Positions 1 to 37,299 of a stretch of 37,299 nucleotides of DNA are shown piece by piece. A program made the position numbers and the translations under genes. Numbering within the stretch: the stretch's first letter is position 1; each line of letters begins with the position of its first letter. Under the pieces are notes generated by a model, which ran no database searches, was not told where the DNA came from, and saw nothing but the letters and a program-made list of their open reading frames with translations. This DNA comes from an uncultured Verrucomicrobiota bacterium (GTDB lineage: Bacteria > Verrucomicrobiota > Verrucomicrobiia > Opitutales > Opitutaceae): NCBI GenBank assembly GCA_903960515.1, contig CAJCBL010000272.1:1-37299 (forward strand), given 5' to 3'.

Positions 1-136
1 AGGTAAATAGCAGCGACAACGCGCCCGATGCGAGGACGCAATCGGTTTCGGTTCCTCGGAAAACGGTTTTAGGCCAATAACCGTGAAAATATGGGTCGCA
101 CCGACGGCAGGGCTGATTTCTCAGTCCGACAGGCTC
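1..136. mobile_element. End of a transposable element (incomplete, runs off the contig)
   Basis: Read from the minus strand, the element begins with GAGCCTGTCGGACT at 136-123 directly after a CTAG at 137-140. The same 14 bases follow a CTAG at the right end of the window (37160-37177), so both ends carry the terminus of one element family. Beyond the shared terminus the two sequences differ, so these are different ends or different members. No transposase is visible in the 136 bases. The family is not identified. The insertion breaks the GH31 gene that continues from 137. Confidence 0.7.
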
Positions 137-1490
137 CTAGAGGATAAATATCGAGCGTCAGCGGGTTGGCGTGCTGAGTGGGGTCGATCCAGTAGATCTC
201 AGGCCCCATGGGGATGATGGCGCCGCGCTTCACAAAAAGAGGGATATGGGCGCGGTCGTTCACAGTCACGTTGATGGTCTGCCCTCCCGCACTGACCGCG
301 CGGGTCCAATAGTTGATCCACTCGGTGTTTCTGGGGAGATAGACCGGCATCGTGCCGCCCGGGAAGTCGGCGGCCTTCTTATATACGGGGGCCACCAGCA
401 GAGAATCGCCAAAAAAATACTGGTACTTCAACCCATCCGCCTCGCCCGGGCAGGCGACGGTCATGGGGCGAGTCATGGGCATCGCGTTTTCCCAGATCTC
501 CCAGGCGCTGCGATAGATATAGGGCAGCAGTCGATAGCGCAGCATGCGGGAATCGAAGGATATCTTCTCCACCTCAGCCCCCCAGCTCCAGACATCGCGC
601 CCCATCCACCCGTGATTGCGCGTGGTGGTCGTGAAGTCGGAAAACTGGATCCACCTCGCCGCCAACTCCGGATCGTCGCCGCCGGAATGGCCGGGAGTGT
701 CGGTATGCAGGTAGGACCAGCCGCCTGCCGCGCCATCGGTGCTATACACAACCCCTTCTATGCTCTCCTGGAACCCGCCCCACGAGCCTTCTACATCTCC
801 AGTCCAGTGCACGGGCATGGTCTTTTCAATGTCGTCTTCATTGGGAACCTTCTCTATGCCCAGCCCATTGCCATTATTCCCCTCGTGGTTGCGCAAACTG
901 GGGCGCGCATAGTGACGCGCCATGAAGGCCAGCCGCTTGTCGGTTCCGCGGACCGAGCGCATAAGATCCCACACCGCCTGCTCATGCGATGATCCCGCCG
1001 TCCAAAAATCGAGCCACGGGGCGTCCAGGCCCTTCGCGAAATCGTCCCGCATATAATTCAGCCACTCGGAGCCGAAACCGCTGTCATGATAATTCATGAT
1101 GATCTTGAAATGCATCGCATGCAGCTCATCGATCATCTGCTTGGGATTAGGAAAACGGCCATTGTCCCAGATCATATTTTTGGGCCAGTCCCAGTTGAGC
1201 CCGTCCCAGAACATATCGAGCACTATCACATCGGCCGGGTGCTGATGGTGCCCATATTGGTTGTCCTGCCCCCGCAGGGCGCGGGCGTGATCCAGGAAGC
1301 TCGCCTGGTAGCCATACCCGAAGCTGTCGCCCCACTGGGACTGCATGTAGCCAAACATCCATTTCGGAGGGATTGGCTCGGTGTGCGGGGCGTTGAGTCG
1401 CACCTGCGCAAAGCCCGTGGAGCAGCTCAAAACAAGAAGCGGGGCGAGCAACAGGGCTCGCCAACGGGTGGGGAAGAAGTTCACGTTCAT
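69..1490 (-). CDS. Secreted GH31 alpha-glucosidase, C-terminus lost to an insertion
   Basis: Family 31 glycoside hydrolase, a retaining enzyme acting on alpha-glucosides or alpha-xylosides. A signal peptide (residues 1-29) is followed directly by the catalytic barrel, without the usual N-terminal beta-sandwich. The barrel opens with ADVIVLDMFW (86-95) and the substrate strand FPNPKQMIDELH (113-124). The likely nucleophile is Asp161 in WLDFW and the likely acid/base is Asp232 in HWTGDVEGSW. The VLSC before residue 24 could also be a lipobox. Around residue 451, within the C-terminal beta-domain (LTLDIYP), the frame enters the mobile element and ends with about 22 foreign residues. The natural C-terminal beta-structure is therefore missing and the gene is probably inactive or impaired. 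Together with the GH97 gene at 14730 it points to starch or maltodextrin use. No clear ribosome site precedes the ATG. Confidence 0.85.
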   Translation of the reverse strand: MNVNFFPTRWRALLLAPLLVLSCSTGFAQVRLNAPHTEPIPPKWMFGYMQSQWGDSFGYGYQASFLDHARALRGQDNQYGHHQHPADVIVLDMFWDGLNWDWPKNMIWDNGRFPNPKQMIDELHAMHFKIIMNYHDSGFGSEWLNYMRDDFAKGLDAPWLDFWTAGSSHEQAVWDLMRSVRGTDKRLAFMARHYARPSLRNHEGNNGNGLGIEKVPNEDDIEKTMPVHWTGDVEGSWGGFQESIEGVVYSTDGAAGGWSYLHTDTPGHSGGDDPELAARWIQFSDFTTTTRNHGWMGRDVWSWGAEVEKISFDSRMLRYRLLPYIYRSAWEIWENAMPMTRPMTVACPGEADGLKYQYFFGDSLLVAPVYKKAADFPGGTMPVYLPRNTEWINYWTRAVSAGGQTINVTVNDRAHIPLFVKRGAIIPMGPEIYWIDPTQHANPLTLDIYPLGACRTEKSALPSVRPIFSRLLA

Positions 1491-1985
1491 AGACTACCGT
1501 GACGGCTCAAAAATATTTCCGGCAGGATAATGGGGTATTCGGGTTCTGAACAGCAGGGTGGAGGCCGGCCCTCCGAGGGAATGCCTACCGCCGCGGAAGC
1601 CGCACGGCAAGCCAATCCTCCACTCCCTGCCGCGGGACTGCAACGCGCTCCACGCAGCCGCGGGTATGTAGCCCCCATCGGGCAGGTGCCCGGCCCGCCG
1701 CCTGTCGCGCAGGCAAGGCGAGGAGGAAGCTGAGCGCTCGATCAGGCGAAACGAATCAGTCTCCATCACAAGCCACATATAGTTCCGGACGTGCACCAAA
1801 TTTGCCATCTCTTGGCGTGCGATTGCTGAGTGGGGCCTTGAGTCCCAGAATTCAGAATTGACCTGTACCGATCAGGCCCCGCCCGAATAAAGTGCCCGCA
1901 GTATCACCGGATCGCCCCACCGTCCCTAACATGTTCCGATGCCCCTGAACCATTTTCGAGAACCTTGCCGCCCCGGCCCCTCCAT
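1491..1985. other. Intergenic region without a convincing gene
   Basis: Open frames here (for example minus 1494-1808) show no recognisable domain and no consistent coding character. The segment contains the word-like repeat CAGAATTCAGAATTG near 1851-1859, followed by GACCTGTACCGATCAGGCCCC (from 1860), a diverged copy of the repeat found at 3192-3261. It is likely a repeat-laden spacer and holds the promoter of the GH31 gene, which cannot be pinpointed. Confidence 0.5.
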
Positions 1986-2654
1986 CTATTTGATTGCCGG
2001 GTCAATATTACAGTCGCCGTAGCGGTGCCCCGGCTTTCGGCCATGGTCTGATTCCCCCGGTGAATCCAAATCAACCTGACGCCTCTTGATGGCATCATTG
2101 GCAGCACTGACCTTATCGGACAGGGTCGGGTGCGAGCCGATCTTGTGGCCAACAAGCAACAGGGCCAGCGCATCACCTTCCTCAATGGCGATATCCATAT
2201 GCCGCTGCTCATGCCTCTTGAGCTTGGCCAGGACACTATCCCAATGCGCTTTCGCCGCTGGCGAGGCATTGTCATATCCGATCCATCGAACCGCGCGATT
2301 AACCAGATGTCCATGCAATGTGATGGTCACTTCCGCGCTAATGCCCGACGGGACAGCATCAGAGCGCAGTCCCCCGCCTCCTTCGCCCGCTTCTGGCAAC
2401 CTGCTAAGTGCCTGAGCCAGCTCATTCAAGTCGGCAGCCCTAACGTCGATGGGCTCGGTGTTGGGCGCTGGGGTCGGATTCCAGTCGCGCTCCACCCTCG
2501 TCACAACGCGACCCGCCATTGGCTCCAAACCAGAGTCTATGTCGGCCGAGCCCGCAGTCACGAAACCGGCCCAAGGCGCGCCGACCGTAGAATCGTTTGC
2601 CGCGTTTAGAGCCCCCGCTCCAACGCCAATCGTACCTGGTAATTGGTTTCCCAT
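1986..2654 (-). CDS. DUF922-like putative Zn-dependent protease
   Basis: A 222-residue protein. The C-terminal half matches the DUF922 family of predicted zinc proteases: a variable beta-rich region, then a helix with HEQRH at 148-152 (HExxH zinc motif) inside a segment resembling the family pattern of a conserved Trp (138), Leu and HExxH. The N-terminal 45 residues are Gly/Ala-rich without an obvious signal peptide. The frame stays open upstream for only 15 codons before a stop, and the ATG at 2654 is its only ATG start. The protein could be a remnant of a longer polymorphic-toxin or cell-surface protein, because it lies alone between repeat-filled spacers. The zinc motif is seen directly; the family name is recognition only, and the substrate is unknown. 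Confidence 0.6.
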   Translation of the reverse strand: MGNQLPGTIGVGAGALNAANDSTVGAPWAGFVTAGSADIDSGLEPMAGRVVTRVERDWNPTPAPNTEPIDVRAADLNELAQALSRLPEAGEGGGGLRSDAVPSGISAEVTITLHGHLVNRAVRWIGYDNASPAAKAHWDSVLAKLKRHEQRHMDIAIEEGDALALLLVGHKIGSHPTLSDKVSAANDAIKRRQVDLDSPGESDHGRKPGHRYGDCNIDPAIK

Positions 2655-3008
2655 GGCTATGCCTGCTGCGGTTTGTGTAAAAAGGGGAATAAGGGATCAC
2701 GTCGTGACTCGTGACAGAAGGGCAACTGTTTTCTTATAGCTCCGACACACTCGATTCGCAGCGGTTGCGCCATATCGCTTACCCTGCCGGCCCCCCTTTG
2801 GCCGTCAAGTCGTTTATCACGAGCCACGATGTCCCGGTAAGCTTGTCCACGCCTATTTCGCTAGGACCGCCCGCGCAACCCCACGGGGCCGGGTTTATAT
2901 AGCAATTCTTGGGCACCGTTTGGCACCGTTGGGGAAATGGAAACCAGCAACAGGTAGCGAGAAGGACGTCGGCCAAAGAGGCTGATTGTTGAAACAGGCG
3001 CACTCGAA

Positions 3009-3115
3009 ATGCACGGATTCTCTGAGTTCTCCTGCGCCTCTGTGTGCTCTGTGGCCAAATCCGAGTTTCCGGTCTGGTCTCTCTGCTCTATGCGTTCTTT
3101 GCGGTTAAATATTGA
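3009..3115. repeat. Word-like CTCTGTG dispersed repeat
   Basis: The plus strand reads TTCTCTGAGTTCTCC, GCCTCTGTGTGCTCTGTGG, then TCTCTGCTC, TGCGTTCTTTGCGG and TTAAA. This low-complexity pattern with a step of about 8-10 bases recurs across unrelated environmental genomes, where it is often mis-translated as a protein. No function is known to me. Confidence 0.6.
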
Positions 3116-3191
3116 GTTACCCTGTCGCAGGAGGGATCTACCTCCATGGCCTGGGTCTGGCTCAATGCTCTCTGCGGCCCAATCTGAATTT

Positions 3192-3261
3192 GGCCCCATA
3201 ATCGACCTGTCCCTATCAGGCCCCATAATCGACCTGTCCCTATCAGGCCCTGTCCCCATCA
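3192..3261. repeat. 27-bp direct repeat, two exact copies and a third partial copy
   Basis: Two exact 27-base units lie at 3192-3218 and 3219-3245. Each begins GGCCCC and contains GACCTGTCCC and CTATCA. A shortened unit, GGCCCTGTCCCCATCA, follows at 3246-3261 and then GGCCC again. The core GACCTGTCCC recurs near 12220 and 12265, and in diverged form at 1860. Confidence 0.85.
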
Positions 3262-3394
3262 GGCCCGGGCTATAGGCCTTCCTCGTTCCGCATTCAGCAT
3301 TTCGCCTAGCCTGCTCTCGACGGCCCTATCTGAATTTCGCTGGCCGCCTCTCGTCTGCTTGTGAAACCCGCCAGCGCCGTCAACCTCCAGGACC

Positions 3395-4873
3395 ATGTCG
3401 CCTGCCTCCGAAAACCTCGTCGCCGATCTCAAACGCGCCAACGTCCTCGTCTCCGTTCTGAGCCTGCTCAGTTGGGACGAACAGGTTCACCTGCCGCCCG
3501 CCTCAGCAGCGCGCCGCGGCGAGCAGTCGGCCTTGCTGGCGGAGCTCCACCACCAGGCGGCCACGGCTCCGCGTATCGGAGAGTCGCTGGCGGCGCTGGA
3601 GGCGGCCGGCCCGTCCGCCACGGCCGAGGAGCGGGTGCTGCGCCGCCATGCCCGCAAGGACTATGACCGGCTCACCAAGCTGCCGGCTGAGTTTGTGCGC
3701 GAGAAGGCCCGCCTCGACAGCGAGGCCTACCACGCCTGGGCCGAGGCCCGCGCCGCGCGCGATTTCCCCAAGTTCGCCCCGTTTCTCCAGCGCCAGCTCG
3801 ACCTCGCCCGCCGCGAGGCGGCGCTGCTGGGCCTGCCCGACGCCTACGACCACGCCATCGACAAACACGACCCCGGCATGACCGCCGTGCGTATCGAGGC
3901 GCTCTTTGCCGAGCTCAAGCGCGACCTCGCCCCCCTCGCCCGCCGCATCGTCGAAACACGGCAGCCGACCAAGCGCGAGGCGCTTCGGGGTTTCCCGGTG
4001 GGGACACAGCGCGAGTTTCTCCAGGCGGTGACGTCCGCTCTGGGCTTCGACTATCAGCGCGGGCGTATCGATGTGTCGCTGCATCCGTTTTGCTCGGGCG
4101 ATGGGCACGACATCCGCATGACGACGCGCTTCGATGCCGACAACCCGCTGGACTCGCTCTTCAGCGCCATCCACGAGACCGGCCACGGGCTCTACGAGCA
4201 GGGCCTGCCGCGAGAGTGGATCGGCACTCCGCTGGGCGAGGCGGTGGGCATGGGTATCCATGAGTCGCAGAGCCGCCTGTGGGAAAACCAGGTGGCCCGC
4301 AGCTCCGCCTTCTGGCGACACTGGGAGCCGAAGTTCCGAGCCGCCTTCGCCCCGCGGCTCGACGGCGTGTCCTTCGACGAGCTTCTGCGCGCGATCAACG
4401 AAGTGGCTCCCACCCTCATTCGGGTCGATGCCGACGAGGTCACCTACAACCTCCACATCGTGCTGCGCTTCGAGTTGGAGAAGCGCCTCTTCCGCGGCGA
4501 ACTGGCGGTGGCCGATCTGCCGGCGGCGTGGAGCGCGCTTTCGCAGGAGCTGCTGGGGCTTGTGCCCGCGCACGACGGCGAGGGTTGTCTCCAAGATATT
4601 CACTGGTCGGGCGGGGCGTTTGGCTACTTCCCGAGCTACTGCCTGGGCAACATGATCGCCGCGCAGCTCTGGTACACGGCGCTGGCGGCATTGCCGGGGC
4701 TGGAGGACGATTTCGCTGCTGGGCGTTGCGAGCGGCTGCTGGGGTGGTTGCGCACGCAGATCCATGGGCGCGGGCGCCGTCTCGACACCGAGGAACTGGT
4801 ACGCGAGGTGACCGGCGAGGGCATCTCCCCGCGGCATCTGGTGCGCTATCTGGGCGAGCGTTACGGCCGCTGA
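3395..4873 (+). CDS. Metallocarboxypeptidase Taq, peptidase family M32
   Basis: Cytosolic zinc carboxypeptidase of 492 residues, the normal length of family M32. It removes C-terminal residues from peptides. The zinc site is plain: HETGH at 260-264, with the third ligand Glu290 in GIHESQSRLWENQ (287-299). The M32 signatures DHAIDKHDPGMT (152-163) and DIRMTTRFDADNP (239-251) are also present, and the C-terminal IHWSGGAFGYFPSYCLG is typical. There is no signal peptide. The ATG at 3395 gives the family's usual N-terminus; no clear ribosome site precedes it. The gene is monocistronic, bounded by repeats on both sides. Confidence 0.95.
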   Translation: MSPASENLVADLKRANVLVSVLSLLSWDEQVHLPPASAARRGEQSALLAELHHQAATAPRIGESLAALEAAGPSATAEERVLRRHARKDYDRLTKLPAEFVREKARLDSEAYHAWAEARAARDFPKFAPFLQRQLDLARREAALLGLPDAYDHAIDKHDPGMTAVRIEALFAELKRDLAPLARRIVETRQPTKREALRGFPVGTQREFLQAVTSALGFDYQRGRIDVSLHPFCSGDGHDIRMTTRFDADNPLDSLFSAIHETGHGLYEQGLPREWIGTPLGEAVGMGIHESQSRLWENQVARSSAFWRHWEPKFRAAFAPRLDGVSFDELLRAINEVAPTLIRVDADEVTYNLHIVLRFELEKRLFRGELAVADLPAAWSALSQELLGLVPAHDGEGCLQDIHWSGGAFGYFPSYCLGNMIAAQLWYTALAALPGLEDDFAAGRCERLLGWLRTQIHGRGRRLDTEELVREVTGEGISPRHLVRYLGERYGR

Positions 4874-4929
4874 GCGGTAACCATGCAATCGTACCGCTTT
4901 GCGCTCTGGCAGTGCACGAAATTGTCCGC

Positions 4930-4988
4930 CGTAGGAGCGTGCTTGCACGCGATCTGCGCTCTGAATCGCGTGCAAGCACGCTCCTACG
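4930..4988. repeat. REP-like palindrome, family 1 (perfect copy)
   Basis: A perfect 24-bp inverted repeat (4930-4953 and 4965-4988) around an 11-base loop, starting CGTAGGAGCGTGCTTGCACG. It lies 56 bases past the M32 stop. Related copies occur at 14537-14589 (one mismatch), 12324-12430, 23432-23502 and 26190-26242 (decayed), always between genes. The perfect pairing could form a cruciform or an mRNA 3' hairpin. Confidence 0.9.
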
Positions 4989-5018
4989 AATGAATAGATA
5001 CGGCTGAGCGGCTCTCCC

Positions 5019-5300
5019 CGCGTAGCGGAACGGCTTCCGTTCGGCCCTCGTGGGCTGCCCCGCGCGAAGGCGGGACGCTTGGGAGGCGAAGCGCTGCGGA
5101 AGCGAACGGGAAAGCGAAGGCGGCAGGTCCAACCAGGCGGAAGCGAAGCGTTCCGCTGCGGCCGAGGTCGCGTAGCGGAACGGCTTCCGTTCCGCACTCA
5201 TGCTTCCGTTCCGCACATCATGCGCCGCCCGGCCCGGAAGCGAAGCGCTTCCACTACGGCTGCGGCCTGCGAAGCGCCTCCGCTTCGAGCGGCGGAGGGC
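5019..5300. repeat. REP-like cluster, family 2 (GCGGAACGGCTTCCG)
   Basis: A dense run of short palindromes built on GCGGAACGGCTTCCGTTC. Copies lie near 5025 and 5175, with halves such as GCTTCCGTTCCGCA at 5202 and the palindrome GGAAGCGAAGCGCTTCC at 5236-5252. It forms most of the 680-base gap between the M32 gene and the small ORF at 5558. Long open frames across this area are products of the repeats and not genes. Confidence 0.75.
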
Positions 5301-5541
5301 GCTCGCCCTGTCAGAGCCGGGGATTCAGCATCAGGGGAACCACTAGCATTTGGAGGCTTGACGTATCGGCGAAACTCTATCTTCTGGGCCTCGTTCTTTA
5401 GAAAACTTTCTGTAGCAGGATCCGAGTGCGATGCACGGACAGCCTGAACCACGTTTTGAATTTCCCAAACCCGGTATGAACTACTGGGCTCGAGAAACGC
5501 CAAAGCTCCGTGTCTCCCACGGGGTGGAAGCATCAAACCAA
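5301..5541. other. Leader region ahead of the small membrane ORF
   Basis: No gene is supported here. Composition changes from the REP cluster to more AT-containing DNA. TTGACG at 5358-5363 resembles a -35 box, but no well-spaced -10 follows. A small hairpin, CCGTG-TCTCC-CACGG, lies near 5507-5521. The segment may carry the promoter and 5' leader of the ORF at 5558. Confidence 0.3.
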
Positions 5542-5548
5542 AAGGAGG
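5542..5548 (+). promoter_or_regulatory. Strong ribosome binding site of the 27-residue ORF
   Basis: AAGGAGG lies nine bases before the ATG at 5558, a near-perfect anti-SD match. It is the strongest such site in the window, where most genes have none, and it is the main argument that the tiny ORF is translated. Confidence 0.8.
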
Positions 5549-5557
5549 GTCTATATT

Positions 5558-5641
5558 ATGATCACCCTAATCATCGCCTGCGTGGCTGTTGCCGGTCTCT
5601 TTATGATCGCCGGGTACGACTATCGCAGCGTTAAAGAGTAA
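5558..5641 (+). CDS. Predicted 27-residue single-pass membrane protein
   Basis: The ORF encodes 27 residues, beginning MITLIIACVAVAGLFMIAG (one hydrophobic helix) and ending with a polar, charged tail YDYRSVKE. It has a strong Shine-Dalgarno (5542-5548) and a perfect 14-bp terminator hairpin starting five bases after its stop, so it looks like a complete one-gene transcription unit. Its size and layout resemble single-helix regulatory subunits such as KdpF, but I recognise no family. The downstream peroxiredoxin is separated by the terminator. It was too short for normal ORF calling. Translation is inferred from the flanking signals, and the function is unknown. Confidence 0.72.
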   Translation: MITLIIACVAVAGLFMIAGYDYRSVKE

Positions 5642-5646
5642 AACAC

Positions 5647-5684
5647 CTCCGGCCCGGACAGAATGTCCGGGCCGGAGCCATTTT
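5647..5684 (+). terminator. Intrinsic terminator after the small membrane ORF
   Basis: Arms 5647-5660 and 5664-5677 pair perfectly over 14 GC-rich bases (CTCCGGCCCGGACA and its complement) with a GAA loop, followed by CCATTTTC. A short T run after a very stable stem fits a Rho-independent terminator. Confidence 0.85.
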
Positions 5685-5820
5685 CAGAGGTCGAGATCGC
5701 GCCGGATGGGCGCGAGTGACCAACTCGGCCAACAAACCGAGCAGCGTGGATGGGCGAGGTCGGGTGGGTCGGTGGTTTGCACGTGGAGACACTTCTCGTA
5801 GCCTCCGCAGCCTTCCCTCC

Positions 5821-6330
5821 ATGAAACACCCTCTATTCCTCGCTGCTATGATTCTCTCCCTTCTCGGTCTTCGTGCGGCCGCCGAACCTCTTGCGGTTGG
5901 CGCTCCGGCTCCCGCCCTCGTCGCCACCAGCGATACTGGCACCGCTCTCGATCTAGGAGCGCTCTACAAACAGGGGCTCGTCCTCGTGTACTTCTATCCG
6001 AAGGCCGACACCCCCGGTTGCACTGCTCAAGGTTGCAGTTTGCGCGACGCTTATGCCGAGCTCACTGCGAAGGGCGTCCAGGTGGTGGGCGTGAGCACCG
6101 ACGACGTGGCTGCGCAGAAAGCTTTCCGCGCGAAATTCCAGTTTCCGTTCCCCCTCATTGCGGATACCGACAAGAAGGTGACTGCGGCCTTCGGAGTGCC
6201 CACCACGATGGGCTTCGCCTCCCGTCAGGCCTTCCTGATCAAAGACGGCAAGGTCATCTGGCGCGACCTCAAGGCCAGTACCAAGCAGCAGGCCGCCGAC
6301 GTGTTGGCGGTGCTCCAGACGCTCAAGTAG
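5821..6330 (+). CDS. bcp: Secreted Bcp/PrxQ-type peroxiredoxin
   Basis: Thiol peroxidase of the bacterioferritin comigratory protein family, which reduces H2O2 and organic peroxides. The ATG at 5821 gives 169 residues with an N-terminal signal sequence (MKHPLFLAAMILSLLGLRAAA) and cleavage near residue 21, so export to the periplasm is predicted. An upstream in-frame start at 5716 would place a non-hydrophobic stretch before this signal and is less likely. The peroxidatic site YFYPKADTPGCTAQGC puts Cys67 as catalytic and Cys72 as the likely resolving cysteine, with the five-residue spacing of the Bcp subfamily. The gene converges on the ABC exporter genes. Confidence 0.93.
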   Translation: MKHPLFLAAMILSLLGLRAAAEPLAVGAPAPALVATSDTGTALDLGALYKQGLVLVYFYPKADTPGCTAQGCSLRDAYAELTAKGVQVVGVSTDDVAAQKAFRAKFQFPFPLIADTDKKVTAAFGVPTTMGFASRQAFLIKDGKVIWRDLKASTKQQAADVLAVLQTLK

Positions 6331-6453
6331 GTCGGGTCTCTGACCGGATTGCCGTGCTGTAGCCGGTGCGCGGGCGTTGTATTTCTCGAAGGACCAGTCG
6401 AAGACGTGGTCCTACCCGCCGGGCCTTCGCCGATTATCGGCCGGCGGTTTGCC

Positions 6454-7593
6454 TTACACCCGGAACCAGCGCGCCGCTGCGGCCGTGGCCGCCACAGCGC
6501 AACCGGTGAGCACCAGCAGCGGCGTTACCACGGTTTCGAGTCCATGGCCGAAGCTGATCAGGTGGCTCAGGGCGTCCATCGCCCAGCCGGTCGGTACGCA
6601 GTGCGCCACCGTCTTCATCCAGTCGGGTGTGATCTCCAGCGGGAACCAGCAGCCGCCGAGCGCCGCCAGCATCAGGCTGGCGAACACGCACACGCCGACC
6701 ACGCGGTCGGGCGCATCGAGTACCGAACCGATGAACACACCCAGCGCTGCCGCCACCCAGGCGAACACGATCAGCACCAGCATCACGCCGGGGAGGTTGG
6801 CGCCGAGGTTCACGTGAAAGACAAACCGCCCGACCAGCAGGAAGAACACGATCTGCACGAGGCCGAGCAGCCAGAGGCCGTAGATCTGCCCGGCCACGAG
6901 CTCGCCGCGCCGCACCGGCAGCGTCATCAACCGCCGCAACGTGCCGGCGCTCCGCGCCACCGCCACGGTCGAGCCGCCAAAGATGAGCAGGTTCATCATG
7001 AGGAAATTCACGAGATTGCCCGGTAACGAAAAGTTGAAGCCCGACGGCACGGGCTGCTTCCCGGCGAACGTGGCGGTGAGCGACACCGGATCGGGTTTGG
7101 CGCGCACCGCCTTCAGCGCCTCCTCGGAGGGGAGGCCCTTGAGCCCGGTGGCCGTTGAGGCTTCCAGCAGGTCGGAGTTGAGTGTGATGAGGGCGCGAAT
7201 CACCCGAGCCTCGATGATCGCGGCGTCGGCAGCGCGGGTGGTGTCGATCGGGTAGACCTCGACGTTCGTATTCTTCTTCCCCTGCAACAGCGCCGTGAAG
7301 TCGGCCGGTATGCGGATGCCGACCACCGGCTTGTTCTTCGTGTCCTTTGCCGGGTCGAGGCGCCACAGCCCCTGCGCGCAGAGCAGCTCGATGAAGTGCC
7401 GGCCGACGTGCCCAGTGTCGTTGTTTTCCACCAACACGGGCGGGAAACGGTTCTCGGATTTGTCGGTGCCGTAGCTGGCCAGCGACATCATGTACATGAA
7501 CAGAAACGGTATCACGAACAGCCAGATGTAGGAGGTGCGCGACTTGAGGAAGAGCCGCAGTTCGTTGCGCCCGATGATCAGGATGTTCTTCAT
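6454..7593 (-). CDS. ABC-2 type transporter permease (second subunit)
   Basis: Membrane subunit of an ABC exporter, 379 residues from the ATG at 7593. TM1 lies at about residues 20-40 (SYIWLFVIPFLFMYMMSLAS), then a large extracytoplasmic domain, then five C-terminal TM helices starting near LPGNLVNFLMMNLLIFGGS. This is the ABC2_membrane_3 layout. The start overlaps the stop of the preceding permease by four bases (ATGA), indicating translational coupling. The frame is open far upstream, but that part lies inside the preceding gene and reads as non-protein. Substrate unknown. Confidence 0.88.
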   Translation of the reverse strand: MKNILIIGRNELRLFLKSRTSYIWLFVIPFLFMYMMSLASYGTDKSENRFPPVLVENNDTGHVGRHFIELLCAQGLWRLDPAKDTKNKPVVGIRIPADFTALLQGKKNTNVEVYPIDTTRAADAAIIEARVIRALITLNSDLLEASTATGLKGLPSEEALKAVRAKPDPVSLTATFAGKQPVPSGFNFSLPGNLVNFLMMNLLIFGGSTVAVARSAGTLRRLMTLPVRRGELVAGQIYGLWLLGLVQIVFFLLVGRFVFHVNLGANLPGVMLVLIVFAWVAAALGVFIGSVLDAPDRVVGVCVFASLMLAALGGCWFPLEITPDWMKTVAHCVPTGWAMDALSHLISFGHGLETVVTPLLVLTGCAVAATAAAARWFRV

Positions 7594-8873
7594 GCGCGAG
7601 CCCCCTGCCGAAACCGCCGGCGGAACAGCCAGGACGCGAGCGCGAGGCAGAGGGCTCCCGCGAGCGCGAGCTTGAGCGCCGCCAGGACCCAGGGCGCCGT
7701 GCCCCCGCCGTACTCGAGTGCCCGGGAGGTGGAGACGAACCAGTGGGTTGGGAGCCAGGGCATGATTGTGTCGCGATAGAATGGAGGCACTTGATCGAGG
7801 GGAAACGCGCAGCCGCCGGCCATGCCGAGCGCCATCGACACCATCGTGCGCAGGGCGTCGGCTTTGCGCCGCTCGGGCAACCACGCCACGATCAGCGCCA
7901 TCAGCCCGGTGGTGAACACCACATACGCCAGCACCAGCGCACCGAGCTCCAGCGGATGTTTCCACGCCACGCCGAATACCAGCGCGCCGCCGCCGAACAG
8001 GATACCGGAGCAGAGCAACAGCATCACGGCGACAAACAGCACCTTCGCCACCAGGAATGGTGCAGGCGAAAGCCGTACGGTCTGAAAGCGCGCGAAGGTG
8101 CGCTGCTCGAGCTCTCGATGGAGGTCGGCTATGCCGGTGCCGCCGAGGAAGAGCAGGAACATCGCCGCCATGCCGAGCAGCAGGTATCCGAAAAGATTGA
8201 AGCCGGCGCCGCCCGCGGCGGGGTTGGTGGTGTCACCGGTTTTCGCTGGCGCGGCCGAATCGCCCTTCGTGTACCAGACCCTCCCCTGCAGGTCGGCATT
8301 TTCGAGAGACGCGAGGGTGTCGTCGATTCGAGTGAGCAGCCGCGCCATGGAGCGGATCTCGCGGGGGCCGCCGAGCTCGGCCTCCAGCCCCGCGAACTGG
8401 CCAGCGAAGTTGCGCGACACTCCGTTGAGCCCGGTCACCAGCACTCCAGCACCCTCCTCGAGGAAGGTCGGCTTGATCGACTCTGTGGGGTTCTTGATGA
8501 GCTCGAGCCTCGTCGGCCGGCTGTGGAGGTAGTCGTCCACCAGTCCTTTGGGCAGGATGAGCACGGCGCTGAGCAGGTTGGCGTTGAGCTGGGCGAGCGC
8601 GTGTGTGCGATCGGCTGGCACGGTGTCGAGTGCCAGCTCTTGGCCTTCTTTCATTCCGGCCAGCGACCGGCAGAGGATACGCGAGCCGACCGAATCGTCC
8701 TCATCCACCACGCCCAGGCGGATACGGCCCAGTGCCTGGCTCTGCTTGCCGGCCCCACCGAAGACGCCGCCTATGAGCGCGACGGCGAACAGCGGCACGA
8801 GCAAGAAGATGAGCCAGGGCAGCGGGTTGCGCCGGGCGCGGGTGAGGTCCTTGGCGAGCAGGAGGCGCAACAT
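7590..8873 (-). CDS. ABC-2 type transporter permease (first subunit)
   Basis: 427 residues. TM1 is at about 18-40 (PLPWLIFLLVPLFAVALIGG), followed by a long extracytoplasmic region and then TM helices starting at LFGYLLLGMAAMFLLFLGGTG. The cytoplasmic loop DLHRELEQRTFARFQTVRLSP is typical of this exporter class, where it touches the ATPase. It starts six bases after the ATPase stop and overlaps the next permease by four bases, so the three genes form one operon encoding a heteromeric permease. No HlyD-type adaptor or outer-membrane channel accompanies it. Confidence 0.9.
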   Translation of the reverse strand: MLRLLLAKDLTRARRNPLPWLIFLLVPLFAVALIGGVFGGAGKQSQALGRIRLGVVDEDDSVGSRILCRSLAGMKEGQELALDTVPADRTHALAQLNANLLSAVLILPKGLVDDYLHSRPTRLELIKNPTESIKPTFLEEGAGVLVTGLNGVSRNFAGQFAGLEAELGGPREIRSMARLLTRIDDTLASLENADLQGRVWYTKGDSAAPAKTGDTTNPAAGGAGFNLFGYLLLGMAAMFLLFLGGTGIADLHRELEQRTFARFQTVRLSPAPFLVAKVLFVAVMLLLCSGILFGGGALVFGVAWKHPLELGALVLAYVVFTTGLMALIVAWLPERRKADALRTMVSMALGMAGGCAFPLDQVPPFYRDTIMPWLPTHWFVSTSRALEYGGGTAPWVLAALKLALAGALCLALASWLFRRRFRQGARA

Positions 8874-8879
8874 GGCGGA

Positions 8880-9815
8880 TTATTCGCGGAGGTCGCGGCC
8901 GGTGAGCTGGAGGAAGACCTCGTTGAGGCTCGGGCGCTTGAGCGTGACGTTCTCAACCTGCACGGGCAGCGCCAGCAGTTCCCGGAGACAGTCGGCCGGA
9001 TCGCGCTCGCCGAGCGCGGCGACGACGAGCTGGCGCTCGGAATGCTGAAGTACGCGGAAGTGTTCGTGGAAGCGCGGCCAGGTGTCGGGCTGCGCGCCGG
9101 CCCAGGCGCCCTCGAGCGTGAAGAGGCGGTCGCCGCCAAGGCGTTCCTGCAGTTCGCGCAATGTGCCCTCGGCATGCATACGGCCGTGGTCGACGATGCC
9201 GATACGGTCGCAGAGCGACTCGGCCTCCTCGAGGTAGTGCGTGGTGTAGAGCACGGCGGTGCCGCTGGCGCGCAGGCCCCGGATGAACTCAATGATGTTG
9301 AGCCGTGCCTGCGGATCGATGCCTACGGTGGGCTCGTCGAGAAGAAGCAACTGCGGGCGGTGGAGCAGCGCGCAGCCGAGATTCACGCGGCGTTTCATCC
9401 CGCCCGAAAACGTCTTCACCGCATCCTTTGCGCGGTCCGAAAGGCTGAGCGCCTCCAACAGCTCGGCGGTGCGCAGGCGGGCGGTCTTCGCGTCGAGCCC
9501 GGCGAGGCGTCCCCAGAAAATGAGGTTTTCGGCGGCGCTGAGCTCCTCGTAGAGCGCGAGGTCCTGAGGCACCACGCCCATGAGGCGCTTGGCCGCCTGG
9601 GGATCGGCGGCGAAGGGGCGGCCACCCACGGCCACGCTGCCCGCATCGGGACGGAGCAGTCCGCAGATCATCGAGATCGTGGTAGTTTTCCCAGCACCGT
9701 TGGGCCCGAGCAGGCCGTAGATCTCGCCGGGGTTGACGGCGAAACTCACACCGTCGACCGCGCGTACGGCACCGTAGGATTTCGACAGGCGGTCAACCTG
9801 GAGCAGTGGCGACAT
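8880..9815 (-). CDS. ABC transporter ATP-binding protein
   Basis: Nucleotide-binding subunit of the exporter, 311 residues from the ATG at 9815. That start places the conserved LLQVDRLSKSYG at the N-terminus; the longer frame from 9845 adds ten weak residues. Walker A is GPNGAGKT (37-44), the Q-loop Gln84, the signature FSGGM (136-140), Walker B LLLLDE (156-161) and the H-loop TTHYLEEAE. The C-terminal extension of about 80 residues, ending LKRPSLNEVFLQLTGRDLRE, is the DrrA/NatA-type tail that contacts an ABC-2 permease. First gene of the operon. Confidence 0.95.
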   Translation of the reverse strand: MSPLLQVDRLSKSYGAVRAVDGVSFAVNPGEIYGLLGPNGAGKTTTISMICGLLRPDAGSVAVGGRPFAADPQAAKRLMGVVPQDLALYEELSAAENLIFWGRLAGLDAKTARLRTAELLEALSLSDRAKDAVKTFSGGMKRRVNLGCALLHRPQLLLLDEPTVGIDPQARLNIIEFIRGLRASGTAVLYTTHYLEEAESLCDRIGIVDHGRMHAEGTLRELQERLGGDRLFTLEGAWAGAQPDTWPRFHEHFRVLQHSERQLVVAALGERDPADCLRELLALPVQVENVTLKRPSLNEVFLQLTGRDLRE

Positions 9816-9931
9816 GGCGGCGAGTGTTGGGAAACGTCCGGCCAAGTCGAGTAGATGGAAGTCATGGTGACGATAGGTGGAAGGTCATGGCGGCGATGTA
9901 ACCGACCGGCGGATCCGGCCAGCCTGCCTGG

Positions 9932-10043
9932 TGTAGCTGGGCGGCGAAGACGCTCAGCCTTTCAGTCGTAGCTGGGCGGCGAAGCCGTTCAGCGTTCTGG
10001 CGCTGGTCCGTCCGGCTGAATGGCTTCGCCATTCAGCTACGGG
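9932..10043. repeat. REP-like palindromes, family 3 (GTAGCTGGGCGGCGAAG)
   Basis: Two direct copies of GTAGCTGGGCGGCGAAG (9933 and 9968) are followed by an inverted partner, GAATGGCTTCGCCATTCAGC, ending at about 10040. Family members recur at 23541-23610. They fill the spacer between the divergent ABC operon and the TonB receptor, so transcripts from either side could fold here. Confidence 0.75.
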
Positions 10044-10101
10044 AATAGAAGCACCCTTCCGGAGGCTTGCGCGGACGCGGCCGTGCGGGCAGTTTGAGCA
10101 C

Positions 10102-12156
10102 GTGCGAACCCCGCTGCAGTCGCTCTGTTGCCCGCTGGCCCGCAGGTGGGTCCTTATCGGGGCGGCTGTGCTGGCGGGACAGCGGCTCTGGGCTCACGAA
10201 CCCGCAGACCCGGCACCGGTGATTTTGAAACCGTATGTCGTCGAGGCCGAGCAGATCGATCCCGGCATCCTGTACGCCAGCGAGCCCGTTGATCGGAGCG
10301 CGGCACAAAGCCACGCTCCGGTGGCGCAATGGTCTCTGGCGGAGGCGCTCGCCGGCACTGCGGGGCTGGTGGTGCAACCGGGCTTCGGTGACATCGATCC
10401 GCCGCGCCTCTCCGCCCGCGGCTCGGGGCTGCAGAGCGCTCCGGTCAACCGCGGGCTGCTTGTGCGGCTGGGCGAGTTGCCGCTGAATGCCGGCGATGGT
10501 TCTTTCAATACCGCACTGATCGAGCCCGCGTTCTTCGAGGGCGCGCGCTTGCGGCCCGCTTCGCAGGATCCCGCCGCCGCAGCCCTCGCGCTGGGCGGCT
10601 CGCTGGACTTCCTCGGCTACGCGCCGATGCGGCTCACGGCGGCGGCGGGCAGCGACGGGCTGCGCAAGGTCGTCGCCCAGGGCGGCGTGGCCCCGTTTCG
10701 TTTGCCCGATGCCCGCTTGGCCTACGGCACAGCCGGCGCCTTCTCCGCGATGCAGACGGATGGCTGGCGGCCGCAGAGCGAGCAGCAGCGCACTGCGGCG
10801 TTTGCTCAGGCTGCGTGGGCGAAGGGCGAGGAGCTCGCCCTGCGCACGAGCTTCTACGGCACCGATCTGAGCTACGATGTACCCGGCCCGCTCACACTGG
10901 ACCAGGCGAAGTCCAATCCCGACTCGATCTCCCGGATGGCTGCCACCGACAGGCCGCGCCGGGAGACCCGTTTCGGGCGCCTAGCCGTAACCGGAGATTG
11001 GTACAGGAGTGACCGGGCGCTGAGCAGTGCCTTATCGGTGCAGCATACCCACGACTGGTTCCGCCAGCTGCGCAGCAACGGGATCGCCGATACCAGCGGC
11101 ACCGACTGTGCGCTCCGGGCGAGCGGCAGCACGCGCTGGCTCAAGGCCGGTGCGCTTTGGCTGGGCACCTGGCGCGAACAGCAGCGTTACACCAATCTCG
11201 CGGGCGTCGCCGGCCCGCGTTTCGCCCACCTCCAGCAGCAGGCGCACAGCCTCACCGGCTGGGCGGACGGTTCCATGTGGTTGGGTCGTGGATTCGAGTT
11301 CACGACCGGGTACTCCTGGCTCTACGCCCGGCGCGCCACCGGCGGCACGGTGACGGGCAACTCCGACTACAGCGCGCTCAGCCCCCGCGTCGGGTTGGAG
11401 TGGCGGATGCCATCTTCGAGGTGGACGTGCTTTGCCCGCGCCCAGCGTGGCCGCGAGCCGCCTACCTTCGACGATCTGCTGGCGGTGAGCGGCCCGCCGG
11501 CCGCGCTATCCGTGGCCTGGAGACCGCTGCGCTGCCAGCGGGCGGATACGATCGAGGTCGGCGCGCGCTACGCTGCGGGCAACCGTTGCACCTTCGGCGT
11601 CACCGCCTACGGCGCTGCGTGGCGGGACGAGCTGTTGCGGCTCGCCGATGCCAGCGGTGCGACACGGGGCACTGTAAACGCGGGCCCGACACAACACCGC
11701 GGCATCGAGAGTTCCCTACAGTGCCGGCTTCTGGAGGGGTGGAACAACGTCAGCTTCCGCCTCGCCCACACTTGGAGCGAGGCGCGCTTCGCCGGCGACC
11801 CGGTTTATGGCGACAACCGACTGGCCGGCCTGCCGCAACAGGTGGGCACCGCAGAGCTGGAGTGGTGGCACAACCGGGGCCCTTTTGCTGCGCTGGGCGC
11901 CAACTGGGTGGGCGGGCGCACGTATGCCGACCACGCGAACCGGCTGTCGTATCCGGGATACGCACTGGCCACTCTCCGGCTCGGCTGGCGCCGGGATGGG
12001 TGGGGCGTGGCGCTGGAGGTGGGCAATCTGTTCGATCGCGCGCACATCGGCGCGACCGCCGGGGTGCTCGATGTGGCCCGCGATCCGGCGACCACGGCTG
12101 TGTTCCTGCCCGGCCGGCCGCGAAGCTTCACGCTATCCGTGGAGCGGCGGTGGTGA
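10102..12156 (+). CDS. TonB-dependent outer-membrane receptor
   Basis: A 684-residue receptor that would import a ligand across the outer membrane using TonB energy. The GTG start gives a leader with a hydrophobic core (WVLIGAAVLAGQRLWA, about 16-31). The plug follows (about 75-190: SLAEALAGTAGLVVQPGFGD, RLSARGSG), then a 22-strand-type barrel of alternating aromatic and polar residues. The protein ends in an aromatic residue (SFTLSVERRW), as expected for BAM recognition. No SusD partner or CAZyme adjoins it, so the ligand cannot be read from context. The barrel is compact. Confidence 0.85.
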   Translation: MRTPLQSLCCPLARRWVLIGAAVLAGQRLWAHEPADPAPVILKPYVVEAEQIDPGILYASEPVDRSAAQSHAPVAQWSLAEALAGTAGLVVQPGFGDIDPPRLSARGSGLQSAPVNRGLLVRLGELPLNAGDGSFNTALIEPAFFEGARLRPASQDPAAAALALGGSLDFLGYAPMRLTAAAGSDGLRKVVAQGGVAPFRLPDARLAYGTAGAFSAMQTDGWRPQSEQQRTAAFAQAAWAKGEELALRTSFYGTDLSYDVPGPLTLDQAKSNPDSISRMAATDRPRRETRFGRLAVTGDWYRSDRALSSALSVQHTHDWFRQLRSNGIADTSGTDCALRASGSTRWLKAGALWLGTWREQQRYTNLAGVAGPRFAHLQQQAHSLTGWADGSMWLGRGFEFTTGYSWLYARRATGGTVTGNSDYSALSPRVGLEWRMPSSRWTCFARAQRGREPPTFDDLLAVSGPPAALSVAWRPLRCQRADTIEVGARYAAGNRCTFGVTAYGAAWRDELLRLADASGATRGTVNAGPTQHRGIESSLQCRLLEGWNNVSFRLAHTWSEARFAGDPVYGDNRLAGLPQQVGTAELEWWHNRGPFAALGANWVGGRTYADHANRLSYPGYALATLRLGWRRDGWGVALEVGNLFDRAHIGATAGVLDVARDPATTAVFLPGRPRSFTLSVERRW

Positions 12157-12502
12157 GCGCAGAGTTGTTTGCGACCACAGCCCGCACGATGCCGCGCCCC
12201 CACCACCAACGCTGAAATAGACCTGTCCCTTAAAGCGGGCTCTCGCCGGTCCTAACGCCGAATAGACCTGTCCCTTCAAGCGGGCACGGCGGCAGCAGGC
12301 CGGGCTCGGCCGTGCCACCTTCTGTCGTAGGAGAGTGCTTGCACGCGACCCAGAGAGCAGAGCGCGTGCGAAGCTCCCGCCCGCGCCGGCCCCGGCAGGA
12401 GCCTTACTCGCGTGCCAGCGCGCTTCTGCTACGGACACCGAAGCACTCGCCCTCGCAGGAGGTGATTAACGCCTCAACCCAATCGTTACGGCTCAGTAGC
12501 GC
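12157..12502. other. Intergenic region with two repeat types
   Basis: Lies between the convergent TonB-receptor and kdsD genes. AATAGACCTGTCCCTT...AGCGGG occurs twice, at 12216-12239 and 12261-12284, with a 45-base period. A decayed family-1 REP palindrome occupies 12324-12430 (GTAGGAGAGTGCTTGCACGCG and a weak partner). No gene is supported. Confidence 0.65.
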
Positions 12503-13492
12503 TCAGTAGAACTTCAGCTTCGGCAAATCCTGGTTGTCCACTAGGCCCACAGGGCGCTGCGCCGTATCGACGACGAGCAGGTCGTCGATCTTGTGCTTCT
12601 CGAAGAGCTTGAGCGCCTCGATAGCCAACACGCCAGAGGCGATGGTCTTGGGCGAGCGAGTCATGAAAGTGGACACCGGCTTCTGGAGGAAGTCCGGCCC
12701 GGTGAGGGCGCTGCGGCGAAAATCGCCGTCGGTGAAAATCCCCGTCAGCCGGCCGTCGGCCGGGTCGACCACCGCGAGGCTGCCGGCCTTCGCCCGCGTC
12801 ATCGCCAGGATCGCCTCCTGGGTGCTGGCGGTTTGGGCGAGCAGAGGCATGCGCTCGCCGGTGCGCATGATGTCGTCGACCTTGAGCAGGAGCACCAGGC
12901 CGAGATTGCCGGCGGGGTGGAAGCGGGCGAAGTCCTCGCGGGTGAGTCCTCGGGTTTCGAGCAGAACCATGGCGAGGGCGTCGCCCAGGGCGAGGGCGGC
13001 GGTGGTGCTGGCGGTGGGCGCGAGACGCAGCGGGCATGCCTCCTTGGGGACCTTGTAGAAAAGGTGCAGATCGCATCCCTGTGCGAGGGCGGACTTTTCC
13101 TGGCTGGTGAGTGCGCACAGGCGCACGCCGAAGCGGCGCAGCAGAGGGCAAAGGCGCACGAGTTCCTCGGTCTCGCCACTGTTGCTGATCAAGATCGCCA
13201 GATCACCCTCGGCGCACAGGCCGAGGTCGCCGTGTAGGGCCTGGGTGGCGTCGAGAAACAGGGCCGGGGCGCCGATGCTGTTGAGCGTGCCCACGATCTT
13301 CTCGGCGATGTGGGCCGATTTGCCCACGCCGGAGAAGATCAGCTTGCGGCCGGCGGAGACGGTGTCGTCGACCGCGCGCAGGGCGTCCACGAAGCGTTCA
13401 TCCAGTGCGGCGGCGGTGGCGACAATGGCAGCGGTTTCGGTCTCCAGGCAGGCTCGCGCTTTGGCGAGGACGGTGGCGGCATCAAGGCTCAT
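12503..13492 (-). CDS. kdsD: D-arabinose-5-phosphate isomerase, KdsD/KpsF/GutQ type
   Basis: Converts ribulose-5-phosphate to arabinose-5-phosphate, the first step of KDO synthesis for lipopolysaccharide. The ATG at 13492 gives 329 residues, against 328 in E. coli KdsD, and drops an unlike N-terminal stretch that would begin at 13555. The SIS domain spans about 40-175 and two CBS domains about 205-329. The catalytic set known from E. coli (Lys59, Glu111, Glu152, His193) appears one position earlier: Lys58 in GVGKS, Glu110, Glu151 and His192 in FHPAGNLG. Its presence supports an LPS-type outer membrane. Divergent from the LysM lipoprotein, with an 83-base shared spacer. Confidence 0.95.
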   Translation of the reverse strand: MSLDAATVLAKARACLETETAAIVATAAALDERFVDALRAVDDTVSAGRKLIFSGVGKSAHIAEKIVGTLNSIGAPALFLDATQALHGDLGLCAEGDLAILISNSGETEELVRLCPLLRRFGVRLCALTSQEKSALAQGCDLHLFYKVPKEACPLRLAPTASTTAALALGDALAMVLLETRGLTREDFARFHPAGNLGLVLLLKVDDIMRTGERMPLLAQTASTQEAILAMTRAKAGSLAVVDPADGRLTGIFTDGDFRRSALTGPDFLQKPVSTFMTRSPKTIASGVLAIEALKLFEKHKIDDLLVVDTAQRPVGLVDNQDLPKLKFY

Positions 13493-13575
13493 CAAGAATT
13501 GAGTCGCAGGACTCGCCGGCGAACCTAGCGTTGGGCCTTCGTCGTTCAAAGCCAATTTCCTGTCCCCAGTTTGTC

Positions 13576-14472
13576 ATGCGTCCCGTTGTTGCGGCATTCC
13601 TGCTCGTTCTGCTGGTGATCACCGGCGCTATGGTGCTGCCCGGGTGCCAGCCCAACGACAGCCTGCCGTTCGCCGCCGAGGTCGACGAGCCGCACTATCG
13701 CCGCGGCACCCAACTGCTGCGCAGCGGCCGCGCCCAGGAGGCCCTCGAAGCCTTCCTGAAGGTTGTGGAGAAACGCGGCGGCGAGGCGCCCGAGTCGCAC
13801 ATGGAGTGCGGCATTCTCTACCTGCAGCACATCAAGGACCCGGTGGCTGCCATCTACCATTTTCGCAAATACCTGGCTCTGCGCCCCAACAGCCCGCAGG
13901 CCTCCCGCACCCGCGAGCTCATAGACACCGCCACCAAGGAGTTCGCACGCACGCTACCAGCCCGCCCCTACGAGGGACAGGTGAAGATGCTCGACATGAT
14001 GGAATCGGTGGAGCGGCTGCAGAAGGAGAACTACCAGCTCAAGGAGCAGATCGCGCAACTGCGCGGGCTGCCCGTGCCGGCACGGAGCTTCGGCGCCCCC
14101 AGCCCGCCCTCCCCCGCCGCGGCGGCCGGCGAGGATACCGCCCAGGCCGAGCCCGACCCCGAGCCCGTTGCTGCCCCCGCTATCCCGATACCGGCTACGC
14201 GCCCCACCCCCGCCGCGGTGCAGAGCCCAACGCGACCGCCGGCCCCGGCCGTGCAGCATCCAATTCGCCCCGCCACGCCCGCCGCTGCTGCCCCGGCACC
14301 AGCGGCCACCGGCCGGGTGCACACGGTGCAAAAGGGCGAGTCGCTCTTCAGCATCAGCCGGCAGTACTACGGCAACGGCGGCCGAGTGAACGACATCGTG
14401 GCGGCCAACCGCGGAGTGCTCTCCGACCGCTCTTCGCCGCTCAAGATCGGCATGCAGCTCAAGCTGCCCTAA
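13576..14472 (+). CDS. LysM-domain lipoprotein with TPR-like and coiled-coil regions
   Basis: 298 residues from the ATG at 13576. The signal peptide ends in LPGC, making Cys24 the lipidation site, so it is a predicted lipoprotein facing the periplasm. Residues about 38-120 form TPR-like helices (HYRRGTQLLRSGRAQEALEA). A short coiled coil follows at about 139-165 (MMESVERLQKENYQLKEQIA), then a Pro/Ala-rich linker of about 80 residues. A single LysM domain (about 248-298, VHTVQKGESLFSISRQYYG to GMQLKLP) should bind peptidoglycan. The layout suggests an envelope tether or division-related factor. The longer open frame from 13405 lies over kdsD and is not used. Confidence 0.9.
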   Translation: MRPVVAAFLLVLLVITGAMVLPGCQPNDSLPFAAEVDEPHYRRGTQLLRSGRAQEALEAFLKVVEKRGGEAPESHMECGILYLQHIKDPVAAIYHFRKYLALRPNSPQASRTRELIDTATKEFARTLPARPYEGQVKMLDMMESVERLQKENYQLKEQIAQLRGLPVPARSFGAPSPPSPAAAAGEDTAQAEPDPEPVAAPAIPIPATRPTPAAVQSPTRPPAPAVQHPIRPATPAAAAPAPAATGRVHTVQKGESLFSISRQYYGNGGRVNDIVAANRGVLSDRSSPLKIGMQLKLP

Positions 14473-14536
14473 GTGCCTACACTCGGGCCGCTCGGATTCA
14501 CCGCTGAGGGAAGCATGCGCTTCGGTTGCCCGTAGT

Positions 14537-14589
14537 AGGAGCGTGCGTGCACGCGATTCAGAGCGCAGATCGCGTGCAAGCACGCTCCT
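14537..14589. repeat. REP-like palindrome, family 1 (near-perfect copy)
   Basis: Arms 14537-14557 and 14569-14589 pair over 21 bases with one mismatch around an 11-base loop. It sits between the convergent LysM lipoprotein and GH97 genes and shares its sequence with the copy at 4930-4988. Confidence 0.9.
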
Positions 14590-14729
14590 GTTACGCGCCT
14601 CCAGCCAACTCCGACCCCGGTGAGGGCCTGAATCGCAAGCACGCCCCAGCAACCGAAGGCCTACCTCGTTCGCCGAATGGTTACGGCGTGGGTCCACGCC
14701 GCTCGCCTCCGCCCCCCCGGCCGGTCCTA

Positions 14730-16811
14730 CTACTTCATCGCGCGGAAGCGGATCGCCACCCCTCCGCTGTCCGCCAGCCGGAACTCAAGGCGGTCCTGGG
14801 CCGTGACCACGCGCTTTTCGCACACCAGGTCGTTGGGCCGGGTGCGCCAGTGGGTCAGTGGTCCATCGCGATAGATCTGCGCCTCGTAGCTCCGGCCTGG
14901 AGCCAGGAAGTCCAGGGGCAACACCAGTTCGCGGGCAAACTCATCGGTAATGGCCCCCAAATACCAGTCGGGCCCGTTGCGCTCCTGGCGGGCGATAGCC
15001 ACATAGTCGCCCACTTCTCCCGCCACCGCCCGGGAGCTTTCCCAGTCCGTGGGCACGTCGACGATGAACTGGAAGCCAGGCTTCGTGGTTTTCCCATCCG
15101 GCTCCACGTAGTTCTCGATCAGATCGGCGGCCATATGTACCGGGCTGTAGAGGACAACGTAGAGGGCGAGCTCCTTGGCCAGAGTGCCCTGCACTCGGTT
15201 CTCCGCGGCGAGGCCATTGGGAGCGAGGTTGAACAGGCCCGGCGTATAGTCCATCGGGCCGGCGAGCAAACGGGTGAACGCCAGCAGCACGGTGTGCTCG
15301 GGCGGGTTGGGCGGGGAGCCCCAGGCGTTGTACTCCTGGCCGCGCGCCCCTTCCCGGGTGAGCCAGTTGGGATAGGTGCGGCGCAGTCCGGTGTCCTTGA
15401 CCGGTTCATGCGTGTCGACGCTGATGTGCCGTGCCGCCGCCTCGGTCACGGAATACAGATACTCGTTAACCATGAACTGGCCGTCATGCCATTCCTGGCG
15501 CAGGATGCCCTTCTCGTCGGTGTGCCGTACGGTGCCGCCGTCGGCCACATAGCCGGTCTTCACCTGCGTGACGCCGTGGCGCTTGTAGAGGTCGAGTGCC
15601 GCCCCCATCTGATTGCGATAATTGGTTACGGAGCCCGAGGTTTCGTGGTGACCGATCAAATGCACACCCTTGCTGGCGCCATAGCGGGCAACCTCGGCGA
15701 GGTCGAAGTCGGGCATGGACTTGGTGAAGGAGAACACATCCCCATTGCCGAACCAGTCGCCATCCCAGCCCACGTTCCAGCCCTCCACCAATACGCTGCC
15801 AAAGCCATGCTCGGCGGCGAAATCGATATGGCGCTTGGCGTTGGCGGTGGTCGCGCCGTGCTTGGGGCCCGAGCCCCAGGTGTAGGTGCCCACATGCATG
15901 CCCCACCAGATGCCCACATACTTGCCGGGGTGCACCCAGCTCACGTCGCCCAGTTTGTTGGGCTCGTTGAGATTGAGGATGAGGCGCGAGTTGATCAGCC
16001 CGGCTGCATCGGGGGAGATCTGCACGGTGCGCCAGGGGGTGCGGAAGCCCAGCCGGGTCTTCACCCGGATGCCGTCGTGCCAGGGGATCAGATCCGCCTT
16101 GAGAACGCCGTCGCGCCGCTGGTCGAGGGTCATGGAGGCATAGTCGACCAGCGCCGCCTCATGGATGCTCACATGCACACCGGAGGGCAGCCGGCAGGTG
16201 AACGGTGTATCCGCACGGTCCAGCGCCGCGAGCGGCGTGGTGCGGTAGAGCTGCTCGTAGGACTTCCAACTGTAGGAGCCGATCCACCATGCTGTCGTCT
16301 TGTCGGGGGTGGGAAGGGCGAACTCCGTCTTCTCGTCGATGATTTCCAGGCGGCCGTCGCGCTGCTTGGACAGTCCTTTCTGCTCGGGCACCTCGTAGCG
16401 GAAACCCAGGCCGTCGTCGAAGAGGCGCACGCGCAGTCGCAGGAGCTTGCGGGGGTTGTGCGCGCCGGCGAAGGTCACCAGTAGTTCGTTATGCTGGTCC
16501 CGCACCAGCCGCTGCTCCCCCCAGGGCTGCTCCCAAGTGGAGTCGCTGCTGGTGTTGGACTGGGCGGCGATCTGGAGGTCGCGCACAAAGCCGTCGACGT
16601 CCTTGAACTCCAAACCCAGTGCCGACTTCCGGATCACCTCCTGGCCGCGATAGGTCACCGTGTAGCTGGGCATCCCACCCTCGTCGCTGACCACAAAGCT
16701 AATGGCGCCGTCGGGCGAGGTGCGCGAGGCGGTGGTCGCATGCAGAGGCGAGAGGGCCAGGCAGCACAGCGAAACAAGCAGGGCGCGGGCGATTGCCGGA
16801 GTGGTATTCAT
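14730..16811 (-). CDS. Secreted GH97 alpha-glucosidase (SusB-like)
   Basis: Family 97 glycoside hydrolase that releases glucose from starch oligosaccharides. The ATG at 16811 gives 693 residues with a signal peptide (hydrophobic core ALLVSLCCLALSPLHA, about 10-25). An N-terminal beta-sandwich (about 30-290) is followed by the barrel with KYVGIWWGMH. Candidate Ca2+/catalytic glutamates are Glu390 (GHHETSG), Glu469 (DTHEP) and Glu493 (ARGQEYN). The 24-residue gap between the last two equals that of Glu508 and Glu532 in the inverting Bacteroides SusB, so an inverting mechanism is likely. Its start lies 84 bases after the second EIIA gene on the same strand, so read-through from the Mg2+ cluster is possible. 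Length is close to SusB (738). Confidence 0.95.
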   Translation of the reverse strand: MNTTPAIARALLVSLCCLALSPLHATTASRTSPDGAISFVVSDEGGMPSYTVTYRGQEVIRKSALGLEFKDVDGFVRDLQIAAQSNTSSDSTWEQPWGEQRLVRDQHNELLVTFAGAHNPRKLLRLRVRLFDDGLGFRYEVPEQKGLSKQRDGRLEIIDEKTEFALPTPDKTTAWWIGSYSWKSYEQLYRTTPLAALDRADTPFTCRLPSGVHVSIHEAALVDYASMTLDQRRDGVLKADLIPWHDGIRVKTRLGFRTPWRTVQISPDAAGLINSRLILNLNEPNKLGDVSWVHPGKYVGIWWGMHVGTYTWGSGPKHGATTANAKRHIDFAAEHGFGSVLVEGWNVGWDGDWFGNGDVFSFTKSMPDFDLAEVARYGASKGVHLIGHHETSGSVTNYRNQMGAALDLYKRHGVTQVKTGYVADGGTVRHTDEKGILRQEWHDGQFMVNEYLYSVTEAAARHISVDTHEPVKDTGLRRTYPNWLTREGARGQEYNAWGSPPNPPEHTVLLAFTRLLAGPMDYTPGLFNLAPNGLAAENRVQGTLAKELALYVVLYSPVHMAADLIENYVEPDGKTTKPGFQFIVDVPTDWESSRAVAGEVGDYVAIARQERNGPDWYLGAITDEFARELVLPLDFLAPGRSYEAQIYRDGPLTHWRTRPNDLVCEKRVVTAQDRLEFRLADSGGVAIRFRAMK

Positions 16812-16895
16812 AGCAAGGAAGGGGTTGGGCTTTGATGCCGGCGCCGGCCATTTCCCCACCCGCCCAAACGCCGGTTTGGGCAGCGAGGCCCTCGG

Positions 16896-17726
16896 TCAGC
16901 TTGCGCCGCCCAGCGCCACGCACTCGTAGAGCATGCGGCCTCCGGGGAAGGGGCGGGCTGAGGTGACGAAAATCTGGCGACCACCGGCGGTGAAGGGCAC
17001 TGCGGCCGAGAGGCGCTCCGCGAGGTGGGGCTCTCGCTCGACGGCGGCCACCCACTCGGGATCGGCGGCCAGCACAAAGAGCCCGCCGGGATGGGCGGCG
17101 AGAATGGAAAGCACGGTGACCTTGGGGGCGCGACCGGCCGGAAGCACAAGCTCGGGGGGCGCCGCCGGGGCCGGGACCGGCGCCGCCGGGCTGGCGACCT
17201 GGGCCTGCTTGACCTCCAGCTTGATCATACGGGCCACCGACTCCGGGCCGGCCTCACCCAGACCGGCGCTTACCCAGTCGAGGAGCAAATTGCGGACGTC
17301 GTTGAGCTCGGTGGCGTGGGCGATGGGCTCGATGCCGCCGGTCTTGCGGATGGCTTTTACGAGACTGGAAACCTCCTTGAGATAGACGTTCTTCTGGGCT
17401 CCGGGGATGTAATACATCACCACGAGGTGGACGGCCTTGCCGTCCTGCGCTCCGTATTCGAGGCCCTGGGCGGACCAGCCGATGGCGCAGAACAGCTCGC
17501 CTTCCTCGCGGCCGGCGCGCACGTGGGGCACTCCCACGCCAAGGCCGATGCCGGTATTGCAGGCCTCCTCCCGCTTGTTGATCTCCTCGATGGTGTCGGT
17601 GCCCACCTCGATGTCGGGGTTGGCGTCGAGAATGCGGGCGAGGAAGCCCAGGGCTCGGGGCTTGCCTCCCACATCGGGCAATTCGAAGAGTCGGCCTTCC
17701 TGCAGGGCGTTGAGAATGCTGCGCAT
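16896..17726 (-). CDS. PTS EIIA (PtsN-type) domain protein with extra C-terminal domain
   Basis: Residues 1-150 form an EIIA domain of the fructose/nitrogen PTS class, with the phospho-acceptor in GVPHVR (His68). A Pro/Ala-rich linker (about 178-190) leads to a C-terminal segment of about 85 residues (KVTVLSILAAHPGGLFVLAADPEW ... MLYECVALGG) that I do not recognise. Ordinary EIIA proteins are about 150 residues, so this one (276) is a two-domain form. It starts 53 bases after the P-type ATPase and is probably co-transcribed. No sugar permease, HPr or enzyme I is nearby, so a regulatory role on the Mg2+ transporters is inferred. Confidence 0.87.
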   Translation of the reverse strand: MRSILNALQEGRLFELPDVGGKPRALGFLARILDANPDIEVGTDTIEEINKREEACNTGIGLGVGVPHVRAGREEGELFCAIGWSAQGLEYGAQDGKAVHLVVMYYIPGAQKNVYLKEVSSLVKAIRKTGGIEPIAHATELNDVRNLLLDWVSAGLGEAGPESVARMIKLEVKQAQVASPAAPVPAPAAPPELVLPAGRAPKVTVLSILAAHPGGLFVLAADPEWVAAVEREPHLAERLSAAVPFTAGGRQIFVTSARPFPGGRMLYECVALGGAS

Positions 17727-17779
17727 GGGAGTTGGGCCGCGGGTGGGGGCGGCTCAACAGGTTGCGCAGCGGCGCGGAA

Positions 17780-20359
17780 TCAATCGAGCCCGAAGCGGCG
17801 CGCGAACCACATTTTCACGTTGTGGGCGAGCACGCCATAGGTGGCGAGAAAGCCGAGCATCCAGAGGAAAAACACTGGCGGCAGCGGCTCGAAGCCCAGG
17901 ACACGGGCCAGCGGCGAGAACGGCAACCAGCAACCGATCGCCATGACGGTGACGGTGGCGAAGGCCAGGGTCTTGGAGGCGCGGCTTTGCACAAAGGGTA
18001 TTCGGAGGGTTCGGATGATGTGGACGATGAGCGTCTGGGTGAGCAACGACTCGACAAACCATCCGGTGTGGAAGAGGCGCTCGAGCACTCCGTTCTGCTC
18101 CGCCGAAGTGCCCGGGGCGCCGAAGGTGGCGCAGCCGAAGAAATACAGCATCAGGAAGAAGGTGGCGTAGTCGAAGATCGAGCTGATCGGCCCCACAAAG
18201 ATCATGAAATTGCGGATGCTTCGGATGTTCCAGCGCCGGGGCTTGGCGAGGTACTCCTCGTCGACGTTGTCGAGCGGGATGCCCAACTGGGAGAAGTCGT
18301 AGAGCAGGTTGTTCACCAGCACCTGGATGGGGGCCATGGGCAGGAACGGCAGGAAGGCGGCGCCACCGACGACGGAGAACATGTTCCCGAAGTTGGAACT
18401 GGCCCCCATGCGTATGTACTTGTTGATGTTCCCGAAGACCTTGCGGCCCTCCATGATGCCGTCCTCCAGCACGAGCAGGCTCTTCTCCAGCAGGATGATA
18501 TCGGCGGACTCCTTGGCGACATCGACCGCGGTATCCACAGAGATGCCGACATCGGCGGCCTTCATTGCCAACACATCGTTGATACCATCGCCCATGAAGC
18601 CGACCACATGCCCCTGGGCGCGGAGGGTTTTAATAACCTTCTCCTTCTGGTCAGGAGTGAGGCGGGCAAGGACGTTGGCCTCCTCGACTTCCTTGGCGAA
18701 GGCGGCTTCGTCCATCGAGGCGAGCTGGGGGCCGGTGACGATGCGGGTGATGGGCAGGCGCACGTCGAGACAGACCTTGCGCGTAACCAGTTCGTTGTCG
18801 CCGGTGAGGATCTTCACGGCGACGCCGGAGCGGGTGAGCGCATCGATGGCGGTGGCGGAGGTTTCCTTGGCCGGATCGAAGAAGGCGATGTAACCGAGCA
18901 GGGTGAGCTCGGATTCGTCGGAAACGGTGAATACCTGCTTGGTGCGGTCGAATTCGCGGTAGGCGATGGCGAGCACGCGGAAACCCTCGGCGGAGAGGGC
19001 GCGGTACTCGTCCATGAGGTCGTCGCGGATGAGGTTGATCAGCGGGTTGATGTCCTCGTCCACCTGGTAGTTTTCGCAGGCGGCGGCCACCTCTTCCACG
19101 GCGCCCTTGCAGATGAGCACGTGGCGGTCTTCGTAGTCGATGACCACCGACATGCGGCGGCGCTTAAAGTCGAAGGGGATCTCGTCCACCTTGCGGCAGT
19201 CGCGCTCCACATCGAGTTCGCTGTGGGCGAGGATGGCGCGGTCGAGCAGGTTGCGCAGGCCGGTCTGGTAGAAGCTGTTCATGTAGGCGTAGCGCAACAC
19301 GTCCTCGCTGGAGCGGTTGGTTACATCCACATAGCGCTCGAGCACCACATGGTCCTGGGTGAGCGTGCCGGTCTTGTCGGTACAGAGCACGTCCATCGCG
19401 CCGAAGTTCTGGATGGCGTGGAGGTGCTTCACGATGACCTTCTTGCGGGCCATCATCAGGGCGCCCTTGGAGAGGCACACGGTGATGATCATCGGCAGCA
19501 TCTCGGGGGTGAGGCCCACGGCCACCGAGAGGGCGAAGAGCAGGGCCTCGGCCCAGTTGTGGGTGCGCAGGCCCACGATGAGGAAGGTGGCCGAGACCAT
19601 GACCACCATGAAGCGGATCATCAGCCAGGTGAAACTCTTGATACCCTTGTCGAAGCTGGTGAGTTCGCGCTTGCCCCCGAGCTTGGCCGCGAGGGAGCCG
19701 AAGTAGGTCTTGCCGCCGGTGGCCAGCACGATGGCGCGGGCCGATCCGCTGAGGGCGTTGGTGCCCATCAGGCAGGCGTTGGTGAACTCGAAGGAGGTGC
19801 GGCCTGCGGGCTGGTTGGTGTCGGCATTCTTCTCCACCGGCATGGATTCACCTGTGAGAGCGGACTGGGTGACGAAGAAGTCCTTGGCCGATAGGATACG
19901 CAGGTCGGCCGGGATGAGGCTGCCGGCGGCAAGGATCACGACGTCGCCCGGCACGATATCCTCCAGAGGCACCTCGACCTCCTTGGCGTCACGAAGGACG
20001 GTGACGGTGGTCTTGACCAGCTTCTGGAGCTTCTCGACGGCGCGGGTGGAGCGGGCCTCCTGGATATAGGAGAGGAAGACGCTGAGGAAAACCATTCCTC
20101 CGACCACCACGGTGGAGCGGATGTCGCCCATGAAATAGGACACACCGGCGATAACCAGCAACTGGATGACGAGCGGGTTGCGGCAGCGGTGGAGCAGATC
20201 CATCACCATCGATTGCCCACCCCCGGCGGCGACCGTGTTGGGCCCGACCGAGTCGAGGAGCGCGGCGGCCTGCTCCGCGGTGAGTCCGTTGGGCGAGCTG
20301 CCGAGCTCCTGCAACAATTCAGTTTCCGGCAGGGTGTAGTGGCTGTTGTCGGCTGGCAC
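17780..20359 (-). CDS. mgtA: P-type Mg2+-importing ATPase, MgtA/MgtB type
   Basis: 859-residue P3B ATPase that moves Mg2+ into the cytoplasm, close to E. coli MgtA (898). The actuator motif TGES is at 169-172. The phosphorylated Asp328 is in CTDKTGTLT. The transmembrane motif VGLTPEMLPMI (281-291) and the hinge GDGINDVLAMKAADVGISVD are also present. C-terminal helices follow, with NNLLYDFSQLGIPLDNVD typical of MgtA. The N-terminus lacks the long basic tail of some homologues. The start is GTG, with no clear ribosome site. Lies between CorA and the second EIIA gene with short gaps. Confidence 0.95.
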   Translation of the reverse strand: MPADNSHYTLPETELLQELGSSPNGLTAEQAAALLDSVGPNTVAAGGGQSMVMDLLHRCRNPLVIQLLVIAGVSYFMGDIRSTVVVGGMVFLSVFLSYIQEARSTRAVEKLQKLVKTTVTVLRDAKEVEVPLEDIVPGDVVILAAGSLIPADLRILSAKDFFVTQSALTGESMPVEKNADTNQPAGRTSFEFTNACLMGTNALSGSARAIVLATGGKTYFGSLAAKLGGKRELTSFDKGIKSFTWLMIRFMVVMVSATFLIVGLRTHNWAEALLFALSVAVGLTPEMLPMIITVCLSKGALMMARKKVIVKHLHAIQNFGAMDVLCTDKTGTLTQDHVVLERYVDVTNRSSEDVLRYAYMNSFYQTGLRNLLDRAILAHSELDVERDCRKVDEIPFDFKRRRMSVVIDYEDRHVLICKGAVEEVAAACENYQVDEDINPLINLIRDDLMDEYRALSAEGFRVLAIAYREFDRTKQVFTVSDESELTLLGYIAFFDPAKETSATAIDALTRSGVAVKILTGDNELVTRKVCLDVRLPITRIVTGPQLASMDEAAFAKEVEEANVLARLTPDQKEKVIKTLRAQGHVVGFMGDGINDVLAMKAADVGISVDTAVDVAKESADIILLEKSLLVLEDGIMEGRKVFGNINKYIRMGASSNFGNMFSVVGGAAFLPFLPMAPIQVLVNNLLYDFSQLGIPLDNVDEEYLAKPRRWNIRSIRNFMIFVGPISSIFDYATFFLMLYFFGCATFGAPGTSAEQNGVLERLFHTGWFVESLLTQTLIVHIIRTLRIPFVQSRASKTLAFATVTVMAIGCWLPFSPLARVLGFEPLPPVFFLWMLGFLATYGVLAHNVKMWFARRFGLD

Positions 20360-20367
20360 GGGGAAAA

Positions 20368-20414
20368 AGGCTGGAGGCTACGCTGAAGGCTGAGGGCGGA
20401 AGGCTTAAGGCGGA
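20368..20414. repeat. Heptamer word repeat AGGCTGA
   Basis: The 47-base stretch is a degenerate seven-base array: AGGCTGG, AGGCTAC, GCTGA, AGGCTGA, GGGCGGA, AGGCTTA, AGGCGGA. It sits directly upstream of the mgtA-type start, in the 121-base gap after the first CorA gene. A shorter relative lies at about 34367-34387 (GCTGGAACCTGGAGGCTGAAA). Confidence 0.7.
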
Positions 20415-20480
20415 AAAGGGGAAACGGGGGAATACCCAATAGCTAGGGTTGCCGGCTAGGAGGGGGCTCGCGCGAAACCC

Positions 20481-21449
20481 TCAGAGCCACTTGCGGCGCT
20501 TGAGGTGGAAGAAGAGCACCATTGTGCTCACAACCATGATGCTCACAGCCACCCAATAGGCCGGACGGGAGGCGAGCAGGGGCGAGTGGCGAAAGTTCAT
20601 CGAGAACCAACTTCCAATGACCATCATCGGGATGGTCACCGCAGTGAGCCCGGTAAGCACCCGGATACCCTCGTTGGTCTCGTGGGCGGAGCGGTTGAGG
20701 AAGAGCTTGAAGATGAAGATGAGCTGCTCTGACCAAGCCTTCACCTGCTCCTCCATGCGCACCAGATCGTCGGAAAGATCGCGAAGGTAGGGCAGGAGTT
20801 TGGGCCGGAAGAATGCGTTGCGTCCTGCGGCGAGGGCTACGGTGAGCTCGCGTTGCGGGCGCAGGATCTGGCGCAGGGTGGTGATGTCCTCGCGTACGTC
20901 TACGATGCGCTGGGCCAGCGGCTCCTTGCTGCGGGCGAGCACGGCGTCCTCGATGGTTTCGATCTCGAGGCGCAGCGACTCAAGGGCCGGCTCATAGTGT
21001 TCGACGATGAGATCGAGCAGGGTGTGGGCAACGCGGTCGGGCCCGCGCAATGCTGCGGAGGGAGAGCGCAGGAGCCGCTCGCGGCAGGTCTCCACTGCCT
21101 TGAGTGGGCGGCGGTGGAAGGTGAGCAGGAAGTTCTTGCCGAGAATGAGGTCGAGCTCGGTGGTGGTGAACTTCTCGGTGCGCGAGTAGTCCACGGCGTG
21201 GGCCACGATGTAGACGTAGTTCTCATACTCCTCGTGCTTGGGCAGCGGCGAATCCTGGAGACAGTCCTCGATGGTCACCGGGTGCACGGCGAAGAGCTCC
21301 TGCATGATCTGCCGTACCTCCTCCACAGTGGGCTCGGTGAGATCGACCCAGAGCATCACCGCCGGATCCAGCCGAAGCGCTGCGAGCGACTCGGGGGGCG
21401 GGCAGCCGGCTACGAGCTTGGAGTCGCGATAGACGACGCTGTGAATCAT
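20481..21449 (-). CDS. CorA-family transporter with SMN in place of GMN
   Basis: 322 residues from the ATG at 21449. The cytoplasmic N-domain ends in a long helix that leads into TM1 (about 262-282). The usual CorA signature YGMNF at the pore mouth is changed to FSMNF, with SMN at 283-285 (Ser codon TCG). TM2 and the basic end HLKRRKWL follow. The GMN motif is near-invariant in CorA, and ZntB-type exporters use GIN. The pore may therefore prefer another ion, or the subunit may be regulatory and assemble with the neighbouring GMN paralogue, which has the same length and collinear motifs. The longer in-frame extension to 21569 reads as spacer repeat and is excluded. Confidence 0.9.
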   Translation of the reverse strand: MIHSVVYRDSKLVAGCPPPESLAALRLDPAVMLWVDLTEPTVEEVRQIMQELFAVHPVTIEDCLQDSPLPKHEEYENYVYIVAHAVDYSRTEKFTTTELDLILGKNFLLTFHRRPLKAVETCRERLLRSPSAALRGPDRVAHTLLDLIVEHYEPALESLRLEIETIEDAVLARSKEPLAQRIVDVREDITTLRQILRPQRELTVALAAGRNAFFRPKLLPYLRDLSDDLVRMEEQVKAWSEQLIFIFKLFLNRSAHETNEGIRVLTGLTAVTIPMMVIGSWFSMNFRHSPLLASRPAYWVAVSIMVVSTMVLFFHLKRRKWL

Positions 21450-21572
21450 GGAAATTGCGGAGTCCGGAATGCGGACTGAGGAGTGGCCTGCCGGATCGCC
21501 GGTATGGCCGGGCCGTTTGGTGCTGTGGTGTCGGTATTCATTCCGCAGTCCGAGATCCCAAATCCGCAATTC
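21450..21572. other. Spacer with imperfect inverted word repeats between the CorA genes
   Basis: GAAATTGCGGAGTCCGG (from 21450) and ATGCGGACTG face an inverted partner, CATTCCGCAGTCCGAG ... AATCCGCAATTCTC, at about 21540-21577. This is the ATTCCGCA word repeat common in such genomes. It may form a weak hairpin between the two corA messages. No gene. Confidence 0.55.
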
Positions 21573-22541
21573 TCAGATCCATCCCCGGCGGCGGCACCAC
21601 AGGAACATGCCCAAGGTGGAGATGAGCATCACGCCCAGTGAGACCCAGTAGCCGTAGGGGCTGGCGACCTCGGGCATGTGCTCGAAGTTCATGCCGTACC
21701 AGGTGCCGAAGAGTATCGGCGGCATGGTGATGGCGGTGAGTGCGGTGAGCACTTTGATGCCTTCGTTGGCCTGGCTGGCGGATTTGTTGAGGAAGAGGTC
21801 GAAGGATACCAGCAGGGCGTCGCCCAGGGTGGTGAGCGCCTCCTCCTGCCGGATGAGGCTGTCGCGCAGGTCGCGGAAATACGGCAGCATGAGAGCGCGG
21901 ATGATCTTGGTGTCGCCGTGGGCGAGGCGGCTGATCACATCGCGCTGGGGCCTCACGATCTGGCGCAGGGCGGCCAACTCGGAACGGATGGCGAGCAGGT
22001 CGGCTGTAAGGTTCTCGGCATGCTCCTTGAGCACTCGCGCCTCGATGCGCTCGATCTTGCTGCGGAGTTCGTCGAGCACCGGTGTGTAGCGCTCGATGAG
22101 CTGGTCGAGCACCTGGTGGGCGAGCCGGTCGGGCCCGCGGGCGATCACGCCGGTGGCCTTCGTGCAGCGCTCGACAAGCCACTCGATGGACTTCAGGGGC
22201 TTGCGGTGGAAAGTGACCAAAAACTCCTTACCAAGGAAGAGATCGAGCTCGGTGGTCGTGAGCCGCTCGGTTCTCGAGAGATCGACGGCGTGGGTGACGA
22301 TGAAGAGATGGTCGTCGTAGTCCTCGACCTTGGGGAGGCTGGAGGGAGCGATGCAGTCCTCGATGGCAAGCGGGTGAAACTGGAAAACACTTTCGAGTAC
22401 GAGCTTGATCTCCTCGTCGGTGGGGTTGTCGAGATCCACCCAGAGCTGGAGCCCTTTGTCGGCGCGGACAAGCTTCATGGCCTCGGCTTCGAGGTCACTG
22501 GCAACGAGCTTACCTTCGCTGAATACGAACGAGCGAATCAT
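21573..22541 (-). CDS. corA: CorA magnesium/cobalt channel (canonical GMN)
   Basis: 322 residues from the ATG at 22541. It forms a pentameric Mg2+ channel in the inner membrane. The cytoplasmic funnel domain occupies about 1-255. The long pore helix precedes TM1 (about 262-282), the selectivity motif YGMNF has GMN at 283-285, and TM2 is followed by a basic tail (WCRRRGWI). It is a tandem paralogue of the downstream gene, collinear over its whole length, so the pair arose by duplication. A hairpin with a T-run lies about 53 bases upstream of its start. The 39 bases before this ATG in the same frame are not conserved and are excluded. Confidence 0.95.
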   Translation of the reverse strand: MIRSFVFSEGKLVASDLEAEAMKLVRADKGLQLWVDLDNPTDEEIKLVLESVFQFHPLAIEDCIAPSSLPKVEDYDDHLFIVTHAVDLSRTERLTTTELDLFLGKEFLVTFHRKPLKSIEWLVERCTKATGVIARGPDRLAHQVLDQLIERYTPVLDELRSKIERIEARVLKEHAENLTADLLAIRSELAALRQIVRPQRDVISRLAHGDTKIIRALMLPYFRDLRDSLIRQEEALTTLGDALLVSFDLFLNKSASQANEGIKVLTALTAITMPPILFGTWYGMNFEHMPEVASPYGYWVSLGVMLISTLGMFLWCRRRGWI

Positions 22542-22776
22542 GCGGGGACGCCATCGTGGGTGGCGGTGGGCGCGAAGCAAGCCACGGGCAGGGAAAAGGA
22601 GGCGGCCTGGGGCGCTCCCTACCCCGCCTCCGGTGGATAAGGAAAAAGCGGAGCTGCCGGGGCGGACCTTGGCCTACAAGAAACGCCGGGCGGCAGGGCC
22701 CGCTCCGGGCAGGCGCCGTGTATTACCGGCACTCCGGGAATCCCGGTTAACCGGCGCTCAGTTCGGCACGTGCGCC
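22542..22776. other. Leader between the EIIA and corA genes
   Basis: 235 bases without a gene. Next to the EIIA stop is the palindrome CCGGTTAACCGG, followed by GC-rich stems (GCCGGGCGGCAGGGCCCGC region) and the hairpin at 22594-22631. The length and structure are unusual for an operon spacer and suggest a regulated leader. Confidence 0.4.
22594..22631 (-). terminator. Terminator- or attenuator-like hairpin before corA
   Basis: On the minus strand GGAGGCGG and CCGCCTCC (22631-22624 and 22605-22598) form an 8-bp perfect stem followed by TTTT. It lies after the first EIIA gene and about 53 bases upstream of the GMN corA ATG. It could end the EIIA message, or act as a leader attenuator for the Mg2+ genes. 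No M-box pattern was recognised around it. Confidence 0.5.
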
Positions 22777-23253
22777 TCAGGCTTTCACCAGCAGGCGGGC
22801 CTCGGCTTCGAGCAGCGGGCGCATGAATTCCTCAGCGGTCTGCGCAGCCATCAGGGCCTCGCGCACGGCGGGATTTTTGAGCACCCGGCAGAGGGCTCCG
22901 ACGAGGGTTAGGTAGTCGCCGGGCTGCGACTTGGGCGTGGCGACCACAAAGATGAGGCGCACCGTCTGCTGGCAGTTCTCAAAGTAGACTCCGGCCGGGC
23001 TGCGGCCCACGGCGAGAACGATGTCCCGGGCGTGTTCAGTGCGGGCGTGAGGCAGGGCAATCTCGTTGCCGATACAGGTGGGGTCGAGGCGCTCGCGGGC
23101 CAGCAGCTCGTTGTAGAAACGCGGGTAGTCCGTGATGTCGGGATGGCCTTCGAGCAGCCGGGCCACCTCGTTGATGGCCGCAGTGCGCTTGGTCTGTTGC
23201 ACCTGCAGGAGGATGCGGGAGGGATGCAGGAGTTGGGCGAGGCGGACGGGCAT
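22777..23253 (-). CDS. PTS EIIA (PtsN-type) domain protein
   Basis: 158 residues from the ATG at 23253, the normal length of a stand-alone EIIA of the nitrogen/fructose class. The phospho-acceptor His69 lies in NEIALPHAR. The flanking VQQTKRTAAINEVARLL and the C-terminal LVGALCRVLKNPAVREALMAAQ fit the fold. The frame is open to 23349, but that part lacks family similarity. It is the first gene of a minus-strand series leading to corA, corA, mgtA and another EIIA gene. In E. coli EIIANtr controls K+ uptake by binding TrkA and KdpD. By analogy this protein may control Mg2+ transporters. Confidence 0.9.
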   Translation of the reverse strand: MPVRLAQLLHPSRILLQVQQTKRTAAINEVARLLEGHPDITDYPRFYNELLARERLDPTCIGNEIALPHARTEHARDIVLAVGRSPAGVYFENCQQTVRLIFVVATPKSQPGDYLTLVGALCRVLKNPAVREALMAAQTAEEFMRPLLEAEARLLVKA

Positions 23254-23616
23254 ACGCGTATTTCGGCTCGGCGGGTGAGATCCTAAAGGAGGTTGCAGCA
23301 ATCTCCCCTGCAGGAGGGGCGAGGCAAGGCCGGAGATGCGCGTAAGCAAGAATACTTCTGCTGCCGCACACTCCTCGGCCGGCTACGGCATGGTAAAGCT
23401 GAAACACTGAAGGCTGATCAGCGGCTTTCTACCGTAGGCGCGTGCTTGCATCCGGACCCGGGCCCGCCCCGCGCTGATCGCGTGCAAGCGCGACCCTGCG
23501 ATTAAGCACTGTGTCTGAACCATCGACCGCTGATCCCGGGTGCTGAACGACTTCGTCGCCCAGCTACGGCTACGGAACCCCACGTAGCTGAAGCGCGAAG
23601 CGCTTCAGTACTCGCC
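23254..23616. repeat. Intergenic spacer with decayed REP copies (families 1 and 3)
   Basis: 363 bases between two minus-strand genes. 23432-23502 is a decayed family-1 palindrome (GTGCTTGCA ... CGCGTGCAAGCGCG). 23541-23566 (GCTGAACGACTTCGTCGCCC) and 23584-23609 (GTAGCTGAAGCGCGAAGC) are family-3 members. CTGAAACACTGAAGGCTGATC near 23399 belongs to the heptamer words. The promoter of the EIIA gene should lie in the left part but is not recognisable. Confidence 0.6.
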
Positions 23617-26013
23617 TCAGTTCACCGTCTGGCCGCGGATCTGTTGGAGCGCCCGGAAACCGCGAGCAAGCACCTCCACGAGTTCGGCGGCGCGGAAGGG
23701 CTTGAGCAGGCAGTCGTTCATGCCGGCGGCCAGCAGGGTGGCATGGGCGGTGGGGCCGGCCATCGCAGTGAAGGCGACAATCCACGGGACTGCGGTATGG
23801 CCCGACTCGCGACGAATGCGGCGGGTGGCCTCATGGCCGTCGATACCGGGCATGCTGATATCCATGAAAACGAGATCGAAACTCTCGTTGCGGGCCAGCT
23901 CGAAGGCCGCCTGGCCGGTGCCCGCCGTAGTCGCGGCGTAACCGAGACGCTCCAGCATGAGGCAGATCGCGCGGCGGTTGGCGGCGTCGTCATCCACCAG
24001 AAGGATACGCAAAGGCATGCGCCGGGCCATCGAGCCGTCGAACTCGGTCGCCCCGCCCGCGGGTGGGCCGGCGAAGGTTTCCTCAGGGGCGCCGAAGGCT
24101 TGGAGCAGCAGCGCCTTGAGGTAGCTGGGCTTCACCGGCTTGGCGAGCAGGGTGGTGTAGCCGGTGGGTACGTGGCTGCCGTTGGTGTCGAGCAGCAGCA
24201 ACGGCAGGCTTTCCCGACCCGCGATGGAATGGATGATCTCGGCCACTTCGGCACCGTCGCGCGCGCCCAAGTGGCGGTCGAGGATGACCACTTCACAACC
24301 AGCCGGGCTGCGAAGCAGGGCCAAGGCGGCGGCGGAGCGCTCGACCTCGCAGGTGACCATGCCCCACCAGCGGCACATGGTGGAGAGGGTGTGCCGCAGC
24401 GTGGTATTCTCGCTGAGGATGATCGCGCGGCGGCCAGCCAGCGCAGCCTCCTGCCCGGCGTCGGGCGGGGGCGGGGCGTCCGGGGGGACTTCGGCGGGCA
24501 GGGTGAAGTGGAAGGTGGTGCCGCGGTCCACCTCGCTCTCCACCCACATGCGGCCGCGCAACAACTCGGTGATGCGGTGGGCGATGGCGAGGCCCAGGCC
24601 CGTGCCGCCGTAGTGGCGGGTTGTAGCCGAATCGACCTGGGAGAAGGGCTTGAAGAGCCGGTCCATGCGATCGGGCGGGATGCCGATGCCGGTATCGCGC
24701 ACGCTGAAATGCAGCTCAAGCGGCTGGCTGGGGAGGCGCTGTACGGATACGAAGACCTCGCCCGAGGAGGTGAACTTGAGCGCGTTGCCCACGAGGTTGA
24801 AGAGGATCTGCTGCAACCGGGTGGAGTCGCCCAGTATCAAGCTGGGCACGTCGTGGTCCACCAGGAAGCCGAGCTCCAGGTGCTTTTCCATCGCCTTCGG
24901 GGCGCTGAGATCGAGGACGGTCTCCACCACGGTGCGCAGATCCACGGGGGCGCGCTCGAGCTCAATGCGCCCGGCCTCGATCTTGGAGTAGTCGAGGACG
25001 TCGTTGATGATCTCCAGCAGGGTGTTGCCGCAGTGCCCGATGGTGCGGCTGTATTCGCGCTGCTCGGGGGTGAGATCGGTGCTGGAGAGCAGTTGGGCCA
25101 TGCCCAACACGCCGTTCATAGGCGTGCGGATCTCGTGGCTCATCACCGCCAGGAATGCGCTCTTGGCGTGATTGGCCGCCTCGGCGGCGCGGGCCTCCTC
25201 CTCGGCGTCGCGGATGGCGCGCTGGAGACGCAGGTTGAGCTGGTCGGCATTGGCCTTCTCGGTACGCAGGCGGGCGTTGGCCTCCATCTCGCGTTCCTCG
25301 GCCAGGGCGGCACTGAGGCGCATGCGGTAGGTTACCCAGCCGATGAGCATCGAGAGGGCGAGGATGCCCGAGAGGGCGGCACCGGCGACCTGGCGGAAGG
25401 TGTTGAGTCGCTGCTCCAGGTCGTGTGCCCACATGTCAACTCCGGCCACGCCTACGAACTCGCCGCGGGAGTTATGAAAGGGAGCGAAGGCGCTCATATA
25501 CGTGCGCACCTGCTCGGGGATGGGGCGCTCGTCGGCCAGGGCCAAGTGCTCGACAAGAGCGCGCCGCAGCATGGTGTCCTGCCCGGTGTAGACGAGGCCT
25601 AGCGGCGGCGGTGGCCCGGTGTCGTCGGGCGGGCGCACGAAGTAGGCGGTATCCAGGATGAAGGTCACCTGGCCGTCGTGCAGCGTGGCGGTGTATATGT
25701 AGATGAGATCCTGGGTGGCGCGCTGCATCTTGACCAGCGGCTCCAGTGCGCGCAGATGCTCGGGCGAACCGGTCTGTGCGGCGGAGGTAAGCGTTTCGTG
25801 GAGATCGCCGTCGATCTGCACTGCGGCGGCCTTGGCCAGTTGTACGAGTTCGGTGCGCACCGACTCGATCTGGGCGCGGCGGGCATAGGTGTAGGTGTAG
25901 GCGAGCACCCCGCAGGCGACGACCATCACGGTGAGGGCCAAAAGGAAACCCTCACGGACCGGGTGGATCTGGCGTTGGGGATTCGTGGGTACTTGGGTGT
26001 CGGGGCCCGCCAT
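23617..26013 (-). CDS. Hybrid sensor histidine kinase with two receiver domains
   Basis: 798 residues from the ATG at 26013. Two TM helices (about 22-42 and 208-230) enclose a periplasmic sensor domain of about 165 residues resembling a Cache fold. A coiled coil follows at about 235-282. The HisKA box has His293 in [11 protein letters not shown], and the HATPase carries the N-box (LVGNALKFT) and G-boxes ([15 protein letters not shown]). Receiver 1 keeps its Asp (VVILDRHLG) and Lys (LAKPVK) but has SEN where the acidic pair should be, so it is probably degenerate. Receiver 2 ([25 protein letters not shown]) looks active. The target is unknown. It is divergent from the tandem HDOD genes. Confidence 0.92.
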
Positions 26014-26459
26014 GTCAGTGCAATGCAATGCCGGTGGCGGGTCGGGCAAGCAAGCGCCGTGTGCACAGGCGGGAGGCGGGGGCGGCGCTCCGCCCTCGGG
26101 TCATGCGACCAGGCGCCACGCTCGCCCGCTGAGCGGCGGGCCAGCCGGCCGCCGCCTGCCCCGAAATCATCTTGGCTGGAGAGTACTGGCAGGCGTTCCC
26201 GAGCGCAGCTCGCGTGCACGCCCGCCTCTACGAGGGCGGGGCCCGAAGCGCTCTGGCCCGCAAGAGCAGGGAAGCACCGCGGGGACAGGGAGCCGACCCG
26301 GGCTGCGCGGGGAGGCGTTGGTGAACAATTTGCTCTCAGCCTTCGCCGGAAACGGACGATGAACAGGGAAACGGTTTTTATGAAACTCCGCGATTCCAGG
26401 GTGCTTGATCGTAACGCCGGCGGGTGCCTGTGGCCGCTGGCGACCAGGAGGTCTGTCCC
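26014..26459. promoter_or_regulatory. Divergent intergenic region, kinase and HDOD genes
   Basis: 446 bases. A decayed family-1 REP lies near 26190-26242. No promoter boxes are convincing. A 34-residue frame starting at 26359 ends in an ATGA overlap with the HDOD start; it looks accidental but is described among the rejected items. AGGAGG at 26446-26451 lies nine bases before the HDOD ATG. Confidence 0.4.
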
Positions 26460-27302
26460 ATGACGGTGAGCGAAGAGGTGATGCAGCGGCTCGAAGCCGT
26501 GAGTTTCCCCACTCCTCCGGCCGTTGTCGTGCGCTTGGTGCAGTTGCTGTCCAAGGACAATGTGACCGCAGGGGAGATCGCCGACACCATGGCCCTCGAC
26601 GCGAGCATGGCCACCCGAGTGCTCCAACTGGCCAACTCCGTGGCGCTGGGCGCTGGCTCACAGGTGGACTCCATTCCCGAGGCCGTGCTGCGCGTGGGCG
26701 TGGAGGGCGTGCGCGACATCGTATTCTCCCTGGCGATGGTGGGGGCGATGCGCCCTGCGCATTTCGACTATCGTCCGTTCTGGCGGCACTCGCTGGCGGT
26801 GGCCTTCACCGCGCAGTCCTTGCAGTCGCGGGCGCAGCACCTCAGCTCGCCCTTCCCCGAGACCTACACGGCCGGGCTGCTCCACGATATCGGCATGCTT
26901 GTGCTCGACCGAGCGTTGGGCGCCCAATACTGCGACGTGCTGGCGGCAGCACGCACGACTGCGAGGCCGTTGTCAGAAATAGAGCACGAAATGCTGGGCA
27001 CCGACCACACGCTGGCGGGTGGTCGCATGCTGGAGATCTGGCATTTCCCGGACCTGCTGGTCGACGCGGTGCGCCACCACCACAAACCGTGGGTCACGGG
27101 CCATGTGGTCACCCGCCTGGTACATCTCGCCGATTTCATCTGCAACCGCCAAGGCATCCATCACGGGTCAGGTCACTTCCCTCAGAGCTGTGCCGCGCGC
27201 ATCTGGGACGAACTCGGCATTGACGAGAGCGAACTGCCCGGAATCGTGGCTTCGGTGCAGACCGATCTAGCCCGAGCCGAGGCCGTGTTGGCGACCGCCT
27301 GA
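26460..27302 (+). CDS. HDOD-domain signalling protein (first of a tandem pair)
   Basis: 280 residues from the ATG at 26460, supported by a clear AGGAGG nine bases upstream; a longer frame from 26424 lacks such a site. HDOD domains are HD-hydrolase relatives that act as scaffolds in signalling, often together with c-di-GMP or two-component pathways. Typical parts are visible: FPTPPAVVVRLVQLLSKDN, ALDASMATRVLQLANS, LRVGVEGVRDIVFSLA, an FWRHSLAVA helix, AGLLHDIGMLVLD and AVRHHHKPW. Several histidines of the parent HD site remain, so residual hydrolase chemistry cannot be excluded. It is followed six bases later by a paralogue of identical length. Confidence 0.92.
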   Translation: MTVSEEVMQRLEAVSFPTPPAVVVRLVQLLSKDNVTAGEIADTMALDASMATRVLQLANSVALGAGSQVDSIPEAVLRVGVEGVRDIVFSLAMVGAMRPAHFDYRPFWRHSLAVAFTAQSLQSRAQHLSSPFPETYTAGLLHDIGMLVLDRALGAQYCDVLAAARTTARPLSEIEHEMLGTDHTLAGGRMLEIWHFPDLLVDAVRHHHKPWVTGHVVTRLVHLADFICNRQGIHHGSGHFPQSCAARIWDELGIDESELPGIVASVQTDLARAEAVLATA

Positions 27303-27308
27303 TTCCCC

Positions 27309-28151
27309 ATGATCTCTGTAGCCGAATTCACAAAGCGCCTCGACACGGTGGATTTCCCCGCCGCCCCGGAGGTGGTGGTCCGCCTCTCGCGCATGCTCTC
27401 CTCGGCGGGGGTGAGCGGCGAAGAACTCGCCGAGGTGTTGGCCCTCGACGCCGGCGTCGCAGCAAGGGTGCTACGCCTGGCCAACTCGGTGTATTTCCGT
27501 GGCAGCGGGATCCGCTCCATCGAGGAGGCTGTGCTGCGGGTGGGCGTGGATGGCGTGCGCGATGTGGTCTTCGCCCTGTCGCTGGTGCGGGCCTTCAAGC
27601 CACTGCATTTCAACTACCATTTGTTCTGGCGCCACGGGCTTGCGGTGGCGCAGGCGGTGCTGGTCCTGCAGAAGCATGCCCTCAATGTCCCCGCGCCGAT
27701 CCCGGAGCTCTATGCGGCCGGATTGCTGCACGACGTGGGCATGCTGGTGCTCGACCGCACGCTGGGGGAGCCCTACGGAGCGATCCTCGCCAGGGCCCGC
27801 GAGGAAAAGCGGCCGTTGTATGAGGTCGAGCGGGAGGTGCTCGGCACCGACCACGCGGATGTGGGCGGGCGCTTGCTGGAGGCCTGGAGGGTGAATCCCG
27901 CACTTTCTCTGGCGGTGGGCGGCCACCACGACCCGCTCCACCATGCCAGCCACGCGGTGCAGTTCGTGCATCTGGCCGACTTCGTGGGCAACTTCCACGG
28001 GGTGCACCACGGCACAGGCTGGCGGGCGGAAACCACGCATCAGGCGGTTTGGGACGACTTGGGGATCTCCGAGCGGGAACTGCCGGCGATCCGCTCCGAG
28101 GTTGCCGCCGGCATGGCCAAGGCCGACGCCATCCTGGCGATCGCGCATTGA
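27309..28151 (+). CDS. HDOD-domain signalling protein (second of a tandem pair)
   Basis: 280 residues. A tandem paralogue of the preceding gene, similar over its full length: FPAAPEVVVRLSRMLS, ALDAGVAARVLRLANSVYF, LRVGVDGVRDVVFALSLV, AGLLHDVGMLVLD, AVGGHHDPLHH. The stop-to-start distance of six bases places both genes in one transcript. The identical length and layout suggest a heterodimer or two ligand variants rather than a dead copy. Confidence 0.92.
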   Translation: MISVAEFTKRLDTVDFPAAPEVVVRLSRMLSSAGVSGEELAEVLALDAGVAARVLRLANSVYFRGSGIRSIEEAVLRVGVDGVRDVVFALSLVRAFKPLHFNYHLFWRHGLAVAQAVLVLQKHALNVPAPIPELYAAGLLHDVGMLVLDRTLGEPYGAILARAREEKRPLYEVEREVLGTDHADVGGRLLEAWRVNPALSLAVGGHHDPLHHASHAVQFVHLADFVGNFHGVHHGTGWRAETTHQAVWDDLGISERELPAIRSEVAAGMAKADAILAIAH

Positions 28152-28242
28152 GCTGTACCCAGGCACTTGAGGCGGCTTGCCGCTTTTGTGCGGGCTTGCC
28201 CGGGCTTGGCTCCGGCGGCAGCAGCAGACAGGCTCGGAGTCG

Positions 28243-29562
28243 ATGGATACCGACATCGTCTGGCCGGCCTGGTTGATCGCCGCTCCGCTCACCCTGCTCA
28301 TGCTCTGGCTCACCCTGCGCGCAGGGCGGCGGCTGCGTCTGCTCATGGATACGCCAACATCGAAGGCCAGGGGCGTGTTCGTGGGCCAGGTGGAGCTGGC
28401 GGGGAACGCGCGGATTGAAACGCCGTTACACAGCCACCTGGCCGGATGCGGGTGCGTGTGGTTCCGCTTCAAGGTGGAGGAGCAGTGGGCCCGCTGGGAG
28501 ACGGAGAGCTACACCGACAGCAAGGGTGAGTCCAAGACGCGCCAGGTGCACAAGACCGGCTGGACCACGGTGGAACAGGGAGGCGCCACCCCGGCGTTCT
28601 ATGTGGAGGACGAGACTGGCGCTGTGCGCGTGCTGCCAGAGGGCGCCGAAGTGGAGCCGGAGCCGGTGTTCGCCCAGACCGTGGATCGCAGCAACGCGCT
28701 CTATTACGGCAAGGGGCCGGCGCACGGCGTATGCGATTCCACTGGACACCGGCGCTTCACCGAGGAGGCGATCCCGCTGGGCAGCGAGGTGTTCGTGGCC
28801 GGCCGGGCCCGCGAGCGCGAGGACGTGGTGGCTCCTGAGATCGCCTCCGATCCCGCGGAAAACCTCTTTCTGATCAGCTGCCGGGGCGAGGAGCGGGTGC
28901 AACGCGGATACCGGCGACAGTTTTGGGGGTTCGGGGTGGCGCTGCTGCTGCCGCTGCCCATCGCCTGGCTCATCCAGCGCGCGCAACTGCCGGAGGACGG
29001 CGCGCCCTGGTGGCCGGCGTTGGCGTTGGCGCTCCCGCCCGCCATGGCGTGGCTGTGCGGCTGGCTGTGGATGACCTTCAACAGCCTGGTGCATCTGCGC
29101 AACCGGGTGGCGCAAGCGTGGTCGTTGGTGGAGGTGCAGCTCAAGCGCAGGGCGGACCTCATCCCGTCGCTGGTGGCCGTGGTGGGCGGGCTGCGCGACC
29201 ATGAGCGCACCGTGCAGACCGAGCTGGCCGCTCTGCGTGCCCAGGCCATGGCGACTCCGGTGGGCTGCGAGGGCCCGGACTTCGCCGGTGCTGCGGCGGC
29301 GGTGTGTGCGGTGGGCGAACGTTACCCGGAGCTGAAGAGCAACGCTGCATTCCTGCGCCTGCAGAACGAACTCACGGATACAGAGACGCGCGTAGCCCTG
29401 GCGCGCGACTACCACAACACGATCGCCACCCACCTCAACACCCGGCTGGAGATCGTGCCGGACCGCTGGGTGGCGGCGCTGGCCGGGATGAAGCCCCGTG
29501 CGCTCTGGGCCGCAGAGAGTTTCGAGCGGGCTGCAGTGCCGGTGCACCTGTCGCCGCCGTAA
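28243..29562 (+). CDS. GIDE-LemA fusion membrane protein
   Basis: 439 residues from the ATG at 28243, preceded by GGAG. TM1 is at about 9-30. Residues about 40-215 match the GIDE (MULAN-like) domain: SHLAGCGCVWFRFKVEE, FYVEDETGAVRVLPEGA, IPLGSEVFVAGRAR, FLISCRGEE. Two TM helices follow (about 227-246 and 256-277). A complete LemA domain occupies about 279-435 (SLVHLRNRVAQAWSLVEVQL, YPELKSNAAFLRLQNELT). The two domains usually sit in separate neighbouring genes, and here they are one chain. There is no RING finger, so the eukaryotic ubiquitin-ligase role does not apply. The function of bacterial LemA/GIDE is unsettled, though envelope-stress roles are discussed. Confidence 0.88.
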   Translation: MDTDIVWPAWLIAAPLTLLMLWLTLRAGRRLRLLMDTPTSKARGVFVGQVELAGNARIETPLHSHLAGCGCVWFRFKVEEQWARWETESYTDSKGESKTRQVHKTGWTTVEQGGATPAFYVEDETGAVRVLPEGAEVEPEPVFAQTVDRSNALYYGKGPAHGVCDSTGHRRFTEEAIPLGSEVFVAGRAREREDVVAPEIASDPAENLFLISCRGEERVQRGYRRQFWGFGVALLLPLPIAWLIQRAQLPEDGAPWWPALALALPPAMAWLCGWLWMTFNSLVHLRNRVAQAWSLVEVQLKRRADLIPSLVAVVGGLRDHERTVQTELAALRAQAMATPVGCEGPDFAGAAAAVCAVGERYPELKSNAAFLRLQNELTDTETRVALARDYHNTIATHLNTRLEIVPDRWVAALAGMKPRALWAAESFERAAVPVHLSPP

Positions 29563-29708
29563 TGCTACCGGCGCAGGGGCCCGGGACGTCCGGGCAGCCT
29601 CGTCGGTCCTGCCAGAACTGATAGGAGCGCCCCAGCCGCTCCACGGATAAGCCTTTATCTTGGCGGGGGCTTCCCCAACTTTCGCGCACCCCTTTTCGAA
29701 GCCACCCC

Positions 29709-30923
29709 ATGATCGCATCATCCCCGGACCAGAAATCACCTAGTCGCAACGACGGCCGCGCCCCCCGGGGCCCTGCGCCTTTCGCCCCACTGCTGCGGCT
29801 GGCCGCCTTGGTACTGACCTCTCTCGCGGCCCCGGTGGCGATCCTCGCAGCGGAAGCGGCGGCCCCGGGCGGCGAAGCACTGCGCCAGGTGGAACAGTAC
29901 AACTTCTCCATCCATATTCTGGCGATGCTGCTGATGGGGTTCGGCTTCCTCATGGTCTTTGTCCGCAACTACGGATATAGCGCCCTCACCGGCACCTACC
30001 TCGTCGTAGGCGTCGGCCTGCCCCTCTACCTGCTGCTGCGCAGCACCGGGCTGATCTCCTCCGAGCCGGTGGCCGCCGATTCCATTCGCTCGGTGCTGCT
30101 CGCGGAGTTTGCCTGCGCGGCGGCGCTGATCTCGATGGGGGCAGTGCTCGGTCGGTTACGGTTGTACCAATACGCCATTCTCGCAGCCCTTGCCGTGCCC
30201 GCCTACATGCTCAACGAGTGGCTGGTCCTCGACGGCGGCCTGGGCTTCACCCGGGGCTTTGTCGACGCCGCCGGTTCCATTGTCATCCACGCCTTCGGCG
30301 CCTACTTCGGGCTGGGCCTGGCTGTAGCCCTCACCTCCCCACAGCAGAAGAACCTGCTCATCGAGAGCGACGCCATCTCGGACCGCTTCTCGATGCTGGG
30401 CTCGATGGTCCTGTGGATCTTCTGGCCGAGTTTTTGCAGCGCCGTTGTCCCCGCAGAGCAGATGCCCAGGACGGTAATCGCCACCCTGCTGGCTCTCTGC
30501 GGCGCCACGCTGGTGACCTTCGTGGCCAGCTCGCTGCTGCGCAAAGGGCGCCTTTCCAGCGGCGACATGGCCAACGCCGCGCTGGCCGGTGGCGTTTCCA
30601 TCGGAGCTACCTGCAACCAGGTGAGCCCCCTGGGCGCTTTCGCCATCGGTGCGGCCGCCGGTGCGCTCTGCGTGGTAGGATACACCTGGGTGCAACCCAG
30701 GCTTCAGCGCACGCTCAAACTCGTGGATACCTGCGGCGTTCACAATCTGCACGGCATGCCCGGCCTGTTCGGCGGGCTGGTGGCGGCGGTGCTTGTGCCG
30801 GGCTGCGCACAGGCGCAATTGGCCGGCATCATTGTCACAGTGGCTCTGGCCTCGGTGGCCGGCGTGGTGGCCGGTTACCTCATCCGGGCCACCGGATCGA
30901 AGGTCGAGGCCTACGAGGGCTAG
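29709..30923 (+). CDS. Rh-family ammonium/ammonia channel
   Basis: 404 residues. The Rhesus rather than the Amt branch is indicated by SIVIHAFGAYFGLG (His194), SMVLWIFWPSF and DTCGVHNLHGMPGLFGGL (His345, the likely second twin-His). DMANAALAGGVSIGA is also characteristic. About 11 TM helices are visible, with a preceding hydrophobic leader (about 27-48) that may be a signal peptide. In Rh proteins this pore conducts NH3/NH4+. The pore region carries Cys rather than Asn in WPSFCSA. No PII (glnB) gene adjoins it, unlike typical amtB loci. No ribosome site precedes the ATG. Confidence 0.92.
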   Translation: MIASSPDQKSPSRNDGRAPRGPAPFAPLLRLAALVLTSLAAPVAILAAEAAAPGGEALRQVEQYNFSIHILAMLLMGFGFLMVFVRNYGYSALTGTYLVVGVGLPLYLLLRSTGLISSEPVAADSIRSVLLAEFACAAALISMGAVLGRLRLYQYAILAALAVPAYMLNEWLVLDGGLGFTRGFVDAAGSIVIHAFGAYFGLGLAVALTSPQQKNLLIESDAISDRFSMLGSMVLWIFWPSFCSAVVPAEQMPRTVIATLLALCGATLVTFVASSLLRKGRLSSGDMANAALAGGVSIGATCNQVSPLGAFAIGAAAGALCVVGYTWVQPRLQRTLKLVDTCGVHNLHGMPGLFGGLVAAVLVPGCAQAQLAGIIVTVALASVAGVVAGYLIRATGSKVEAYEG

Positions 30924-31056
30924 CCCAGGCCCCGGAACACCGGGTAGCGCGGCCGCCGCAAGCGCAGTGCCGGCTGCGCTTCCCTGCTCTTCGTCAGCTT
31001 CCGCGGTTGCCCCCGCGCACCCGCCCGCCCTTTCTTCACCCAATCCCCTTCCGCAG

Positions 31057-32274
31057 ATGAACCAACCGCCACTCGCCGGTCCCAAAGACAAGCCCGCACA
31101 GCGTATCCCTGACTTGGAGATCAAGGACGCCCAAGTGATCTTCACCACCCTCTGGAACGACCTTGAGGAGGAGCGGGGCCGCGAGACTCTCCACTTCCCC
31201 AAGGAGATCATCCTGCTGGGCGGCGCCCCGGGCGCGGGCAAGGGCACCAACACCCCCTTCATCATGCAGGCCCGCGGGCTCACCTGCCCGCCCATCGTCA
31301 TCAGCGCCCTGCTCGACACCCCCGAGGCTCGCCGCCTCAAGGACGCCGGCAACATGGTGGGCGACCGCGACGTCATCGGCATCCTGTTGCGCAAGCTGCT
31401 GGAACCCGAATACCAGGACGGCGCCATCATCGACGGCTTCCCTCGCACCAAGGTGCAGGTGGAGTGCCTCAAGCTGCTCGTGGCAAAGATGCACGAGCTG
31501 CGCCAGGAGTTCTTCGTCTCCCCTCTGGGTATCCAGTTCCGGCAACCCACCATCCACATCATGGTCCTGTTCGTCTCCGAGAAGGAGGCGGTCGCCCGCC
31601 AGATGAAGCGTGGGCGCGAGATCAAGGTCCACAACGACGAGGTCCGGCGCACCGGCGTGGGCGAACTCCTCGAGGAGCGCGTCACCGACCTCGACGAGGG
31701 GCTGGCCCGCCGCCGCTACTGCGTGTTCAAGGAGCAGACATGGGAGGCGCTCACCTCGCTGAAGGAGGTCTTCCACTACCACTTCGTCAACGCCGAGGGC
31801 CCGCTCCAGGAGGTTGAGCGCAACATCGTCCACGAACTCCAGTACCAGAGTTCGCTCGAACTCGACCCGCGCACCTTCGACCGCCTGCGCCCCATCAAGC
31901 TCGCCAGCGAGATTGTAGTCCACGCCCGCCAGGAACTGGTCAAGCGCCTGGACAGCTACGAACTGGAGGACTCCACCCGCTTCGCGGCGGTGGTCTCCTT
32001 CATCGCGCGCAAGATCATGCCCATCGTCCAGCGCCACGCCTTGGCCGGCATGTCGATGGTCAACACCGAGGATCCGCTTTTCGACGACTCCGCCGCCATG
32101 GCCATGCTCATCGACGTGCTCTCCGAGCGGGGCTTCATAACCGTGGTGGATGTGAACCGCATGGAGGTGCCCGAGCGCGTGGACCTGCAGACCGGCGAGA
32201 TCCGCTGCCGCACCAAGCGAGTATATCGGGTGCGGATTCAGTTCGAGGGCTCGAAGATCCGCCGCGGGGCCTGA
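31057..32274 (+). CDS. Adenylate-kinase-like protein with long C-terminal extension
   Basis: 405 residues from the ATG at 31057; adenylate kinase is usually about 215. Residues about 48-235 carry the nucleoside-monophosphate kinase fold: P-loop GGAPGAGKGT (55-64), the NMP-binding segment DGFPRTKVQVE, and a LID-like region RREIxVHNDE-type ending RRRYCVFKEQT. It should transfer phosphate between ATP and a nucleoside monophosphate. The N-terminal 45 residues and the C-terminal 170 residues, containing STRFAAVVSFIARKIMPIV and ending VYRVRIQFEGSKIRRG, match nothing I know. The in-frame open region from 30793 overlaps the Rh gene and is excluded. Confidence 0.87.
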   Translation: MNQPPLAGPKDKPAQRIPDLEIKDAQVIFTTLWNDLEEERGRETLHFPKEIILLGGAPGAGKGTNTPFIMQARGLTCPPIVISALLDTPEARRLKDAGNMVGDRDVIGILLRKLLEPEYQDGAIIDGFPRTKVQVECLKLLVAKMHELRQEFFVSPLGIQFRQPTIHIMVLFVSEKEAVARQMKRGREIKVHNDEVRRTGVGELLEERVTDLDEGLARRRYCVFKEQTWEALTSLKEVFHYHFVNAEGPLQEVERNIVHELQYQSSLELDPRTFDRLRPIKLASEIVVHARQELVKRLDSYELEDSTRFAAVVSFIARKIMPIVQRHALAGMSMVNTEDPLFDDSAAMAMLIDVLSERGFITVVDVNRMEVPERVDLQTGEIRCRTKRVYRVRIQFEGSKIRRGA

Positions 32275-32356
32275 GCGCCTGGGTACAGACGGCGCTCCGG
32301 CGCCGTCCGCGTCAGCCCACTCTTGCCCCCGCCCGGGCCGGCCCCACGCTGGGCCC

Positions 32357-33046
32357 ATGCTCCGCCGCCTCGACCAGATTCTCGCCTCCCTCGGCTACGG
32401 CTCGCGCCGTGAAGTGCGTGAAATCATCACACGCCGCCGCGTGACCGTCGATGGCGTAGTGGTGCGCGACCCCGCCGCCAAGGCCGCCGCCTCCGCTGTG
32501 CGCCTCGACGCCCTGCCTCTGGAATTTCCCGACGGCCTCTTTGTCGTCTTCCACAAGCCCGCCGGCTGTGTGTGTTCGCACGATACCCGCGAAGGCCAAC
32601 GCATCTACGACCTGCTCCCCGCCCGCTGGCTCGCCCGCAACCCCGCCGCCACCACCGTGGGCCGGCTCGACCGCGACACCACCGGCCTGCTACTGGTCAC
32701 CGACGACACCGCGCTCGTCCACCGGCTCACCTCGCCCAAGCACCATGTCGACAAAGTCTACGAGGCCACTCTCGACCGTACGCCGGAGCCGCGGCTGATC
32801 GAGGAGTTCGCCCGCGGCACCCTGCTGCTCGAGGACGAGGAGAAGCCCTGCGCTCCCGCCCGGCTCGTGCTGCGCGGCGGCGCCGAGGTCGAGCTCACGC
32901 TCACCGAGGGGCGTTTCCACCAGGTGAAGCGCATGTTCGCCCATTTCGGTTACGAGGTGCAGCGCCTGCACCGCAGCCGCTTTGGCGACTACACGCTTGG
33001 CGGGCTCGCCCAGGGCCAGTGGCTCGAGGTGCCGCGGCCGAGCTGA
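32357..33046 (+). CDS. rsuA: 16S rRNA pseudouridine synthase, RsuA type
   Basis: 229 residues. The S4 RNA-binding domain occupies 1-52 (RLDQILASLGYGSRREV). The synthase domain follows, with the catalytic Asp105 in GRLDRDTTGLLL and a KPAGCVCSHD segment typical of RsuA/RluF. C-terminal VKRMFAHFGYEVQRLHRSRFG is also diagnostic. RsuA makes pseudouridine 516 in 16S rRNA, while RluF and RluE act on 23S, so the exact target is uncertain. Length equals E. coli RsuA (231). Confidence 0.9.
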   Translation: MLRRLDQILASLGYGSRREVREIITRRRVTVDGVVVRDPAAKAAASAVRLDALPLEFPDGLFVVFHKPAGCVCSHDTREGQRIYDLLPARWLARNPAATTVGRLDRDTTGLLLVTDDTALVHRLTSPKHHVDKVYEATLDRTPEPRLIEEFARGTLLLEDEEKPCAPARLVLRGGAEVELTLTEGRFHQVKRMFAHFGYEVQRLHRSRFGDYTLGGLAQGQWLEVPRPS

Positions 33047-33097
33047 ATCCGATCTTCGGTTCTTGTGCCAGCCGAGGATACGGCGAGCCTCGTCCCC

Positions 33098-34300
33098 ATG
33101 CTCTCGCCACGCCTGGCCCTCGCGGTCCTCCTCGGTCTCGCCACCGCTTACGCCCGCGCCGATCTGATCCTGCAAGCTCCGCAGGCCGCAGTGGTCGCGG
33201 GCGAGGAATTCGAGCTGGCCGTGCTGGTAACCAACCCGGGCTCCGAGCCCGCCAACCTGCCGCCCCTCGCAACGCTTTCGCTGATCGCCCGAGCCGATAC
33301 GCGCTCGGTCTCCGCCACCTTCCGCGCCCACGAACGCTCCAGCGACACCGTCACCCCCTTGGCCCCCGGCGGCTTCCGCCGCGTGGTGCTGCGCGGCCAA
33401 TTGCCGGCCGACTACACCGGCCTGGTCGTGCTCGACGCCTCCACCAGCGGCGCCGGGCGTGTCGCCGTGGAGTTCACACCCGCAACGCCCGCAGCGTTGG
33501 CCGCCAGCACCTCGCCCGCACCCGCAACCACCGCAGCCGCCAGCGCCCCCGTTCCCACTCCGCCACCGCGCAACGACTTCGGCATCGCGCCGCACGAACC
33601 GATCTACTTCGCCGTAGGTGGCAACGGCGGGGCCAACGCCCGCTTCCAACTCAGCTTCAAGTTCCGCCCCATCGGCCCCTCCGACGACCGCGTAGCCGGC
33701 CGCGGCTTCTGGGAGGATGCCTATGCCTCCTACACCCAAACCTCGCTGTGGGACCTCCACTCCCTGTCCAAGCCGTTCACCGACTCAAGCTACAAGCCCG
33801 CACTCTTCTACTACCGTTACGACACCGGGTCGGCCTTCCTTGGTGGCCGCCTAGGCATCGCCGCCGGTTTCGAGCACGAGTCCAACGGCAAGGGCCCGCC
33901 CGACAGCCGCAGCATCAACATGGTTTTCGCCCGGCCCACCCTGCGCTGGGGCCCGCCCGGCGGCTGGCAGTTCCTCGTATCGCCCAAGCTTTACTGGTAC
34001 CTCGACAAGAGCGAAAATGCCGACATCACCAGCTTCCGCGGCTACGGCGACTTCCTCTTCGCCGTAGAGCATCCCACCAGTTGGAAACTCGCCGCCACTC
34101 TGCGGGCCGGCACCTCAGGCAAAGGCAGCGTGCAACTCGACGCCTCGTATCCGTTCTCGCGCATCAACGACTACTTCCCCCTCGGCCTGGTGCACGGCTA
34201 TCTTTGCTTTCAGTATTTCAACGGCTGGGGCGAAAGCCTGCTGCAGTACAATGTGCGCGCCGACACCCAGTTGCGCGTCGGGTTCATGGCCATCCGCTGA
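33098..34300 (+). CDS. pldA: Outer-membrane phospholipase A (OMPLA) with N-terminal Ig-like domain
   Basis: 400 residues from the ATG at 33098; a GTG at 33065 gives 11 more residues and hides the signal peptide. After a signal peptide (1-22) an Ig/CARDB-like domain (about 25-130) leads through a Pro/Ala/Thr-rich linker (131-160) to a 12-strand-type barrel. The catalytic set matches E. coli OMPLA: His260 and Ser262 in FEHESNG, and Asn274 in SRSINMVF, with spacings of 2 and 12 as in His142, Ser144, Asn156. The enzyme cuts surface-exposed phospholipids. E. coli OMPLA (289 residues) has no such N-terminal domain. Confidence 0.92.
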   Translation: MLSPRLALAVLLGLATAYARADLILQAPQAAVVAGEEFELAVLVTNPGSEPANLPPLATLSLIARADTRSVSATFRAHERSSDTVTPLAPGGFRRVVLRGQLPADYTGLVVLDASTSGAGRVAVEFTPATPAALAASTSPAPATTAAASAPVPTPPPRNDFGIAPHEPIYFAVGGNGGANARFQLSFKFRPIGPSDDRVAGRGFWEDAYASYTQTSLWDLHSLSKPFTDSSYKPALFYYRYDTGSAFLGGRLGIAAGFEHESNGKGPPDSRSINMVFARPTLRWGPPGGWQFLVSPKLYWYLDKSENADITSFRGYGDFLFAVEHPTSWKLAATLRAGTSGKGSVQLDASYPFSRINDYFPLGLVHGYLCFQYFNGWGESLLQYNVRADTQLRVGFMAIR

Positions 34301-34468
34301 GCGGTCGTGGTTCAGTCCGGTTGCAGGTCCGTACTTTCGCCTCCTTACCTCCTAGGGGCGCTTAAAGCTGGAACCTGGAGGCTGAAATCGAAAGCCGAGG
34401 GCCCAAGCCCAGGGCCGTGGCCCCTGCGGCTGCTTCCCGGGGATCGATAGTGGGGCCGGGGAATAACA

Positions 34469-37270
34469 TTGAATAGTCACCACGCCCGGAGACACTGGCG
34501 GCGCATGCGCGCCGGCTCTCCCCACTCGCAATCGCTGCGTATCGCCGCCGTCTACGCGATCGTGGGGGCGTGCTGGATTCTGTTCTCTGACCGCATCGCC
34601 AACGCGCTTGTCCGGGACCCCGGTGCGTTGCTGTTGGTAAACACGCTCAAGGGCTGGTTCTTCATCGCGGTCACCGCCCTGCTGCTCCACCTGCTTGTGC
34701 GCCGCCAACTCGTGCACACCACCGGAGCGACCGCCGCCCGGGCCGCTGCCGAGGCCGGCCGGGCCCGCGCCGAGGGCCAGCGTGAGCGCGCCCGCGAGGA
34801 GGCCCTCGCCGCCGGCCAACGCCTCGCCCTGGCCACCCGGGCCGCCCATATCGGCACCTGGGAACTGGATGTGGTCAGGGGGACTGTTCTCGCCGACGAA
34901 CAGATGTCCGCAATCTACGGTTACCGCGCGGGGGAGGCCCCCGGCACGCTCGCCTCCTGGTTGGACCGCATACATCCCGGCGACCGGGAGATCCTCAACC
35001 ACCAAATACAGGCGGCACTCGAGGGCACCCGGGAATACCACCCTCAGTTCCGCCTGCTCTTGCCCGACGGGCAGATCCGCCACGTGGAGGGCCACGCCTC
35101 CGTGCAACGCGGGCCCGACGGCCGCCCGCTGCGGCTCATCGGGGTAAACAGGGACATCACCGAACGAATCCTTGCCGAGCAACGCTACCGCCTGCTCGCC
35201 GACAATATCGGCGATGTGCTCTGGACCCTCGACCTGGAGACGCGCCGCTTCACCTACATTTCCCCCTCTGTCGAGAAACTGAGCGGCTACACCGCTGCCG
35301 AAGCGCTCGCCCATAGCCTGGAGGACTGCCTAGCCCCCGCATCCCTGGCGCTCGTCAACGCGACCCTTCCCGCCCGTGTACAGGCTTTCCTCGCCGGTGA
35401 TCCGGGCGCCGTCACCCAAACCCAGGAGCTGGAGCAATACCACCGCAACGGCTCCACGGTGTGGACCGAGATCGTCACCACATTGCTACACAAACCGCCG
35501 GGCGGGATCGAGGTCCTCGGTGTAACCCGAGACATCAGCCAGCGCCGCGCCGCCCAAGTCGCGCTGAACGTCAGCGCCCAGCGCCTGCGCCACGCCGAGG
35601 AGCTGGCCGGCATCGGCCACTGGTCCATTCAACTGGCTACCGGCCTCGTCGAGGGGTCGGCCGGAGCAGCCCGTATCTACGGGCTGACGCCAGCTCGCTG
35701 GGACATCGCCACGGTGCAGGCGATCCCGCTGCCGGAGTACCGGGCCGGTCTCGACGAAGCCCTGCGCGCCTTCGTGGCCGAGGGCCGGCCCTACGATGCG
35801 CATTTCAAGATCCGACGCCCAGATACAGGGGCCATCACCTCGATCCATTCACGGGCCGAATATGATACCAGTACCCACACCATATTCGGCGTCTTCCAAG
35901 ACGTTACAGCCCAGGAGCAGGCGCTGGAAGCGGTCCGCAGCAGCGAGGCGAAACTGCGCCTGCTGGTGAGCAATGCCCCAGTCGTCCTCTTCCAGATCGA
36001 CGCCGCCGGCATCTTCCGCATGTCCGAGGGCAGGGGGCTGGAGAAACTCGGACTGCGCCCCGGCCAGGTCGAGGGCCAGTCGGTATTCGAGGTCTACCGC
36101 GATTTCCCCGAGATCGTCGCCCAGGTGAGAGCAGCTCTCGCGGGCCAGACGATCCAAGGAACCACCACTATTGGCTCAACCGTATTTGAGACATTCTATT
36201 ATCCGCTGCTCGATGCCGACGGCCGGCTTACCGACGTCATCGGTCTTGCCGTCGACGTCACCGCCCGCAAGCAGGCCGAGGCGCAGCTTCGGCTTCGCGG
36301 CGCGGCATTGGAGGCCGCAGCCCACGCCATCGCCATCACCGATGCCCGTGGCTCCATCGAATGGGTCAACCCGGCCTTCACCAAACACACCGGATACAGC
36401 TCCGAGGAGGCCCTCGGCCGCGACCTCGGCAAGCTCGTCCAGTCCGGGCAGCAGACCGCCGACTTCTACCGCCACCTCTGGGCCACCATGGCCGGTGGCG
36501 ACACCTGGCACGGAGAGCTCGTCAACCGCCGCAAGGACGGCGCCCTCATCGCCGAGGAGGAGACGATCACCCCGGTGCGCGACGAGCAGGGGCGTATCGC
36601 CCACTACATAGCCATCAAGCAGGACATCACCGAGCGCCGGCGTCTCCAGGAACAGGTTTTGCGCTCCCAACGCCTTGATAGCGTGGGCCGCCTGGCCGGC
36701 GGCATCGCCCACGATCTCAACAACATCCTTGTCCCCATCCTCATGGCGCCCTCGCTGCTGCGTGAAACCGTCACCGACCCCGCAGCCGGCGAGATACTCA
36801 ACTCCATTGAGACCAGCGCCAATCGCGGTGCCGCCATAATCCGCCAGTTGCTCACCTTCAGCCGCGGCAGCGGCGGCCAACGCGTGCCTGTGCAACTGCG
36901 CGGCATTGTTGGAGACATGGCTTCCATCATCCGCGAAACCTTCCCCAAGGATATCCGTACCAGCACAGACCTGCCCGCCGAGCCCTGGCCGGTGGAGGGC
37001 GACCCCACCCAGCTTCACCAAGTGCTCATGAATCTGTGCGTGAACGCTCGCGACGCCATGCCGGAAGGCGGCGGGCTTACCATCGCGCTGGAGAACGTCG
37101 AACTCGATGCCGCCGCCGTGGCCGGACACCCGGGCGCATCCCCCGGGCCGCACATGATGCTAGGAGCCTGTCGGACTTCGGCCTCCAGTCTCAATAAGCG
37201 CGAATTGAAGCCTCGTATTCTCATTTCGTTGCCAAAAAACCGCGCCGCGAACTCGTATACGTTCCTGTAG
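34469..37270 (+). CDS. Multi-PAS sensor histidine kinase, 3' end lost to an insertion
   Basis: Starts at TTG 34469, or less likely at ATG 34505. Two TM helices at the N-terminus (AVYAIVGACWILFSD and KGWFFIAVTALLLHLLV) are followed by about five PAS/PAC units (about 120-725). The HisKA box has His748 in AGGIAHDLNN, and the first ATPase motif is the N-box HQVLMNLCVNARDAM. At residue about 898, in PHMML, the frame enters the mobile element and stops after about 35 foreign residues, so the G-boxes and any receiver are missing. The DLNN H-box form is typical of kinases that end in a receiver. The kinase is probably inactive as it stands. Confidence 0.9.
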   Translation: MNSHHARRHWRRMRAGSPHSQSLRIAAVYAIVGACWILFSDRIANALVRDPGALLLVNTLKGWFFIAVTALLLHLLVRRQLVHTTGATAARAAAEAGRARAEGQRERAREEALAAGQRLALATRAAHIGTWELDVVRGTVLADEQMSAIYGYRAGEAPGTLASWLDRIHPGDREILNHQIQAALEGTREYHPQFRLLLPDGQIRHVEGHASVQRGPDGRPLRLIGVNRDITERILAEQRYRLLADNIGDVLWTLDLETRRFTYISPSVEKLSGYTAAEALAHSLEDCLAPASLALVNATLPARVQAFLAGDPGAVTQTQELEQYHRNGSTVWTEIVTTLLHKPPGGIEVLGVTRDISQRRAAQVALNVSAQRLRHAEELAGIGHWSIQLATGLVEGSAGAARIYGLTPARWDIATVQAIPLPEYRAGLDEALRAFVAEGRPYDAHFKIRRPDTGAITSIHSRAEYDTSTHTIFGVFQDVTAQEQALEAVRSSEAKLRLLVSNAPVVLFQIDAAGIFRMSEGRGLEKLGLRPGQVEGQSVFEVYRDFPEIVAQVRAALAGQTIQGTTTIGSTVFETFYYPLLDADGRLTDVIGLAVDVTARKQAEAQLRLRGAALEAAAHAIAITDARGSIEWVNPAFTKHTGYSSEEALGRDLGKLVQSGQQTADFYRHLWATMAGGDTWHGELVNRRKDGALIAEEETITPVRDEQGRIAHYIAIKQDITERRRLQEQVLRSQRLDSVGRLAGGIAHDLNNILVPILMAPSLLRETVTDPAAGEILNSIETSANRGAAIIRQLLTFSRGSGGQRVPVQLRGIVGDMASIIRETFPKDIRTSTDLPAEPWPVEGDPTQLHQVLMNLCVNARDAMPEGGGLTIALENVELDAAAVAGHPGASPGPHMMLGACRTSASSLNKRELKPRILISLPKNRAANSYTFL

Positions 37271-37299
37271 CCGCTTTGGGTGCTCAAAGTCCGACAGGC
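37164..37299. mobile_element. MITE-like element, about 136 bp, possibly complete but for its last bases
   Basis: Follows CTAG at 37160-37163. Its ends GCCTGTCGGACTT (37166-37178) and AAGTCCGACAGGC (37287-37299) form a perfect 13-bp inverted repeat 134 bases apart, with no room for a transposase. The window stops at this point. The outer GA bases would make the repeat longer if the sequence continued TC. The terminus is identical to that of the element at 1-136. Confidence 0.7.

Follow-up and report, generated by a model that had tools for sequence, protein, structure and literature searches.

Mg2+-importing P-type ATPases of a single clade are encoded directly before a PTS EIIA protein, in a two-gene cassette – mgtA-EIIA2 – that is present in several bacterial phyla, and genome comparison supports the view that the juxtaposition of an EIIA and a Mg2+ transporter in the contig where we encountered it is more than accident. 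The pairing is a direct observation, and from it we infer, with confidence a little better than even, that EIIA2 is MgtA's own phosphorylation-dependent regulator. A role as dedicated pump regulator is the best explanation of EIIA2 given its pairing with one Mg2+-pump clade, its retained phospho-histidine, a source of phosphate in the genome, and the absence of a matching sugar permease. In a few Proteobacteria the PTS is known to control K+ transport, and an EIIA dedicated to a Mg2+ pump would be new within that setting.

The window analyzed here, a stretch of 37,299 nucleotides, spans the entire contig G000:C272, which belongs to a 5.5-Mb draft genome with 96.8% completeness. The initial annotation described a minus-strand series of an EIIA, two corA genes, an mgtA-type ATPase and an EIIA with an extra domain, and gene calls and Pfam and NCBIfam matches agree with it. 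In order of transcription the genes are EIIA1, corA1, corA2, mgtA and EIIA2, separated by spacers of 235, 123, 121 and 53 nt:

22777-23253, minus strand: EIIA1, a stand-alone PTS EIIA of the fructose/mannitol/Ntr fold, 158 aa (PF00359)
21573-22541, minus strand: corA1, a CorA-type Mg2+ channel, 322 aa, with the GMN motif (TIGR00383)
20481-21449, minus strand: corA2, a second CorA-family protein, 322 aa, with SMN replacing GMN (PF01544)
17780-20359, minus strand: mgtA, a Mg2+-importing P3B-type ATPase of the EIIA-linked clade, 859 aa (TIGR01524)
16896-17726, minus strand: EIIA2, an EIIA domain (residues 1-159), a linker and a C-terminal domain, 276 aa (PF00359)
16902-17120, minus strand: the EIIA2 C-terminal domain, approximately residues 203-275, of fold beta2-alpha2-beta3 and without a Pfam family

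Both EIIAs are members of PTS_EIIA_2 (PF00359), scoring 92.9 bits (EIIA1) and 58.4 bits (EIIA2) against a cut-off of 27. MgtA far exceeds the cut-off of the Mg2+ P-type ATPase equivalog TIGR01524 (1084.9 bits versus 610.75), and the best matches among solved structures are MgtA entries, for example 8uy7. CorA1 matches Pfam CorA (PF01544) at 223.4 bits, exceeds the TIGR00383 cut-off (228.1 bits versus 200.75) and has GMN, the signature motif of CorA. CorA2 is well over the Pfam cut-off (201.7 bits), falls just below that of TIGR00383 (193.1 bits), and has SMN, which is otherwise seen in the sister species G002; GMN is kept in 13 of the 15 corA2 genes examined. Of the three Mg2+ transporters originally proposed, corA1 and mgtA are therefore firmly identified from their sequences, and corA2 is less certain.

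The five genes are followed downstream by a GH97 glycosidase gene and preceded by a hybrid histidine kinase gene (23617-26013) lying upstream of EIIA1. A hybrid histidine kinase gene is also upstream of EIIA1 at both of the loci from the same genus (L043 and L044), and does not adjoin it in the other relatives shown. A Pfam scan of the 24 called genes of the window revealed no sugar EII, HPr or EI, as first reported. An Rfam scan of the window gave no matches at gathering scores, a Mg2+ riboswitch included, and a promoter scan with a consensus not fitted to Verrucomicrobiota gave no sites. The spacer separating EIIA1 from corA1 contains a weak terminator-like hairpin.

The block is not a single conserved five-gene operon; this possibility was ruled out by finding its gene order at no other locus examined, including 39 other EIIA1 loci, 18 other EIIA2 loci of relatives, and 77 loci from the EIIA2 search described below. 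Comparison of these loci indicates that it consists of two independently conserved modules, EIIA1-corA and mgtA-EIIA2, that meet in the window. The neighborhood as initially drawn thus fares differently in its parts: the mgtA-EIIA2 pair and, family-wide, EIIA1-corA are conserved, and the five-gene block is not. At none of the 39 other EIIA1 loci does mgtA-EIIA2 adjoin EIIA1. The sister species G002 has EIIA1-corA-corA without mgtA, and neither G002 nor a second sister species, G001, contains an MgtA match, so mgtA-EIIA2 is an addition in the lineage of the window. At one further locus (L179) an EIIA1 relative (61% identity) lies directly before mgtA-EIIA2, with a beta-galactosidase fragment upstream where gyrA would be and with no corA or gyrA found within 12.8 kb; this is an independent meeting of EIIA1 and the mgtA-EIIA2 module.

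Relatives of EIIA2 are present in 19 of 189 related genomes, and in all 18 besides the window EIIA2 immediately follows mgtA in the same orientation. The cassette is also found in the cultured Opitutaceae EW11 (L180). When 84,980 species genomes were scanned with the EIIA2 alignment, the EIIA2 motifs serving as bait, 77 loci were obtained, with mgtA directly upstream in 70 (in most of them by a gap of less than 40 nt), a contig edge in three, and no adjacent mgtA in four (L221, in which a GH43-like gene intervenes, and L232, L240 and L242). The loci overlap between collections, such that 97 EIIA2 rows correspond to 81 distinct sequences. Depending on naming, the pair spans five to seven phyla – seven NCBI phylum names occur in the MgtA tree set, and the record names include Verrucomicrobia, Lentisphaerae, Kiritimatiellaeota, Elusimicrobia, Spirochaetes, Deltaproteobacteria/Myxococcales and Chlorobiaceae – with nearly all loci coming from metagenome bins, for which phylum labels can be wrong.

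A reverse search used MgtA as bait (TIGR01524, E <= 1e-150) in the 189 relatives and 387 genomes of the phylum, and gave 59 loci after merging. In this EIIA-independent test, which covers one phylum, an EIIA gene is directly downstream on the same strand for 32 of the 33 MgtAs that are at least 59% identical to that of the window, and directly downstream for none of the 26 that are at most 55% identical, the latter including one with only 256 bases of downstream sequence (L161) and two that are partial (L163 and L280). The EIIA profile used for the downstream scan recovered four of five other EIIA_2 controls. The one close MgtA without an EIIA (L275, in G430) is followed by a methionyl-tRNA synthetase gene. 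On a tree of 56 MgtA rows the EIIA-link label changes just twice, as few changes being seen in none of 500 shuffles, and the two are readable as one gain and one loss, the loss being at L275. Fisher's test of the mgtA-EIIA2 link gives p = 7e-16, a value that ignores relatedness. The split of 32/33 versus 0/26 rules out a chance neighborhood for mgtA and EIIA2.

In a larger tree of 82 MgtAs the 67 that are EIIA-linked form one group with an SH-aLRT of 100. Six proteobacterial plasmid MgtAs, the E. coli type included, were labeled as unlinked in this tree, and a scan agreed, with no EIIA found within 3 kb of any of them. Elusimicrobial and myxococcal copies are intermixed in the MgtA tree and one chlorobial copy clusters with those of Verrucomicrobia, which looks like joint transfer of the two genes. 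The tightness of the pairing may reflect such transfer, which is a point against reading EIIA2 as a regulator. A hint from the window that the EIIA-linked clade is short of the N-terminal tail of known MgtAs was dropped, since the linked L227 has a long N-terminus.

The phospho-histidines to which the initial annotation drew attention, His69 of EIIA1 and His68 of EIIA2, are both retained and are invariant among relatives (41 of 41 EIIA1s and 81 of 81 distinct EIIA2s). The neighboring arginine is kept in 41 of 41 EIIA1s (Arg53) and in 80 of 81 distinct EIIA2s (Arg52). The position of the second active-site histidine – H120 in E. coli PtsN – is occupied by tyrosine in 41 of 41 EIIA1s (Tyr114), and in EIIA2 (Tyr115) by tyrosine in 77 of the 79 distinct sequences with a residue there and by phenylalanine in the other two; the histidine is present in the five PDB EIIAs compared, at the place seen in PtsN and mannitol EIIA. 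The substitution could alter phosphotransfer. Neither protein reaches the cut-off of the PtsN equivalog TIGR01419 (138.7 bits), EIIA1 scoring 69.4 and EIIA2 26.0 bits.

The AlphaFold model of EIIA2 (mean pLDDT 86.7) has a confident EIIA domain, a low-confidence linker (residues 160-187), and a confident final domain of about 75 residues, bearing out the extra domain noted in the first reading of the window. The model has the EIIA fold (Z 17.2 and rmsd 2.5 over 145 aligned residues against 2a0j), and it is similarly close to PtsN (1a6j, Foldseek E 1.6e-7 and Z 17.1; Z 16-17 for PtsN structures overall). The EIIA part also shows a weaker resemblance to the cytosolic domains found in SLC4 anion exchangers (Z 8.2-11.2). 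The C-terminal domain, predicted alone with a pLDDT of 92.5, is found in EIIA2s across phyla and is missing in G066. An alignment of EIIA2 (A3) comprises the window copy and 58 of 71 full-length EIIA2s, excluding near-copies as well as L237, whose start codon is CTG; a further alignment, A4, is A3 minus L186. No Pfam family matched the domain in more than one of 58 members, the window copy matched none, and searches of PDB and viral folds gave nothing at E <= 0.001. PAS-like and roadblock-like matches reach a Z of at most 5.8, which is noise level.

These features bear on an alternative in which EIIA2 acts on MgtA without phosphate, as a structural subunit or stabilizer kept for its fold, with any charge on His68 incidental. 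Its pairing with mgtA is as tight as that of a subunit, tyrosine has almost always taken the place of the second active-site histidine, and the EIIA fold does recur as a transporter domain in the SLC4 exchangers. However, a solely structural role would not need an invariant His68 together with a near-invariant arginine, and we regard this alternative as unlikely.

A regulator that depends on phosphorylation requires that the genome can supply phosphate, and the components are present. There is one EI gene alone (C105) and one EI within an EIIA_1-HPr-EI fusion (C307), a third PEP-utilizer match (C270) being a PPDK-type enzyme; there are two separate HPr genes in addition to the fusion; and there is one HPr kinase gene (C23). 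A TOTE conflict-system primase-helicase protein (L086:10343-12691, G000:C23) adjoins one of the HPr genes. The only EIIC in the genome is part of a glucose-type EIICB beside the EIIA_1-HPr-EI fusion, and no PTS_IIB (Lac/Fru-type EIIB) is present in the genome. We therefore rejected EIIA1 and EIIA2 as parts of a nearby sugar PTS: the window has no such gene, the genome has no PTS_IIB, and the sole EIIC has its own EIIA_1.

In all, six PTS_EIIA_2 domains are encoded in this genome, EIIA1, EIIA2 and four others, on C374, C207, C225 and C264, and in a genome so equipped – EI, HPr and HPr kinase present, a single EIIC of glucose type, Lac/Fru-type EIIB lacking – they look regulatory. The C374 EIIA (L084:1743-3964) overlaps a gene for a ClC channel with a CBS domain, and a homologous ClC gene is present at nine of nine paralogue loci (L091-L099). 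The C207 EIIA (L082:8077-9444) shares a 455-aa protein with a DacZ_P sensor and a diadenylate cyclase (DAC) domain; if this EIIA-DAC fusion is real, it would place c-di-AMP synthesis under PTS control. EIIA-matching frames of comparable length (about 445-477 aa) occur in most of the genomes of the order that were searched, including L101:10001-11356 (G021), with domains having been scanned in G000. The C225 EIIA has an HTH_17 match slightly below the cut-off. The C264 EIIA is weak (29.1 bits) and precedes an Mrp-like cluster with Proton_antipo_M and NADHdh genes. At L100:10004-12283 (G017:C87) an EIIA is directly before a SulP-type permease with a STAS domain, followed by an Mrp-like cluster related to that of G000:C264.

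The EIIA1-corA module is conserved within one family, the only one in which we see it. A strong EIIA1 relative (49-91% identity) is present in 40 of the 49 genomes searched from the same genus and family, and the other 27 genomes of the order have none. At 40 EIIA1 loci (the window included) scored with a codon-based gene caller, corA immediately follows EIIA1 in the same orientation at 23 and is within 4 kb at five; it is absent at nine – one of which, L063, has only 1.1 kb of downstream sequence – with a contig edge at two and the EIIA1 gene uncalled at one (L078). The last has EIIA1 without corA by tblastn, bringing the loci without corA to ten. The linkage may be partly old synteny, and the case for EIIA1 and corA is weaker than that for EIIA2 and mgtA because gyrA, lying upstream of EIIA1 at 23 of the 40 loci, is kept about as often as corA is downstream.

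That gyrA is so frequent a neighbor, that ten EIIA1 loci do without corA, and that EIIA_2 domains are near-universal in the phylum (PTS_EIIA_2 in at least 113 of 115 genomes) would fit another explanation, in which the EIIAs serve other targets within a general PTS-Ntr-like network – K+, osmolarity or c-di-AMP – and the Mg2+ neighbors are operon history. But EIIA2 is tied to one MgtA clade over several phyla while the flanks change, and of 16 EIIA1 loci with no gyrA inside 3 kb, ten nevertheless have corA immediately after EIIA1; this explanation too seems improbable to us.

Under the preferred reading, that EIIA2 is a phosphorylation-dependent regulator of MgtA, EIIA2 would be a dedicated cytosolic partner of the pump encoded by the gene just before it. 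Phosphate from PEP would reach His68 by way of EI and HPr. A shortage of PEP, or a draw on phosphate by other PTS acceptors, would leave EIIA2 unphosphorylated; in that state it would bind a cytosolic domain of MgtA, and the activity of MgtA would fall; phosphorylation of EIIA2 would free MgtA, so that ATP-driven Mg2+ uptake would proceed only in the energized cell. That the unphosphorylated form is the inhibitor is a guess at the sign, taken by analogy from the PtsN-YcgO and EIIA-Glc precedents. The C-terminal domain could be a docking aid or receive a second signal, and EIIA1 might act likewise on CorA, which is less certain. The model thus predicts phosphorylation of the EIIAs, binding to their targets, an effect of this sign on activity, and a Mg2+ phenotype. 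Information flow in reverse, with an EIIA reading the state of the transporter and so relaying Mg2+ status to the PTS or to carbon control, is very improbable: the unassigned second module of EIIA2 could report transporter state, but in the E. coli precedents described in PMC11808508 and PMC10710835 it is the transporter that is acted upon by the EIIA.

Elsewhere in the phylum EIIA domains are joined to other ion transporters. Twelve long-frame EIIA loci were picked for length and ten were scanned, revealing six Na+/H+ exchanger fusions, one fusion to a P-type ATPase (G224), one EIIA-HPr-EI protein, one with a zinc ribbon, and one with no other family. The exchangers have the EIIA at the C-terminus (L282, L284, L286, L287, L288 and L289), and L288 has two EIIA stretches. 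In the G224 fusion (L281:3485-6739, G224:C65) an EIIA is N-terminal to a P-type cation ATPase in one frame of 1084 aa; the ATPase most resembles the Ca2+ and Na+/K+ types, not MgtA, falls below every specific cut-off, and is the sole EIIA-P-type ATPase fusion among the matches listed from 387 genomes. This shows that EIIA and ATPase domains can work in one chain, and is not evidence of contact between EIIA2 and MgtA.

The suggestion made at the outset of an EIIA switch dedicated to Mg2+ does not extend to this wider set, in which other EIIA_2 domains adjoin ClC or Mrp-like genes or are fused to a c-di-AMP cyclase or Na+/H+ exchangers. As a tentative synthesis, to which we give somewhat less than even credence, mgtA-EIIA2 would be a mobile and ancient two-component transporter in which PEP-charged PTS phosphate gates ATP-driven Mg2+ import, and a member of a wider verrucomicrobial 'ion PTS' – with dedicated EIIAs beside CorA, MgtA, ClC and Mrp-like genes, and others joined in one chain with Na+/H+ exchangers, with a P-type ATPase or with a c-di-AMP cyclase – that ties ion balance to energy state. 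The gene arrangement suggests that the energy state of the cell may control Mg2+ uptake. If this is true, PTS control reaches the cell's main divalent cation and the P-type ATPases, and a function is provided for many EIIA proteins encoded in genomes nearly devoid of sugar PTS. The mgtA-EIIA2 cassette is a concrete pair for asking how carbon and energy state set Mg2+ uptake.

In a search of the literature, mostly open-access and represented in part by titles and abstracts, we found no description of an EIIA paired with MgtA, CorA or MgtE. A placement of mgtE beside ptsI in Xanthomonas found no support in the literature search and was set aside.

The nearest known system is PtsN (EIIA-Ntr) of E. 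coli, whose targets include TrkA and KdpD. The window EIIAs share with PtsN the EIIA fold, the phospho-histidine and arginine, the lack of a sugar EIIB or EIIC partner, and ion transport as the likely target. They differ in being encoded beside their presumed targets, in the ion (Mg2+), and in the targets being a P-type ATPase and a channel; they also have tyrosine for the second histidine, an extra domain in EIIA2, and scores far below the PtsN equivalog cut-off. Unphosphorylated PtsN is reported to bind the K+/H+ antiporter YcgO and inhibit it (PMC11808508). EIIA-Glc, in inducer exclusion of LacY and MalK, and the EIIA-like domain of LacS control non-PTS transporters by phosphorylation, according to PMC10710835. 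The likeness to EIIA2 lies in this control of transporters outside the PTS; the differences are that these domains are of another EIIA family (PTS_EIIA_1) and act on sugar transporters, and that EIIA-Glc is shared and not dedicated. The same source describes MgtR, MgtS and MgtU as small proteins that tune MgtA or MgtB post-translationally (PMC10710835), and these resemble EIIA2 in being small dedicated partners encoded with or near a Mg2+ ATPase. Unlike EIIA2, a soluble EIIA with a phospho-acceptor histidine, they are – as characterized there – peptides only some 30 aa long, and it is stability that they affect. The cytosolic domain of the SLC4 exchangers (Band 3, AE2 and BTR1) has the same fold as an ion-transporter regulatory domain, but is eukaryotic and covalently joined to its transporter. 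We know of no PTS phosphorylation of the SLC4 domain, in contrast to the phosphorylation at His68 by which EIIA2 would control MgtA.
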